Shown piece by piece: positions 1 to 64,000 of a DNA stretch of 64,000 nt. Location: the NCBI RefSeq assembly GCF_040834005.1, contig NZ_CP162129.1, positions 7,501 to 71,500 on the forward strand. Reading direction: 5' to 3'. A program made the position numbers and the translations under genes. Source of the DNA: Paenibacillus sp. PL2-23. GTDB taxonomy: Bacteria > Bacillota > Bacilli > Paenibacillales > Paenibacillaceae. Position 1 is the stretch's first letter. Every line of letters begins with the position of its first letter. A model generated the notes under the pieces. The model saw nothing but the letters and a program-made list of their open reading frames with translations. It was not told where the DNA came from and searched no databases.

Positions 1-428
1 GCCAGCTCCTGGGCTTTGGCAATCGCTTTGTTCGTGCTTGTCCAGCTTACGTTCTGAACCGAATTCAGATAGACAGCCTTCTCATCCTTCAGGTTCAGCT
101 TCACCGAAGCTTGCTTGATCACCTTGTAGGACTTGCCGGACACGTTCTCCAGCACCATGACTTTATAGTCGCCGTTGCCGAGCTGAAGGGGGAACTGCTC
201 CGTCTTCTTGCCGGCCGGGAGGTTGTACGTATAGCTTTCCTTGCCCTTCGTAATCATAACCTTGGTCTTCACATTCGCTTTCACGTCGTAGGATACCGCT
301 ACAACCCCTTGCGCAAGCTTCGTGTTATCCAGCCAAGCTGTCGCCGACGCGCTTGCATCAGCCCCAGTTGCATGTACCGGCGCGAACAAGACGAATGCTG
401 CAATCAACATCAGAACGAATTTTCTCAT
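1..428 (-). CDS. Secreted protein, probable transglutaminase-domain family, N-terminal part
   Basis: The gene runs off the left edge; 142 codons are visible. It starts at ATG 428, nine bases after a GAAGGGAG ribosome site. Residues 1-25 form a signal peptide (MRKFVLMLIAAFVLFAPVHA). A beta-rich region follows with the segment YTYNLPAGKKTEQFPLQLG, then NSVQNVSWTSTNKAIAKAQEL at the edge. I recall this layout from Paenibacillus exported proteins whose next domain is a transglutaminase-like fold. The catalytic Cys-His-Asp part would lie outside the window, so the family call is tentative. Two cyclic-di-GMP riboswitches precede it, which suggests an envelope or matrix role. Confidence 0.6.
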   Translation of the reverse strand, partial: MRKFVLMLIAAFVLFAPVHATGADASASATAWLDNTKLAQGVVAVSYDVKANVKTKVMITKGKESYTYNLPAGKKTEQFPLQLGNGDYKVMVLENVSGKSYKVIKQASVKLNLKDEKAVYLNSVQNVSWTSTNKAIAKAQEL

Positions 429-429
429 T

Positions 430-520
430 CGACAAAACTCCCTTCGGTGGCCAGGCTGCCATCTTGTTAGAAGGCCCTATAGCTTTGCGTCCCTACCTTT
501 CGATAGGTTTGCCATTGTCG
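430..520 (-). promoter_or_regulatory. Cyclic-di-GMP-I (GEMM) riboswitch, proximal copy
   Basis: Read on the minus strand, the aptamer shows the invariant type I blocks in order: GGCAAACC, GAAA tetraloop, GGGACGCAAAGC, AGGGCCT, ATGGCAGCC and a closing CACCG (about 513 down to 446). The outer bases CGACAA (520-515) can pair with TTGTCG (435-430). That places the ribosome site GAAGGGAG (445-438) between the core and the closing strand, one base before the ATG at 428. Aptamer identity is seen in the sequence; translational control is inferred. Confidence 0.9.
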
Positions 521-596
521 TGTAAAGTTGTCTAGTCGTTCAATAGGGTACTAGATTTGTTCAATATAGTCCTATAAATAAACAAAAAGCATATCC

Positions 597-675
597 ATTC
601 GGTAGCTGGCTGCCATCAATCGGAAGGCCCTGTAGCTTTGCGTCCCTATCTTTCGACAGGTTTGCCGTTATCGTG
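597..675 (-). promoter_or_regulatory. Cyclic-di-GMP-I (GEMM) riboswitch, distal copy
   Basis: This is a second complete aptamer about 85 bases upstream of the first: GGCAAACC, GAAAGATAGGGACGCAAAGC, AGGGCCT, ATGGCAGCC and CTACCG, read on the minus strand. It is nearly identical to the proximal copy in the conserved core and differs in the variable arms. The linker between the aptamers (521-596) is AT-rich, and I see no GC-rich terminator hairpin in it. Confidence 0.9.
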
Positions 676-694
676 CATTGCTTCTATAGGTCTT

Positions 695-722
695 ATATTA
701 CCACGTTTTGCTAGTAAAACAA
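695..722 (-). promoter_or_regulatory. Probable sigma-A promoter for the riboswitch transcript
   Basis: On the minus strand TTGTTT (722-717) and TAATAT (700-695) are separated by 16 bases, placing a transcript start near 688, just before the distal aptamer. The stretch 723-867 up to the next gene holds no convincing gene. Confidence 0.5.
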
Positions 723-867
723 GCCTAAATTCATAGATTCTTAGGAGGTATGGACGATCGTTCACCATATCGAACACCCCATCCCAAAAAAGACCTCCAG
801 CAAGTAAGTCGGATCTCCCCGAACCCACAAGCCGAAGGCCTAATGAGATGATGCTTAGCTAAAAAAA

Positions 868-1842
868 CTACATCCCCGCCAGTGCTCTGCCTGCTGCCAG
901 CTCTGCCTCGAACGCTGAACGATACTCCGCAATCACAGCCGTGCTGTAGCCGTTCGCCGTCAGCTTCGCGCTGGTATCCGCGAGGACTGCTTCGAACTGG
1001 ACCGTGCAGCTTGCCAGCTCCTGCTCCGCCTGCGCCTTCACCGTGACTTTCCCAGCGGCGTCAGCATTCAAATAGCTGACCGCCAGCGACATCAGCGTGC
1101 TCTGGCAGCCCGCTTTCAGCGACTGGAGGGAGGCTTCCGCGCTTGCCGTAATCTGCTCGTATGTAGGCTTAACCACCGAGCCACCGCCACCGCCGCCTGC
1201 TCCAGGAATCCCGCCGACAACGCCGTTACCCGCATCCGCTTCCTTCTTCTCATCCGTCTTCTCTTCCTTGGCCTTCTCTTGCTCCGCCCGATACACGGCC
1301 GACTCTCCCGTCACCGTTCTCGTCAGGGGGTCCCAGCCAATGTCAGTTCCGATCGACTCCGCCAGGAAGCGCAGCGGCACATAGATCGAGCCCTGCAGGA
1401 TGAACAACGATTGACCAGCCGGAAGCTTCTTCGCCTCCCCGTCGAAGACCAGCGAAGCCGCCTTCACCTTCATCGTCAACGTCTGCTGCTCCTTGGCAAT
1501 CGCTTTGCCCGTTGCGAGCTTCAGATTCTTCTTCAGCTCCAGCAGCTCGTCCTCCGTCGGCTCCGACACCGTCACTTCATTCTTCTCGCCATTCCACACC
1601 ACCTGCTTCAGCAGCGCGTAGGACAGATAACGAATCGGCACATACGTGCGGCCCTGGTGGATAAAAGAATGCTGCCCTTCCGGAAGCGACAGCTCCTGCC
1701 CGTCAAATACCAGCTTCACCGCCTGCGTCTTCACCTGCACCGTCGTCGCAGTAGTCGTCGTGGCGGCCGCCGCTTGAAGCGGCAGACTCGCAGCCAGAAC
1801 CATCAACAGCAAGCCGAACATTGCCCAAGATTTCATCTTCAT
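868..1842 (-). CDS. Secreted copper-amine-oxidase-like stalk-domain protein with C-terminal Cys-pair region
   Basis: About 324 aa. The start is ATG 1842, eight bases after GAGGAG; an in-frame TTG six bases further upstream is too close to that site. A signal peptide ends near AAAA. Two copper amine oxidase N-terminal-like repeats follow, seen as VFDGQELSLPEGQ...YVPIRYL and VFDGEAKKLPAGQ...YVPLRFL. A charged, then Gly-rich linker leads to a helical C-terminal region with two cysteines (LKAGC and ELASC). In Paenibacillus this repeat is a common exported, non-catalytic domain. The C-terminus weakly resembles those of the genes at 1877 and 3461. It follows the 1877 gene by 34 bases, so the two are probably co-transcribed. 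Confidence 0.75.
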   Translation of the reverse strand: MKMKSWAMFGLLLMVLAASLPLQAAAATTTTATTVQVKTQAVKLVFDGQELSLPEGQHSFIHQGRTYVPIRYLSYALLKQVVWNGEKNEVTVSEPTEDELLELKKNLKLATGKAIAKEQQTLTMKVKAASLVFDGEAKKLPAGQSLFILQGSIYVPLRFLAESIGTDIGWDPLTRTVTGESAVYRAEQEKAKEEKTDEKKEADAGNGVVGGIPGAGGGGGGSVVKPTYEQITASAEASLQSLKAGCQSTLMSLAVSYLNADAAGKVTVKAQAEQELASCTVQFEAVLADTSAKLTANGYSTAVIAEYRSAFEAELAAGRALAGM

Positions 1843-1876
1843 CGCCAATTCTCCTCTTCATCCCGTATAAGCTTGT

Positions 1877-2629
1877 CTATTGCAAAGCGCCGGCAATCTC
1901 CACCAAAGCCTTCGACCGAGCCTGCACCTTGGCGCTCTCGTAGGCGGTGGACCAATCCGGCAGCTCGCTGGCCAACAAGCCCGCTTCCTGATACTGCGCC
2001 TTCGCGTCGCTCACCAGCCCGGCGAACTTCGCGTCGCATTCCGCTTCTGCCAGCGCCACCTTGCCTAGAAACTGGCTCGTAATCGTCTCAATCGTCGCAT
2101 CCGGATTGGAGGCGAGCTCCGCCTTAATGTCCGCGACAAGCCCGGCGCTCTTGGAGCTGCACGCAGCCCGCAGCACCTCCATATCGGCCTGCACGTTCCC
2201 GTCGATGGCCGCCTTGCGCTTGCTCGCATCATCCGGCGCGGGCGAAGCTCCCCCGCCGGCTTGGCCGCCGGAGCTTGTTGGCGCAGCCGTCGCCGCCGGA
2301 GCCGCAGGCTGCCCGGCAGGCTTGTCAAACGCTGGCGCGGGGCGCGCCGTCTCCACGCTGGCGGGGCGCTTGCTCGCCGCAGGCGCAGTCGTCTCCGCCG
2401 GGGCCGACCCCTCCTCCGCTTCGGCGCCGGAGGCTGGCTCCGATGCCGCGGGGACGGGCGAAGCGTCCGGTGCCACGGAGCTGCTCGCTAGATCAGCGGC
2501 GGATAACTGACCGTTTAGCTGGTTGACTTGATTTATTTTGGCCAGTAGACCGACCGTGCCATAAGCGGCCAGACCCAGCACAGCCAGTGACGCCACAACA
2601 ATGATGGATATTCTCTGAGCTCTCGTCAT
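1877..2629 (-). CDS. Single-pass membrane protein with C-terminal Cys-pair domain, unknown function
   Basis: 250 aa. An N-terminal transmembrane segment lies at about residues 8-30 (ISIIVVASLAVLGLAAYG). A low-complexity Ala/Pro/Ser/Glu linker (about 45-135) follows, then a helical domain of about 110 residues. That domain has cysteines 40 residues apart (RAACSS and AEAECD), an LPDW motif and an ARSKAL...IAGAL tail. The same domain ends the product at 3461. The long disordered linker suggests a domain held away from the membrane on the outside. I do not recognise a named family. The start is ATG 2629 with GGGAGG 13 bases upstream, which is rather far. Confidence 0.7.
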   Translation of the reverse strand: MTRAQRISIIVVASLAVLGLAAYGTVGLLAKINQVNQLNGQLSAADLASSSVAPDASPVPAASEPASGAEAEEGSAPAETTAPAASKRPASVETARPAPAFDKPAGQPAAPAATAAPTSSGGQAGGGASPAPDDASKRKAAIDGNVQADMEVLRAACSSKSAGLVADIKAELASNPDATIETITSQFLGKVALAEAECDAKFAGLVSDAKAQYQEAGLLASELPDWSTAYESAKVQARSKALVEIAGALQ

Positions 2630-2684
2630 GCTATGATGGCTACCTCCCTACTCTAGCTGTCCCACTATGAAACAAAAAAAGCGG

Positions 2685-3137
2685 CTATTCGCCAGCAGAC
2701 CTGCCTCTCATGCGCGCAACCCACTTGTAGAGGCCCATGCCAATAACCGCTCCGGCGCTGTCAATCAGCACATCCTGGACCTGAGCCCCTCTCCCAATCA
2801 CGAAGAGCTGATGCACCTCATCCGACACAGCGAACAATACACAGAGGAGCAGCGTCACCGCCGCGCACCGCAAGCCCTTCATGCCGAGCTTAGTCAGCGT
2901 GCCCATAACCAGAATGCCCAGCACCAGATAGATCAGGAAATGAGCATTCTTCCGCACCATATGATGAAGCTCCACTGCATTCAGCTCCACGCTCGGCACC
3001 AGAAGCTCTACGAACGCGACAAGCCGCTCGGTCACGCCGTAGCTCAGCTCGTTCGACGACGTCGCCGTCTGATGCGAGAAGCTGATAATAACAGCCATCC
3101 ATAGCAGGACGACTGCTCCGTACATCCATTTGCGCAT
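2685..3137 (-). CDS. VanZ-like membrane protein
   Basis: About 150 aa from ATG 3137, chosen because GAAGGA sits eight bases upstream; the open frame extends 15 codons further without a ribosome site. Four hydrophobic segments are visible, with the VanZ-like sequence KNAHFLIYLVLGILV in the middle and DEVHQLFVIGRGAQVQDVLIDSAGAVIG near the end. VanZ-like proteins are small integral membrane proteins. VanZ itself gives low-level teicoplanin resistance, but most family members have no known function. It sits between the Cys-pair proteins and a decayed epimerase at the tail of the exopolysaccharide region. Confidence 0.8.
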   Translation of the reverse strand: MRKWMYGAVVLLWMAVIISFSHQTATSSNELSYGVTERLVAFVELLVPSVELNAVELHHMVRKNAHFLIYLVLGILVMGTLTKLGMKGLRCAAVTLLLCVLFAVSDEVHQLFVIGRGAQVQDVLIDSAGAVIGMGLYKWVARMRGRSAGE

Positions 3138-3151
3138 GAGACCAATCCTTC

Positions 3152-3460
3152 TTATTGAACGCCGTAATAGCTCACGTACCAATCCGCGAACTTCTGCAGG
3201 CCTTGCTCAATCGACGTCTCCGGCTTGAAGCCTACCGCTTGCTGCAGCTGATCCGTCGAGGCGTACGTAGCCGGCACATCGCCTGGCTTAATCGGTTCGA
3301 ACACCTTGTCGAAGACCACCTCTCTGCCGGTGGCTCTGCTCAAGCACCTCTCCAACGTCTCGATGAAGGTTATCAGCTTTCAGCTGGCCTGCCAAATATT
3401 TGATTGCAAATCCAAAATACGCCATGTCCGGTTTAGCACCTTTTCTAGCAGGTACCGCGG
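3152..3460 (-). pseudogene. Remnant of UDP-glucuronate 4-epimerase-like gene
   Basis: Two pieces of a short-chain nucleotide-sugar epimerase survive in different frames. The upstream piece reads KPDMAYFGFAIKYLAGQ, matching the RPDMAYF block of the family. The downstream piece reads KLITFIETLERCLSRATG, then KPGDVPATYAS and a WYVSYYGV ending, the normal C-terminus of UDP-glucuronate epimerases. About 65 residues between the pieces and all of the N-terminal Rossmann half are missing. It lies directly after the stop codon of the 3461 gene. The remnant suggests that the exopolysaccharide locus once made UDP-galacturonate or a related sugar. Confidence 0.75.
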
Positions 3461-4516
3461 TTAGGATTTCAAGGCGCTCGCAATTTGTTTTATGGCACTT
3501 GAGCGGGCATCCGCTTTAGATTTGGAATACTGTGCATTCCAATTCGGAAGATGGCTTGAGCCAATGCCAGCATCCTGATATTCCATCTTTGCCTGGCTTA
3601 ACATTAATTGAAAGCTCTGGTCACACTTTGCTTCCGCTTTTGTCACTTTACTCAAATACTCCGCCTGAATAGCTTCAAGTGATGAATCTTTGTTGGCATT
3701 TAATTCTGCTACAATTTGACTGACTAACGAGTTGCTACTCGCTTTACAAGAAGCGGCCAGCTCGTCCATTTTGAACTCATAAGCTGTATCAATCATATTT
3801 TTTGCCTTTAGTTGATTATCGGTCAATACTTGTGACGGTGAAGGATTTGGTGTCAATTCAGGTCCATCCTCACTACTAGGCGGGGTTGTTGTGTTGGAAC
3901 CCGTTGCCGTATCCTTAATCCCCGTGCTTCCAGATCTTTTATTGTCCGCCTGTATTCTCGCCCATGCTTCTTCATTCTTCTTTATCTGCTCCGGATCCGT
4001 CTCACCTACGAACTCAATCGGATACTCAGGATTCAGAATAACGAGTCCTTTGCCATACTTAATCGTTATACTGCGCAGCAATTCAATCTCTTCTGGACTC
4101 AGCTTCTCGAGCAAGAGATTGCGTATCTTTTGCTTTTCTTCATTGGACAATTCATAAGAAGCGTTTCCTTGAAGATAGGATATTTCTTTCAGAGACAATC
4201 CAGAATTTAAAAGAATAGCCGCGATATCCACCGCATCTTGACTGTTAATCTCTTGGCCTCCAATTAAATCGCTGGCTTTTTCGACAGGTTTCTTTATTAC
4301 AGCAGGCAGATCAGCTGATTCAGGCTTCTCCACTTCAGTTTCAGCAGCCTCCGTTGTCTGATGCCTCTCTGCTATTTCGTTCAAGCTAATTGATTTAATA
4401 TAAGAATATACGTATATTGCAAAAGACAATCCAATTAATAAGACGGCTGCAACGGTGCCGACCACCCACTTCTGCCAACGTTTCCAGCGTTTTCTTTTCT
4501 GCGCTTGTCTAACCAC
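3461..4516 (-). CDS. Single-pass membrane protein with C-terminal Cys-pair domain, unknown function
   Basis: 351 aa, GTG start preceded by GAAGGTGAGA. A basic N-terminus (KRKRWKRWQKW) precedes one transmembrane segment at about residues 19-40. A middle region with LSLKEISYLQG and EEIELLRSI helices follows, then a Ser/Thr/Pro linker. The last 115 residues match the domain of the 1877 gene: ELAASCKASS, KAEAKCDQSF with 40 residues between the cysteines, LPNWNAQY, ARSSAIKQIASAL. It follows manC by 43 bases, so it may be the last intact gene of the exopolysaccharide operon. I do not recognise the middle domain. Confidence 0.7.
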   Translation of the reverse strand: MVRQAQKRKRWKRWQKWVVGTVAAVLLIGLSFAIYVYSYIKSISLNEIAERHQTTEAAETEVEKPESADLPAVIKKPVEKASDLIGGQEINSQDAVDIAAILLNSGLSLKEISYLQGNASYELSNEEKQKIRNLLLEKLSPEEIELLRSITIKYGKGLVILNPEYPIEFVGETDPEQIKKNEEAWARIQADNKRSGSTGIKDTATGSNTTTPPSSEDGPELTPNPSPSQVLTDNQLKAKNMIDTAYEFKMDELAASCKASSNSLVSQIVAELNANKDSSLEAIQAEYLSKVTKAEAKCDQSFQLMLSQAKMEYQDAGIGSSHLPNWNAQYSKSKADARSSAIKQIASALKS

Positions 4517-4559
4517 ACTCTCACCTTCTCTCTCTTAAATTTCTCATACCAAGAATTCA

Positions 4560-5930
4560 CTAGAGTCTACTTAAGCAGTGTTCTTGAATCTGCTTCCAGT
4601 CTAATAGCAGTCGCGTAACATCTTCTTCAATTAACTCACTTCCAGATTGGACCTCTATGAACTCCATATCACTAGACGCATAAACAGCATGTTTTGTTCC
4701 AACGGGAATATGCCAAACATCTCCTGCCTTAACGGGAATTATACGATCATTAATGACAATCTCACCTGTTCCTTTAATAAATGTCCAAACCTCGGAGCGT
4801 TTATAATGAATCTGATAACTGGAGCTTTTCCCTTCTTGCACACAGATTCGTTTGGTTAGTACTTCTTGCCCCTCCTCATACCTTGTATAATCCAGTACCT
4901 TATACCAGCCCCAGCGACGTTCTTCGTACATAGGTCTTTCTTCATAAGAACCAATTAACTCCTTAATTCGTGGACTCGCACTTTTATCCGTTACCAATAT
5001 TCCATCTGGACTCGCAGCGACTACTATATTAGACAGGCCTAGCACAGTCACTGGGACATCGAGCTCATTTACAATATGTGTATTATTCGAATCTGTACTT
5101 ATTATTCCTTTTCCTAAGACAGTTGTCGCCATTTCCTCAGTTAGTGTATTCCAGGTCCCAAGATCCTTCCAATACCCTTGATATGGTATGGCAATAATAT
5201 CATTCGCCTTCTCCACTACTTCGTAATCAAAGCTAATCTTAGGCAAACTAGCATATTGTTTGAGAAGTTCTTCGTAATGTATGGGCCAACTCTTTGATTC
5301 AAGCAAAGAGATGATATATCCTAATTTAAATGCAAAGACCCCACAGTTCCACATGGCTTGCTGTTCAATTAGTTTCTCTGCCTGGGATTCTGTTGGTTTC
5401 TCTTTAAAACTTTTGACTCGAATATAATTATTAATACTTGTTGGATCATCGGGCACAATATAGCCATACTTCGATGACGGATACGTTGGCTTGGCTCCGA
5501 TTAGAGCAAGCTCAGTATTACTATTTGTTACTAACTGCTCTAAATCCTGAATACGATTAAAGAAGTGAGGTTCGACATATGGGTCGACAGGCAATACTGC
5601 TATCACTTCATCTAGGCTTGTGTTTTTTATAGAATAAAGATATGTTGCCGCAAGAGCAATTGCCGGAAATGTATCCCTGCGCTCTGGTTCTACAAGAAGC
5701 GGCACATCTGAGGAAAGCTGGTTTTGCATGACGTCGACCTGCGCTTTACCAGTTGCAATAATCGTATGCTGTGCCAGATTGGCTTGATTAATTTGCCTCC
5801 AAACTCGCTGGACCATCGACTCATTATGATTTGAATGTGCAAGAACTTTAAGAAACTGCTTCGAACGTGCATCATTGGATAACGGCCATAACCGCTTGCC
5901 AGAACCTCCGGACAATAAGATAAGTTTCAA
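4560..5930 (-). CDS. manC: Mannose-1-phosphate guanylyltransferase / mannose-6-phosphate isomerase
   Basis: About 456 aa from TTG 5930, chosen because AAGGGGG lies nine bases upstream and the family N-terminus (LKLILLSGGSGKRLWPLS) begins there. The N-terminal nucleotidyltransferase domain carries the GGSGKRLWPLS signature and forms GDP-mannose from mannose-1-phosphate and GTP. The last 110 residues form a cupin (QIHYKRSEVW, HIPVGTKHAVYA) typical of type II phosphomannose isomerases, so the enzyme may be bifunctional. GDP-mannose would feed Gmd and Fcl encoded upstream in the operon. No phosphomannomutase gene lies in the window. Confidence 0.88.
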   Translation of the reverse strand: MKLILLSGGSGKRLWPLSNDARSKQFLKVLAHSNHNESMVQRVWRQINQANLAQHTIIATGKAQVDVMQNQLSSDVPLLVEPERRDTFPAIALAATYLYSIKNTSLDEVIAVLPVDPYVEPHFFNRIQDLEQLVTNSNTELALIGAKPTYPSSKYGYIVPDDPTSINNYIRVKSFKEKPTESQAEKLIEQQAMWNCGVFAFKLGYIISLLESKSWPIHYEELLKQYASLPKISFDYEVVEKANDIIAIPYQGYWKDLGTWNTLTEEMATTVLGKGIISTDSNNTHIVNELDVPVTVLGLSNIVVAASPDGILVTDKSASPRIKELIGSYEERPMYEERRWGWYKVLDYTRYEEGQEVLTKRICVQEGKSSSYQIHYKRSEVWTFIKGTGEIVINDRIIPVKAGDVWHIPVGTKHAVYASSDMEFIEVQSGSELIEEDVTRLLLDWKQIQEHCLSRL

Positions 5931-6003
5931 TATTAACGACCCCCTTACTAAATTTAATGCAAAATAAAAAGTCACTTAAAAAATAACCCGGATGACTTTA
6001 AAA

Positions 6004-7308
6004 TTACATATTATAAATGACTTCCCTTCCAATTGAGTCATAAATAATGCGTGTTTCTCTAGCCTTCTGTAGTTCGTAACAATTCCTTCCATCCAAGACA
6101 ATGGGTGTTCTCATTAAGTCGCTGTAATAAGTGAGGTTTAACTTCTTTACATCGTCCCATTCCGTAAAAATAAAACAGATATCTGTATCCCTAAGCGTCT
6201 CAAATATTGAATCACAATAATTAACACCAACTGGGTATAATTTCTTAAAATTGTCCACTCCAACAGGGTCCCACGCTTTTACATTGGCGCCTTCTTCAAG
6301 CATAAATGGTATATTTACGAGAGTGGGCGCCTCTCTTAAGTCATCTGTACCTGGCTTGAAGGTTAATCCTAATACAGCAATATCCAACCCTTTCAAACTG
6401 TCAAAATATTTTCTAGACTTTTTAATAAGCTTTAATTTTTGATTTTCATTGACATCTATAGCTGCTTTCACCGTCTTTAGCTCGTAATCATGGAAGCTGG
6501 CTAACCAATGCAATGCTTTGGTGTCTTTTGGAAAACAAGAGCCGCCGTAACCTATCCCTGCATTTAAAAACTTATTACCGATTCGACTGTCATATCCCAT
6601 TCCAATTGCAACATCCTCAATATTAGCCCCGATAACCTCGCATAGATTGGCAATTTCATTGATAAAGGAAATCTTTAACGCGAGAAAATCATTAGATGCA
6701 TATTTAATCATTTCTGCACTTTTTCTATTTGTAATGACAAGTGGACATTCATAACTTTTATAAACTTCTCTTAACACTTCAGCAGCATAACTGTCCTCTA
6801 CCCCAATTACAATTCTTGAAGCATGTAACGTATCCTTTACCGCAGAGCCTTGAGCAAGAAATTCGGGATTAGAAACAACATGTACAGTAACGTCATTCTT
6901 AAGATTTGATCTAATTAATTGTTCGATTTTATCATTCGTACCTATTGGAACAGTAGACTTGACGACAACTACGCAACTTCGTTCAATACTTTGCGCAATT
7001 TGTACAGCTACTTCATATACATAACTTAAATTTGCTGAACCATCCTTCTTTTCGGGCGTTCCGACACCTATAAATATTACCTCCGCATCCTTATATGCGG
7101 TGTTATATTCCGTTGTAAAGTGTAATCGGTCCATATTTCTAACCATTAACTCTTCAATGCCAGGTTCAAAAATGGGAGATTTCCCAGCATTCATTGTCGC
7201 TACTTTCTGTTCATTTATATCAACACAAGTAACGAAATGACCACGATCTGCCATACATACTCCTGTTACTAAGCCAACATATCCTGTTCCGGCTACTGCA
7301 ATTTTCAT
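6004..7308 (-). CDS. ugd: UDP-glucose 6-dehydrogenase
   Basis: 434 aa, full length for the TuaD/Ugd family. The N-terminal Rossmann motif is GTGYVGLVTG. The catalytic cysteine lies in GIGYGGSCFPKDTKAL, and the C-terminal UDP-binding domain contains GLTFKPGTDDLREAP. It oxidises UDP-glucose twice with NAD to UDP-glucuronate, giving the polymer an acidic sugar. The substrate would come from GalU, encoded earlier in the same operon. Confidence 0.92.
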   Translation of the reverse strand: MKIAVAGTGYVGLVTGVCMADRGHFVTCVDINEQKVATMNAGKSPIFEPGIEELMVRNMDRLHFTTEYNTAYKDAEVIFIGVGTPEKKDGSANLSYVYEVAVQIAQSIERSCVVVVKSTVPIGTNDKIEQLIRSNLKNDVTVHVVSNPEFLAQGSAVKDTLHASRIVIGVEDSYAAEVLREVYKSYECPLVITNRKSAEMIKYASNDFLALKISFINEIANLCEVIGANIEDVAIGMGYDSRIGNKFLNAGIGYGGSCFPKDTKALHWLASFHDYELKTVKAAIDVNENQKLKLIKKSRKYFDSLKGLDIAVLGLTFKPGTDDLREAPTLVNIPFMLEEGANVKAWDPVGVDNFKKLYPVGVNYCDSIFETLRDTDICFIFTEWDDVKKLNLTYYSDLMRTPIVLDGRNCYELQKARETRIIYDSIGREVIYNM

Positions 7309-7364
7309 ATTTTCAGCACCTTTTAAGTAATTAAATAAACAGTGAAATTTAAATGGACTTTCAA

Positions 7365-8828
7365 TTAATTTTTCTTAATAACAGTTGTGCTCCTGAATTT
7401 ATATTTAATAATCTGTATACACCTGATTGCATACACATTCCTAAATATTAATAATGATATAAAATAGATTATAAGTCCTCCTAATAAGGAGAAAATTAGG
7501 ACATATACATCGCTATCGATATAGTAATTTAGAATTTTAAGAAACAAAATTAGAAAAACAGTAGACACAATTGTTTGCCATATGCTTTTGTAATTATTTT
7601 TAATATTAATTATTTTGCGGCTATAATATACAACAATTGCACATACCATAAGCTCGGAAAGCACTGTTGTTATTCCTGCGCCGTTTTCTTGTAGCGAGGG
7701 TATGAAAAAAAAATTAGCTATTATGTTCGTTGATGCTGCTAATAATGTTGCTTTCAATATCAACGATTCTTTGTTTGCTGGAAGAAGCACAAGCTGCATG
7801 AAGAAATAGGCGATAATAGCAAAGAAAATTGCAATGCATTTTATCTTTAAGGTTAAAATTGCATCAGAATAGTGTGGACCGGCTAGTATATTAACGATAT
7901 TCGTACTTAAGGTAAACATCCCTGCCATTAGCGGAACCGCGAGTATTATAATAATGTTGTATACGTCGTTAGTCATCTTTTCGTATTTTTCTTTTGTTTC
8001 ATGCATATACATATATGAGAATCTTGGAAGGCATACAATTACGATGGCAAATAAAAGTTGTTTAAATATAGTGTATATTTTACTTGCTGTGCTGTATATC
8101 CCAACACTGTAATCGTTAATCATCACACCTAACATTGTTATGTCAGCAGTTGAGTAAAGTGTTGATGCCACGCTCGTAAAAAAAAGAATTAAAATGGGTA
8201 CTATATGCTTTTTAAAATTACAATTAAATATAAATACTCTCGAACTATATCTCTTTGTATAAAAATAGTTTATAACACCAGCCCCAGCACTTGAAACTAC
8301 TACACATAATGAATATAATACGTAATCGTTTCTATCCTTAACTAATATAAAAATCATCAATAACGCGATTATTTGAAATGCGATCGTACGAATAGTTATA
8401 TATAGATAGTCTTCAAATATGGAATTAATCCAATCAGCACCAATCAGTGAAAGCGGGATTGCTAAGCTCAATACCCAAAGAAGCTTATGATAGCCATCAA
8501 AGATATCGGTAAACAGAATCAACACTGTCAATAAGCCATAGGCAAACAATGAAGTCAAGACATTGATACTGTAAACTTCTGAAACAAATTTATTAAGCGC
8601 CTCCTTATTTCCTCTTAACCGCGAACCTTCACGAACAGCATATATATGAATACCTAAAGCAGCAATCAGTGAAAAATAGGTCATAATTGAAATAGCATAA
8701 TTCACTTTCCCAACATTCTCTACAAGTAATGTGCGTGAGATATAAGGGAATGTTATTAATGGAAACAACATTCCCATAGTGGTTTTGATAATATTAAGAA
8801 TTGCATTTACACCAAGAGACTTTTTCAT
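7365..8828 (-). CDS. wzx: Wzx-type oligosaccharide flippase
   Basis: 487 aa with about 12-14 hydrophobic segments, a charge-poor membrane profile and the flippase N-terminus (ITFPYISRTLLVENVGKVNYA). Proteins of this type move the lipid-linked repeat unit across the cytoplasmic membrane before Wzy polymerises it. The start codon overlaps the stop of the preceding glycosyltransferase by four bases. The gene is very AT-rich compared with the housekeeping block. Confidence 0.85.
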   Translation of the reverse strand: MKKSLGVNAILNIIKTTMGMLFPLITFPYISRTLLVENVGKVNYAISIMTYFSLIAALGIHIYAVREGSRLRGNKEALNKFVSEVYSINVLTSLFAYGLLTVLILFTDIFDGYHKLLWVLSLAIPLSLIGADWINSIFEDYLYITIRTIAFQIIALLMIFILVKDRNDYVLYSLCVVVSSAGAGVINYFYTKRYSSRVFIFNCNFKKHIVPILILFFTSVASTLYSTADITMLGVMINDYSVGIYSTASKIYTIFKQLLFAIVIVCLPRFSYMYMHETKEKYEKMTNDVYNIIIILAVPLMAGMFTLSTNIVNILAGPHYSDAILTLKIKCIAIFFAIIAYFFMQLVLLPANKESLILKATLLAASTNIIANFFFIPSLQENGAGITTVLSELMVCAIVVYYSRKIINIKNNYKSIWQTIVSTVFLILFLKILNYYIDSDVYVLIFSLLGGLIIYFISLLIFRNVYAIRCIQIIKYKFRSTTVIKKN

Positions 8829-9886
8829 TTCTTAATTCCTTCTCTAATCCACTTTCTAAGTTTAAATAGCTTTACATATAAGTACGTACTTTTTTTAGCT
8901 AATAGCCAAATCATAAGTTTGCTATAGCTTAACCAGTTAGTGCTTATTTTATTATTTTGTTCTATCGCTTCTTGGAACACGCTGAATTCAATAAACTTTC
9001 TTAATTCCTTTGCCTTTACATAGTCATTTTGATTATTGTCTACATGTAAATAGCAGCATTTAATTCCTACCATGATATGCATATAAATCTGATAGTGTAT
9101 ATTATTCTTATAATCCTCATGAATGCCACTTGATTTCATGTATTCAATGATTCTATTTGAAAAAGTAACTGCATATTCCGGCATTTTAATATTAAATTTT
9201 CGTGTTGAAGAATGTGGATTTTCTTGTACCACATACACATCATTTTCATAGATTGCAATCTGATCCACCGAATTAAGCACTTTAAAATAAAACAATAAGT
9301 CCTCGCCTAACCCCATATCTGTGTCAAATGAAATGTTATTATCGGTTATTATTTCTTTGCTAAATATCTTCCCGTAAGGTCCGTGGGTTGATAACCGCAT
9401 GTGCCTATCATACATCTTGTATTCATCTGATATGTGTGCATCATAATCAAGCAGGACTTTAGCAACTACTTTGCTATCAAATATGTGAACAAATTCGTGT
9501 GAATTTATTTTTTCAATTTCCTGACCTCGTCTTAAACCTCCTTGTACCACTTTGCATTTAGTTTTTTCTGCGGTCGTTACTAAAGCAAGGATAGCTCCAC
9601 TATTGTAGTAATCATCAGCATCAGCAAACATAATCCAACTGCCTGTCACATGTTGAAGTCCGATATTACGGGCATTTGATACTCCTGCATTTTCAATGCT
9701 AATAACCTTCACATTATTGAAGGTACTATATTTTGATAATATATTAGCAGTTCCATCTGTAGAACCGTCATCTACAATGATAACCTCAATATTCTCATAT
9801 TGTTGATTAATTAAGGAGTCTATACATTTAGCAATATTCTTTTCTTCATTGTATGCAGCAATAATAACACTTACATTTGGTAACAT
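8825..9886 (-). CDS. Family 2 glycosyltransferase
   Basis: About 353 aa if started at ATG 9886 (MLPNVSVIIAAYNEEKN); an upstream ATG at 9901 is also possible and neither has an ideal ribosome site. The GT-A fold is clear from VIIAAYNEEKN, VIIVDDGSTDGT and MFADADDYY, the DXD nucleotide-sugar site. A C-terminal helical region resembles other capsule GT2 enzymes. It probably adds one sugar to the lipid-linked repeat unit; the donor and acceptor cannot be read from sequence. Confidence 0.85.
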   Translation of the reverse strand: MLPNVSVIIAAYNEEKNIAKCIDSLINQQYENIEVIIVDDGSTDGTANILSKYSTFNNVKVISIENAGVSNARNIGLQHVTGSWIMFADADDYYNSGAILALVTTAEKTKCKVVQGGLRRGQEIEKINSHEFVHIFDSKVVAKVLLDYDAHISDEYKMYDRHMRLSTHGPYGKIFSKEIITDNNISFDTDMGLGEDLLFYFKVLNSVDQIAIYENDVYVVQENPHSSTRKFNIKMPEYAVTFSNRIIEYMKSSGIHEDYKNNIHYQIYMHIMVGIKCCYLHVDNNQNDYVKAKELRKFIEFSVFQEAIEQNNKISTNWLSYSKLMIWLLAKKSTYLYVKLFKLRKWIREGIKK

Positions 9887-9901
9887 GACTCCACCTGCCA
9901 T

Positions 9902-10251
9902 TACAATATAATTTTTGTTCTATAGGTATCATTCTGCCCCCATAGCAATTACACAGTTTATAATAAAGTAAAATGTCATGATTGCCTCGGTAGTTAGCAT
10001 AAATCTCTTAAAATTAATAAAGTACATTCCCTACCTTTTTATGCCCAGCATATAAAAAGAAAAGCAATCTTTCTAATCTGTATATTCTTCCCAGTAATCT
10101 TGTCAAAATTAGATCTTTTCTAGAATGCAAGGAGGAGATATCACTTCCCTCTGGAGTTATTAAAGATAAATAGCATCTCCATGACAACCACCAGACAAAT
10201 AGGATTGAGTGACTCTCAAGCAGTTACTTTCAAATTCACTCACAAATTAAT
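9902..10251 (-). other. 350-bp gap, possible remnant of an acyltransferase gene
   Basis: There is no intact gene in an otherwise gap-free operon. On the minus strand one frame reads LTRLLGRIYRLERLLFFLYAG and then HKKVGNVLY before a stop. An adjacent frame then continues YFINFKRFM. This resembles the start of serine-acetyltransferase-like hexapeptide proteins of polysaccharide loci, broken by a frameshift. Only short matches are visible, so the identification is weak. Confidence 0.3.
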
Positions 10252-11082
10252 TTAGCACTCTCTCTTGAATATTATAGACATAAAAATTCGTAAATATATC
10301 CAAATAAAAAAGGGAACTCCTATTATATTATAATTTCTATAATAGAATCGAAATGTAGATTTTATGGGAAGACCTTTTATAGATAGTAATAAAGAAGTTC
10401 TTTTTTTTCTTGAGAGTTTACTATCCCTATAAGTATTTGAGATAGGATTCCTTTCGCATGTTCCAACGTAGTTACCTGCAACATAAATTGGAATATCATG
10501 TTTTTTCATTCTGCATGAATAGTCATAATCTCCTAAAGCATGTTCATAGTAATTGTCAATCAGTCCCACGCGTTCAATTGTGATCCTATCTATTAGAAAA
10601 CAGTTCCAGTTAGCAAAATCACATTTTTGAATCTTACCGTTAGGTGTTAGCAACTTTTTTCTATTAATGTTTAGTTTATTTACTAAGATACTACCACCAT
10701 AAGTAAGTTCATTAGTATCCACTGACCTTGTACTACCAACAATTCCACACCTGCGATTAGCTAATTTATATGCGGTTAGCATTGTTTCAAGCATCTCATC
10801 ATAGAAATCAACATCATCATTTATCATTAAGTAGAAATCATATTTTTTTGATTTTGCAGATTCCATTCCAAGATACATACCCTTGCTCCAATATAAATCA
10901 CCCTTACTCTCAATAAGAGTAACATCTGGAAAAGTTCCTTTAATTGTTTCACTGGTAAGATCTGTCGAAGCATCATCACATACATAGATATCAATTTTCT
11001 TATATTGTTGTTTTAGTTTTTTAATGCAATTTATAGTCGCATCTCTTCTATTATAACAAGTTAGTATAGCAGCTATTTTCAC
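10252..11082 (-). CDS. Family 2 glycosyltransferase
   Basis: About 276 aa from GTG 11082, chosen because GGGAG lies seven bases upstream; an ATG at 11097 is less likely. The GT-A motifs are AAILTCYNRRDAT, YVCDDASTDLT and the metal site MINDDVDFY. Later residues include NWNCFLIDR and GDYDYSCRMKKHDIP, typical of rhamnosyltransferase-like GT2 enzymes. It precedes the 350-bp gap and follows the Wzy gene. Confidence 0.85.
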   Translation of the reverse strand: MKIAAILTCYNRRDATINCIKKLKQQYKKIDIYVCDDASTDLTSETIKGTFPDVTLIESKGDLYWSKGMYLGMESAKSKKYDFYLMINDDVDFYDEMLETMLTAYKLANRRCGIVGSTRSVDTNELTYGGSILVNKLNINRKKLLTPNGKIQKCDFANWNCFLIDRITIERVGLIDNYYEHALGDYDYSCRMKKHDIPIYVAGNYVGTCERNPISNTYRDSKLSRKKRTSLLLSIKGLPIKSTFRFYYRNYNIIGVPFFIWIYLRIFMSIIFKREC

Positions 11083-11193
11083 TATAAATTCTCCCATATT
11101 TCATTTTATATTGTAAATTAACATTATATAAATCTTAACCTAAATTTTAAAACATAGTGAATCGTAATTCAATACAAAACATTAAATTCATCA

Positions 11194-12468
11194 TTAGCTT
11201 TTACGACGCAAGCTGGAAGTTTCAGATACTTTGCTCATTATTTTATTTATTACTATAAGTATAATATATGAAACAAATAATAATAATATCGGTCTGAATA
11301 AACTTAATGGAGTGTATAAATACCACCTTGGAACTGAATATATAAAACACACCGTTGCAATTCTGTTAAATTCTTTTCTAAAGCCTCCTATATTACTGAG
11401 TATATAAAGCAAAATTAGAGTTGCTAGTACCACACCCGCCCAATCTAACCAAAAATAAAAATGTGATGGTATTAATCCACCACCTATATTAGAAAAATAT
11501 AAGTCTGAATAGTAAGTTACATCACCTATATTTCTTTCTGAACCAAGAAATATAAACTTAACAAACTGCAACAATGATTCTGTCTTTTCATTTCTTTCAA
11601 TTATTTGTGAAGTGGCTATATGAGTAGAAGTTGAGTAATATGCAAATACTGGTGTATTGAAAACAAAATAACTATTGAGCAGCGAGTCAAATATATTGAT
11701 TATATCTATAGATTTAAAAGAATAATTTTGTCTATAGACATGAACAATAGTATTGATAAATATACCTATACCCGCCCCCATAATAACCTTTTTTATTGTT
11801 AGTTTCCTTAAGAAAATTGTTATTAATAAAAAGATTATTATTTGCAAAGATGTAATTCTACCACCATAATAAAAATCTTGTATTATAAACAGTACACAAA
11901 GAACGGTTATAATAGTCTTTCTTAACTTTAAACCTCCAGAGACTGAATACGAAAGAAGTAGTAGTAGTGTAGAGTATTCATAGATCGGTGTAATACTAAC
12001 CTCATAAGAAGTGTAATTACCCCTATTCACACCAAAAAGCAAGACAAGAATCAAAACAAATATTATAAAGTAGAATAGTAATATATTGTTATATTTTTTT
12101 ATTTCAAAGTTAATTAATTCACGTTTACGACCTACAATAAAGACTGATAATATGCTGGTGAATAGAAGCATGATATTAATTGATAATCCATAAATTTCAG
12201 TGGTCTTGGTCTGATTCATTGGAGTTCCTAAATTTCCACCAATTAAATACTCTCCCAAAACAATGCTATAATTGCAGTACAAAATAAATAATGTTATTAT
12301 AAATAGTGGTATGTTTTTTCTCACTTTAAAACATAGAAGGAGTGAAAACAATAATGTTAGACAGGCTGAAACTTGATTACTCCACACTGTAGGCTTTAAA
12401 AGTAGTAAATAACTAACTACTAGTAGAATAACTAAACTTTTTAAAGCAAATATTTTTGAAATTCGCAT
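11194..12468 (-). CDS. wzy: Wzy-type polysaccharide polymerase
   Basis: 424 aa with about ten or more hydrophobic segments and a large loop after the middle, the usual outline of an O-antigen or capsule polymerase. Sequence conservation in this family is very low, so the call rests on topology, size and position between glycosyltransferases and the flippase in a Wzx/Wzy locus. It would join repeat units on the outer face of the membrane. Base composition is extremely AT-rich. Confidence 0.72.
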   Translation of the reverse strand: MRISKIFALKSLVILLVVSYLLLLKPTVWSNQVSACLTLLFSLLLCFKVRKNIPLFIITLFILYCNYSIVLGEYLIGGNLGTPMNQTKTTEIYGLSINIMLLFTSILSVFIVGRKRELINFEIKKYNNILLFYFIIFVLILVLLFGVNRGNYTSYEVSITPIYEYSTLLLLLSYSVSGGLKLRKTIITVLCVLFIIQDFYYGGRITSLQIIIFLLITIFLRKLTIKKVIMGAGIGIFINTIVHVYRQNYSFKSIDIINIFDSLLNSYFVFNTPVFAYYSTSTHIATSQIIERNEKTESLLQFVKFIFLGSERNIGDVTYYSDLYFSNIGGGLIPSHFYFWLDWAGVVLATLILLYILSNIGGFRKEFNRIATVCFIYSVPRWYLYTPLSLFRPILLLFVSYIILIVINKIMSKVSETSSLRRKS

Positions 12469-12514
12469 TTTTCACGACCTACTTATTTTTTTACACTGAA
12501 GTATTACCTTGTTT

Positions 12515-13411
12515 TTAATATATTAGACTTTTTATTTTTTTTACTAGCTTATTCAAAATCATGAAATTGTATTTACAAAATAATTTTACTTTAAATGCTT
12601 GCACAGTAAATTTCAGATAACTTTTAAAATGTCTGCTTTTTAGAAGGCAGTATGCAATATAGTTTAGTCTATAATTATAAATACTAGTATTTTCTTTATA
12701 ATGTTGTTCATACTTATTTAATAAGTATTCAAATCCCTGTACCTTGTTTTCAATATTTGAGGAAATAGAATCCTGGGTAATATAATAATTTACTAACGGT
12801 TCATTACAGTAAGCAATTGTATGTTTCTCAGCGATCCGAATCCACAAGTCATGATCCTGCGATGACTTTAATCCAGTATCAAATCCTCCAACAGATCGAA
12901 CCACCTCTAGTCTTAACAGTGGGTAGGAGGTTGAACCAATAAAGTTTTCTAGCAATAAACGTTCAAAATCATTTGTATGAAGTCCTTCTCGCGCCAATGG
13001 CTCTTTTACTAATTTTCGATCGCCATTGGTTTGGATTTCATAGTGATCACAATACACTAAAGCTACATCTTCCTTGCATATTAGCTTATATTGCTTTTCT
13101 AGCTTAGTCGTTAGCCACTCATCATCATCATCCAAGAATGCCACATAATTTCCTGTTGCATGTCTAATCGCCGTGTTTCTCGCATGACACGCCCCCATAT
13201 TTTCTTTATGAACTATATAGGTTAAAGGAAAGTTGGTGTAAGTAGATAACATTATTCGAATTTGTTCGGATAATTCAATTAACTGTGGCGCATCATTTAC
13301 TATAATTATTTCTAAATTAGAGTAGGTTTGATTAACAATACTCTCAACTGCTCGCCTCAAAGTAACGACTGGACGTTTATAAGTTGTAATTACACAAGAA
13401 ATTTTATCCAT
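12515..13411 (-). CDS. Family 2 glycosyltransferase
   Basis: 298 aa. The GT-A signature is plain: SCVITTYKRP, EIIIVNDAP and the metal-binding VAFLDDDDEW. After this come the acceptor-loop sequence SQDHDLWIRIAEKH and a C-terminal basic helix. It is separated from the next glycosyltransferase gene by only three bases. The sugar transferred is not predictable. Confidence 0.87.
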   Translation of the reverse strand: MDKISCVITTYKRPVVTLRRAVESIVNQTYSNLEIIIVNDAPQLIELSEQIRIMLSTYTNFPLTYIVHKENMGACHARNTAIRHATGNYVAFLDDDDEWLTTKLEKQYKLICKEDVALVYCDHYEIQTNGDRKLVKEPLAREGLHTNDFERLLLENFIGSTSYPLLRLEVVRSVGGFDTGLKSSQDHDLWIRIAEKHTIAYCNEPLVNYYITQDSISSNIENKVQGFEYLLNKYEQHYKENTSIYNYRLNYIAYCLLKSRHFKSYLKFTVQAFKVKLFCKYNFMILNKLVKKIKSLIY

Positions 13412-13414
13412 TAT

Positions 13415-14503
13415 CTATACATCCTTAAAAATGCAGCTCATTTTTTTTAAATATTCAATTTCACAGTAATCAGAAATACACGTTGTACGATTTCTTACTC
13501 CTATTATTCTAGATTGGTCTTTTAAATCATATAATCTTGTATAGATTGCTCTTGTTTCTTTAAAATCATCCGAAACAATTATTCCATTAATCCCATCCGT
13601 GACTATATCAGGAATACCTGCATGATCAGTCGTTACAATAATCATACCATTTCCCATTGCTTCCAATATGGAAATTGGTTGACCTTCATTTGGATATCTA
13701 GTAAGTAAGGTGAAGATATCGCATTGTTTCAATAGATCTTTTTTCTGTTGTCCATTAACAACGCCGTGATATGTAATAAATTCCTTGAGTTCATGTTCCC
13801 TGATGTAGCTTTCAAAAAAAACTCTTTCCTTATTGTCAAAAAATTGACCGGCAAAGTTAAAATGAAGCTGCTTTTTAGCACCTTTCTCAACCCTGTCTTT
13901 CTCCAACGTTGCCATTTCTAAAACTTGCGGGTAACCTTTACTTCTTATAAAGTTACTAAGGTATAGCACTTGTAGGACTTCCTTATGAATTAATGCCTCA
14001 CTCTTAACTTCAAACTCTTTATCTGACATGAGGTACTGATCATCCACACAGTTTGGAACAATATATATTTTATCTTCATCAATCATCCCTTGAAATATGC
14101 TCTTTAGAGATGAACTAAGTACAATAGTGCCTGCAATTTTTTTTATTGCTTTGTAATTTAAACTCTTTTGCCACTTTGGTAACTCATTGTCAACTAGCTC
14201 ACGGTAGCGGCCACCATGAAGATGCACCAGGCATTTTCTTTTTTTCCACTCCAGCATTTTAAATAAAACTAGATCCCTTAAGTTCCCACCTTTTGTTTGG
14301 CTAATAGTGAAATAGAATAGATCAGCACTACTCTTCCATACCTTATATAGATTTTTAACAAATTGATTGTTATCTGTTAGATTCACTTTTTCAAATTCAA
14401 ATTCATCAGCTAAATTGGAATGGTATAGAGTATCCACAGCCTTAGATAATCCATGAATTGGAGGGGGAAACTGTGCAATAAAGCATATTTTTCTCTTTTT
14501 CAT
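13415..14503 (-). CDS. Family 4 glycosyltransferase
   Basis: 362 aa with the two-domain GT-B layout. The N-terminal half has FPPPIHGLSKAVDTLY, and the C-terminal half has the donor-binding block PNEGQPISILEAMGNGMIIV, with the E-x7-E pattern of GT4 retaining enzymes. Its start overlaps the stop of the acetyltransferase gene by four bases, implying coupled translation. Confidence 0.87.
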   Translation of the reverse strand: MKKRKICFIAQFPPPIHGLSKAVDTLYHSNLADEFEFEKVNLTDNNQFVKNLYKVWKSSADLFYFTISQTKGGNLRDLVLFKMLEWKKRKCLVHLHGGRYRELVDNELPKWQKSLNYKAIKKIAGTIVLSSSLKSIFQGMIDEDKIYIVPNCVDDQYLMSDKEFEVKSEALIHKEVLQVLYLSNFIRSKGYPQVLEMATLEKDRVEKGAKKQLHFNFAGQFFDNKERVFFESYIREHELKEFITYHGVVNGQQKKDLLKQCDIFTLLTRYPNEGQPISILEAMGNGMIIVTTDHAGIPDIVTDGINGIIVSDDFKETRAIYTRLYDLKDQSRIIGVRNRTTCISDYCEIEYLKKMSCIFKDV

Positions 14504-15078
14504 TGACCTGCACCTTGTTCATTAATGTCTAGTTTCTTTATTACTCTTGCGGGATTACCAGCAGCCACACAATTAGCGGGAATATCTCCACTCACAACAC
14601 TTCCTGCACCGATCACGGAGTTGTTTCCTATTCTACTCCCTTTAAGTATGAGACAGTTACATCCAATAAACACATTCTCACCAATTACAATTGGTTGAAT
14701 ACCCATCTTTTCATTTGGTGTATTTCTTCTAACTTTTGGATTAACTGGGTGGAAATCATTATCCATTATTTTTGTATTTGCTCCTATAAGTGTGTAATCA
14801 CCAATGACTATACTTCTACGAGCATATATTGTTGCTCCTGATATTCCCACATGATTTCCTATCTTAACTACTGCATCAGAAGTTCGAGTTATAATGATTG
14901 TTCTCTGATACAATCCCAGTAAATTTGATAGAAACGATGAATTAATAGTAACATGATCTCCAATAGACAGCTTTTCACCAGATTTACTGTAAATAATTGG
15001 AGTCCCATTAAGTGTGAGATCTGACCCGTAACGCACTTTAATTATTCGCAGGAAGATCTTAAACCAGTTGCAATTCAC
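14500..15078 (-). CDS. Hexapeptide-repeat acyltransferase
   Basis: 192 aa. Left-handed beta-helix repeats run through most of the protein (VVKIGNHVGISGATIYA, IGENVFIGCNCLILKGSRIG). The tail IGAGSVVSGDIPANCVAAGNPARVI is the hallmark of LacA/NodL/CapG-type O-acetyltransferases. It probably O-acetylates one sugar of the repeat unit using acetyl-CoA. It sits between two GT4 genes. Confidence 0.87.
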   Translation of the reverse strand: MNCNWFKIFLRIIKVRYGSDLTLNGTPIIYSKSGEKLSIGDHVTINSSFLSNLLGLYQRTIIITRTSDAVVKIGNHVGISGATIYARRSIVIGDYTLIGANTKIMDNDFHPVNPKVRRNTPNEKMGIQPIVIGENVFIGCNCLILKGSRIGNNSVIGAGSVVSGDIPANCVAAGNPARVIKKLDINEQGAGQ

Positions 15079-15079
15079 T

Positions 15080-16342
15080 CTATTGCCTCCCGCTGCTCAT
15101 AATCTCCATCACATATTTTTTTATAGATACGTCTTTCGTAAGATACTTAACTAAGTATTCTCTACCTTGTCTTGCTTTATCCTCTAACTTAATTCTTTCA
15201 TCTTCCGAAGTAATTTTCTCAATTAGCTCCTTGACCCCTTCATAGTCACCAGGAATTGTGACATATCCACAATTTGCATCCTCGATAATAAGCCGTGCCT
15301 CTGAGCCTTTGTCCAGTACTCCTAACACCGGTTTGCCCGCAGCCATTATGCCATAAAGCTTACTTGGTACAGAAACTCCTTTAATTCCTTTGGCATTAAT
15401 ACACCAGTGTACATCACCAGCATTTAGACTATAGATTAGATCCGATTTATTCTGATAAGGTATGAATACTACATTACTTAGCGCGTACTTATTCTTTATC
15501 TGAATCAATTCTTTTCGGATTGAGCCTTCACCTACAAAAGCGAATATTATATCCTCTCTATCTCGAAACTCTTTTAATACATACATTAAATTTTCTAAAT
15601 CATAATAAAGTCCTAAATTGCCCGAATACATGATTACAAACTTCTTTTCTAATCCATACTCCCTTTTAAACGCCCTTATTTTTTCGTCATTATCTGGTAC
15701 AGGATAGATCTCTTTCTCATCAATCCAATTATTAATAAATACATGATTCGGAATTCTAGAGCCTTTAAATCTAGTATTTAAAGTCTCCACCATATCACGG
15801 CCAACAACAATTACCTTATCTGCACGTCTACAGCTGATTTTGTCGAGCCACAGCATCACTTTAAGAATTAGTTTATTCTTGCTATACCCAACAGCCATGG
15901 TTTGCTCAGGATTAAAGTCTTGAATGTTGTAGATGTACTTGGCTCTTTTCACCCACTTCCCCCAAAATCCAAGCAGACCTCCCAGAATGGGGGGTTGTGA
16001 GATGGAGAAAACAAAATCCATCTTTCCGACTTTCAATGTGACCACCATAGCTCCAATGAAGTAAGCTAAAATATTTTTAATTCTACTAGTTTTATTACTC
16101 TTTGAAAATTCGGGGACTCGAATACGAATTATATTTACACCGTTGATTTCTTCTCTGTAGAACAGCTTTGTCCGATATTCCTCAGCCACCTTTCCGGAAT
16201 ACGACGGAACAACGCATACTACAGTTATCTCAAATGCATCAAGCATTCCTTCTGCTAACTCTTTCAGAATCTGACCTGTTGAAGCCACATCAGGAATGTA
16301 ATAGTGTGCATAAATTAACAGTTTTTTTTTCATATTATCCAC
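15080..16342 (-). CDS. Family 4 glycosyltransferase, WcaI/WbuB-like
   Basis: 420 aa from GTG 16342 (AAAGGG seven bases upstream); an in-frame ATG at 16333 is the alternative. The N-terminus LLIYAHYYIPDVASTGQIL and the segment YNIQDFNPEQTMAVGY are typical of WbuB/WcaI-like GT-B transferases for N-acetylated amino sugars and fucose. The donor domain has VMYSGNLGLYYDLENL and GVSVPSKLYGIMAAGKPVL. Fucosamine or fucose transfer would fit the Gmd/Fcl pair encoded just upstream. Confidence 0.85.
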   Translation of the reverse strand: MDNMKKKLLIYAHYYIPDVASTGQILKELAEGMLDAFEITVVCVVPSYSGKVAEEYRTKLFYREEINGVNIIRIRVPEFSKSNKTSRIKNILAYFIGAMVVTLKVGKMDFVFSISQPPILGGLLGFWGKWVKRAKYIYNIQDFNPEQTMAVGYSKNKLILKVMLWLDKISCRRADKVIVVGRDMVETLNTRFKGSRIPNHVFINNWIDEKEIYPVPDNDEKIRAFKREYGLEKKFVIMYSGNLGLYYDLENLMYVLKEFRDREDIIFAFVGEGSIRKELIQIKNKYALSNVVFIPYQNKSDLIYSLNAGDVHWCINAKGIKGVSVPSKLYGIMAAGKPVLGVLDKGSEARLIIEDANCGYVTIPGDYEGVKELIEKITSEDERIKLEDKARQGREYLVKYLTKDVSIKKYVMEIMSSGRQ

Positions 16343-16372
16343 TCTCTATCCCTTTCTATTTACAAGGGCGTT

Positions 16373-17452
16373 CTAATCAAACATTCTTCTTGCTTTATGT
16401 TCTTTCTCAACTTTTTTCCTATCCGCTACAACCATGAGACGTACTAACTCATCGAATGAAGTTCTTCTAGGATTCCAACCCAGCAATGTTTTTGCTTTGG
16501 TCGGGTTCCCTAACAATTGATCTACTTCTGCTGGTCGGAAGAACTTGGAATCAATCTCAACAATGATCTCACCTGTTGCTTTATTAATTCCTTTCTCATC
16601 AGCTCCTTGCCCTACCCATTCAATCTGAATGCTAACATGCTTAAATGCCAGCTCTACAAACTCCCTAACCGTATGCATTTCACCAGTAGCAATTACAAAG
16701 TCCTCTGGCCTATCATGCTGTAGAATAAGCCACATACACTCCACATAATCCTTGGCATAGCCCCAATCGCGCAATGAATCGAGATTTCCTAGTGTTAGCT
16801 TCTTTTGTTTTCCTGCTGCAATTCGAGCTGCAGCTAGAGAAATTTTACGAGTGACAAAGGTTTCACCACGGCGTTCAGATTCATGATTAAACAAGATGCC
16901 ATTAACAGCGAACATATTGTAGGATTCGCGATAATTCTTCGTTATCCAGAAGCCATAGATTTTGGCAACGCCATAAGGTGAGCGTGGATAGAAAGGTGTC
17001 GTTTCACTTTGGGGAACCTCTTGAACTTTACCGTAAAGCTCCGATGTCGAAGCTTGGTATATACGAGTCTTCTCTGCAAGGCCCAAGATACGAACAGCTT
17101 CAAGAATTCGGAGCGTACCAATTCCGTCTACGTCTGCTGTATACTCGGGCATGTCAAACGATACACGCACATGTGATTGAGCAGCTAAATTATAGATCTC
17201 ATCCGGTCGAATATCGTTAATTAGTCGAATAACATTAGATGTATCGGTTATATCTCCATAATGCAATTGAAAGTGATTATGATTCATCAGAGCATCTGCT
17301 TCTTCTTCCGTTAATAGATCTTCTAAACGCTCTTGATTATAAGACGAGCTTCTACGGATAACTCCGTGAACCTCATATCCCTTATCTAGCAGAAACTCCG
17401 CCAAGTAGGATCCGTCCTGTCCCGTTACTCCAGTAATAAGCGCCTTCTTCAT
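16373..17452 (-). CDS. gmd: GDP-mannose 4,6-dehydratase
   Basis: About 359 aa from ATG 17452, five bases after GGAGG. This is an extended short-chain dehydrogenase with [19 protein letters not shown] at the NADP site, [30 protein letters not shown] holding the Tyr-x3-Lys pair, and [15 protein letters not shown] for GDP-mannose binding. It converts GDP-mannose to GDP-4-keto-6-deoxymannose, the substrate of Fcl encoded 27 bases upstream. Confidence 0.96.
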
Positions 17453-17479
17453 GTTCTCCTCCATATATATAAGATCGTT

Positions 17480-18418
17480 CTAAGCTTTAGCCAGGTGCGA
17501 TTGCAGAAACCATTCATATGCTTGTTTAATACCTACTTCTAATGCAGTGGATGATTTCCACCCAAGATTGTTTAGCTTGGATACATCCACCAGCTTTCTT
17601 GGCGTTCCATCGGGTTTGGAGGTGTTAAATGTAATAGCTCCTTCAAAACCAACTGTGCTGCTGACCAACTCTGCCAGCTCTTTTATCGAGATATCTGAAC
17701 CGACGCCAATGTTTACGATTTCATCACTTTCATAATGATTCATGAGATACACGCACGCATCGGCAAGGTCATCGGAATATAGAAATTCTCGTCTTGGCGT
17801 TCCCGTCCCCCATACTTCTACGAATTCTGCATTCGCTTGCTTTGCTTCATGAAACTTACGAATGAGAGCCGGCAGTACATGGGATGACTGTAGGTCAAAG
17901 TTATCGTTAGGTCCGTATAAGTTCGTTGGCATTACGGAGATATACTTGGTGCCATATTGACGATTGTAGGATTGACACATCTTTATACCTGCAATTTTGG
18001 CGATGGCATAGGGTTCATTCGTCGGCTCTAGCTCGCCTGTAAGCAAATATTCTTCCTTCATCGGCTGTGGTGCAAACTTTGGATAGATGCATGTGCTTCC
18101 CAGGAACAATAGCTTTTTGACACCGTTTCTGTAAGCAGCATCGATAATATTATTCTGAATCATGAGATTATCACGAATGAAGTCCGCAGGATATGTGTTA
18201 TTGGCAACTATGCCACCAACCTTAGCGGCAGCTAAGAACACATACTCGGGTTGCTCCATTGAGAAGAATTTCTCGACTTCTAACTGGTTGCGAAGGTCCA
18301 GCTCGGCGCTGGTCCGATAGATGAGATTCGTGTATCCTTCTTGTTCTAATCTTCTATTTATAGCCGAACCCACCAATCCGCGGTGACCGGCAATATATAT
18401 TTTTGAATGAAATTTCAT
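17480..18418 (-). CDS. fcl: GDP-L-fucose synthase
   Basis: 312 aa, full length. The Rossmann motif is [14 protein letters not shown] and the catalytic motif is [21 protein letters not shown] with Tyr and Lys. It also has the family markers [13 protein letters not shown] and [12 protein letters not shown]. It carries out 3,5-epimerisation and 4-reduction of GDP-4-keto-6-deoxymannose. Together with ManC and Gmd it indicates L-fucose in the exopolysaccharide. Confidence 0.96.
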
Positions 18419-18437
18419 CCTTTAAATCTCCTTAGTT

Positions 18438-19139
18438 TTAGTAGGCGTTATTCGACTTCAGCATAACCTTAACAGTTTGTAGTATTAACCTCACATCTAG
18501 CGAAATGCTTCTATTTTGTATGTACTCCAAATCTAACTCCACCATTTGTCTAAAACTAAGATCATTACGCCCACTTACTTGCCACAAGCCTGTACAGCCC
18601 GGTGTTACACGCAGACGCTGTTTGTCGTAGCTGGTATATTCAGCAACCTCTCTTGGAAGTGGCGGACGCGGTCCAACAAGCGACATCTCTCCAATGAAGA
18701 CATTCCATAACTGAGGAAGCTCATCTATACTTGTCCGCCGAATAAATCGACCAACCGTTGTAATCCGCGGGTCTTCCTTCATCTTAAACATTGCACCTTC
18801 AATTTCGTTCTGATCCAGCAGACTATCAAGCAGCTTCTCTGCGTTCGGAACCATTGATCGAAACTTATACATCTTGAACTGTACTTCCTTCTTACCGACT
18901 CTCATCTGATAGAAGAATACAGGAGCTGTCGGATTCTCAAGTTTGATCAGAATTGAAATAATTAAAAAAAGAGGTGACAGTACGATAAGTCCAAGTCCTG
19001 CCCCCACAACATCCATTGCTCTTTTAACCATGAGGTATCCACGCCTGCTGCGTTTTTTGATGGCTATAGCATTTTTATTGTATATAGGTTCCCCTTCTAG
19101 TACCGCTTCCACTTGATTACGAAGTGGGTTAGGCGCCAT
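18438..19139 (-). CDS. Initiating undecaprenyl-phosphate sugar-1-phosphate transferase
   Basis: 233 aa. This is a short member of the bacterial sugar transferase family with a single N-terminal membrane helix (MDVVGAGLGLIVLSPLFLIISILI). The catalytic block includes MYKFRSMV, RRTSIDELPQLWNVFIGEMSLVGPRPPL and TPGCTGLWQVSGR. It starts repeat-unit synthesis by moving a hexose-1-phosphate from a UDP sugar to the lipid carrier. It lacks the large multi-helix N-terminal region of WbaP/WcaJ and so resembles PglC/EpsL-sized enzymes. Confidence 0.9.
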   Translation of the reverse strand: MAPNPLRNQVEAVLEGEPIYNKNAIAIKKRSRRGYLMVKRAMDVVGAGLGLIVLSPLFLIISILIKLENPTAPVFFYQMRVGKKEVQFKMYKFRSMVPNAEKLLDSLLDQNEIEGAMFKMKEDPRITTVGRFIRRTSIDELPQLWNVFIGEMSLVGPRPPLPREVAEYTSYDKQRLRVTPGCTGLWQVSGRNDLSFRQMVELDLEYIQNRSISLDVRLILQTVKVMLKSNNAY

Positions 19140-19169
19140 ATTCCTTCACCTCTACGCTATTTAATAGTA

Positions 19170-20048
19170 TTATTTAATGAGTTCACGTTCTACCAGCTCT
19201 TGCATAGCCGAGAGTAAGGGAAGTCTGAGTTCTTCATTATGTAATGCAAAGTCTAATGTTGTTTTGATGAACCCTAGCTTCTCCCCTACATCGTAACGGG
19301 TTCCTTCGAATGCATAAGCGTAAGTGCCTTTATGTACGTTTAAATGTTGAATAGCGTCTGTTAGTTGAATCTCACCACCGGCCCCAACCTCTTGACGTTT
19401 CAAATACTGGAAGATGTCCGGTGTCAGAATATACCGACCCATAATGGCTAGGTTTGATGGAGCGGTTCCCTGCTTAGGCTTCTCAACTAATCGGTTAATA
19501 GTAAATAGAGCACTTTCACTCGGGACCACATCTACTATGCCATATCGCTCAGTTTCTTCTATTGGAACAGGTTTTACACCAATAATAGATTTCTGATGTT
19601 GATCGAATTGCTGAATGAGCTGCTTCGTACAAGGAACTTCTGCGCGAACAATATCATCGCCAAGCAGCACTGCGAACGGCTCGTTCCCTATGAAGTTGCG
19701 CGCACACCACACGGCATGTCCTAGACCGCGTGCTTCCTTCTGGCGGATATAATGTATATCCACTCGTGAGGATCTCTGCACTTCTTCTAGTAGACCCAGT
19801 TTTCCTTTACTCAACAAATTATGTTCCAATTCAAACGCACTATCAAAATGATCTTCAATAGCACGCTTGCCCTTGCCTGTGACAATTATGATATCTTCAA
19901 TACCCGACTCTATTGCTTCTTCAACAATGTATTGAATGGTCGGCTTATCGACGATAGGCAGCATTTCCTTCGGCATTGCTTTGGTCGCAGGCAGAAAACG
20001 AGTGCCTAAACCCGCCGCAGGAATAATGGCTTTTTTCACTTTAATCAT
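19170..20048 (-). CDS. galU: UTP-glucose-1-phosphate uridylyltransferase
   Basis: About 292 aa from ATG 20048; AAGGAG is eight bases upstream, whereas the ATG at 20054 overlaps that site too closely. Signature sequences are [34 protein letters not shown] and LGDDIV. It makes UDP-glucose, which feeds Ugd and probably the initiating transferase. It is the first enzyme gene after the structured leader at 20120-20326. Confidence 0.94.
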
Positions 20049-20125
20049 CCTCATTACTCCTTTACTATTTTCTAATATATTGATTAATCAAATCCTGTAA
20101 ATATTGAATGTATAGGTAGATAAAG

Positions 20126-20158
20126 TATCCACTCTTCCAGAAGACGGAAAAGTGGATA
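20126..20158 (-). terminator. Hairpin ahead of galU, possible internal terminator
   Basis: TATCCACT (20158-20151 on the minus strand) pairs with AGTGGATA (20133-20126), and the adjoining TTTCC/GGAAG extends the stem. The sequence after it (CTTTATC) is only mildly U-rich. It follows the EAR-like leader and is the kind of hairpin an antitermination element would let RNA polymerase pass. Confidence 0.35.
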
Positions 20159-20185
20159 GTTTGTCCATCTATTAATATAAATAAT

Positions 20186-20325
20186 ATGGGGCATTTAACC
20201 CCACCTCACATCACACTAACGGCAATAAATGCCTAAGGTTACCATAACCCACAGCGTGACCGAGTGTCTGGAATGATAAAGGTACACCAGACATTACCTA
20301 CTTGAGCAGAGATCAACTGCTGTCT
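20186..20325 (-). ncRNA. EAR-like structured leader inside the exopolysaccharide operon
   Basis: The 272-base gap between cpsD and galU is dense with short perfect stems on the minus strand: AGCAG/CTGCT (20321-20305), GTCTGG/CCAGAC (20292-20266), GGTTA-tgg-TAACC (20249-20237), GGCA-tttat-TGCC (20233-20221) and GGGG/CCCC (20202-20188). In Bacillus the EAR antitermination RNA lies at the same place, after the tyrosine kinase gene epsB. Position and multi-stem form support the call; I cannot align it to the EAR model from memory. Confidence 0.5.
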
Positions 20326-20326
20326 A

Positions 20327-21016
20327 TTATTCCTGTGATCCATAATAATAGTAATAGGCTTCTTCGCTTGCCTTCCGCTTGACGTTATTAAGCACCACAC
20401 CCAGAATACGAGCGTTGACGTGCTCCAGGTGTTGGATCGCCTTCTTGGCGAGATCCCTCTTCACTCTGCCTTGATCAACGACTAGAATGGCCCCGTCGCA
20501 TTTGGTTGCAATAATCTGAGCATCCGTAACCGCCAGCAATGGTGGAGTATCTATTAGAATGAGATCATACCAGCCCTTAAGCTCCTCCAGCAGCTCAACC
20601 ATTCTCTTCGATCCTACCATCTCTGCTGGATTGGGAGGAATGACGCCTGCTGTCAGAATGTCCATATTCGATAGGCTCGAGTTTTGAATGGCATCCTCAA
20701 TCTTACACTGCTTAGATAAGACAGAGGAGAGACCGAATCGATTGCTCAAGGAGAAGGTATGATGCGCCGTTGGCTTGCGCAGGTCCGCATCGATGAGCAG
20801 TACCTTCCGGTCTGTCTGCGCATAAGTGATGGCAAGGTTGGTAATTGTCGTAGATTTGCCTTCGCCGGGTCCGGCAGAGGTTACCATAATGACCTGAAGC
20901 TGCTCATCAATGGAGGAGTACTCAATATTGGTTCTGAGTGCCCTGAAGGATTCCGATATCGGCGATTTGGGATTCGTTAGCGTAATCAGCTGGCGTTTAT
21001 TTTTCAATCGAGACAC
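20327..21016 (-). CDS. cpsD: CpsD/YwqD-type bacterial tyrosine kinase
   Basis: 229 aa. BY-kinase motifs are visible in order: Walker A in TSAGPGEGKSTT, Walker A' in LLIDADLRKPT, Walker B in LILIDTPPLL, and a tyrosine cluster EAYYYYYG at the C-terminus that is autophosphorylated. The kinase controls polymer length and export with its membrane partner CpsC, whose gene overlaps its start by 20 bases. The phosphatase encoded at 24161 would reset it. Confidence 0.94.
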   Translation of the reverse strand: MSRLKNKRQLITLTNPKSPISESFRALRTNIEYSSIDEQLQVIMVTSAGPGEGKSTTITNLAITYAQTDRKVLLIDADLRKPTAHHTFSLSNRFGLSSVLSKQCKIEDAIQNSSLSNMDILTAGVIPPNPAEMVGSKRMVELLEELKGWYDLILIDTPPLLAVTDAQIIATKCDGAILVVDQGRVKRDLAKKAIQHLEHVNARILGVVLNNVKRKASEEAYYYYYGSQE

Positions 21017-21770
21017 GCTCTATTTCTCCCCCTTTGTAAGTGTGAACTGCTTTCTTGGGTTGGTATTCGCCGGAACGAGCCTCCTCTGGGGATATCTTAG
21101 AGATCATGGCCAGTGTGGGCTGGCCTAAGTATTCCAATACATCTGCTTCTGTCTTAATGGTGTCGTCCAAGTATTCCATCAGGAATACGACGCCGACTGC
21201 TACCATCAGTGACACTACAAAAGCAATGGCAATGTTAAGCGGCACATTCGGTGATATAGGACTAGGCGATGCCTCGACGTCCGCCAAGTTCAATATGGTG
21301 ACATTCTCCACCTTGAATATGTGCTGGATCTCTTCTTGGAATACAATCGACACCGCGTTAACTGTCTCCGCTGCTTTGCGATAATCTACATCCTGTACCT
21401 GCAGAGTCATGACCTGCGTGTTATTAACTGAGCTTACACCGATCTTGCGGGCTAGCTGCTCTGCCGTAAAGCCTAGCTCTGGATATCTTGAAGCTACCTG
21501 ATCCAGAATCGCCGGCGTTTTCATAATCTCTTTGTACGTATCAATCATGCGAATATTGGTGTTAATCTGATTCAGGTCGAGCTGGCCTGTGGCAAGCTGG
21601 TTCGAGGTTTGATTCACGATTATTTTGGTAGAGGCTTCATACAACTTATCCTTCAGGAATAGACTGAATGCCGCTGCTGCTGCTGAACAAATAAGTACAA
21701 ATACGAGAATCAGAGCCAATCTCTTACGAAGTATAATCATATACTGACGCAAATCCAGTTCGTTAGTCAC
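20997..21770 (-). CDS. cpsC: CpsC/YwqC-type Wzz chain-length determinant and kinase activator
   Basis: About 257 aa from GTG 21770, which GGAGG precedes; the frame stays open 14 codons further without a ribosome site. A first transmembrane helix (LALILVFVLICSAAAAAFSLFL) and a second one (LNIAIAFVVSLMVAVGVVFL) frame an outside Wzz domain. The cytoplasmic C-terminus after DDTIKTEADV should bind and activate CpsD. It is the first gene of the exopolysaccharide operon proper, after the S-layer terminator. Confidence 0.92.
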   Translation of the reverse strand: MTNELDLRQYMIILRKRLALILVFVLICSAAAAAFSLFLKDKLYEASTKIIVNQTSNQLATGQLDLNQINTNIRMIDTYKEIMKTPAILDQVASRYPELGFTAEQLARKIGVSSVNNTQVMTLQVQDVDYRKAAETVNAVSIVFQEEIQHIFKVENVTILNLADVEASPSPISPNVPLNIAIAFVVSLMVAVGVVFLMEYLDDTIKTEADVLEYLGQPTLAMISKISPEEARSGEYQPKKAVHTYKGGEIERVSIEK

Positions 21771-21877
21771 CCTGCTATTCCTCCAATGGACATAGTCTCT
21801 TATCTGATACACATGCCTTATGCACTACGCCCTTCTTACATAATAACCGAAAATTCTCCCGATTACGACAGTTGTTT

Positions 21878-21915
21878 AAAAATCTTCCTCCCATCTACAT
21901 GAGAGGAAGATTCTT
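21878..21915 (-). terminator. Rho-independent terminator after the S-layer gene
   Basis: On the minus strand AATCTTCCTC (21912-21903) pairs perfectly with GAGGAAGATT (21890-21881) across a 12-base loop and is followed by a short T run. It separates the abundant S-layer transcript from cpsC. Confidence 0.85.
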
Positions 21916-21934
21916 GCAATGCTATAACTAAGTT

Positions 21935-24049
21935 TTAAAGAGCCTGAAATGCACGATGGATAATAACGGCCGCTTGCGCGCGTGTCGCGTTGTCATTCGG
22001 CGCGAACTTGCCGTCGTAGCCTTGCACAATCTTGTAAGCCGCCGCGAATGCTACGCCTGCTTGCAGCGAAGCGTTGATGTCGGAGGCGTCGGAGAATGCT
22101 GCCAGCGCGCCCTCCACATCGGAGACATCCTTCAGGCCTTGCACCTTCAGCGCGCGAGCGATCATGGTCGCCATCTCGGCGCGTGTAATAGAAGCGTTCG
22201 GATCGAACTTCGTTGCGGAACGTCCGTTAATAATACCTTGCTCAGCTGCAGCCGCCACATAAGGAGCGAACCAGTCGCCAGCCTTCACGTCAGCGAAGGA
22301 TTCCTTCGCGCTGCCGTTCTCCAGATCAAGAGCGCGTATCAGCATCTTCGCGAATTCCGCGCGCGTCACGTTAGCGCTTGGGTCGAATACGCCCTCAGCC
22401 TTGCCGTTGATTGCGCCCTTGGCTGCTACCACATCAATGGAGCGGCCCGCCCATGCTTCCACGCTTGCTACGTCCCCGAACTCCACTTTGTTCTCCACAA
22501 CAACGTAGGAGGAGAAGGTGTCGCGGGATTCCGTGATAAAGCCGCCGCCTACGCGTCCGCCATGGATTTCGAGCTTGCCATCAATGATCTTGGCCAGGGT
22601 CAATAGCTCCTCATCAAGGCCGTTGGTGTCACCAAGAGGAATCTGCAAGACAACCGACTTGTCGAAGCTTGTAGTGGACTTGCCGTCAATGGCCAGGTTG
22701 AAATCATAGACATCGGACGCTGCTGGCAATCCGCCAGTCGTCTCTTCTGACGCCTTGGACGTGTCGATCGTGAAGTCGATTGTGCCCGAGAATGTGCCGC
22801 CAACCGGCAGGTCTACTGTCAGCTCGCCGACTTTCAGCGATACCGCGTCCAGACCGGCAGCGATCGCTTGGTCGACAATCTTGGCCGACAGACCGATTGC
22901 GACGCTATTCACTGTTACGTTGCCCAGATTGATGGTCACCTTCACCTTGGCGCCCATGTCGCCGCCAAGCTCCTTAAGCGCTTTAACCGCTTCGCCAATA
23001 CCCGCGATTGCAGATACGGCCGCGTTCTCGTCCAGCTGCAGAGTCGCTTTGCCGTTCGCTACCGCTACCGTATTCTGCAATACGGACAGCTTGCTCACAA
23101 CAGCCTTCGTCTCCTTCACGGCTTCAGCGATCAATGCCGCTTTCTCTTCGCCGGATGCGTTCGCCAGCTTGTCCTTCAACGCGTTCAGCTTGCCTTGAAG
23201 CTCCTTTACTTCTGCAGGGATGGTTACAGTAACATCAGGGGACGATCCTCCGCCAATTGGAGGAGGCGTTGTCGGTGTCATAGACAAATATGCGCTGTAC
23301 AGAGCAAGTGCTGCATTTTCGAATTTCAAATTGTCATTTACTTCTGTCTTAAGAGCGGACAATGCGCCGGCTACATCCTCTGTTGTCACATCGTAGTTCA
23401 GAAACACCGTCTCCAGTGGGTTGCTGTTATCTGGGATAGCAGCTAATGCGTCCTCCATAAGCGTATTAAAGCCTTCAGCATTCGTAAGCAATGCTTTCAG
23501 CTCCAGCAGCGTCTTGGACTTCAGAATATTCATCGCTTCCTCTTGAACAAGCAGGAAGTAGTCTACGATATGATCGATAGTAAGAGTGCTTACTCCAACA
23601 GCCGCAGCATATTCATTAAGCTCTTCGCCGTAGGCAGCTCGAAGCGCTTCGAGATCTGTCAGGTTAGGATCATAAGCCATGCCCATGGCATCAATAAAAA
23701 GCTCCTGCAGTCTTTGCTCTTTCTCCTCTTGCTCTCCCGGTTCCACGTTGGTCATAAGCTTATCGACAAAAGGCTGTGCGATTGCAGCTTTCTGCGAATT
23801 CGACAGGTTATTGATCACTGTACGAAGAGCTTGAACCTCGTCTAGTCCCCCTGTGGCAATTAGCGCATTACGAAGTTGAGTAACTTTAGTGGTTACTGTG
23901 GTATTCGGGAATGAAGCAGTCGCATAAGCGACTCCACTTATGCCCAGCTTCTCGCCAAGGCCTTTGCTGCTGAGCGGAATGCCTGCGAATGCGGACATCG
24001 CTACGCTTGCAGCAACAGTTGTTACAGCTAGCTTCTTAGATAATTTCAC
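21935..24049 (-). CDS. SLH-domain cell-surface protein
   Basis: 704 aa from GTG 24049 with GAGGTGAG just upstream. Residues 1-42 form a long signal peptide. The N-terminal half is helical and unassigned; the middle (about 300-530) is rich in beta segments with Val/Gly/Lys. The last 160 residues contain three SLH repeats (GVFDPSANVTRAEFAKML, TKFDPNASITRAEMATMI, GKFAPNDNATRAQAAVII), which bind secondary cell-wall polysaccharide. It lies between the phosphatase and the kinase of the exopolysaccharide regulator. Its own terminator suggests strong separate expression. Confidence 0.88.
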   Translation of the reverse strand: MKLSKKLAVTTVAASVAMSAFAGIPLSSKGLGEKLGISGVAYATASFPNTTVTTKVTQLRNALIATGGLDEVQALRTVINNLSNSQKAAIAQPFVDKLMTNVEPGEQEEKEQRLQELFIDAMGMAYDPNLTDLEALRAAYGEELNEYAAAVGVSTLTIDHIVDYFLLVQEEAMNILKSKTLLELKALLTNAEGFNTLMEDALAAIPDNSNPLETVFLNYDVTTEDVAGALSALKTEVNDNLKFENAALALYSAYLSMTPTTPPPIGGGSSPDVTVTIPAEVKELQGKLNALKDKLANASGEEKAALIAEAVKETKAVVSKLSVLQNTVAVANGKATLQLDENAAVSAIAGIGEAVKALKELGGDMGAKVKVTINLGNVTVNSVAIGLSAKIVDQAIAAGLDAVSLKVGELTVDLPVGGTFSGTIDFTIDTSKASEETTGGLPAASDVYDFNLAIDGKSTTSFDKSVVLQIPLGDTNGLDEELLTLAKIIDGKLEIHGGRVGGGFITESRDTFSSYVVVENKVEFGDVASVEAWAGRSIDVVAAKGAINGKAEGVFDPSANVTRAEFAKMLIRALDLENGSAKESFADVKAGDWFAPYVAAAAEQGIINGRSATKFDPNASITRAEMATMIARALKVQGLKDVSDVEGALAAFSDASDINASLQAGVAFAAAYKIVQGYDGKFAPNDNATRAQAAVIIHRAFQAL

Positions 24050-24160
24050 TTTCTCTCACCTCTAATGAATATTTGATAGGTCACTCATTGCTAGAATGAA
24101 TGCCAGAAAACCCTTGATCGTATGTAAAATATAATGTCGTTCGTCATGATGCCTCATCGG

Positions 24161-24946
24161 TCACTTCCTCAGTAAGCCGGAGAACAGCTTCCGGAGCACG
24201 CCGCCGCCCGGTACCGGCAGACTGGGCATCGCGCCTAACGCCCGATTCGCGAGAATGGCTTCAGCGTTGCCCTTCAGGTATCCGCTCCACTCTGCTCCCA
24301 TCGACTGCTCGATGGACGCGTAAGCCTCGCTTAGGCGAAACCCCCGGCGATCGGGATGATGGGCGTCCGAGGAAACGATGTGAATGCTGCCCTGCCGCAG
24401 CAGCTTCCATGCGGATTGCTCGATGCGCTTGCCGAAGCCGCCCAGCAAGGAGTGAGTCGTCACCTGGCCAATCGCGCCAAGCTCTACCAGCTCCGCCAGC
24501 CTCTCCGGGTGCTGCACGACCTCCGCATTACGCTCGGGATGGGCGATAACCGGCACAAGCCCCAGTACAGCCAGCTCATGCATCAGCTCCTCCATACCTT
24601 GCGGTATGCTGGAGGATGGCATCTCCAGCAGGATGTAACGGGAGCCTGCCAGCGTCAGCAGCTCCTCACGCCGCCAGGCGTCCAGCAAATCGTCATGAAC
24701 ACGAATTTCCTGGCCTGCAGCTACAGCAACTTCAATCCCTGCCAGCTCCAGCTTGCGGTTCATCTCTTCGACAAGCCTGCGGACATCGCTGGCTGGATTC
24801 AGATATCGGCCGTTGGCGTGATGGGGCGTGGCCATAAGGGTTCGGATGCCGTCCGCGGCGGCGGCGCGAGCCAGCGCCAGCGCTTCGTCGTCATGGGCTG
24901 AGCCATCATCTATGCCTGGCAGAATATGCGTATGAATATCGATCAT
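24161..24946 (-). CDS. ywqE: CpsB/YwqE-type PHP-family tyrosine phosphatase
   Basis: 261 aa. Metal-binding motifs of the PHP fold are MIDIHTHILPGIDDGS at the N-terminus, ATPHHANG, IAHPERNAEV and HIVSSDAHHPDRRG. Proteins of this type are manganese-dependent phosphatases that dephosphorylate the tyrosine cluster of CpsD kinases. It is separated from cpsC and cpsD by the SLH gene. A probable promoter lies at 25070-25099. Confidence 0.92.
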   Translation of the reverse strand: MIDIHTHILPGIDDGSAHDDEALALARAAAADGIRTLMATPHHANGRYLNPASDVRRLVEEMNRKLELAGIEVAVAAGQEIRVHDDLLDAWRREELLTLAGSRYILLEMPSSSIPQGMEELMHELAVLGLVPVIAHPERNAEVVQHPERLAELVELGAIGQVTTHSLLGGFGKRIEQSAWKLLRQGSIHIVSSDAHHPDRRGFRLSEAYASIEQSMGAEWSGYLKGNAEAILANRALGAMPSLPVPGGGVLRKLFSGLLRK

Positions 24947-25069
24947 GGCTGCCTTCTCCCCCTGTCCAATCGCCTAGCAGAATCGCTGCGGATATGCTCG
25001 TATGCCTACGACTCGAAACTCTATTAAATACGATAGATAACGAGACTATGAGACTTTCATAGCTTTTTC

Positions 25070-25099
25070 ATTATATCCCACTATTTCCTTGGTGGTAAA
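25070..25099 (-). promoter_or_regulatory. Probable promoter upstream of the tyrosine phosphatase gene
   Basis: TTTACC (25099-25094) and TATAAT (25075-25070) are 18 bases apart on the minus strand, about 125 bases before the ywqE start. The rest of 24947-25260 is AT-rich and holds no gene that I can support. Confidence 0.5.
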
Positions 25100-25261
25100 G
25101 CCATTTCCTGTAAATTGTAGCAAATTTCAAATCTTTTCGTCGAACTTGTTCAGATTTTGTTCAGTATTATCGAATGGTTGCGCTTTCTACTATATAGACC
25201 TTTCTAAAGCTCTAATGGTTGCACCCTTAACAGAAAATTAATATAGAGTGCCATTAGGCAA

Positions 25262-25302
25262 AAATAAAGCACCCGACCCCCAAATCCGGGATCGGATGCC
25301 TG
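25262..25302 (-). terminator. Rho-independent terminator after lysS
   Basis: GCATCCGATCCC pairs with GGGGGTCGGGTGC around a short loop on the minus strand, followed by TTTATTTTT. It lies 24 bases past the lysS stop and ends the greA-lysS transcript. Confidence 0.9.
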
Positions 25303-25325
25303 TGTCTGAAAGGCTTGTGCCGCCT

Positions 25326-26846
<1,521 letters not shown>

Positions 26847-26884
26847 TCATCTCCTTGACGCTGCTCACGCAATGCTTCAATAAC

Positions 26885-26918
26885 GTTCAAAAAGCTTCCC
26901 GCAAGGAAGCTTCTGAAC
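26885..26918 (-). terminator. Hairpin terminator/attenuator between greA and lysS
   Basis: AAGCTTCC-TTGC-GGGAAGCTT followed by TTTTGAAC on the minus strand, with outer GTTCA/TGAAC pairing. It lies shortly after the greA stop and could reduce read-through into lysS. Confidence 0.7.
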
Positions 26919-26934
26919 ACGTGAATAGCGAACC

Positions 26935-27411
26935 TTATTTTTTGATATCGACAATCTTATATTGAATAATGCCGGCCGGAACGTTCACTTCCACTGTCGC
27001 GCCCTTCTTCTTGCCTAGAATGGCCTTGCCGACGGGGCTTTCATTCGAAATCTTGTTCTGCAGCGGATCGGATTCCGCTGTGCCGACGATCGCGTATTCC
27101 ATCGTGTCGCCGAACTCCAGATCCTCGACGGTTACAATGGAGCCGATGCTGACGGTGTCCACGTCAATCTCGTCATTGTTAATAATGCGCGCATTGCGAA
27201 GCATCTTCTCGAGCGTAATGATGCGGCCCTCGATGAACGCCTGCTCGTTCTTCGCGTCCTCATATTCAGAGTTTTCGCTAATATCGCCATATCCGATGGC
27301 TACCTTAATCCGCTCGGCGACTTCACGACGTTTGACCGACTTGAGATTCTCCAGCTCCTCCTCGAGCTTCTTCAAACCCTCTTGAGTCAGAATGATTTGT
27401 TTATCGTTCAT
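26935..27411 (-). CDS. greA: Transcription elongation factor GreA
   Basis: 158 aa. The N-terminal coiled coil ([22 protein letters not shown]) carries the acidic tip sequence [18 protein letters not shown]. The C-terminal FKBP-like domain has [25 protein letters not shown]. It rescues backtracked RNA polymerase by stimulating transcript cleavage. A near-consensus promoter lies at 27548-27576. Confidence 0.97.
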
Positions 27412-27547
27412 CTTACCGATTCTCCTGTCGTGTGACTAATTTTCATACGTTGTATGAATTCACTGGTAATTAATATATTACGCATGAAGACCTTCATACC
27501 TGTCTGTGCATGGTTGCTGTTGATGTGCTGTTAGATTATATTGCACG

Positions 27548-27576
27548 ATTATATTGCAAGGTATCCCGATTGTCAA
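27548..27576 (-). promoter_or_regulatory. Sigma-A promoter of greA-lysS
   Basis: TTGACA (27576-27571) and TATAAT (27553-27548) are 17 bases apart on the minus strand, a consensus match. A second CAATATAATC copy follows immediately. Confidence 0.85.
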
Positions 27577-27629
27577 TCAAAGCCAAGCCCCCGCATGTAA
27601 CCGTTATAAGTCCTCTATATAAAAGGAAA

Positions 27630-27672
27630 GACAGCGGCAGGCGGTTATTGTCGACCACTGTCGAATAACCGC
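27630..27672 (-). terminator. Probable terminator after dusB
   Basis: GCGGTTATT (27672-27664) pairs with AATAACCGC (27649-27641), with a further CGAC/GTCG pairing inside. Downstream is CTGTCTTTCCTTTT, so the U-rich tract is offset by about ten bases. It lies just beyond the dusB stop and before the greA promoter. Confidence 0.6.
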
Positions 27673-27693
27673 GCGCGTGTCTTGTTGGCATCG

Positions 27694-28731
27694 TTAATGT
27701 ACAACTTCCTCGGACTGGGATGCCGCTGCTGGGGCGGTGGATGGCTTGGCATCCGCCTCCTGCTCCAAGGTGTTGATATAATTCTCGAGGATCGCCACCA
27801 TGCGGTCGCGCCCCGTCTCTTCCATAATGACGTCCTTCACGCGAGCTCCGCCCGGCAGGCCCTTGAGGTACCACGCCAGATGCTTGCGCATCTCGCGCAC
27901 CGCAACGGCTTCGTTCTTGAGCGCGATAAGACGATCCAGATGAAGGATCGCGACCTCCATCTTCTCGCGCGGAGAGGGATCGCCGAGCAGCTCGCCCGAC
28001 TCCAGATACTGAATCGTACGGTACAGCATCCACGGATTGCCGAGGGCGCCGCGGCCGATCATAACGCCGTCCACGCCGGTATGCTCCAGCATACGCTTCG
28101 CATCCTCCGGCGCGAATACGTCCCCGTTGCCGATGACGGGAATGGAGACGGCGTTCTTGACGTCTCTTATAATGTCCCAGTTGGCTTTGCCAGTATACAA
28201 TTGCTCCCGTGTGCGGCCATGGACGCTGACGGCGCTGCCGCCCGCGCGCTCGACCGCCTGGGCGTTCTCCACGGCGAAGACGTGCTCATCGTCCCAGCCT
28301 ATTCTCATTTTGACAGTGACGGGCTTATCGACGGCATCCACGACAGAGGACACCATCTCATATATCTTGTTAGGGTCCAGCAGCCATCTTGCGCCCGCGT
28401 CGCACTTGGTCACCTTCGGCACCGGACAACCCATGTTAATATCAATAATATCGGCGTTGGTCCCTTTGTCGACGACCTTGGCCGCCTCCACCAGGGACTC
28501 GCGATCTCCTCCGAAGATTTGCAGGCTGAGCGGCTTCTCCCTCTCGTCTACGAATAACATCTCCATCGTCCGCTTGTTCCCGTGCAGGATGGCTTTGTCG
28601 CTGACCATCTCAGCGCACACCAAGCCTGTGCCGAATTCCTTCGCGATTAGTCGGAAAGCCGGATTGCACACGCCTGCCATCGGCGCCAGCACGACTCTGT
28701 TCTTCATCTTGATGTCTCCGATTTTCAGCAT
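27694..28731 (-). CDS. dusB: tRNA-dihydrouridine synthase
   Basis: 345 aa. This is a flavin TIM-barrel with the N-terminus VVLAPMAGVCNPAFRLIAKEFG, the active-site cysteine region INMGCPVPKVTKCDAGARWL, VSVHGRTREQLYTG and GDVFAPEDAKRMLEHTGVDGVMIGRGALGNPW. It reduces uridines in tRNA using NADPH. It is the YacF equivalent in the folate-lysS gene order and follows the small HTH gene by eight bases. Confidence 0.95.
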   Translation of the reverse strand: MLKIGDIKMKNRVVLAPMAGVCNPAFRLIAKEFGTGLVCAEMVSDKAILHGNKRTMEMLFVDEREKPLSLQIFGGDRESLVEAAKVVDKGTNADIIDINMGCPVPKVTKCDAGARWLLDPNKIYEMVSSVVDAVDKPVTVKMRIGWDDEHVFAVENAQAVERAGGSAVSVHGRTREQLYTGKANWDIIRDVKNAVSIPVIGNGDVFAPEDAKRMLEHTGVDGVMIGRGALGNPWMLYRTIQYLESGELLGDPSPREKMEVAILHLDRLIALKNEAVAVREMRKHLAWYLKGLPGGARVKDVIMEETGRDRMVAILENYINTLEQEADAKPSTAPAAASQSEEVVH

Positions 28732-28739
28732 GCCGTTCC

Positions 28740-28952
28740 TTACTCCTCCTTCGTCGTCATTAACTCTTCATAGCTGATCCCCAGCGTCTTCGCAATGTGG
28801 TTCAGCAGCTTGGGGTCGTTCTTCCTTGTGCCGCGCTCCAGTGATCCCAGTACAGCAACCGATACGCCAAGCTCCTTGGCCAGCTCTAGCTGTGTGTAGC
28901 CCTTCAGCTTCCGAAAGGCTCTGACGCGCTGCGCCAATTGATTGTTTTCCAT
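28740..28952 (-). CDS. Small XRE-family helix-turn-helix protein (YazB-like)
   Basis: 70 aa made up almost entirely of one HTH domain: LAQRVRAFRKLKGYTQLELAKELGVSVAVLGSLERGTRK. The same small regulator lies between folK and dusB in B. subtilis (yazB), where its targets are not established. It overlaps the end of folK by 49 bases, which suggests translational coupling. Confidence 0.88.
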   Translation of the reverse strand: MENNQLAQRVRAFRKLKGYTQLELAKELGVSVAVLGSLERGTRKNDPKLLNHIAKTLGISYEELMTTKEE

Positions 28953-29452
28953 AACGTGATGCCATCCTCTCTCCCCCGGAGAGACGCTTCTGCCGATTCG
29001 CGCACCTGACCCGCCAGAGGATGCTCCTCCTCCAGCACATCGTTTAATGGCACAAGCACGAACGCCCGCTCCAGCATGCGCGGATGCGGCAGCGTCAGCT
29101 CCACGTGATCCATTCTGACATTATCGTATAGGAGCAGATCGAGGTCAATGGTTCTTGGTCCCCAACGTTCATGTCGAATTCTCCCGAGACGGCGCTCCAG
29201 CTCCAGCTGCTCCCGCAGCAGCTCCAGCGGCTGAAGCGATGTCGTGACGTCAATCACCATGTTGAGAAAAGCCGGCTGGTCGGTGTAGCCGACGGGGTCC
29301 GTCTCGTAGAGGGCGGATACGCGCTCCACCCCAATATGCGGATGCTCGTCGATGAGGACGATCGCCTGCCGGAGCAGCTCCTCCCGGTCGCCCATATTGG
29401 AGCCCAGGGCTATATAAGCCTTATGCTGTTCATGCTCGTACGATTCGCCCAT
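28904..29452 (-). CDS. folK: 2-amino-4-hydroxy-6-hydroxymethyldihydropteridine pyrophosphokinase
   Basis: 182 aa. HPPK signatures are YIALGSNMGDREELLRQAI, YETDPVGYTDQPAFLNMV and RWGPRTIDLDLLLYDN, followed by LTLPHPRMLERAFVLVPL. It transfers pyrophosphate from ATP to the pterin before the DHPS step. The start overlaps folB by 23 bases. Confidence 0.96.
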   Translation of the reverse strand: MGESYEHEQHKAYIALGSNMGDREELLRQAIVLIDEHPHIGVERVSALYETDPVGYTDQPAFLNMVIDVTTSLQPLELLREQLELERRLGRIRHERWGPRTIDLDLLLYDNVRMDHVELTLPHPRMLERAFVLVPLNDVLEEEHPLAGQVRESAEASLRGREDGITLWKTINWRSASEPFGS

Positions 29453-29816
29453 CCGTATCCCGCTTTCTCTTCAGCTCGATAATCACGCCGTCGAAGTGAA
29501 TGTCGAACGGCGGATTCGGCTTCGTGACGCGCACCGTCACATCGTTGATCCTAGTATAAGCCTCCAGCACGCTCGATGCAATGCGGCCCGCCAGCGCTTC
29601 GATCAGCTTGAACGGCGGTCCTTCCACAATCCCCTTGGTCAGCTCATGCAGCTCCGCATAGTTGATCGTCTCATTCAGATCGTCGGTGTCCGCCGCTTGA
29701 GCGAGGTCTAGCGTCAGCTCCAAATCCACATAAAACTTCTGTCCCAGCTTATTCTCCTCGGGAAACACGCCATGATAGCCGTAAAAGCGCATTCCCCGCA
29801 CAATCATGCGGTCCAT
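29430..29816 (-). CDS. folB: Dihydroneopterin aldolase
   Basis: 128 aa, with RGMRFYGYHGVFPEENKLGQKFYVDLEL (Glu and Tyr of the active site), the ETINYAELHELTKGIVEGPPFKLIEALA block and VRVTKPNPPFDIHFDGVIIEL. It cleaves dihydroneopterin to the hydroxymethyl pterin used by FolK. It lies 72 bases downstream of folP. Confidence 0.95.
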   Translation of the reverse strand: MDRMIVRGMRFYGYHGVFPEENKLGQKFYVDLELTLDLAQAADTDDLNETINYAELHELTKGIVEGPPFKLIEALAGRIASSVLEAYTRINDVTVRVTKPNPPFDIHFDGVIIELKRKRDTDGRIVRA

Positions 29817-29888
29817 CGTATCGCTCCTTCCAGCGGGCCGGCAGCCACATGGCTCGCCGCTCGCGGTGGTGTGTTGGCAGTGCGGGCA

Positions 29889-30737
29889 CTAACGCCGCAG
29901 GATGGCGTCCGCCATGAGGGCGGTGCGCTTGATCGCGCGGACGTCGTGGACGCGCACGATCTGCGCGCCGCGCGCGATGCCGAGGGCAACGGTCGCTGCC
30001 GTGCCCTCTACGACATCATCAGCCGGCAAGCCCAGCGTCTGCTGGATGAATCGCTTGCGCGAGGTGCCGAGCAGCACCGGGTAGCCGAGCGCATGCACTT
30101 CGTTCAGACGATCGAGCAGCTCGAGATTGTCGTTGTAGGTTTTGGCGAACCCGATGCCCGGGTCGAGCCAGATGTTGTGCTCGGCGACGCCCGCGCTTGC
30201 AGCAAGGTTCACGCTGCCGCGCAGGTCGGCGAGCACGTCCGGGACAAAGTCATTGTAGTCCCGGGCGTGTCGGTTATGGCTGATGATGACGGGACAGCCA
30301 TATTCCGCCGCTGCGGCGGCCATGTCGGGGTCGTGCCGGAGACCCCAGATGTCGTTGATGATATGCGCGCCCGCTTCGAGCGCTTGGCGCGCTGTCGCCG
30401 CTTTGTACGTGTCGATGGACAGCGGCACGCGGGGAAGCTCCTTGCGAAGCGCATGAATCACGGGCAGCACCCGCCGAAGCTCCTCCTCTGCGCTCACTGC
30501 CTGGAAGCCCGGTCTGGTCGACTCTCCGCCAATATCCAGAATATCCGCTCCCGCCTCGACCATCTCCATCGCATGCTTCACAGCCTGCTCGACGTGGAGA
30601 TACCTGCCGCCGTCCGAGAAGGAATCCGGGGTTGCGTTCAGGATGCCCATTATCAAGGTGCGCTCCCCGAGCTTCAGCTCCACGCCTCCCCCGAGATTAT
30701 AGGAACGTTCATAGTTTGTTGGGTTTGTATGTATCAT
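29889..30737 (-). CDS. folP: Dihydropteroate synthase
   Basis: About 282 aa from ATG 30737, eight bases after GGGAGG; the open frame extends 20 codons further without support. Both DHPS signatures are present: MGILNATPDSFSDGGRY and DILDIGGESTRPGF. SIDTYKAATARQALEAGAHIINDIWG, ISHNRH, LDPGIGFAKT and GTSRKRFI follow. It joins p-aminobenzoate to the pterin pyrophosphate and is the sulfonamide target. Confidence 0.96.
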   Translation of the reverse strand: MIHTNPTNYERSYNLGGGVELKLGERTLIMGILNATPDSFSDGGRYLHVEQAVKHAMEMVEAGADILDIGGESTRPGFQAVSAEEELRRVLPVIHALRKELPRVPLSIDTYKAATARQALEAGAHIINDIWGLRHDPDMAAAAAEYGCPVIISHNRHARDYNDFVPDVLADLRGSVNLAASAGVAEHNIWLDPGIGFAKTYNDNLELLDRLNEVHALGYPVLLGTSRKRFIQQTLGLPADDVVEGTAATVALGIARGAQIVRVHDVRAIKRTALMADAILRR

Positions 30738-30829
30738 GCCCAGCGCCTCCCTCCTGTCGTATAACCCTGTAACTTCCGCGCTCGCCCATCTACTCATGCC
30801 TAGTATTTATTGTGCGCTCCGAATCCATA

Positions 30830-31025
30830 AGCAATCCTCGCACACTTATTACCCCGCAGAGGGCTATTCCACTCATTAAGCTTGCCTGGCCACTCTATTT
30901 TCCTGCATAACCCCCAAACGAGCAATGAAGTGTGTTCTGGCACACTTGTTCCGCGACAAACACCCTTTTGCCCGCTCATTAGGCGTGCTTGGCACGATAA
31001 TTCCGCCTCAGACACTCGCCCAACT
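30830..31025 (-). repeat. Degenerate ~52-bp intergenic repeats
   Basis: On the minus strand about four degenerate units follow one another between pabC and folP. They are recognisable by GCGGAATTATCGTGCC, GCGGAACAAGTGTGCC, CAGGAAAATAGAGTGGCC and GCGGGGTAATAAGTGTGC, each followed by a GC-to-AATGAG-like block. One unit contains the perfect hairpin AAGTGTG-ccagaa-CACACTT. I see no ribosome site or conserved frame. Confidence 0.55.
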
Positions 31026-31035
31026 TCCAAACGAA

Positions 31036-31914
31036 CTAGCCTAGCGTGTCCTCCCGGTAGAGGGCGAGCAACTGGCGGACGATGGGACCAGCCTGGCCAG
31101 CGCCAACCGCCCGGCATGCGCCCGAGGAGTCGCTTAACGTCGTGATGGGCACCAGCTCCTGAATGGAGTTCGTCATCCAGACCTCTTCCGCCTGCAGAAG
31201 CTCCTCCCACCGGTAAAACCCTTCCTGGACCTGATAGCCCGCTCCGGCTGCAAGCTCCAGCACCCGCTCGCGCGTCACGCCGGGCAGAATGCCTGTATCT
31301 ATAGAAGGCGTGCAGATGACGCCCTCCTTCACCATAAACAAATTACTGACAATTCCCTCCGCCAGCCAGCCCTCCTGGGTCAGCTGCAGCCCTTCTGCGC
31401 CGGGCGAGGGGGGAGGCGTCAGCTCGCGCTTGGCGAGAATGCTGTTCATATAATGCAGCGACTTGAAGCGCACGGTGCCCTCCGGCGTATTGCGCCGGGT
31501 CCGCAGCAGACGCAGCTCGCGACCGCGCAGCAGCGCTTCGTCGTTCGCTGGAGGCAGCTCCTTCACCAGCAGCAGTGCGTTAGGCCGCACGTAGTCGCCG
31601 GTCGGCAGACCCAGCGCCCCCTCGCCAGCGCTGACGGTCAGGCGCACGTACCCGTCGTGAAGTCCATTCGCCTTCTGCAGCTCCCTCGTCCACTCAGCGA
31701 CGAGCTCGGCGCTCATGTCGAACCGAATGCCGAGCTCCGCACAGCCCCCCATCAACCTCTGCATATGACGCTCCAGCAGATACGGCTTGCCGCCATACGT
31801 GCGGAACGTCTCGAACAAGCCCAAACCGTACAAAAAGCCGTGATCATATACCGAGATCACAGCTTCTTGTGCTTCCAGGAGCTTGCCGTTCCATCCAACC
31901 CAGGCAGCCGTCAT
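31036..31914 (-). CDS. pabC: 4-amino-4-deoxychorismate lyase
   Basis: 292 aa. This is a fold-type IV PLP enzyme: [30 protein letters not shown] at the N-terminus, [17 protein letters not shown] with the PLP lysine, then [23 protein letters not shown] and [14 protein letters not shown]. It releases pyruvate to give p-aminobenzoate. Its start overlaps the pabA stop by four bases (ATGA). Confidence 0.94.
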
Positions 31915-32492
31915 TGCAGAACGCCGGACCGATGACGCAGGAAATTGCGGAGCATCGTATGCCCGTGCTGAGTAATAATGGATTCCGGGTGGAACTGCAC
32001 ACCTTCAATCGCATATTCCTTGTGGCGAAGCGCCATAATCTCGCCCTCAGCCGTCTCCGCGCTGATCTCCAGACAATCCGGCAGCGTCTCGCGGCGGACG
32101 ATCAAGGAATGGTAGCGTGTTGCTGTGAACGGCGACTCCATCCCTTCAAAGATAGACTTGCCATCATGCACGATCGGCGATGTTTTGCCGTGCATCAGCT
32201 TCTCTGCGCGTATAACCTCTCCGCCGAATGCTTGCCCAATGGATTGATGCCCCAGGCACACGCCGAAGATCGGAATTTTGCCCTTGAAGTGGTCGATCAG
32301 CGACAGGCTGATGCCCGCTTCGTTCGGGGAGCACGGACCAGGCGAGATCAGAATATGGTCAGGCTTCAGCGCTTCGATGCCGGCCAGATCAATCTCATCA
32401 TTCCGCTTGACGACAATCTCTTGCCCAAGCTCTCCCAAATATTGAACCAAGTTGTACGTAAACGAATCATAGTTGTCGATGACGAGTATCAT
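31911..32492 (-). CDS. pabA: Aminodeoxychorismate/anthranilate synthase glutamine amidotransferase
   Basis: About 193 aa from ATG 32492, nine bases after AGGGG. Class I amidotransferase motifs are [31 protein letters not shown], the nucleophile in [15 protein letters not shown] and HPESI near the C-terminus. In Bacillus the same subunit serves both the PabB and TrpE synthases. It is split from pabB by about 620 bases of repeats. Confidence 0.94.
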
Positions 32493-32720
32493 GCTCCGCA
32501 TCCCCTATCCATAACCTGAATTTGTGGCTCATCCAACATACATATTCCTGCGATTATACATGATTTTACACGATATTCGTATGCCAAGAGGGACAATTGC
32601 TGCAAAAATACATCATTCGACGCCATTCCGCCCAATTTCCGACCATCGCGAGGACATTTCCTGCACATTTGCAGCATTTTGTCTCGATTCCACCTACCGC
32701 GCTTAAAATACTGCAGATTT

Positions 32721-33081
32721 GCAGCAAATGGTGCACCCGCTGGAGCTATAGCAACATGTGAGATCGTTGCTGCCACGTAAAAGTAGCTAGTTTGTTCCGT
32801 AGCGACACGAGGTGTCGCTATCACAGCAAATGGTGCACCTGCTCGCGCTATTGCGACACGCGAGATCGTTGCTGCCACGTAAGACCAGCTAGTTGGCTCA
32901 GCAGCGACACGAGATGTCGCTATCGCAGCAAATGGTGCACCAACTCGCGCTATAGCGACACGCGAGATCGTTGCTGCCACGTTAGAGTAGCTAGTTGGCG
33001 CAGCAGCGACACGAGGTGTCGCTATCGCAGCAAATGGTGCACCTGTTCGCGCTTCAGCGACACGCGAGATCGTTACTGCGG
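32721..33081 (-). repeat. 102-bp tandem repeat array A (3.5 units)
   Basis: Units restart at 32721, 32823, 32925 and 33027, each marked by GCAGCAAATGGTGCAC on the plus strand. Each carries the hairpin AGCGACA-5 nt-TGTCGCT. The unit is a multiple of three and stays open in one minus-strand frame (34-residue periodicity, ISRVAIARVGAPFAA...). No ribosome site or signal peptide begins it. It occupies the pabB-pabA gap and is homologous, in opposite orientation, to the array at 45531-45938. The rest of the gap (32493-32720) holds nothing I recognise. Confidence 0.9.
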
Positions 33082-33112
33082 CCGCTCACCCAGCCGAGCA
33101 GAGGGAGCCCCG

Positions 33113-34693
33113 CTACAGGGCCGCCTCCGTCTGGCGCTCGCTGTATTCGATGGCCTTCCACAGCGCCTTCGCCTTGCTGAGCGACTCCGTGTATTCCCTC
33201 TCGGGGTCCGAGTCGATGACGATGCCGGCACCCGCTTGGATATGAACTTGTCCATCCTTCAGGGCCATCGTTCTAATAATAATATTAAATTCCATATCCC
33301 CATTATAGTCAATCCATCCAAGCGAGCCTGTATACGGCCCTCTGCGGACCGGCTCCAGCTCCTCGATAATTTCCATCGTGCGAATCTTCGGCGCCCCTGT
33401 GATGGTGCCGCCAGGGAAGGTGGCCGCGATAACGTCGTAAGCGTCCTTGCCCTTCGCCAGCTCTCCCTCCACCTGAGAGACGAGATGCATGACATGGGAA
33501 TAATATTCGATCACCATCAGCTCTTTCACCTGGACGGTGCCATACGTCGATATGCGTCCGAGGTCGTTGCGCTCCAGGTCAACGAGCATAATATGCTCCG
33601 CCCGCTCCTTCTCGTTCGTGCGCAGCTCCTCCGCGAAGCGCAGCTCCTCCTCCTCCGTCCGCCCACGGCGGCGGGTGCCCGCGATTGGGCGCGTCGCCAG
33701 CTTGCGGTCCCGCAGCTCTACCAGCAGCTCAGGGGAAGCCGACACCAGCTGGAAGTCGGGGCAGCGCAGGAAGCCCATGTATGGCGACGGATTCACCAGG
33801 CGCAGCCACTCATACAGCTCCTCCGGCGAGGATGCCACTTCCCGGGTCTGCCGCTGCGACAGGTTCACCTGGAACACGTCACCCTGGCCGATATAGCGCT
33901 GGATCGCCTCCACGGCGCTCATGTAGCGCTCCTTGGTCGTTGGCGATGTGATGCCCGCGAACGCCTCCAGATCCATCTGCAGCGATTCGCCCTCCATCAG
34001 CGAGAGCCGGGCGGCGCGCTTCTTCTCCGCGCGCTCCAGCGCCTTGCCCTCCTCGAACCAGGTGAGCCAATAATCCGCCATGCCCTCCGCACGCGACGCG
34101 GCGCGTTCATACACCGCCTGCAGCTCACTCTCCGACTGGCCCAACGAGACGGGGCTATGCACGACGCAATACACCACGGCTCGCTTCGCATCTACGATCC
34201 AGATTTCATTCATCCGCAGGAACAAATAGTCCGGCAAAGCCAAGTCATCCTCCGCGATAGACGGCAGCCGCTCGATGCTGCGAATGACATCGTAGCTCCA
34301 GTAGCCTGCGCAGCCTCCCAGCCATTTCGGCGCGTCCTCGCCGATGAGACGCGGACCGCAGCCGTCGCTCATCCAGGCGCGTACGACATCCAGCGGCTTG
34401 CCCTTCCATGTCTTGCGCTCCGGTGTATGCTCGTCCAGCTCATGGAAGCGAATTGACTCCGCCTGCTCGCCCTTGCCACGGATGACGCCCTCCGGATGGA
34501 GGCCCAGATACGTATAACGGCCATCCTTGCCGCTCTCCAGCACGAATGCGTACGGCGAGGCGTCCTGCCAAGCCTCCTCCCATGACACGATGCCGCCCGC
34601 CCCCTGACGGAGCGTCAGCTCCTTCACGAGCGGCAGCGTCGTATATTTCTCTTCGGCGCGCCACCGAAGCCACTGTTCCCAAGGGGTGACCAT
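33113..34693 (-). CDS. pabB: Aminodeoxychorismate synthase component I
   Basis: 526 aa. The N-terminal domain is TrpE-like. The chorismate-binding C-terminal half has QGDVFQVNLSQRQ, PIAGTRRRGRTEEEELRFAEEL, LVDLERNDLGRI, FPGGTITGAPKIRTMEII and YTGSLGWIDYNGDMEFNIIIRT. With PabA it aminates chorismate. The order pabB-pabA-pabC-folP places it in the folate operon rather than as trpE. Ribosome site GGAGGGCGGGG precedes the ATG. Confidence 0.94.
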   Translation of the reverse strand: MVTPWEQWLRWRAEEKYTTLPLVKELTLRQGAGGIVSWEEAWQDASPYAFVLESGKDGRYTYLGLHPEGVIRGKGEQAESIRFHELDEHTPERKTWKGKPLDVVRAWMSDGCGPRLIGEDAPKWLGGCAGYWSYDVIRSIERLPSIAEDDLALPDYLFLRMNEIWIVDAKRAVVYCVVHSPVSLGQSESELQAVYERAASRAEGMADYWLTWFEEGKALERAEKKRAARLSLMEGESLQMDLEAFAGITSPTTKERYMSAVEAIQRYIGQGDVFQVNLSQRQTREVASSPEELYEWLRLVNPSPYMGFLRCPDFQLVSASPELLVELRDRKLATRPIAGTRRRGRTEEEELRFAEELRTNEKERAEHIMLVDLERNDLGRISTYGTVQVKELMVIEYYSHVMHLVSQVEGELAKGKDAYDVIAATFPGGTITGAPKIRTMEIIEELEPVRRGPYTGSLGWIDYNGDMEFNIIIRTMALKDGQVHIQAGAGIVIDSDPEREYTESLSKAKALWKAIEYSERQTEAAL

Positions 34694-34750
34694 GGTCCCC
34701 GCCCTCCGATCTTCTTGCTTTATTTTCGCTCAGTATACAGAATCACGGGA

Positions 34751-34790
34751 CAAAAGAAAAGTGCCCTCCATTCCGAAGAATGGAAGGCCC
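34751..34790 (-). terminator. Rho-independent terminator after cysK
   Basis: GGCCTTCCATTC-TTCG-GAATGGAGGGC on the minus strand, a strong stem closed by a UUCG-type tetraloop, followed by ACTTTTCTTTT. It separates cysK from pabB. Confidence 0.93.
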
Positions 34791-34827
34791 TCGATCCGCG
34801 AACCGATAGGATTCGCGAGGATATGAA

Positions 34828-35769
34828 TTAGTTCTCGAAGTTGAACAGCGGTGTGGACAGGTAACGTTCGCCGTTGCTTGGTACGATCGCAACAACGCGC
34901 TTGCCCTTGCCCAGCTCCTTGGCTACCTTCAGAGCGGCGAAGATCGCTGCGCCGGAGGAAATACCGCACAGAATGCCCTCTTCCTTGGCCGCGCGGCGAG
35001 CGTGCTCGAACGCATCGTCGTTCTCGACGGTGATGACGCCGTCATAGATTTCGCGGTTCAGGATGTCCGGCACGAAGTTGGCGCCGATGCCTTGAATTTT
35101 GTGCGGGCCAGGGTTGCCGCCAGACAGCAGCGGGGAAGCCGCCGGCTCAACCGCGTATACCTTAACGCCAGGGAAGTTCTGCTTCAGCACTTCGCCTGCG
35201 CCGGAGATTGTGCCGCCAGTGCCGATGCCCGCGATGAACGCGTCCAGCTTGCCGTCCAGGGAATTGATTGCTTCCACGATTTCAGGGCCAGTCGTCTCGC
35301 GGTGAATCTTCACGTTCGCTTGGTTCTTGAACTGCTGCGGCATGAAGTAGGAAGCGTTCTCCTTCACCAGCTCCTCCGCCTTGCGGACAGCGCCGTTCAT
35401 ACCCTCGGAGCCTGGCGTCAGCACCAGCTCAGCGCCGTAAGCGCGAAGCAGGTTGCGGCGCTCGATGCTCATCGTCTCAGGCATAACAAGAACAGCCTTG
35501 TAGCCCTTGGCTGCTGCGACCATAGCAAGACCGATGCCTGTGTTGCCGCTTGTCGGCTCCACAATTGTTGTTTCTCCAGCCTTAATCAGGCCTTCCTGCT
35601 CTGCCACCTCGATCATGCTGATAGCGATGCGGTCCTTCACGCTGGCACCCGGGTTCTGGTACTCCAGCTTCACATAAATCTCTGCGCTGTCTTCAGGCAC
35701 GAGACGGTTCAAACGTACGAGGGGTGTATCTCCGATCAATTCAGTTACGCTTTGCACAATTTTCGCCAT
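34828..35769 (-). CDS. cysK: Cysteine synthase A
   Basis: About 313 aa from ATG 35769 (AAGGAGG upstream); 18 further upstream codons lack support. The PLP lysine lies in [19 protein letters not shown], the substrate loop in [17 protein letters not shown], and the phosphate-binding loop in [16 protein letters not shown]. It makes cysteine from O-acetylserine and sulfide. No S-box leader is visible; a near-consensus promoter lies at 35822-35851. Confidence 0.96.
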
Positions 35770-35821
35770 GGGAAGAAAGGCCTCCTTATTCCGACTAAAA
35801 TAGTTGGTTTTGATTACTACC

Positions 35822-35851
35822 ATCTTAACAATGTGAAGCTTCGATTGTCAA
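35822..35851 (-). promoter_or_regulatory. Probable sigma-A promoter of cysK
   Basis: TTGACA (35851-35846) and TAAGAT (35827-35822) on the minus strand are 18 bases apart, giving a leader of about 45 bases before the ATG. Confidence 0.7.
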
Positions 35852-35865
35852 TAGCATCTTTCTGT

Positions 35866-36010
35866 GCGCCGTGTCAAGCGACGTGCTATGCTCTATGCCA
35901 AGCACAACGCCAAGCCCGTGCCTTGCGCCGCGTCAAGCCCCGTGCCATACCAAACGCTGTGCCTTGCGCCGCGTCAAGCACCGTCCCATACATCATGCCA
36001 AGCCCAGCCA
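35866..36010. repeat. Degenerate short repeats between the foldase gene and cysK
   Basis: The block GCGCCG-GTCAAGC recurs at 35866, 35925 and 35966. The longer TGCCTTGCGCCGCGTCAAGC copy is exact at 35919 and 35960 (41 bases apart). GCCAAGC occurs between the copies. No gene is apparent. Confidence 0.6.
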
Positions 36011-36049
36011 TCGCAGAAGCCTCCTTGCGGCCAAGCCTTCTTGCAGCCG

Positions 36050-37003
36050 TTACTTCATAATGACCGCATCATGCTTGGCCAGAAGCTCTTCCTCCAGCTC
36101 TTGCTGCGGCTTGGCCAGCTCCAGCACCAGGTCCCTGCGCGCCAGCTCGTACAGCCGCTCGCCCGTCGGCGCGGACGTGGCCTCCATGCCCGCCAGCTCC
36201 AGAATGGCATAGCCCTGCTCCAGCTCGATGGGGCCCGCGATCTCCGCCAGCTCCATATTGGCAGCCGCCTCCAGCACTGCGGCGTCGTAGAAGGGATCGT
36301 CCGCGTCGATCAGACCCAGGTCTCCACCGTTCTGCGAGGTGAATTCATCTATAGAATATTGGCTGGCCAGCTCCGCGAATACTTCGCCATTCTCCAGCCT
36401 GCTCATGATCCCATTCGCTTGCACCCACGTTGTTGTGACAATCCACCGCAGATGATATCGCCGCTTCTCGCCATACCGCTCCGGGTGCTCCGCTATGTAT
36501 TGGTCGATCTCCTCGTCCGAGACGGGAATATCCCGCATGGCGATCCTCTCAAGCAGCAGACGGTAGCGGATTTCCTCCCACACCTGCTCCTTGGACATGC
36601 CAAGCTGCTCCTTCATGAACGTGTAGAACTGCTCCACGCTCTCATAGCCCTCCGCCGAGCGCTGCAGCTCGCGGTCGATATCCCCTTGGCCGACCGATAG
36701 TCCAGCAGACTCGGCCTCCGCATCAATCGCGTGCCTGACCATGAGCTGACGAAGCGCGGCGTCGCCGTATTGCCGGATCAGCTCCTCGGTCAGCCGCTCC
36801 TTCGTGATGCTACGGCCAGCCACCTGCGCGACGACGCCTTCCTCCTGATTCTCGATCCCCGGCCCGGCAGGCTTGTCCACGTCCCGGGCAGGACCGGCCG
36901 CTCCGGGCACCGGCCAGAGCTTAACCATCACGAAGCCGGCCAGCGCGATCATGCAGACGGCTTGCACAATAACGACCGTCTTCAGAATCTCATTACTCTT
37001 CAT
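36050..37003 (-). CDS. PrsA-like peptidyl-prolyl isomerase, membrane anchored (YacD-like)
   Basis: About 317 aa from ATG 37003 (AAGGG upstream); the longer frame overlaps hslO and is a shadow. One N-terminal transmembrane helix (ILKTVVIVQAVCMIALAGFVM) is present with no lipobox, so it is anchored by the helix rather than by lipid. A SurA-like helical chaperone region is followed by the parvulin domain (EVFAELASQYSIDEFTSQNGGDLG...GPIELEQGYAILEL). It probably helps fold exported proteins. The position between hslO and cysK matches yacD. Confidence 0.87.
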   Translation of the reverse strand: MKSNEILKTVVIVQAVCMIALAGFVMVKLWPVPGAAGPARDVDKPAGPGIENQEEGVVAQVAGRSITKERLTEELIRQYGDAALRQLMVRHAIDAEAESAGLSVGQGDIDRELQRSAEGYESVEQFYTFMKEQLGMSKEQVWEEIRYRLLLERIAMRDIPVSDEEIDQYIAEHPERYGEKRRYHLRWIVTTTWVQANGIMSRLENGEVFAELASQYSIDEFTSQNGGDLGLIDADDPFYDAAVLEAAANMELAEIAGPIELEQGYAILELAGMEATSAPTGERLYELARRDLVLELAKPQQELEEELLAKHDAVIMK

Positions 37004-37037
37004 AGCCTGGACTGCCCTTCTCTCCTTGCTTGGTATT

Positions 37038-37928
37038 TCACTTCGCCTGCTCCAGAAGCCGCTCCAGCTGCTCCCGCCCGAAGACGTACGCCTCGTTGCA
37101 GAACGGGCAGACCACCTCTGCTTGCCCATCCTCCTCGATGATGGCGGCCAGCTCGGCCTCTCCAAGGCTGATCAGCGTCTGCTCCACCTTCTCCGCTGTG
37201 CACTTGCACTTGAACGTAAGCGGCATGGAATCGTGGATAACCAGATCCTCGTCGCCGACAACCCGCTTCAGCAGATCCTCCGGCCCAGCACCCTCCGCCA
37301 TAAGGGTCGTAACCGTCGGCATACCGGCAATCGCTTCCTCCAGCCTCGTAATCTCCGCGTCCGTCAAGCCCGGCAGCAGCTGTACGATGAAGCCTCCCGC
37401 GTGGAGGACGCTGTTGTCATTCTCCACCAGCACGCCTACTCCGACAGCCGACGGCGTCTGCTCGGACACCGCGAAGTAATACGTGAAGTCTTCGCCAAGC
37501 TCGCCCGATACGATCGGCACGCTGCCCCGGTAAGGCTCCTTCAGCCCCAGATCCTTGGTGATATAAATATTGCCCGACGTGCCCACCGCTCCGGCCACAT
37601 CCAGCTTGCCCTTGTCGTTGCTGCCGTGATGCGCCTGCGGATGGTCCACATAGCCTCGCAGCTCGCCGGCGGCATTCGCGTCGACGACAATTCCCCCAAT
37701 AGGGCCGTTGCCCTTCACTTGAATGGTCAGCCGCTCGCGCCCCTTCAGCATCGCGCCCATCATCGCGCCAACCGACAGCGTGCGGCCCAGCGCCGCCGTA
37801 GCGGTCGGGAAGCTGTCATGCCGGCGGCGAAGCTCTTCTACAATATTCGTCGTGCGAACGGCGAACACGCGAATCTTGCCCTTCCACGCCGTACCCCGGA
37901 CAAGCACGTCCTGAAGCTGCTCTGCCAT
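37038..37928 (-). CDS. hslO: Redox-regulated chaperone Hsp33
   Basis: 296 aa, with RGTAWKGKIRVFAVRTTNIVEELRRRHDSFPTATAALGRTL at the N-terminus and the zinc switch CKC (in FKCKCTAEK) plus CPFC near the C-terminus, giving all four cysteines. It is a cytoplasmic holdase activated by oxidation. It follows coaX by four bases. Confidence 0.96.
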   Translation of the reverse strand: MAEQLQDVLVRGTAWKGKIRVFAVRTTNIVEELRRRHDSFPTATAALGRTLSVGAMMGAMLKGRERLTIQVKGNGPIGGIVVDANAAGELRGYVDHPQAHHGSNDKGKLDVAGAVGTSGNIYITKDLGLKEPYRGSVPIVSGELGEDFTYYFAVSEQTPSAVGVGVLVENDNSVLHAGGFIVQLLPGLTDAEITRLEEAIAGMPTVTTLMAEGAGPEDLLKRVVGDEDLVIHDSMPLTFKCKCTAEKVEQTLISLGEAELAAIIEEDGQAEVVCPFCNEAYVFGREQLERLLEQAK

Positions 37929-37932
37929 ATGA

Positions 37933-38703
37933 TTAACCCTCCTGATTGCGTTCGTATATAATGCGAAGCCCTTCCAATGTAAGCAGCGGGTCCACTTCCT
38001 CGATCGTCTCCGACTCCGCAGCGATCAGCTCGGCCAAGCCGCCCGTCGCCACCACGCGAGGCGTGACGCCGAACTCGGCCTTGATCCGATTGACGATACC
38101 GTCCACCTGTCCCGCATAGCCAAAAATAATACCCGCCTGCATCGACGTCACCGGATTCCGGCCAATGACGCTCTTCGGCTTCGCCAGCTCGATTCGCGGC
38201 AGCTTGGCTGCGCGCTGGTACAGCGCCTCCGTCGAGATGCCGATGCCCGGCACAATCGCGCCGCCCAGGTAGCTTCCGCTGGCGTCGACGTAATCGAACG
38301 TTGTCGCCGTTCCGAAGTCCACCACGATGAGCGGAGCGCCATATTTCTCAATGCCTGCTACCGAATTGACGATCCGGTCCGCTCCGACCTCGCGCGGATT
38401 CTCGTAACGGATATTGAGGCCCGTCTTGACGCCCGGACCTACAACTACGGGATTCCTGCGCACATATTTCAGACACAGCTGCTCCAGCGTACGCATCAGC
38501 GGCGGCACTACGGAGGAGATAATGACGCCTTCGATCTGCTCCATCCGCACGCCCGCATAGCTGAACAGGTTGTGTATATTCATGCCGTATTCATCTACCG
38601 TAGCGGACCTGTTCGTGCTGAGCCGCCAATGGTAGAGCAGCTCCTTGCCGCGATAGATGCCGAGCACAATATTCGTATTGCCTACGTCAATGACCAATAT
38701 CAT
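37933..38703 (-). CDS. coaX: Type III pantothenate kinase
   Basis: 256 aa. ASKHA-fold motifs are [30 protein letters not shown], the pantothenate loop [10 protein letters not shown] and [16 protein letters not shown], and [10 protein letters not shown]. It carries out the first step of CoA synthesis. Its ATG overlaps the nadC stop by four bases, so it is coupled to the NAD genes here. Confidence 0.95.
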
Positions 38704-39590
38704 CCCCGGCCGACCTCCTTCTTCTCGTTCAGGTCGAGACTGATGTCCAGCGCCTGGAACGAATACGTCAAGCCGCCGACAGAGATGACGTCAACGCCGC
38801 ACGCCGCGATGCCGTGAATGGTATCCAGCGTCACGCCGCCTGAAGCCTCCACAATGACATGGGGCGAGCCGGCCTTGATCCGCTTCACCGCTTCCTTCAT
38901 CATGTCATGCGGCATGTTGTCCAGCATAATGATGTCGGCGCCGCAAGCGAGCGCTTCCTCCACCTGCGCCAGCGACTCCGTCTCCACCTCGATCTTCATC
39001 GTATGCGGAATCTGGCCACGCGCCGCGCCCACCGCTTCGGTTATTCCGCCAGCGCCCTTGATATGATTATCCTTGATCATGACGGCGTCGTACAGACCGA
39101 ACCGATGATTGGCTCCGCCGCCAACCCGCACCGCGTATTTCTCCAGCATGCGATGCCCCGGCGTCGTCTTGCGCGTATCCACCAGCCGCACCGGCAGGCC
39201 CTGCAGCGCGTCGACAAAAGCCTTCGTCTTGGTCGCGATGCCCGACAGCCTCTGCATCAGGTTCAGCGCAAGCCGCTCTCCCGTCAGAATGCTGTGCGTG
39301 CTGCCTTCCACTTCTATTATAACCGTGCCTCTCGATACGGCGTCGCCATCCTGCGCCAGAGCCCGGAACGTCAGCTCCGGATCTACGACGTCGAATACCA
39401 GCTTCGCAACGGGAATTCCCGCGATGATGCCCGTATCCTTCACATGGATAACGGCCTTCGACCTTGAGCCGCGCTTGATGGTTGTCTCCGTCGTAATATC
39501 TCCGCTGCCGATATCCTCCGCCAGCCATCTTCCAATTTGCTCGCGCAGCGCAGCATCATAGCCTCCTGCTGTCCACTCAAACATCTTCAA
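38700..39590 (-). CDS. nadC: Nicotinate-nucleotide pyrophosphorylase
   Basis: 296 aa. The quinolinate phosphoribosyltransferase signatures are [52 protein letters not shown] with the catalytic Lys and Arg, and [16 protein letters not shown]. It converts quinolinate and PRPP to nicotinate mononucleotide. It overlaps the end of nadB by 14 bases. Confidence 0.96.
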
Positions 39591-41190
39591 TCCGCTCCTC
39601 GGTTATGCCTTGCGTCCGGTGCAGCACCGTATGCTTGCGCCAGACAAGATCGTCCCGTGTCGGGAAGTCCTCTCTATAATGCGCGCCCCGGCTTTCCTCG
39701 CGCTGCATCGCCGCCTCCGTCGTCAGCAAGGCGCAGGTAAGCAGGTTCGCGAATTCAAATTCCTCCGGCTGCGTCAGAATCGACTGGAAGATCGGCAGCT
39801 GACGCTTCAGCTCCTCATGCCCCTTCTTCAGCCCGTTCTCATTCCGTCTCAGCCCCGCATAGCGAACCATAATCTTCTGCAGCTTGAGCCGACGCTCCAC
39901 TACAGCCTGAATAGGAGCGCTGATGCGCTCTTGCTCGTTGTGGATGCGCGGCTTCGCCTCCAGCTTCGGCAGCGACTCGATCCGCTTCACGATGCGGCGG
40001 CCGAACACAATCGCTTCGGACAGCGAGTTGCTGGCCAAGCGATTCGCCCCGTGCACGCCCGTCGAGGACACCTCGCCGCAGGCGAACAGACGCTTGATGT
40101 TCGTCTCGCCATTCAGATCGGTACGAACACCGCCCATCATATAGTGCATCGCGGGTGCAACCGGAATCCAATCCGTTGTGAGGTCGAGGCCATATTTGAG
40201 ACAATATTCGTAAATCGTGGGAAAACGGTGCTTCACCATATCCGCCGATTCATGCGTAATGTCAATGTAGACGAAGGTCGACTTCGTCTCCTCCATCTCG
40301 CTGACGATGGCTCTTGCGACAACGTCGCGCGGAGCCAGCTCCAGCTGCTCGTGGTAGCGCTCCATGAACCGCTCGCCCTTCATATTCCGCAGCACCGCCC
40401 CTTCGCCGCGCACGGCCTCGGAGATCAGGAATCTCGGCGCTCCCGGGTAACAGAGCGAGGTGGGATGGAATTGTATGAACTCCATATCCCGTATGTATGC
40501 GCCCGCGCGGTACGCCATGGCCACGCCGTCCCCCGTCGCCACCTCCGGATTCGTCGTGTAGCGATAGAGCTGGCCGGAGCCGCCTGAGCACAGAATGGTC
40601 GCCTTGCCCCGCACAAATATACGCTCGCCGCCCGGCTTCTGCACGATCGCGCCGCAGCATTCTCCGTCCTCGGTCACAAGGTCAATGACAAAATGCTCGT
40701 CCCACACCTCGATGTTCGGATTCGCTACCGCCGTCTCCGACAAGGCCCGTACAATCTCGAAGCCCGTTGCATCGCCGTTAGCATGCAGGATGCGGCGCTG
40801 GCTGTGGGCGCCTTCCTTGGTCAAGGCGAACTCGCCATTCTCCTGATCGAACTGGGTGCCCATATTAATGAGGCTTTGTACGCCGCGCGGTCCCTCATGA
40901 ACCAGCACGTTAACCGCCTCGTGATCGCATAGGCCCGCTCCTGCAATGAGCGTGTCCTGGCGGTGGTAGGCCGGTGAATCCTCATCGGAGAAGACGGCCG
41001 CAATGCCGCCCTGAGCGTAACGGGTATTGCTGTCGAGCAAGGATTTTTTGGTGATCATGAGCACATGATGGCGATTACTTGCCCGTATAGCGGTAAAAAG
41101 ACCGGCAATGCCGGCCCCGATGACGATGACGTCTGTCTCCAGCACAGGCAGCTGGTCCAGCTCCACGTCGACCAAATATCTTGGAATCAT
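39577..41190 (-). CDS. nadB: L-aspartate oxidase
   Basis: About 537 aa from ATG 41190, ten bases after GGAGG; the frame runs about 100 codons further upstream and overlaps nadA, but that part is a shadow. The FAD motif is DVIVIGAGIAGLFTAIRA. Succinate-dehydrogenase-family active-site segments include RYAQGGIAAVFSDEDSP, HPTSLCYPGAPRFLISEAVRGEGA, and MHYMMGGVRTDLNG. It oxidises aspartate to iminoaspartate for NadA. Confidence 0.96.
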   Translation of the reverse strand: MIPRYLVDVELDQLPVLETDVIVIGAGIAGLFTAIRASNRHHVLMITKKSLLDSNTRYAQGGIAAVFSDEDSPAYHRQDTLIAGAGLCDHEAVNVLVHEGPRGVQSLINMGTQFDQENGEFALTKEGAHSQRRILHANGDATGFEIVRALSETAVANPNIEVWDEHFVIDLVTEDGECCGAIVQKPGGERIFVRGKATILCSGGSGQLYRYTTNPEVATGDGVAMAYRAGAYIRDMEFIQFHPTSLCYPGAPRFLISEAVRGEGAVLRNMKGERFMERYHEQLELAPRDVVARAIVSEMEETKSTFVYIDITHESADMVKHRFPTIYEYCLKYGLDLTTDWIPVAPAMHYMMGGVRTDLNGETNIKRLFACGEVSSTGVHGANRLASNSLSEAIVFGRRIVKRIESLPKLEAKPRIHNEQERISAPIQAVVERRLKLQKIMVRYAGLRRNENGLKKGHEELKRQLPIFQSILTQPEEFEFANLLTCALLTTEAAMQREESRGAHYREDFPTRDDLVWRKHTVLHRTQGITEERIEDV

Positions 41191-41249
41191 GCTTCGGAAT
41201 CCTCCAGAATGGAATAATGAGTGAGTTTGCGGGCATGAAGCAGCGCATG

Positions 41250-42188
41250 CTACTTCACCAGCAGCATGCGCTCCAATGACAACCGGGCTTTGTCCGCAAC
41301 GGCAGGCGGCACATAAATTTGAGGCTGCATCGTCTCCAGACATTTGACCAGCTTCTTCAGGTTGTTCACCTTCATGTTGGGGCAGACCAGATATTTGGAC
41401 GCGAAGTGGAATGTCTTGTCCGGGCTGTCCAGGCGCAGCTGGTATCCCGTTCCGTCCTCCGTGCCGACGATAAATTCCTTGCAGTCGGATTCCTTGCAAT
41501 ATTTGAGAATCGCGGTCGTGCTGCCTACGAAATCTCCCAGCTCCACAACCTCAGGACGGCATTCCGGATGCACAACGAATTGCGCGTTCGGATACTTCGC
41601 CTTCATCTCCTCGACGTCCTTGACCGTCAGCATGTCATGCGTATTGCAGTAGCCTTCCCAGATGATCATCTTCTTATCGGTATGCTGCTGCACGTAGTGG
41701 CCCAGGTTCTTGTCCGGCACCCAGATTACCTCGTCGCCCTCCACCGAATTGACGACCTTCACCGCATTGGCCGACGTACAGCAAATATCGGTCTCCGCCT
41801 TGATCTCGGCCGACGAGTTGATATACGTAACCACCTTCGCGTTGGGATGCTGCGCCTTCAGCTTGCGAAGACCGTCCACATTCACCATGTCCGCCATAGG
41901 GCAGCCCGCGCGTTCGTCAGGAATAATAACCGTCTTGTTCGGAGCCAGAATCTTCGCGCTCTCTCCCATAAAGTGCACGCCGCAGAACACGATCGTCTCC
42001 GCGTCCGTCTCAGCAGCCTTCTGCGCCAGCAGGAAGGAATCGCCGCGGAAATCCGCCACCTCCTGAATTTCGTCGCGCTGATAGTAATGAGCAAGAATAA
42101 TGGCGTTGCGTTCCTTCTTCAATTGCATCAGCCGTTCACGCAGCTCGCGGTTCTGCTCCGCCTTGCGTTCCAGTGCCAGTGCTTCCAC
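41250..42188 (-). CDS. nadA: Quinolinate synthase
   Basis: 312 aa, the shorter form of the family, with GTG start (AGAGGAG upstream). It shows ILAHYYQRDEIQEVADFRGDS, VFCGVHFMGESAKIL, and conserved cysteines in RAGCPMADM, HPECRPEVV and VCPNMKVNNL that should bind the [4Fe-4S] cluster. It condenses iminoaspartate with dihydroxyacetone phosphate. It is the first gene of a nadA-nadB-nadC-coaX-hslO run. I found no NadR-type operator that I could name in 42189-42371. Confidence 0.95.
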   Translation of the reverse strand: MEALALERKAEQNRELRERLMQLKKERNAIILAHYYQRDEIQEVADFRGDSFLLAQKAAETDAETIVFCGVHFMGESAKILAPNKTVIIPDERAGCPMADMVNVDGLRKLKAQHPNAKVVTYINSSAEIKAETDICCTSANAVKVVNSVEGDEVIWVPDKNLGHYVQQHTDKKMIIWEGYCNTHDMLTVKDVEEMKAKYPNAQFVVHPECRPEVVELGDFVGSTTAILKYCKESDCKEFIVGTEDGTGYQLRLDSPDKTFHFASKYLVCPNMKVNNLKKLVKCLETMQPQIYVPPAVADKARLSLERMLLVK

Positions 42189-42641
42189 GATGACCCACTC
42201 CTCTTATAGGAAAAAAATTCTCGGTGCCAAATAAAAATATCGTTTAAGGCAATCGTTCGACCGACTTTGTGAAATGATGCACAAACTTAGGAAGCCGCTT
42301 ACCTATAGTTTAAACCAAAAGGGATAAATTCATTTGATTAAGATTTAATTTACTCCTGTTAGATAGGTCTGTCAATGGATGATTGCTGATTTGGAGCAAA
42401 CAAAGGGATATGGCTTACAAAAAGAAGCTTGTCCGTGGCGGACAAGCTCCTCATGGCTGGGTAAGCTCCTGGCTAGGCGAGGTTCAACTGCCAGCTCACG
42501 CCAAAGCGGTCGGATACCCAGGCGAACTTCTGGCTGAAGCCATAGCTGCCGAGCGGCATCAGCACACTGCCATCTTGGCTGAGCTTGGCGTACAGCGTAT
42601 CCAGCTCCTCCTCGCTGTCGCAGGTAACGTACAGGGAGATA

Positions 42642-42830
42642 GCAGCTGTAAAAGTAAGTCAATGACCCCCACTTAACTAACGTTTGAAGTGGGAGCTTGT
42701 AACGACCCGATCGTACGAACGTCTTGCGACTCCGATCTTTTGGCGTTCCGAAGAACGTGGTGTTACATCCTCGAGTAAGCCTTCGCCTACCAATGGGCAG
42801 ATTGACAGCTGCCCTGCAAGCCTAGTCATG
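42642..42830 (-). ncRNA. Putative omega RNA (reRNA) with guide from the flanking gene
   Basis: The right end of the element, from the tnpB stop to 42658, holds several stems, ending with CCCACTT (42693-42687) / AAGTGGG (42674-42668) on the minus strand and GGGGGTCATTGAC at the boundary. In IS200/IS605 elements this region is transcribed as the TnpB guide RNA, and about 16 bases beyond the end act as guide, here TTACTTTTACAGCTGC. The 5' limit is not visible. Confidence 0.6.
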
Positions 42831-44076
42831 CTAAGCCTGCACCTTCAAGAAGGTACTCTTTTCCCTTCAAACAGAGATTCATGGCGCCGATCCGGTCATC
42901 ATTGCTTGCATATCCGCATGCCTGGCAACGAAAGCGATGCCTGCGTTTATCCCGGTTTTCTTTGGCCGTGTGGCGGCATAGGGGACACGCTTGCGAAGTG
43001 TGCTTCGGATCCACGGCTATCACCATCGATCCTGCAAGCTTCGCCTTATACGTCACCATCTGACGCAGCTGATAGAACGCCCACGATACCGTCACATACC
43101 GATACTTCAGCTTTGCCTTTTCCGCCCTGCGGCGGATCCCTGTCAAATCCTCCAGCACAAACAGCGTATTCGCCCCATATCGGGTAACGAGTGCCTTACT
43201 TACCTGATGGTTCACATCGGTCATCCAGCGGTTTTCTCGTTCTCCGATTTGCTTCAGCCTGCGGCGGGACGAAGCCGTTTGTTTGCGTTGCAGCTCGGAA
43301 CGCAATCGTTGGTAGTTGGCTCGTTTGTGTTTGAGCTCCCTTCCTCGAAAAAACAGCGTTCTCCCCTCGGTGTCATACACCGTAGCTACAAAGTTGATGC
43401 CCAGATCAATCCCTGCAACGTGTTCAATCTCCTTAAGCTCAGGAGAGGCCATTTCCTTAGACACTGGAATATGCAAAAACCACTTCTGTTTTTTGCATAC
43501 CAGCTTGGCTGTACCGAATGTCCATGTGCCGTCGAAATAGGTCTCCATTCCTTTGGCTTCGAAGGGAATCTTAATGCGGCCTTGCAGCGTATTGACGGAG
43601 AATAGCTTTGCGCTTAGCGAGTAATCCCGTCTCCAGACGAGATCGTATTCCGGCTTCTTAAATTGTATGCGTGTCCAAGCATGTCCGCTGCTCAAGATGG
43701 TCTTGTATTTAGCCCGTACCGTTTTCAATACCGACTGAGCCATTTGAGAGCGCAGGCCCATCGTGCTGCGCAGGGTTCGATACGTCATTCGGTGCAGGGC
43801 AGACTGCCGGCGCTCGCTCGTCTCAAACACAAGGGCAGAGACAAAATTACAGCCTTGACGATAAGCGATCATCGTTTGTTGCAGGGCCATCATTTGACTT
43901 TCTGACGGTTTGATTTTGATTTTCGCCGTCACGGTAACGATCATATGTTCGCCTCCTCGCTATGCTAATTTTAGCATAGTAGGGAGAACAAGAACACACC
44001 AAATATCATTCCGGCTAATGCCGGACGCCCATTCCTCCCCCGCTTATAGAAGACGGGAGTATCCTGGGCGATATTG
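42658..44076 (-). mobile_element. IS200/IS605-family element carrying tnpB only (1419 bp)
   Basis: Boundaries come from the perfect restoration of the interrupted VOC gene. The left end (44076) begins CAATATCGCCC directly after the target TTCAT on the minus strand. The right end (42658) finishes GGGGGTCATTGAC. There are no terminal inverted repeats and no target duplication, as expected for this family. The left end carries the subterminal hairpin CCGGC-ATTA-GCCGG. No tnpA transposase gene is present, so movement would need TnpA in trans. Confidence 0.9.
42826..43944 (-). CDS. tnpB: TnpB RNA-guided nuclease of IS200/IS605 family
   Basis: 372 aa, apparently intact. An N-terminal helical/OrfB region is followed by the RuvC-like nuclease with D180 in AGIDLGINFVATVYD, E265 in FVLEDLTGIRR and D350 in NDDRIGAMNL. 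The zinc ribbon cysteines are C320, C323, C340 and C343. All three acidic residues needed for cleavage are present. TnpB uses an RNA from its own 3' end to cut sites next to a short target-adjacent motif, which favours element maintenance. Confidence 0.95.
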   Translation of the reverse strand: MIVTVTAKIKIKPSESQMMALQQTMIAYRQGCNFVSALVFETSERRQSALHRMTYRTLRSTMGLRSQMAQSVLKTVRAKYKTILSSGHAWTRIQFKKPEYDLVWRRDYSLSAKLFSVNTLQGRIKIPFEAKGMETYFDGTWTFGTAKLVCKKQKWFLHIPVSKEMASPELKEIEHVAGIDLGINFVATVYDTEGRTLFFRGRELKHKRANYQRLRSELQRKQTASSRRRLKQIGERENRWMTDVNHQVSKALVTRYGANTLFVLEDLTGIRRRAEKAKLKYRYVTVSWAFYQLRQMVTYKAKLAGSMVIAVDPKHTSQACPLCRHTAKENRDKRRHRFRCQACGYASNDDRIGAMNLCLKGKEYLLEGAGLA

Positions 44077-44347
44077 ATGAATGCTTCACATTGCTGTCAA
44101 TGCACATATATTCCTGCCCCTTCAGCGTAAAGGTAGCCGCGATGACCGAGCCTTCTGCACCGGGGCCCTCTGGACCGTAGTACGCGACGTTTAACACCTC
44201 GGAATTCGGAAACAGCGAGACGTAGAAGTTCATCGCTTCTTCAGCCTGTCCCTCGAACATGAGGAACGTGTGGATTTTTTGCATGCTGCATACACTCCAA
44301 TCATCATTTATTTGTTATGCGTTTGTCTGTCCGTCAATGGGCTTGCC

Positions 44348-44875
44348 TTAATTGCTGTTTGGCATAACGGGCGTAATCCCTTGCTCCACAAGCATCTGAA
44401 GGCCAAGGAACATATAATGCCAGCCATGCTGCGACTGATCGTGGAACTCCTCCATCGCTTTGCGTGTATCGGCCTCGGTCCAGCCTTCCTCCACAGGCAC
44501 GTGAATGTGCTGGGTGAACACCATTTTGCACCCTTCCTCAGTCGGCTTGATCTCTACGATAATGGTATCCTCGTTCTGGCTGAACTGCGGCATCTGGAAC
44601 GTAAACACCAGCTTCGTCGGCCGCTCCACGGTCACATACCGGCCAATCGCGCGATACTCCACTCCGTCCCTCTCATCGACAATCTCCCATTCCCCGCCGA
44701 CACGAGGATCGCTGACCGCCGATTTGTTCGTCGCATCCATGGTCATCAGCCACTTACGCATCATAACGGGATTGATCCAAGCGTCGAACAGCTTCTCAGC
44801 CGGTACCTTGAACTCTCTTACCATGATCAGATCTGTACGAGCATTCGTTTGCTTAACCATTAGAACCTCGCTCAT
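44348..44875 (-). CDS. SRPBCC (AHSA1-like) domain protein
   Basis: 175 aa. It contains the AHSA1/START-like fold pattern: VREFKVPAEKLFDAWINPVMMRKWL, DPRVGGEWEIVDERDG, PTKLVFTFQMPQFS and GWTEADTRKAMEEFHDQSQHGW. ATG 44860 is an alternative start with a better-spaced GAGG. Genes of this type often follow an ArsR regulator and precede a VOC gene, as here. The ligand is unknown. Confidence 0.85.
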   Translation of the reverse strand: MSEVLMVKQTNARTDLIMVREFKVPAEKLFDAWINPVMMRKWLMTMDATNKSAVSDPRVGGEWEIVDERDGVEYRAIGRYVTVERPTKLVFTFQMPQFSQNEDTIIVEIKPTEEGCKMVFTQHIHVPVEEGWTEADTRKAMEEFHDQSQHGWHYMFLGLQMLVEQGITPVMPNSN

Positions 44876-44938
44876 CCTCTCTTATTCATCTCGTTCCTTC
44901 ATCTCATTAGAAGCTTCTCCGACAACTGCCCTACAAAT

Positions 44939-45277
44939 TCAGCTGTCCTCCTCTCCTTCAAGCAGCGCTTTCTCCAGCGCATCGAACCTTGACGACCAGT
45001 AACGTTCGTAGAAGCTAAGCCACTTCATCGCCTGCGCCATCGTAGCCGACTCCAGGCTGCAGTAGTGCGTCCGGCCTTGCACAGATCGTCGGAGCAGCCC
45101 AGCATGCTCCAGCACCTTCACATGCTTGGACGCCGCCGCAAGCGACATGTCGAACGGCTCGGCAAGCTCGGATACCGTTCGGTTCCCCTGTGTCATCAGC
45201 CGCAGCATCCCCCTGCGAGTCGAATCCGACAAAGCGTGGAAGATCTGATCCAGCTTCTCTTCATTTTGCTCATCCAT
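44939..45277 (-). CDS. ArsR-family transcriptional regulator
   Basis: About 112 aa from ATG 45277 (or 116 from ATG 45289). It is a winged helix with IFHALSDSTRRGMLRLM and the recognition helix segment TVSELAEPFDMSLAAASKHVKVLEHAGLL. No metal-binding cysteine pair is present, so it belongs to the non-metal subgroup that accompanies SRPBCC genes. The promoter's -10 box lies only about 20 bases upstream of either ATG, so the message is leaderless or nearly so. Confidence 0.9.
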   Translation of the reverse strand: MDEQNEEKLDQIFHALSDSTRRGMLRLMTQGNRTVSELAEPFDMSLAAASKHVKVLEHAGLLRRSVQGRTHYCSLESATMAQAMKWLSFYERYWSSRFDALEKALLEGEEDS

Positions 45278-45280
45278 ATA

Positions 45281-45338
45281 TTCAACCATATGGTTAACTA
45301 TACCCCGCGAGCAGGCAAAAGTCAACCGTTTGGTTGAA
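45281..45338 (-). promoter_or_regulatory. ArsR promoter with two palindromic operators
   Basis: On the minus strand TTGACT (45325-45320) and TATAGT (45302-45297) are 17 bases apart. Two palindromes flank and overlap the promoter: CAACC-gttt-GGTTG (45323-45336) on the -35 box and AACC-atat-GGTT (45284-45295) at the transcript start. They share the half-site TTCAACC, which suggests autorepression. Confidence 0.75.
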
Positions 45339-45419
45339 TATCGTGCGTATGGGGCTGTTACGATCCCACGGAGAGTGTCGATTTAATGTGGACATTGAAT
45401 CTTCTTGCCTCATTTGCGC

Positions 45420-45480
45420 CCCTCAGATGGATTTTTAATGACAGTTGAATCTAATGATTAAAAGAAAATCGATCTGAGGG
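45420..45480. repeat. 61-bp imperfect inverted repeat
   Basis: CCCTCAGAT (45420-45428) pairs with ATCTGAGGG (45472-45480). Inside these, GATTTT (45430-45435) pairs with AAAATC (45465-45470), and TAAT pairs with ATTA further in. It lies between the ArsR promoter and the 102-bp array. It has no T run, so it is not an obvious terminator. Confidence 0.7.
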
Positions 45481-45530
45481 CAGTTGAGAAACAAGATGAA
45501 AAGCTGTCCACAATTAATAGACACTCTCCC

Positions 45531-45938
45531 TCGTGTCGCTATTGCGCGTGCAGGTGCCTCATTGGCTGCAACAACGACATCCCGTGTCGTTGTTGGTCAA
45601 ACTAGCTGCTCGTTCGGCCCAACTACGATCCCTCGTGTCGCTATTGCGCGTACAGGTGCCCCAGTTACTGCAACAACGACATCTCGTGTCGTTGTTGGTC
45701 AAACTAGCTACTCTTTCGGAACAACTACGATTCCTCGTGTCGCTATTGCGCGTGCAGGTGCCTCATTTGCTGCAACAACGACATCTCGTGTCGTTGTTGG
45801 TCAAACTAGCTACTCTTTCGGACCAGCTACGATCTCTCGTGTCGCTATTGTGCGTACAGGTGCCTCAGTTGCTGGAACAACGACATCCCGTGTCGTTGTT
45901 TAACAAACAAGCTACTCTTTCGGAACAACTACGATCCC
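45531..45938 (+). repeat. 102-bp tandem repeat array B (4 units)
   Basis: Units start at 45531, 45633, 45735 and 45837 with TCGTGTCGCTATTG. Each contains a perfect 11-bp stem CAACAACGACA-5 nt-TGTCGTTGTTG (one unit varies slightly). The unit is homologous to array A at 32721-33081 on the other strand. A frame of 139 codons stays open through it (34-residue period), but the start is an arbitrary ATG without a ribosome site. Confidence 0.92.
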
Positions 45939-45951
45939 TCGTTCGTGTCAC

Positions 45952-45999
45952 CACAAAAAAAGCAGAAGCGAAGGCGACACCCTGCCTTTCACTTCTGCT
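45952..45999 (-). terminator. Rho-independent terminator of the nucleoside transporter operon
   Basis: AGCAGAAGTGAAAGGC (45999-45984) pairs with GCCTTCGCTTCTGCT (45975-45961) on the minus strand and is followed by TTTTTTG. It lies about 160 bases beyond the last permease gene, with the 36-bp repeats in between. Confidence 0.93.
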
Positions 46000-46011
46000 T
46001 TCCCCATCCCT

Positions 46012-46135
46012 GCATATCCTCTACCTGCAGCAATTCCTGCCTGGCCTGCATATCCTCTACCCGCAGCATTTCCTGCTTGGCCTGCATATCCTCTACCCTC
46101 AGCATTCCCTGCTTGGCCTGCATATCCTGCATGCC
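46012..46135. repeat. 36-bp tandem repeats in the 3' untranslated region (3.5 units)
   Basis: GCATATCCTCTACC begins units at 46012, 46048 and 46084, and a partial unit begins at 46120. The units differ at only a few bases. They lie between the nupQ stop and the operon terminator, so they would be in the mRNA tail. On the minus strand they encode a GYAGQAGNAAGR period without a ribosome site. Confidence 0.9.
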
Positions 46136-46156
46136 AACACACAGACACCCAACAGC

Positions 46157-47119
<963 letters not shown>

Positions 47120-47121
47120 GC

Positions 47122-48186
47122 TTACGCCGCCTCCTTCCGCTTCGCCCTGAACGGCTTAATGATATATTTCACAATGCCGTTCGCCGCTACAAAGAAGATG
47201 ACGGAGCCGATGACGATCCGTATAATCTCCGAAGGCACGCCCGTGAAGTTCATACCGCCTGAGCCGTAGCTGAGGCCGCCGAACAATATCGCGCCCAGCA
47301 GCACGCCAATCGGCGTATTGCCGCCAAGCAGCGCAACCGCGATACCGTCGAAGCCATAGCCGGGAGAGCCCGCCATAATAGTCTGGTTGCCGAATACGCC
47401 GAGCACCTCGAATACGCCGGCCAAGCCCGCGAACACACCGCTGATGAACATGGACTTCACGACCGTCCGGTTCACGTTAATGCCCGCATACAGCGCCGCA
47501 TCCGGGTTGTGGCCAACCGCGCGCAGCTCATAGCCTTGCTTCGTTCTCCACAGCAGCAGGTAGAAGATGAGAACGCAGGCCAGCGCGACGAAGGTGCCCC
47601 AATGCATTCTTGCCTTGTCCATCAGCTCCACCAGCCAGTCTATCGACATCGAAGCCGAATCCGGAATGGCCTTGGATTTCATCTGTCCCTTCTCCAGCAG
47701 GTAGGTCGAAACAATGTAATTCGACAGATACAAGGCTGTCCAGTTCAACATGATGGAGGAAATAACCTCGTTCACGCCCCGCGCCGCCTTCAAGTAGCCG
47801 ACGATGCCGGCCCAGATCCCGCCGAACAGCGCGCCTGCGAGAATGGCGAGAGGGCCGTGAATGAACCACGGCAGATCGAAGGACACGCCCACGATCGTCG
47901 CGCCGGTCATACCCATGATGAACTGGCCTTCCACCCCGATATTAAACAAGCCCGTCCGGAAGGCGAACGCAACGGCCAGACCGGTCAGAATTAACGGAGA
48001 TATCGCCCGAATCGTCTCTCCCAAATGATACGGGCTGCCCACAACACGATCGACTAGCGCTCCGTACGCCTCGATGGGATCATAGCCGCCCGCAAGCATG
48101 GCGATGGCGCCAATCAGGAGACCGAGCAGGATGGACACCAGAGGAACGATAAGCGAGGTGTTGAATATTTTTTTGAACGTATCCAT
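47122..48186 (-). CDS. nupP: Nucleoside ABC transporter permease (NupP/YufP-like)
   Basis: 354 aa with about nine to ten hydrophobic segments. The family sequence FRTGLFNIGVEGQFIMG and GYELRAVGHNPDAALYAGI identify the longer permease of the BMP-type system. It lies six bases after the ATPase gene, as in the B. subtilis nupNOPQ order. Confidence 0.9.
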   Translation of the reverse strand: MDTFKKIFNTSLIVPLVSILLGLLIGAIAMLAGGYDPIEAYGALVDRVVGSPYHLGETIRAISPLILTGLAVAFAFRTGLFNIGVEGQFIMGMTGATIVGVSFDLPWFIHGPLAILAGALFGGIWAGIVGYLKAARGVNEVISSIMLNWTALYLSNYIVSTYLLEKGQMKSKAIPDSASMSIDWLVELMDKARMHWGTFVALACVLIFYLLLWRTKQGYELRAVGHNPDAALYAGINVNRTVVKSMFISGVFAGLAGVFEVLGVFGNQTIMAGSPGYGFDGIAVALLGGNTPIGVLLGAILFGGLSYGSGGMNFTGVPSEIIRIVIGSVIFFVAANGIVKYIIKPFRAKRKEAA

Positions 48187-48192
48187 AGCCGC

Positions 48193-49728
48193 CTATAACC
48201 CCTTCCCTGCATGCTCGACGTTGCCGGCCATCATGAGACCCAGCTGCTCGTCATTGCGGTGATCCGCATCCACTTCTCCAACCAGCCTGCCCTCGTACAT
48301 CACGGCAATCCGGTCAGACAACGCGTACAGCTCGTCCAGCTCGAACGAAATCACCAGCACCGCCTTGCCCTCGTTGCGCGCCTCCACCAGCCGCTTGTGC
48401 ACGAACTCAATAGCGCCGATATCCAGACCGCGAGTCGGCTGCACCGCGATGATCAGATCGGGGTCCTTGTGCATTTCCCGCGCAATAATGGCCTTCTGCT
48501 GATTGCCGCCGGACAACGCGCGCGCATACGTATGGATGCCGGACGTCCGCACGTCGAACTCCTGCACCAGCTTCTCCGTCAGGCTGTCCATTGCCTTGAA
48601 ATCGATAAAACCCGCCTTGCCGTATTCCGGTTCAAAATAAGTCCCAAGAATCATATTCTCGCTGAGCGAGAAATCAAGCACCAAACCATGCTTATGGCGG
48701 TCCTCCGGAATATGGCCGACGCCTGCCGTAGATACCGCGCGCGGTGAGGCATTCGTCAAGTCGCGGCCATTCAGCTTCACGCTGCCGCCCTGCAGCTTGC
48801 GCATGCCCGTAATCGCATAGATCAGCTCGCTTTGTCCGTTGCCATCCACGCCCGCAATACCGAATATTTCCCCTGCCCGCACTTGGAAGCTGGCACCGTC
48901 GAGCGCCATATTGCCTTGCTCGCCCTTCATTTGAAGGTTCTCTACGGACAACACAACCTCGCCCGGCTCCTTCTTCGTCTTCTCGACCTTGAAGTTCACA
49001 TCGCGGCCGACCATAAGCTCAGCCAGCTGGCGCTCGTTCGTCTCGCTGGTCTTCACCGTGCGGATGACCTTGCCTCTGCGGATAACCGTAACGGAATCCG
49101 ATAGCGCCATAACTTCCTTGAGCTTGTGAGTAATAATGATAATGGACTTGCCCTCGGCCGCCAGGTTGCGAATAATGACGAGCAGCTCCTCGATCTCCTG
49201 TACCGTCAGCACGGCAGTCGGCTCATCGAAGATCACGATCTCGGCGCCGCGGTATAACGTTTTCAGAATTTCGACCCGTTGCTGCATGCCTACCGTAATA
49301 TCTTGAATCCGCATCTGCGGACTTACTTTCAGACCATAGCGCTCGGAGATGGTTCTCACCTTCTCGTTCGCGAGCTTATAATCGATTGTCATACCCTTCT
49401 TGGGCTCGCTGCCAAGCACAATATTCTCCGAAACCGTGAAGGGCTGGACAAGCTTGAAATGCTGATGCACCATGCCGATGCCCAGCTCAATTGCCTTAGA
49501 GGCGCCGTCGATGACGGTTTTGTTGCCGTTAATCCAAATTTCGCCTTCATCCGGCTGATACAAGCCGAACAGGATATTCATAAGCGTCGATTTGCCTGCG
49601 CCGTTCTCTCCGAGCAGCGCGTGAATCTCGCCCTTCTTCAGCTCGAAGTCGATGGAATCGTTGGCCACCAAGCCAGGAAATCGCTTCGTTATGCCTTTCA
49701 GCTGTACGACAGCCCCGCTCTGATTCAT
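48193..49728 (-). CDS. nupO: Nucleoside ABC transporter ATP-binding protein (NupO/YufO-like)
   Basis: About 511 aa from ATG 49728 (GGGAGA ten bases upstream); the longer frame includes a terminator-like hairpin and is not coding. It has two ATPase domains: the first with ALLGENGAGKSTLMNIL, and VGMQQRVEILKTLYRGAEIVIFDEPTA; the second with GIAGVDGNGQSELI and LSGGNQQKAIIAREM. The second Walker A is degenerate (GVDGNGQSE), normal for this family. Confidence 0.93.
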   Translation of the reverse strand: MNQSGAVVQLKGITKRFPGLVANDSIDFELKKGEIHALLGENGAGKSTLMNILFGLYQPDEGEIWINGNKTVIDGASKAIELGIGMVHQHFKLVQPFTVSENIVLGSEPKKGMTIDYKLANEKVRTISERYGLKVSPQMRIQDITVGMQQRVEILKTLYRGAEIVIFDEPTAVLTVQEIEELLVIIRNLAAEGKSIIIITHKLKEVMALSDSVTVIRRGKVIRTVKTSETNERQLAELMVGRDVNFKVEKTKKEPGEVVLSVENLQMKGEQGNMALDGASFQVRAGEIFGIAGVDGNGQSELIYAITGMRKLQGGSVKLNGRDLTNASPRAVSTAGVGHIPEDRHKHGLVLDFSLSENMILGTYFEPEYGKAGFIDFKAMDSLTEKLVQEFDVRTSGIHTYARALSGGNQQKAIIAREMHKDPDLIIAVQPTRGLDIGAIEFVHKRLVEARNEGKAVLVISFELDELYALSDRIAVMYEGRLVGEVDADHRNDEQLGLMMAGNVEHAGKGL

Positions 49729-49770
49729 GCTTTGATCATCTCCCGGGTTATCATCAGAGTTCAATATCAG

Positions 49771-49804
49771 AGAAACAGGACAAGACCGGCTCATGCCGGT
49801 CTTG
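49771..49804 (-). terminator. Strong hairpin between the binding-protein and ATPase genes
   Basis: CAAGACCGGC-atga-GCCGGTCTTG on the minus strand, a perfect ten-base stem, followed by TCCTGTTTCTC. It lies just after the bmpA stop and probably attenuates the downstream genes so that the binding protein is made in excess. Confidence 0.7.
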
Positions 49805-49841
49805 CCTCTTGGACCCATGCCTTGCTTAGCGTGATGTCAGC

Positions 49842-50879
49842 CTATTCAGCAGGTACTGTAATTTCACCGCTGACGATCTTCGTTTTGTACTCTTCAACCT
49901 TCTCCAGTACATCGGCAGGCACATTCTTCGTGGATGTCTCAGGCAACCCAACCGCATTGTCCTTCAGACCCAGCTCCTGTGTCTTGCCGCCTTCCCACTT
50001 GCCGTCGATGAGATCCTTCGACACCTTATATACCGCTGTCTCTACGCCCTTCATCATCGACGTCAGCGTCACTTCGTCGCCGAATTCCAGCGATTGGTCC
50101 TTATCTACGCCGATGACCCATACATCCTTGCCACTCTTCTTGCGCTCAGTCGCCTCATTGAACACGCCGTTGCCCGTACCGCCGGAAGCGTGGAAAATGA
50201 TATCTACGCCATCGTCATACATAGTAGCCGCGATGCTCTTGCCTTGGTCCGGCTTGTCAAAATTACCCGAGTATGTAACGGTAACCTTCGCGTCTGGGTT
50301 AACAGCTTCAACGCCCGCCAGGAAGCCCTTCTCGAAGCGAGTAATAACAGGGATCTCCATGCCGCCTACGAAGCCAATCTTGTTGGTTTTGGTCATTAGA
50401 CCGGCAACCACACCTACCAGATAGGAGCCTTCATGCTCCGCGAATGTAACGGAGGTTACGTTCGGCGCTTCAATAACGGCGTCGATAACCGCCAGCTTCG
50501 CGTCTGGATTATCAGCCGCAACCTTCGTCAGAGCGTCGGTGAACAGGAAGCCGATACCCCAAGTCAGATTGTACCCATCACGAACGAAGCTGTTCAGGTT
50601 CGGCTCCATGTCGGCTTCGCCCTTACTCTCCAAGAACTGTGTTTTTGCTCCTGTGTCAGCGTTCAGATTCTTCAGTGCTTCCCACGCGCTTTGGTTGAAC
50701 GACTTATCGTTAACCCCGCCTACGTCTGTAACCATACCAATCTTGAAGTCCTTGCCGCTTCCGTCGGATACGGCACCTCCTTCATTGTTTGTTCCGCCGT
50801 TTGTGTCTTGTCCGCAAGCGGATAGGACGAGAGAAATCGCTACGACGAGCATAAGCATAAAGCTTAACGATTTTTTCAT
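49842..50879 (-). CDS. nupN: BMP-family nucleoside-binding lipoprotein
   Basis: 345 aa. A lipoprotein signal ends in LVLSAC (Cys about 22) followed by an Asn/Gly linker. The BMP/PnrA domain shows KIGMVTDVGGVNDKSFNQSAWEALKNL, GIGFLFTDALTKVAADNPD, VGFVGGMEIPVITRFEKGFLAGVEAVNPDAKV and IIFHASGGTGNGVFNEA. It captures nucleosides outside the cell for the NupOPQ transporter. Expression should start at the promoter 50982-51009. Confidence 0.93.
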   Translation of the reverse strand: MKKSLSFMLMLVVAISLVLSACGQDTNGGTNNEGGAVSDGSGKDFKIGMVTDVGGVNDKSFNQSAWEALKNLNADTGAKTQFLESKGEADMEPNLNSFVRDGYNLTWGIGFLFTDALTKVAADNPDAKLAVIDAVIEAPNVTSVTFAEHEGSYLVGVVAGLMTKTNKIGFVGGMEIPVITRFEKGFLAGVEAVNPDAKVTVTYSGNFDKPDQGKSIAATMYDDGVDIIFHASGGTGNGVFNEATERKKSGKDVWVIGVDKDQSLEFGDEVTLTSMMKGVETAVYKVSKDLIDGKWEGGKTQELGLKDNAVGLPETSTKNVPADVLEKVEEYKTKIVSGEITVPAE

Positions 50880-50981
50880 GCTTCTGGTCTCCCCTTCATC
50901 TTATAGAATGTGTTGCAGCATAAATCGGCTTCGATATAGCCTTACCCTTACAGTATTGCTTATCCAAGCCGCTATTATTTC

Positions 50982-51009
50982 ATTATAATGACAAAAATAT
51001 TTCCGTCAA
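50982..51009 (-). promoter_or_regulatory. Sigma-A promoter of the nucleoside transporter operon
   Basis: TTGACG (51009-51004) and TATAAT (50987-50982) are 16 bases apart on the minus strand, about 100 bases before the ATG. No purine-riboswitch core is visible in the leader. Confidence 0.8.
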
Positions 51010-51086
51010 CAACATTGTGTCAACTACAATAACACTTACATACCACCGCTGTGTCACGTTTATGTAATAAAGTAAATTGTTATTCA

Positions 51087-51127
51087 CACACAAACGTCCC
51101 GCTGCTCCTCTGTGGAACACCGGGACG
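51087..51127 (-). terminator. Rho-independent terminator after ftsH
   Basis: CGTCCCGGTGTTCC and its partner ending in CGGGACG form a long stem on the minus strand ten bases after the ftsH stop, followed by TTTGTGTGTG. The T run is imperfect. Confidence 0.75.
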
Positions 51128-51136
51128 ATGCTGTTG

Positions 51137-53131
51137 CTATTTCTTGTCGGGATCTTCTGGCTCGCCAGGCGCGTTATCCTGCGGCGGAGCCGCTTCGTCG
51201 CGTGGCTGGATGCGAACCTTCACATCGCCAATCTCGTCGATAATCGGAGTCGCTGCGTTCTCTGCCGGCGCGGAGCCTTCTGGATCCGAGGATCCGCTCT
51301 CGCCGATCGAGCCGTTCTCGATCAGATTCTTGATCTGATCCATCTCCAGCGTCTCTTCCGTCAGTAGCGTCTGAGCAATCAAATGCATCTCCTTGCTCTT
51401 CTCCGTCAGAAGCTTCTTCGCTCTGTCGTAGCACGCGTTAATAATCGACTGCATCTCCTGATCGATCTCATACGCGATCGCGTCGGAGTAGTTCTGCTCA
51501 TGGCCAATGTCGCGGCCCAGGAATACCTGGCCCTGCGAGCTGCCGAACTGCATAGGGCCGAGCCTGTCGCTCATGCCGTATTCCATAATCATGCTGCGGA
51601 CGATACCCGTCGCGGACTTGAAGTCGCTGTAAGCGCCGGTGCCGATCTCGCCAATGTATACTTCCTCCGCTACGCGTCCTGCCAGAAGCCCCGTCACCTT
51701 GTCGAGAAGCTCCTGCTTCGTGACCAGCATGCGGTCTTCCTTCGGCAGCATAATAACGTAGCCGCCCGCGCGTCCGCGAGGAATAATCGTAACCTTGTGA
51801 ACCTGATCGGCATGCTCCAGGAAGAAGCCCGCGATCGTATGGCCCGCCTCGTGATAAGCGACGATCCGCTTCTCGCGGTCGCTGATGACTCGGCTCTTCT
51901 TCTCGGTGCCCACGATGACGCGGTCAATCGCGTCGTCGATGTCGACCATGTTAATTTCCTTCTTGTTGCGTCTTGCGGCGAGCAACGCCGCTTCATTCAG
52001 CAGGTTCTCCAGATCCGCTCCGCTGAAGCCTGTCGTGCGGCGGGCGATTACGTCCAGCTTCACGTCGCCAGTCAGCGGTTTGTTGCGGGCATGAACCTTC
52101 AATACCGCTTCGCGGCCCTTCACGTCCGGACGGTCAACGGTAATCTGACGGTCGAAGCGTCCTGGACGAAGCAGCGCAGGGTCAAGAATATCCGCGCGGT
52201 TCGTCGCGGCGATAATGATAATGCCTTCATTGGAGCCGAAGCCGTCCATCTCGACCAGCATCTGGTTGAGCGTCTGCTCGCGCTCGTCGTGACCGCCGCC
52301 AAGTCCGGCGCCGCGCTGGCGGCCCACTGCGTCGATCTCATCGATAAAGATAATACAAGGCGCGTTCTTCTTGGCGTTCTCGAACAAGTCCCGCACGCGG
52401 GATGCGCCGACACCGACGAACATCTCCACGAAGTCAGAGCCGGAGATGCTGAAGAACGGCACGCCTGCTTCCCCTGCAACGGCTCGGGCAAGCAAGGTTT
52501 TACCGGTACCCGGAGGACCGACAAGCAATACGCCCTTCGGAATGCGAGCGCCTACGAGGTTGAACTTGCGAGGATCCTTCAGGAAGTCGACGACCTCCAC
52601 CAGCTCCTGCTTCTCCTCGTCCGCGCCGGCCACGTCCTCGAACGTAACCTTCTTCTTCTCTTCATTGTACAGACGCGCGCGGCTCTTGCCGAAGTTCATC
52701 ACTTTGCCGCCGCCGCCCTGCGCCTGATTCATCAGGAAGAAGAACAGCACGATCAGCAAGATGAACGGAATAATCGACGTCAGGAACGTGACCCAGAAGC
52801 TAGGGGTATCCATCGGCTCGGCTGTATACTCGAATCCGTATTGTTCCTCCCAATCCGTCAGCTTCTCAGCCGCGTCTACGCTGATGCGGGTTGTAAAGCT
52901 CTCGTTCTCCGCATCCTCAGGCTTCTCTTTATATTCACCCTTGATGTAATACGTTTCTTTGTCGTACTTTGCAGCAATTGAGGCTACATTCCCCGATTCC
53001 ATGACGGTACGAAATTCATCGTATCTGAGTTCTTTGGCGTTGTCCCCTTGACCGCTAATATATTGGAATACACCAACGGTTACCAAAAAGATGATTAAAT
53101 AAAATCCAGTGTTTCGGATGATCCGATTCAT
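51137..53131 (-). CDS. ftsH: ATP-dependent zinc metalloprotease FtsH
   Basis: 664 aa. Two transmembrane helices (about residues 6-23 and 112-133) flank an extracytoplasmic FtsH_ext domain. The AAA domain has [36 protein letters not shown] and the [12 protein letters not shown]. The M41 protease carries HEAGH. It degrades membrane and regulatory proteins and is needed for sporulation in Bacillus. Its C-terminal acidic, Pro-rich tail after [10 protein letters not shown] is typical of Paenibacillus homologues. Confidence 0.97.
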
Positions 53132-53159
53132 CCCCTACCTCCTCTCAGACGCTTTAAAT

Positions 53160-53189
53160 ATTTTACCATAGCATGACTTTCCATCACAA
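53160..53189 (-). promoter_or_regulatory. Probable ftsH promoter
   Basis: TTGTGA (53189-53184) and TAAAAT (53165-53160) on the minus strand with an 18-base spacer, in the 98-base gap between hpt and ftsH. Confidence 0.55.
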
Positions 53190-53229
53190 TAGAGGCTGCT
53201 GGAGGGGACATGTACGGCACTTGCGCGAC

Positions 53230-53769
53230 TTATTTCTCGTAAACCTGGGGCTTCAGGATTCCAATGTATGGAAGATTGCGGTATTTCTCGGCAAAATCCA
53301 GGCCATAGCCCACAACAAACTCGTCAGGCAGCGTAAAGCCCTTGTAATGCGGCTTCAGGTCAACCGTGCGGCGAGCCGGCTTGTCGAACAGCGTGACGAC
53401 CGTGACGGACCCCGCGCCTCTATGCTCCAGCACGTCGATCAGGTAGCTCAGCGTCAGGCCGCTGTCGATAATATCCTCGACGATCAGGACATCTCGTCCC
53501 TCAACCGAAACGTCGAGATCCTTAATAATCTTGACGACGCCGGAGGATTTGGTGGAGGCGCCGTAGCTCGATACCGCCATGAAGTCGATTTCCAGCGGTA
53601 CCGTAATGGTCTTCACCAGGTCGGACATAAAAATAAACGCGCCTTTGAGGACGCAAATAACGAGCGGGTTGCGCCCCTCGAAATCCGCGCTCAGCAAAGC
53701 GCCAAGCTCCCTTACCTTTGCACCTATCTGCTCTTCGCTGTATAGAACTTCTTTAATGTCGTTCTGCAA
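53230..53769 (-). CDS. hpt: Hypoxanthine phosphoribosyltransferase
   Basis: About 179 aa from TTG 53769; the ribosome site GGGAGG lies eight bases upstream and inside the longer GTG frame, which rules that frame out. The PRPP-binding motif is [18 protein letters not shown], preceded by [16 protein letters not shown] and DFMAVSSYG. It salvages hypoxanthine and guanine. The tilS-hpt-ftsH order is strongly conserved in Bacillales. Confidence 0.95.
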
Positions 53770-53818
53770 AGTAGAATCCTCCCACACTTACCTATGTTTA
53801 TGTGAATACCTGTGTTAC

Positions 53819-55234
53819 TTATTCGTTGCGCGCCGCAATACGCAGCACTCTTCTGCTGTCGCTGCCAGCAAGCGCATGAGAGGACCTGCGAATGCCCGGT
53901 ATCCAGAGCAGCCTGCCGTCCGCATCGCACAGCAGCGGATACTGCTCTCTTCGAGAGGGCGGTATCTTCTCGTCAACGAACATATCTTGCACTTTTTTCG
54001 AGCCATTTAATCCTAAAACCTGAATCCGGTCTCCCGGCAGCCTGCTTCGCACATGAAGCGGATAGCTGAGCCCGTCTGCATCGAAGCACGCCTCCATGCG
54101 GGAATGCGGCTTCTCGCCCGCGCCGTCCAGCCAATCCAGCCGGAAGCTCCAGCCCCCGGGCAGTCCGCAGAGCGCCTCGGTTCCCTCCGGCACAAGCAGA
54201 TCGAACGGCTTCCCGGCGCTCCAGCTCGCAGAGATATCGAACCAGCGCATCGTCTCATATTCCCTGACGCACCGGACACCTCCGGACGCGTCCATCCGCC
54301 AAGTAGCGGGCGCCTCCTGGGATGCCGCCAGCCGCATCGTCTCGACGCTGCTGTAGGATACATTTTCCGTTTCCTGCGAAAGATAACTTAATATTAGTTT
54401 AATCAATCTCCTTTGTAAAGCGACGTGCAAGCCCCGCAGCTCCGCGCAGCTTATGGCGAATTGCCCGTCCTTCCGGGTCACGAGCCGATCGAACAATTCC
54501 GATGCCTGCCGCGCCATGAAGTCATCCTCCGCTCCCGCCACCTCCGCCAGCCGCTGCAGGGTAACCGGCAGCTGCGGATTGAATTGCGAGAGATAGGGAA
54601 TGACATCGAGTCGTATCGTATTGCGGAGGTAGTAACGCTCCTGATTACTGCTGTCCGCGCAATAAGGTATAGCTTGCTCTTCGCAATAGCGAAGAAGGTC
54701 TGACTTGTTCATACGCAGCAGCGGTCGAATGAGTTGCACATTTTTTTGGCTGCGGATACTGCTCATGCCAGATAGACCCGTCAAGCCCGAGCCGCGAAGC
54801 AGCCGCATAAGCACCGTCTCGGCCTGATCGTCCGCGTGATGCGCCAGAGCGATTCGCTCGGCGCCGTGCAGCGCCGCCGTCTCCAGCAGGAACCTGTACC
54901 TCTCCTCCCGCGCAGTCGACTGCAGGTTCAGCCGGTTCTCTACTATATAAGCAGCCAGCTCCAGCGTAACGGTCTCGCACGCCAGTCCCAGCGCTTCCGA
55001 GTAGGCGCGCACAAGCTCCAGCTCGCGGGCGGACTCCTCCACTCGGAAGCCATGATTGACGTGGCCTACAACCAGCGTCAGCCGCTGCTCGCGCGAGAGC
55101 GAGTGAAGCATGTGCAGCAAGGCCATGGAGTCGGGACCTCCAGACACAGCGACAACGACCCGGTCTCCGGGCCGCCACAGCCTTCTGGAAGCCGCCTCCC
55201 GGGCCAGCTCCTGTACAAGCGGATGTAATAACAT
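53819..55234 (-). CDS. tilS: tRNA(Ile)-lysidine synthase
   Basis: About 471 aa from ATG 55234, ten bases after GGAGG. The PP-loop is VVVAVSGGPDSMALLHML, followed by VGHVNHGFR, ARELELVR and HHADDQAETVLMRLLRGSGLTGL. The C-terminal TilS domain ends with RLPGDRIQVLGLNGSKKVQDMFVDEKIPPSRR. It converts C34 of the AUA-reading tRNA to lysidine and is essential. Confidence 0.95.
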   Translation of the reverse strand: MLLHPLVQELAREAASRRLWRPGDRVVVAVSGGPDSMALLHMLHSLSREQRLTLVVGHVNHGFRVEESARELELVRAYSEALGLACETVTLELAAYIVENRLNLQSTAREERYRFLLETAALHGAERIALAHHADDQAETVLMRLLRGSGLTGLSGMSSIRSQKNVQLIRPLLRMNKSDLLRYCEEQAIPYCADSSNQERYYLRNTIRLDVIPYLSQFNPQLPVTLQRLAEVAGAEDDFMARQASELFDRLVTRKDGQFAISCAELRGLHVALQRRLIKLILSYLSQETENVSYSSVETMRLAASQEAPATWRMDASGGVRCVREYETMRWFDISASWSAGKPFDLLVPEGTEALCGLPGGWSFRLDWLDGAGEKPHSRMEACFDADGLSYPLHVRSRLPGDRIQVLGLNGSKKVQDMFVDEKIPPSRREQYPLLCDADGRLLWIPGIRRSSHALAGSDSRRVLRIAARNE

Positions 55235-55325
55235 GATGCGCTGCCCTCCTCTAACGCTGCTTTGCTTTGCCATGACGCTATCCTGACGCTGCATGCCATT
55301 CCGGCTCGTCCACCTTCCTCTATCT

Positions 55326-56252
55326 CTACAGGAAGATGTTCACGACCAGCCAGAAGATCGACGCGGCCAGCAGGAAGCCTGATGTAGCGGCTAGTCCCTT
55401 GAGCCATCCCGGCAGCGACGAGCTCCGGCGCGTATCCCGCCGGTGCAGCAGGATGCGCCACGCCTCCGCGCCCTCCACGGCGTCCCCAAACTGCCCGTCC
55501 AAGGCCCGGCGCAGCCAGCCCATGACCGGCTTAAGCGCGGGATTCGCCTGAGCAACCGCCATCAGCTCGTCGATGGAGCGGTTCTGTGGAAGCAGCTCCT
55601 TCGTCAACGCATGGAGGCGCTTCGGCTCATGCAGCTGTATGCAGAGCACGGCGAAGGAGAACAGATCGTACTTCGCGTCCGCGGCTCGCGAGCCGCCATT
55701 CCAATAGCCGCGATCGTAGATTTCCGTGAACTGCCGGATGCTTTTGCCCGCTGCCGTAACGCCGCCGTAATCGACCAGCTCCACATGTCCGTAGTCCGCC
55801 ACCATCACATTCTCGACCTTGAGGTCTCCGAACACCCAGCCGGCCCGGTGCAGCTTCGCCAGCTTCCCCAGCAGATTGAGGGCGACCAGCGGGAACCATT
55901 CCGCTCCCTGCTCCTTCAGGTAGCTGGCCAGCGTGGAGCCTCTGACATAGCGCATGATGTAGAATGAATATTCCCGCCCGTCCGGCCCGTACAAGTCGTC
56001 GACATCATACAGGAACGGCTCCGAGCCGGCGCCGCGCTGCTTGTCCAGCGACTTCATCACGTTAATCTCCGACTGCAGATCGACGGCATCCGCTCCAACC
56101 TTCATGGCGAACCATTCCCGTTCTCTCTGCACGAGATACACCTTGCCATTTGCCCCTTCGCCCAGCAGCCGCTCCACGCGGTATTTGCCCAGCTTCCACT
56201 TGCCAACGACGATCGCGCCGCGGCGCAGCTCCAGCTTAAACGACGTAGTCAC
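55326..56252 (-). CDS. yabT: Membrane-anchored serine/threonine protein kinase (YabT-like)
   Basis: 308 aa. The kinase domain shows the Gly-rich loop LLGEGANGKVYLV, the catalytic loop FGDLKVENVMV (in place of HRD) and DYG in place of DFG in VELVDYGGV. Residues 283-308 form one C-terminal transmembrane helix (LAATSGFLLAASIFWLVVNIFL), as in YabT of B. subtilis, a sporulation kinase between yabS and tilS. It overlaps the VWA gene by 17 bases. Confidence 0.9.
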   Translation of the reverse strand: MTTSFKLELRRGAIVVGKWKLGKYRVERLLGEGANGKVYLVQREREWFAMKVGADAVDLQSEINVMKSLDKQRGAGSEPFLYDVDDLYGPDGREYSFYIMRYVRGSTLASYLKEQGAEWFPLVALNLLGKLAKLHRAGWVFGDLKVENVMVADYGHVELVDYGGVTAAGKSIRQFTEIYDRGYWNGGSRAADAKYDLFSFAVLCIQLHEPKRLHALTKELLPQNRSIDELMAVAQANPALKPVMGWLRRALDGQFGDAVEGAEAWRILLHRRDTRRSSSLPGWLKGLAATSGFLLAASIFWLVVNIFL

Positions 56253-57009
56253 CTAACATCCCATCCGTTTCTTCTCTTCCTCTTCGAGCGTGATCACCCG
56301 GCATGCCGTAGCTGCTGCCTCGCTCCCCGGCTTGTCCAGCCTGTCCGCCGCGGTAATACTCCACTACCTGCATAATCGCGGGACCCGTCGGCGTCGTCCC
56401 CCCCATCTGCAGCTTGGGGAAGATCGAGTGCACGCCGTTCAAGTGGCTGGTCCACGAGAGGTCCATCACACAATCATCCCCATGCCTGGAGCCGGGAAAA
56501 TGGAACACCGCTATCTCACTCTTACCCTGCCTGGCCTGCAGGCTAAGCATCAAATCGCGAATAGCCTCCTCCACTGCGGCCAGCTTCGGCTTCATGCTTG
56601 CGCTGGCGTCGATGAGCAGCGCCACCTGCAGCCCGGAAGTCTCGCCCAGCTCGTCTATGACGCGTACAACCTCGCCTCGCTTCTCCGGCGGCAGCGCCTC
56701 GATGGAGCCGTTGCCGAGCACATGCTTCAGCTCCTTCTGGACAGCAAGCTGAATCGTCTGCACGACCGTCTTCCTCGTCATCATCTGCACCGTCTGCGAC
56801 AGCTGCCGCATGTTCACCAATCGGCTCAAGCCGCCGCCCGCGCGCGCAATCTCCTCGATCTCCGCCGCACCTAGCTCGCCTACGTCGCCATGATCCAGCA
56901 CGCCTACTACGTTGACGTTAATGCCCTCCGACTTGGCATGCGCCGCCGCCACCACGGGACTGAGGCCCACATTGGAGCAGCCGTCTGTAATGAGCAATAT
57001 TTGTTTCAT
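56236..57009 (-). CDS. yabS: von Willebrand factor A-domain protein (YabS-like)
   Basis: 257 aa. VWA motifs are QILLITDGCSNVGLSP at the N-terminus and the MIDAS pattern LLIDASASMKPKL with GGTTPTGPAI further on. The position before the yabT-like kinase and tilS matches yabS. The last 30 residues are low-complexity and basic and may be poorly conserved. An extended -10 element (TGCTATAAT, 57119-57114) lies upstream and GGAGGG nine bases before the ATG. Confidence 0.85.
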   Translation of the reverse strand: MKQILLITDGCSNVGLSPVVAAAHAKSEGINVNVVGVLDHGDVGELGAAEIEEIARAGGGLSRLVNMRQLSQTVQMMTRKTVVQTIQLAVQKELKHVLGNGSIEALPPEKRGEVVRVIDELGETSGLQVALLIDASASMKPKLAAVEEAIRDLMLSLQARQGKSEIAVFHFPGSRHGDDCVMDLSWTSHLNGVHSIFPKLQMGGTTPTGPAIMQVVEYYRGGQAGQAGERGSSYGMPGDHARRGREETDGMLGDYVV

Positions 57010-57113
57010 AACCGTTATCCCTCCGTCACAATGGAATGCTGAATATTATGTCTCTCTATCAGCTTTGCCCGTTTGGTGAGAGATAAACGCTTCTAGTCTA
57101 TCAATTATGGTTC

Positions 57114-57122
57114 ATTATAGCA
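57114..57122 (-). promoter_or_regulatory. Probable extended -10 promoter of yabS-yabT
   Basis: TGCTATAAT on the minus strand with no good -35 hexamer at the normal distance. It sits between the terminator of the Pel-like operon and the yabS start. Confidence 0.5.
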
Positions 57123-57188
57123 CAGCGCCTTCCAACTCTCACCAGCTTTTACATGCAGGGTGTACAGTTGCATTCTCGCCATAGACGC

Positions 57189-57236
57189 AAGAAAACCCCG
57201 AATTTGCCGCCCAGGGCGTCCGAGGTTTTCTATAAA
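57189..57236 (-). terminator. Rho-independent terminator of the Pel-like/CotH/VTC operon
   Basis: GAAAACCTCGGACGCCC pairs with its partner ending TTCGGGGTTTTC on the minus strand, with a U-rich 3' arm (GGTTTTCTTG). It lies 22 bases past the DUF4956 stop. Confidence 0.85.
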
Positions 57237-57258
57237 ACCAGATACAAAATGCTTAGTA

Positions 57259-57939
57259 TTACTGTGCGTAATCACCTGAATAATTAATGAGCGACACGTC
57301 GTGCACGCCCTCGATCTGGCTCAATCGCTGGACAAACGCCGTGTTGTCGTCCCGCAGCATAATCTCGACTGTTATTTCTACAAAATCTTTACGGACGGTC
57401 TTCGACTTCAGCTTGGTGTTCAACTTGCGCATCTGCACGCGAAGCTCTCCTGTAGCTTCATCCGTATGTCTGACGATAAGCAGATACGCTTGCTCGCGAA
57501 CCTTCCGTTTGGACAACCAGAAGAGAGTTAAACCAAGAATCAGGGATCCGCCAAGCGCGAGCGGATACATCTTGGCGCCGCTCGCGATACCTGCCGAGAT
57601 AGCCCAGAACATATAGACAATGTCGAGCGGATCTTTCACGGCAGTACGGAACCTGACGATACTGAGCGCTCCTACCATACCTAGAGACAAGACAATATTC
57701 GTGCTAATCGTCATAATGATTAGGGAAGTAATCATCGTCATTAATACGAACGACACGTTATAGTTGTAACTGTACACCACACCCCTGAACGTCTTACGGT
57801 ATACCCAATAAATAAATAAGCCGATTATAAACGCGCAGAGCAGACCAAGAAACATATCCACATACGAAATGCTTCGGAAGGACTCCAGATGCAATACGCT
57901 CTTTTTTATGACATCTTGAAAATTAATGGCATCTCCCAT
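57259..57939 (-). CDS. DUF4956 membrane protein
   Basis: 226 aa. About four transmembrane helices occupy the first 150 residues, with the family signature SLGMVGALSIVRFRTAVKDPLDIVYMFWAISAG. The soluble C-terminal domain of about 75 residues ends in EGVHDVSLINYSGDY. The function is unknown, but genes of this family often sit next to VTC-domain and CotH genes, exactly as here. It is the last gene of the operon, 13 bases after the VTC gene. Confidence 0.9.
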   Translation of the reverse strand: MGDAINFQDVIKKSVLHLESFRSISYVDMFLGLLCAFIIGLFIYWVYRKTFRGVVYSYNYNVSFVLMTMITSLIIMTISTNIVLSLGMVGALSIVRFRTAVKDPLDIVYMFWAISAGIASGAKMYPLALGGSLILGLTLFWLSKRKVREQAYLLIVRHTDEATGELRVQMRKLNTKLKSKTVRKDFVEITVEIMLRDDNTAFVQRLSQIEGVHDVSLINYSGDYAQ

Positions 57940-57952
57940 AACAGCTAAGCCC

Positions 57953-58663
57953 CTATTCTTTAAAATGCTTCAAGTTAACTTCCTTGCAAATGACGTATTT
58001 CGAGATAGAGGAACGAACATGATGATCGGGTTTTACAACCTGTCGCACATGATCCGCCAAAAATGAATCGAACTTCACTTCCAGTATGGTTCTGGGCGCA
58101 TCTATTGCTTCCTCCAGAACTAGATGGGGGTCAAATATATCAAATGTGTTCGTCCCCGCCGACAACTTCTTGTCAAATGTTATACGCACATTTCCAAACT
58201 CGTAAATGTAGGCTGCCCGCCAATAATCAACGATAGCTGCAGGCCGGAAACTCCTGTGAGCAAGCGCGGAATAAAATTCCACCAGCAGCATTTCGTCTTT
58301 ACGCAAGAGGCAGTCATAGTCGCCGTTCAAAATGTCGTCGTACTCGCTGCGAGTGATGCGCGCTGATTCCTTACGCACATAATCTCCGAATTTGCTTTTC
58401 CTCTCAACACTGATGTAATCATCGCTGCCGTTGTACGCCCTAATCCGGTACTTATCCCGCTTAAATTCACCATTATTCTTATCATGCAGCGCATGACGGT
58501 GCGGACTGTCAAAGTACAGGCTTCGAATATTATAGCCTTCGCTGCTTACCGAATGCGGGTCCAATGCGAGCAACGACGACACTCTATGATGCAGAGCCAC
58601 GTAATCATGAAGATGCAAATAATATTTATGCTCCGTCCGAAACTTGCCTGCGGATCTAACCAT
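57953..58663 (-). CDS. VTC-domain polyphosphate polymerase-like protein
   Basis: 236 aa consisting of one VTC tunnel domain: FRTEHKYYLHLHDYVAL, YNIRSLYFDSPH, KRDKYRIRAYNG, ISVERKSKFGDYV and TILEVKFDSFL. The alternating basic residues and glutamates resemble the triphosphate-tunnel active site of yeast Vtc4, which makes polyphosphate from ATP. It has no membrane helix. Whether this bacterial form makes polyphosphate is not shown. Confidence 0.88.
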   Translation of the reverse strand: MVRSAGKFRTEHKYYLHLHDYVALHHRVSSLLALDPHSVSSEGYNIRSLYFDSPHRHALHDKNNGEFKRDKYRIRAYNGSDDYISVERKSKFGDYVRKESARITRSEYDDILNGDYDCLLRKDEMLLVEFYSALAHRSFRPAAIVDYWRAAYIYEFGNVRITFDKKLSAGTNTFDIFDPHLVLEEAIDAPRTILEVKFDSFLADHVRQVVKPDHHVRSSISKYVICKEVNLKHFKE

Positions 58664-58665
58664 GA

Positions 58666-61600
58666 TTAGTACACCTCGAACTCTCTTATCCCATAGTAGT
58701 GGTTATCGTCGGAATCGATGTACATGTCGAATGAAGACTGCTCATGCCCTTGAGTATCACGCACTTTGACCGACCAATAATACAAGCCAGGCTGTAATGC
58801 ATTCACTTCAAATCTAGTTTCTTGGATGCCTGTTGCAGAGGCCACGATTTGGCTTAGCTGTGGATCCCGCGCTACCTTCACATCATAGACGAGATCATCT
58901 CCCTGCAAATCATAGGAGACCCCCCACTGGAAGATATGCTTTCCATCCTCAACCACGACGACATCTTGATAGAATGGCTTGGGCTTCTCCAGGTCATCCA
59001 GGAAACGCTGCACCGCCCTCTCCGGAGTCTTCTTCAAAATACGCAATTCCGCTTCAAAATCGGAATTGCGACCAGGCAGGAATTGAATATCCGGATTCCG
59101 GAACAAATAAGGCTTAACGACAGGCGAATAACTATCCAAGAGCTTGCCTATCCGCTGCTCATTCACAATAGCTGAAAGCTCCTCTATCTTCGCTTTTAGC
59201 TCCTCCACATGCTGCGCGCTTCTGAAATAACGATTGTGCAGAATGGATCCCCAATAATTGCTGATACCAGCTTGATGGGGATGTATTGTATTCTGCCGCC
59301 TTTGCAGCTCCCATCCTCCGTCATAGTCCCAAGGCAAGATATACCATGTTTCCGAATTAAGCGGGGAATATAAGTAGAAGTTGTTGGCATCCGTGTCCAT
59401 GTTATCGGTCAATATATTGAACGCGGTCCAGGTCAAGAAATTTTCCTTGTCGAAATGCTTCGCGATGATATCATCAATTGATATTTGATAATTGTTAACA
59501 TCGTCCAGCATGCGAATGAGCTTATCGTGGTCCTCTCGTCCCTTGATTTCCAGAATCGTCTCGAAGCTTGATCTATCGTACTTCGGATCATTCTGCGATC
59601 GGATTTGCTCCGGGTATCGATTAAATTCAAAAAAAGTAACCTTGTACAAATATCCGTTCGAATCCAGCAAATGTGATTGCAGAAATTTTTTGTTTGGCTG
59701 CTCGACATGTGTATATAAACCATAATCGATAAACGAAGCCTCTTTCCTTTCCGACTGATCTTTCACATACACCCGAACAAATTGCGTCCGCAGGCTTGTT
59801 ATATTGTCGATCTCTTCAAGCAGATCAAAACTAAGCTTATTGCGGACTCTGCTTAAATCCAGACTATGCTTGTTTAAATTGAATGTTCTCTGATCAAGCC
59901 AGGTCCCAGCCTCATCCTTCAGCTTAATCCGATATGACTTCTGCGGGGTTCCCCAGGCTGTCTTGCCCCGCAATGTAATCGTGCCGTTGGCCCGATCCTC
60001 TCCGTAACCGAACAGCCCCGAAGCAGGACCTTCACCATCCGGCTTTCCTTCTTGAACGATTACTTCAAGCTGGCCCTGGCTCGTATAATCAGGCAATCGA
60101 TTCAAGCCATACCATGTCAAAGGCGCAGCGTCTGAGGAATAGTCCGGAAGAATCGTGACATACAATGTCTTAAGAGAGTGATCCGTATCTCTCTCATATA
60201 TTCGTTTATCTTCGGACAACTTCGAGGAGTTTAGCAGAGATGACTGCTCAGGCAAAATCTCCGCGGGAATGGAACGGCCTTCTGTGGCGTTAGTACATCC
60301 CGAGAGTGTAATCGCGGCCACAAGCGTTAACGTTGCTGTTGTCCGCGTTTTGGAGAAAAACGATCTGTTTTTTGTCCTTCTAGCCTGCTCCTTGACGTGT
60401 AGCGGCTGCGAACAGAACGTATAGTAGTCAATATTACGTAATATATGCAGCAGTCTGGCAATGACGGCCACAAGCGACAAGAAGGATGCTGCGAACATGC
60501 CCATACCATCCAGCTCCAGCCTCATCATGCCATACGATAAACCTATGTTTAAGAAAAAGAATAAAGCTCCCAAATAAAGTACGCCTTTCCGATCGTCGAA
60601 ATATAATAAAATATGACAGAGCACAAAAAATAAAATAAATAAAAAATAAGCCAGTGCAAGAATATTGAATAAGTCAAGCTGCGCCATGGTAAAGCCAATA
60701 TTCGGCAGGAACTTAATGCCGAGGGCAATCGCCAGGATGGTAAATACCAGTTGAACCTCCATGACAAAGCTTATTTCGCGTACTAACGTTTTTTGCATTT
60801 TCTGCTTTGCCCGCTGTATATCCCGAATCGTTCCGCCATTCAATATATCGGCATAATACTTCTTGAACGATTCATAGAAAGAAGTTTCTACCGACACGAC
60901 GAAGGTAACCAATGTAGGCAAAACAGACAAGTATGCGAAGAATACCGGCAAATCGTAATAGGGCATGACGAAATATCGATTAGCAATCTCATCTCCGCCA
61001 GGACCGAACCAATAGACAAAATTATGAACATAGACGCCGGAATATAGAGCGCATCCAATGAAGAACAGCGAGCGGTATTTCTTGAAGTAAGTCAGAAATT
61101 CAAAGAAATGCGTTGTTGACGCTTTCGGCAGCTTATGCCTGAAATGATGAAAGGACAGGCAAATAATGAGAAGAAAACCTGCATCGATAGCTAGAATGGC
61201 AGCTGTTGTTGGCCGCATGTCCGTGAGGGCACGAAGCAGCCATCCGCATAACAAGGCAACGGCTACGCCAAACGCGTAGCTTCGCACGATTCTCATATAA
61301 TCCTTCAGCGCCGACAGGAAGACGCTTTGCAGCCAAACAACGGTCATGGTGACAAAAAACAGATAAGACGCCGCTTTATAATCCCAGCTGGCTTCCACCT
61401 TCCACAAGAAAACGCCGGCCGTAACCGCAGCAAGCGGCAGCATAAGAATGAGTACCCCGTTTAGAGAAGAAAGCAGCCGATCGTATTTTCTTTCGTAGAT
61501 CATGTCGGCAATATAACGGGTCAGCACAATGGATATGCCGCAAGTCATAACAATAGAAAAGATAAAGCAATAGGACACCGTAGCAATATACAACTCCCAT

Positions 61601-61773
61601 TCCAGGTAGTTGTTCATGCCTGCCGACATCATTCTCTGTAAAGCCAACACAAGCACCATGCTTAATATCATGGGACCCACGGTTGTTATAGAGGAGTAAG
61701 CGTATGCTTTGACGTTATTGATTAATCCTTGCTGTCGGAAGAGCTTCCTAAGCTCGAATCCTATCCCGGCCAC
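58666..61773 (-). CDS. PelG-type membrane protein fused to a CotH-kinase lipoprotein
   Basis: 1035 aa with GTG start overlapping the pelF stop. Residues 1-470 form a PelG-like multi-helix membrane domain starting MAGIGFELRKLFRQQG and including YWFGPGGDEIANRYFVMPYYDLPVFFAYLS. Residues 471-493 look like a complete lipoprotein signal (KTRTTATLTLVAAITLSGC, Cys 493). A CotH domain follows, with NMDTDANNFYLY and ILPWDYDGGW as candidate catalytic segments near 790-825, then a fibronectin-like C-terminus (about 925-1035). I find no ATG, GTG or TTG that could start the CotH part before its signal. Confidence 0.88.
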   Translation of the reverse strand: MAGIGFELRKLFRQQGLINNVKAYAYSSITTVGPMILSMVLVLALQRMMSAGMNNYLEWELYIATVSYCFIFSIVMTCGISIVLTRYIADMIYERKYDRLLSSLNGVLILMLPLAAVTAGVFLWKVEASWDYKAASYLFFVTMTVVWLQSVFLSALKDYMRIVRSYAFGVAVALLCGWLLRALTDMRPTTAAILAIDAGFLLIICLSFHHFRHKLPKASTTHFFEFLTYFKKYRSLFFIGCALYSGVYVHNFVYWFGPGGDEIANRYFVMPYYDLPVFFAYLSVLPTLVTFVVSVETSFYESFKKYYADILNGGTIRDIQRAKQKMQKTLVREISFVMEVQLVFTILAIALGIKFLPNIGFTMAQLDLFNILALAYFLFILFFVLCHILLYFDDRKGVLYLGALFFFLNIGLSYGMMRLELDGMGMFAASFLSLVAVIARLLHILRNIDYYTFCSQPLHVKEQARRTKNRSFFSKTRTTATLTLVAAITLSGCTNATEGRSIPAEILPEQSSLLNSSKLSEDKRIYERDTDHSLKTLYVTILPDYSSDAAPLTWYGLNRLPDYTSQGQLEVIVQEGKPDGEGPASGLFGYGEDRANGTITLRGKTAWGTPQKSYRIKLKDEAGTWLDQRTFNLNKHSLDLSRVRNKLSFDLLEEIDNITSLRTQFVRVYVKDQSERKEASFIDYGLYTHVEQPNKKFLQSHLLDSNGYLYKVTFFEFNRYPEQIRSQNDPKYDRSSFETILEIKGREDHDKLIRMLDDVNNYQISIDDIIAKHFDKENFLTWTAFNILTDNMDTDANNFYLYSPLNSETWYILPWDYDGGWELQRRQNTIHPHQAGISNYWGSILHNRYFRSAQHVEELKAKIEELSAIVNEQRIGKLLDSYSPVVKPYLFRNPDIQFLPGRNSDFEAELRILKKTPERAVQRFLDDLEKPKPFYQDVVVVEDGKHIFQWGVSYDLQGDDLVYDVKVARDPQLSQIVASATGIQETRFEVNALQPGLYYWSVKVRDTQGHEQSSFDMYIDSDDNHYYGIREFEVY

Positions 61774-63188
61774 TACTGCTCACCCCCCACTTTCTGATAT
61801 AGTCTACGATAGTTTTTGATTACATCTTCCTGACGATAGAATCTCTTGACTCGTTCATAAGCATTACGGCCCATCTTCTCGCGAAGCTGCCGATCCTTGC
61901 CCAATTGAATGGCTGCCATAGCGAGCTTCTCATAATGCATAACAGGAGCAATTAGTCCCGCTTCTCCTAATCCATCGTCCATTCCACTGAGGAGTTCCTT
62001 GCAGCTGCCAACGTTTGTCGCTACGAATGGCTTGGCTCCGGCCATACCTTCCAATATAGCCAGGGGTTGTCCTTCGCTTATGCTCGTTAGCATAAATAGA
62101 TCCATCATACCCATATAATCGAGAATCCGAACAGCTCCCGTAAAGTGAACATCCTTTAGTTCAAGCGCAGCTTGCAGCTGCAAACATTCTTCGTAGTATT
62201 GCTTGTCCTCTTCATAAGGCCCCATTACATAAAATTCTGTTTCAGGGAGCTCCCGCTTAATGACTGCAAAGCTTTGAAGCATGGTTTTAATGTCCTTAAT
62301 CGGCACAACCCGTATAATGGCCCCGATTCGCAGTTTTCCATCGGTTGTCTGCGCGCGAATACTCATATAATCATCCACATTTACACCGTTTGGTATAATA
62401 TCGATTTTGCCTGCATCACAGCCAAGCTCGATTTGAATTTCCTTGTTGCGGCGGAACAGTGTCACTACTTGATCAGCCGCTTCGTAAGCGCAGCTGGAGA
62501 GCCGATAGAAATATTCAATCCATAAATCCTTGAAATAGCCCTTTACCCAGTCAGCCTTAATAATTTCTTCCTCACGTTCACGGGAATAAATACCGTGCTC
62601 AGTTAGAATAAAGGGTTTGTTATACAAATGCTTCGCCAGTGAGCCGACTACTCCCGCATAGCCTGTCGATACACTGTGATACATATCGGCTTCCGGAATA
62701 TCCTCACGTATCGTTAACAATAAAGGCAGTATCATGGATCGAACCGTCCAGAACATCTCCGTAAACGGAACAAGCGGATAATGTTTGGCGCAAAGCTCCT
62801 CCAGCAGGTCGAAGAAATCCTTGCTCGTTAAAAAATCAGCCGCATTGCGGAACTTTGGGCTTCGCAGCATATCGAACAAGCCACTCCAGTCCATGTCGAG
62901 CTTCTCGCCCAGCAAAGCCTGCAGGCTTTGTTTTTGAACATCTGTTAATCGAAATCTCTTGCCCCAGATGCCTTCTTCCTCCAGATAGGAATCGAGAAAC
63001 ATCTCCTTCACTTCCTTCACATTAGCCGGCAGCTTGTATTTAAACTGGCCTTTCTGCGATCTGGAAGCTCCTATTGCGAATATAATAAATTCATGCTCGG
63101 GCATCTGGTTAACAATAGCATGTATCCAGCTGGAAACCCCGCCAGTAATGTAAGGATAAGAACCTTCTGCAATCAAGCAAATCTTCAT
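61773..63188 (-). CDS. pelF: PelF-type GT4 glycosyltransferase
   Basis: 471 aa. The PelF N-terminus MKICLIAEGSYPYITGGVSSWIHAI, the middle segment YHSVSTGYAGVVGSLAKHLYNKPFILTEHGIYSRERE and the donor domain (RIGAIIRVVPIKDIKTMLQSF, TSISEGQPLAILEGMAGAKPFVATNVGSC) are all present. In Pseudomonas, PelF is the cytosolic transferase that builds the Pel polymer. It lies four bases after the upstream gene. Confidence 0.93.
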   Translation of the reverse strand: MKICLIAEGSYPYITGGVSSWIHAIVNQMPEHEFIIFAIGASRSQKGQFKYKLPANVKEVKEMFLDSYLEEEGIWGKRFRLTDVQKQSLQALLGEKLDMDWSGLFDMLRSPKFRNAADFLTSKDFFDLLEELCAKHYPLVPFTEMFWTVRSMILPLLLTIREDIPEADMYHSVSTGYAGVVGSLAKHLYNKPFILTEHGIYSREREEEIIKADWVKGYFKDLWIEYFYRLSSCAYEAADQVVTLFRRNKEIQIELGCDAGKIDIIPNGVNVDDYMSIRAQTTDGKLRIGAIIRVVPIKDIKTMLQSFAVIKRELPETEFYVMGPYEEDKQYYEECLQLQAALELKDVHFTGAVRILDYMGMMDLFMLTSISEGQPLAILEGMAGAKPFVATNVGSCKELLSGMDDGLGEAGLIAPVMHYEKLAMAAIQLGKDRQLREKMGRNAYERVKRFYRQEDVIKNYRRLYQKVGGEQ

Positions 63189-63192
63189 ACGT

Positions 63193-64000
63193 TCACCCGC
63201 CTAATTCAATAGCAAATTGAGCCTTCTGTATCTCGACCAAATACGTCTGCTCATCTATCTTCCGAATTTTGCAATGCTCAAGTCTTCCAATGCTGCGATC
63301 TGTCCGCAGCACATAATATAGCTCGCCGCTAAAAGACTGGACGGTGCCTGCAATACGATTCGGCTCTCGCTCAATCTTTACGTTTGAACGCAGAGCTTGC
63401 GCCACCGATAAACCAGCTTCCGTCGAGGTCATATCCCGAAGCCATGGATAGGTTTGATTCAACCGGCCAAGCAGCTCTGTAAAATCCTTGAAAAGATCGT
63501 CCCAATTCTGGTTATTGCTTCTTTCTTTGTCGAGAAGGTCGTCCGGGTGAATAAAGTGTGAAAACACACCAATACTGGTAATCGCATTTACTTCCAGCCA
63601 TTGCATGTAAGGCTCCTCGAAGTAGCCGGAAGTGACTCTCGGCATTTCGATAATGCCATCTTCCGCCACCTCGAACTCCTGAATATAGGAACGGTTGTAG
63701 TAATCCGTGTCATATAAGGACGCAATCACTGTAAGGTCCGGCCATCCTGCCTTCAGCGCCTCTCTGCCCGCTTCACTCAGCGCGTTGGAAGGCGGCACGT
63801 AAGACATTGCGGTGTAGCTGGGAAATGCTGTGCCTAGATAACGGACAACCTCTTCAACAGCCTCCTCCATATAAGCTTGACTTGTCCATGGATGATATTC
63901 GTAATAATCGGCAATTGACTTGTCCGTAATGAGCGACTGATGGTTGTAACCGTGAATGGATATTTCCCCCCCGCTCTTAATGACCTCTCGTCCGTATGCA
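63193..64000 (-). CDS. DUF2194/polysaccharide-deacetylase-like protein, C-terminal part
   Basis: The reading frame is open to the right edge, so the 5' end lies outside. The visible 268 codons include GGEISIHGYNHQSL, MSYVPPSNALSEAGREAL, and FSHFIHPDDLLD, the pattern of carbohydrate-esterase-4-like folds in Pel loci. The C-terminus is a beta-rich domain ending FAIELGG. It may deacetylate or trim the Pel-like polymer as PelA does. An internal ATG at 63870 is not the start, because conserved sequence lies upstream of it. Confidence 0.8.
   Translation of the reverse strand, partial: AYGREVIKSGGEISIHGYNHQSLITDKSIADYYEYHPWTSQAYMEEAVEEVVRYLGTAFPSYTAMSYVPPSNALSEAGREALKAGWPDLTVIASLYDTDYYNRSYIQEFEVAEDGIIEMPRVTSGYFEEPYMQWLEVNAITSIGVFSHFIHPDDLLDKERSNNQNWDDLFKDFTELLGRLNQTYPWLRDMTSTEAGLSVAQALRSNVKIEREPNRIAGTVQSFSGELYYVLRTDRSIGRLEHCKIRKIDEQTYLVEIQKAQFAIELGG

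Follow-up and report, generated by a model that had tools for sequence, protein, structure and literature searches.

A Gram-positive Pel operon of Paenibacillus with the known CotH/VTC/DUF4956 accessory set and a PelG-CotH fusion bearing an internal lipobox

Pel is a widespread biofilm polymer. At one end of the window, by which we mean the whole 64,000-nucleotide stretch analyzed here (G000:C1:7501-71500, from a genome of 5.48 Mb in a single contig), Pel-type genes stand in one row with genes for a CotH-type kinase, a VTC-type polyphosphate polymerase and a DUF4956 membrane protein. Do these genes constitute a new system, and what might the three accessory proteins do for the polymer?

The pel operon and its published relatives

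The genes (Table 1) all lie on the minus strand, successive members being separated by -1 to +13 bases. In profile searches every gene call was well over its Pfam or NCBIfam cut-off; for PelF, the NF038011 equivalog score was 389.6 bits against a cut-off of 100. PelG has 12 hydrophobic segments by hydropathy, matching a 12-TM exporter. Since 22 of the 300 Bacilli genomes sampled have the identical gene order, chance is excluded; the window genes are confirmed as genuine and as forming one tight operon.

Table 1. Features of the operon. Positions are those of the window, except where L002 is given; L002 positions belong to the same genome and run past the window edge.
Feature	Position	Strand	Size	Basis
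DUF4956 membrane protein gene	57259..57939	(-)		Pfam PF16316 3.5e-11, hydropathy, AF2 model
VTC-type (triphosphate tunnel) polyphosphate polymerase, predicted cytosolic	57953..58663	(-)		Pfam PF09359 1.9e-35, Vtc4 profile match
PelG + CotH, single ORF	58666..61773	(-)	1,035 residues	PF16933 1.1e-129, PF08757 4.3e-59
Predicted internal lipoprotein signal peptide, lipobox L-S-G-C with Cys493	60295..60363	(-)	~residues 471-493 of the fusion	linker invariance
PelF glycosyltransferase	61773..63188	(-)		NCBIfam NF038011 2.5e-116
PelADA (DUF2194), membrane-anchored, deacetylase-like	63193 to beyond 64000	(-)		DUF2194 5.1e-83 on the in-window part
Full PelADA gene	L002 8194-10026		610 aa	PF09960 1.6e-154

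The original prediction, that a Pel-type set is joined here to CotH, a VTC-fold polyphosphate polymerase and DUF4956, is correct, with strong family matches, and the remaining pel genes that it placed to the right are present, PelE as a candidate. Epimerase-PelD, a PelE-like gene and full-length PelADA occupy L002 8194-13117, just past the window edge, and give the full order epimerase-PelD, PelE-like gene, PelADA, PelF, PelG-CotH, VTC, DUF4956 in adjoining DNA of the same genome. The epimerase-PelD fusion (728 aa) consists of an N-terminal sugar-nucleotide epimerase, with its motifs intact, and a C-terminal TM-GAF region with GAF matches. The c-di-GMP-type RxxD motif is present as RETD, 47 residues from the C-terminus, a motif match that by itself is not proof of c-di-GMP binding; a PDB phmmer search with the PelD region as query returned no PelD structure. 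The PelE-like protein (306 aa, 2 TM) has the expected position and size and homologues in other pel loci, and no Pfam match. PelADA is deacetylase-like by family match; the full protein shows a weak Polysacc_deac_1 match besides PF09960, and one N-terminal TM. Neither a c-di-GMP riboswitch nor another Rfam RNA was found at the gathering threshold near seven fused loci.

A secreted right-handed beta-helix protein, encoded on the same strand upstream of epimerase-PelD (L002 13371-16052, beyond the window), recurs beside the fused pel loci L003, L005, L006, L081 and L082, and might act on the polymer. Inspection by eye also placed close to the operon a protein that is phosphoesterase-like and has repeats of S-layer type (L002 16287-19436), and a von Willebrand-type protein together with a Ser/Thr protein kinase-like gene downstream of it (55326-57009).

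We searched all 300 Bacilli genomes of the sample for PelG, VTC, DUF4956 and CotH. Co-occurrence outside this genome had been set beforehand as the test of the original prediction, which passed it, and the accessory trio proved to be all-or-none: all three genes are found in 22 of 40 pelG loci, and none in the other 18. Epimerase-PelD accompanies the trio in 22/22 loci and occurs in 1/18 loci without it (Fisher 2e-10, a statistic that ignores kinship). This link is not universal: most rumen clostridial loci (L007-L018) have epimerase-PelD but no trio in the flanks that were fetched.

At the level of the gene set, the operon is of an already described kind; the fusion and the wider context of the accessory genes go further. 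CotH, polyphosphate polymerase and DUF4956, together with DUF4832 or a diguanylate cyclase/phosphodiesterase, were reported downstream of pelDEADAFG in streptococci, clostridia and bifidobacteria, where the accessory set correlates with epimerase-PelD (Whitfield et al. 2020, PMC7112168). The locus shares the gene set, its order and this correlation. It differs in its hosts (Paenibacillaceae and other Bacilli), in the intact epimerase motifs, in the fusion of PelG with CotH, and in that no DUF4832 gene was seen by Pfam among the operon proteins and the beta-helix neighbor. Bifidobacterial pel clusters likewise lack DUF4832 (PMC7112168), which is therefore not defining for the accessory group. 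In Streptococcus intermedius, the genes for CotH (SIR_1594), the polymerase (SIR_1593) and the MgtC/ACT-type membrane protein (SIR_1592) of the SIR_1591-1594 cluster also lie downstream of pel, but CotH is separate there (PMC12345266). What had been read from the window as a plausible new system was thus published in 2020 (PMC7112168) and knocked out in 2025 (PMC12345266): the Pel operon with its accessory trio and its missing genes to the right stood, while its newness did not.

The PelG-CotH fusion and its linker

PelG and CotH form one uninterrupted ORF, in which the PF16933 match covers residues 1-453 and the CotH match residues 600-915 of 1035, with the CotH-type kinase part spanning residues ~521-1035. 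The fusion is found in 10 loci (9 distinct proteins), the window included; the others are L003-L006 (three Paenibacillus and Psychrobacillus psychrodurans) and L079-L083, the nearest named relatives of the window among these fused loci being Paenibacillus. Within the 300-genome sample, 6 of the 22 trio-bearing loci are fused. The distinct fusions share 49-81% identity, and the fused rows cluster together in the PelG tree (99/98) as well as in the CotH tree (100/99); a single origin of the fusion is supported. Unfused relatives have pelG and cotH overlapping or at most about 60 bases apart, a distance that a missed stop or a frameshift could bridge in a sequencing or annotation artefact. The occurrence in ten loci, from different assemblies and genera and in one clade of both trees, rules this out and leaves the artefact a practically negligible probability. 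An internal translation start yielding a separate CotH was likewise rejected: no in-frame start preceded by a ribosome site is conserved, and L081 lacks an in-frame start altogether. Two tandem CotH genes were seen inside one pel operon in L085 (9423-12819) and in L086 (3447-7038).

The linker of ~60 residues between the two parts, P457 to L519, has only L490 and C493 as invariant residues in the alignment of the fusions. Every linker has a single Cys, which follows a basic stretch and 13-22 uncharged residues, and 9/9 distinct fusions conform to the classic lipoprotein pattern in its core (basic n-region, uncharged h-region, lipobox Cys). The 12 segments of PelG and a cytosolic N-terminus would place the basic linker inside, in the correct orientation for a lipoprotein signal. 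Genes for Lgt and LspA are present in the genome. Unfused CotHs of related Bacillales bear a lipobox at the N-terminus. In one other lineage (L088-L092) the CotHs have none and look TM-anchored, and lipidation is therefore not universally needed. We infer that Lgt attaches a lipid to the fusion and that LspA cleaves it, freeing PelG and a CotH lipoprotein. We conclude that the predicted lipidation at Cys493 is under selection; cleavage at this residue probably is as well.

The fusion might instead remain uncut, a 13th helix merely tethering CotH to the exporter in the manner of transporters with fused extracellular domains. Its retention across such wide divergence allows that physical linkage could be what is selected, and the AF2 model of the fusion, of low confidence and silent on processing, has a helix at 476-491. 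A tether, however, has no need for an invariant L-x-x-C, let alone for these two as the sole invariant linker residues and for exactly one Cys in each linker, and we regard it as rather unlikely. The processed precursor could then be described, tentatively and at somewhat less than even confidence, as a bacterial polyprotein, split at an internal lipobox into a 12-helix exporter and a lipoprotein kinase outside the cell; their amounts would be coupled and the kinase placed at the exporter, where it would act jointly with VTC-DUF4956 as a unit for polyphosphate synthesis and export. The open-access literature yielded nothing clearly relevant on membrane-protein fusions with a lipoprotein signal in their interior. 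With respect to published work, an exporter and a surface kinase made as one chain with a conserved internal lipoprotein signal is new. If true, the internal lipobox would be an unusual lipoprotein maturation that parts two proteins translated as one. By joining CotH directly to the exporter, the fusion also offers a clean test of the site of action of CotH.

The VTC-DUF4956 pair within and beyond pel loci

VTC matches the yeast Vtc4 profile at 2.2e-19. The equivalents of Vtc4 K200, R264, R266, K281, R361, R373, E426, K428 and K458 (numbered on the assumption that the crystal chain is offset by 3 residues) are all present and invariant in VTC, which is predicted to be catalytically intact. The R264A/R266A/E426N mutant was used in the structure paper of yeast VTC, a complex that couples polyphosphate synthesis to translocation (PMC9911596). 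As in the yeast complex of Vtc4 with Vtc1, a TTM polymerase with identical catalytic residues has a small membrane-protein partner. Unlike the yeast proteins, VTC here has neither an SPX domain nor a TM helix, and DUF4956 combines four TM helices, predicted by hydropathy, with an ACT-like domain and gave no sequence match to Vtc1. Sequence searches returned no significant relative of known structure for DUF4956. In a fold search with its AF2 model (pLDDT 74), the C-terminal domain matched the MgtC C-terminal domain and ACT folds, in agreement with Raju et al. (PMC12345266); Vtc1 was not in the list, though this search barely tested the TM part and is informative only for the ACT-like domain. 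That DUF4956 so strictly accompanies a soluble polymerase points to a role as the anchor of VTC, and perhaps in passing or sensing polyphosphate. The ACT-like/MgtC-like domain could indicate regulation instead of transport.

VTC and DUF4956 are a near-obligate pair: VTC is followed by a same-strand DUF4956 gene in 97 of 98 VTC places. These 98 comprise 22 with pel and CotH, 19 with CotH and without pel, and 57 with neither. Of the 19 non-pel trio sets, 15 read VTC-DUF4956-CotH along a single strand, and the other 4 have CotH divergent. Raju et al. report that they did not find the synteny of the pel-linked trio outside Pel (PMC12345266); when order is disregarded, all three genes do share loci elsewhere, as in the 19 here, in a different order. 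Given the near-obligate pair and these non-pel loci with CotH in other gene orders, the trio is probably a pre-existing module that was recruited to Pel. The VTC+DUF4956 tree gathers the pel-linked rows into a single group (89/96) that follows PelG and lies inside a mostly CotH-linked set (the root being for drawing only), a pattern consistent with a single recruitment of the trio to pel within the sample.

Could VTC-DUF4956, with or without CotH, then be a free-standing phosphate or stress module that is merely co-transcribed with pel? The 57 and 19 places without pel speak for it, as do the histidine kinase genes that precede several of the non-pel sets (Pfam-confirmed in L099, L101 and L103). 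Against this, the pel-linked pairs are a single tree group following PelG and always have CotH, CotH became fused to PelG in one lineage, and mutants in S. intermedius affect Pel and aggregation (PMC12345266); we consider such independence improbable. The use of the pair far beyond Pel makes its function open to study in Pel-free hosts. A second, lone VTC-DUF4956 pair occurs in the same genome (G000:C1:413845-415027). In L106 a purple-acid-phosphatase-like gene is divergent to the non-pel VTC-DUF4956-CotH set, and a gene of the same size is found there in L108. In L115 (5587-9060), VTC-DUF4956 is followed by a Cthe_2159 carbohydrate-binding lipoprotein-like gene in the place of CotH.

A proposed working of the operon and the role of CotH

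On balance, and with reservation, we favor the reading of this locus as a complete Gram-positive Pel operon (epimerase-PelD, PelE, PelADA, PelF, PelG) with the known CotH/VTC/DUF4956 set and a derived PelG-CotH single precursor, working as follows. The epimerase domain would help to supply UDP-GalNAc, and PelF would be gated by PelD/PelE via c-di-GMP. The Pel chain would be exported by PelG and deacetylated by PelADA to a cationic polymer. After the 12 TM helices of PelG, the basic linker would be cytosolic and the internal lipoprotein signal peptide would re-enter the membrane; Lgt would lipidate Cys493 and LspA would cut just before it. PelG would stay in the membrane, and CotH would become a lipoprotein at the surface, produced in a one-to-one ratio next to the exporter. 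VTC would make polyphosphate in the cytosol, anchored by DUF4956, which probably helps polyphosphate to reach or cross the membrane. Polyphosphate, as a polyanion, or CotH-dependent phosphorylation may then tune the retention of Pel, a polycation, and aggregation.

The accessory genes were each deleted in S. intermedius, and Pel production proved not to depend on any of them (Raju et al. 2025, PMC12345266). Aggregation was reduced in the mutants of CotH and of DUF4956, strongly so in one medium, with Pel lower in the CotH mutant and higher in the DUF4956 mutant; the polymerase mutant made Pel and kept aggregation, with no reported change (PMC12345266). The papers on these genes offer no molecular mechanism (PMC7112168, PMC12345266). 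It is possible, though we hold it doubtful, that CotH acts as an extracytoplasmic kinase on a protein of the Pel machinery (e.g. PelADA) or on the polymer, with its phosphoryl donor coming from VTC-DUF4956. CotH belongs by profile to the family of the solved Bacillus spore kinase (5jd9, 2.5e-49), and the QKSY, DxxxxxN and PWDYD motifs are conserved among pel-linked members; kinase core residues are thus in place, and CotH is a predicted kinase. The all-or-none trio and the lower Pel of the S. intermedius CotH mutant fit such a role, as does the regulation through protein phosphorylation suggested by Whitfield et al. (PMC7112168). Against this kinase role stands the lack of a known source of ATP outside the cell and of a substrate, and we found no precedent for a CotH using polyphosphate. 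In contrast to the spore kinase, CotH here is predicted to be exported, bears a lipobox, has an extra C-terminal beta domain and is encoded within a pel operon. In the CotH alignment, the metal-binding motif reads WDYD or WDFD in pel-linked CotHs, versus WDYN in most CotHs of the non-pel trios. The same genome encodes a second CotH at G000:C1:314684-315820.
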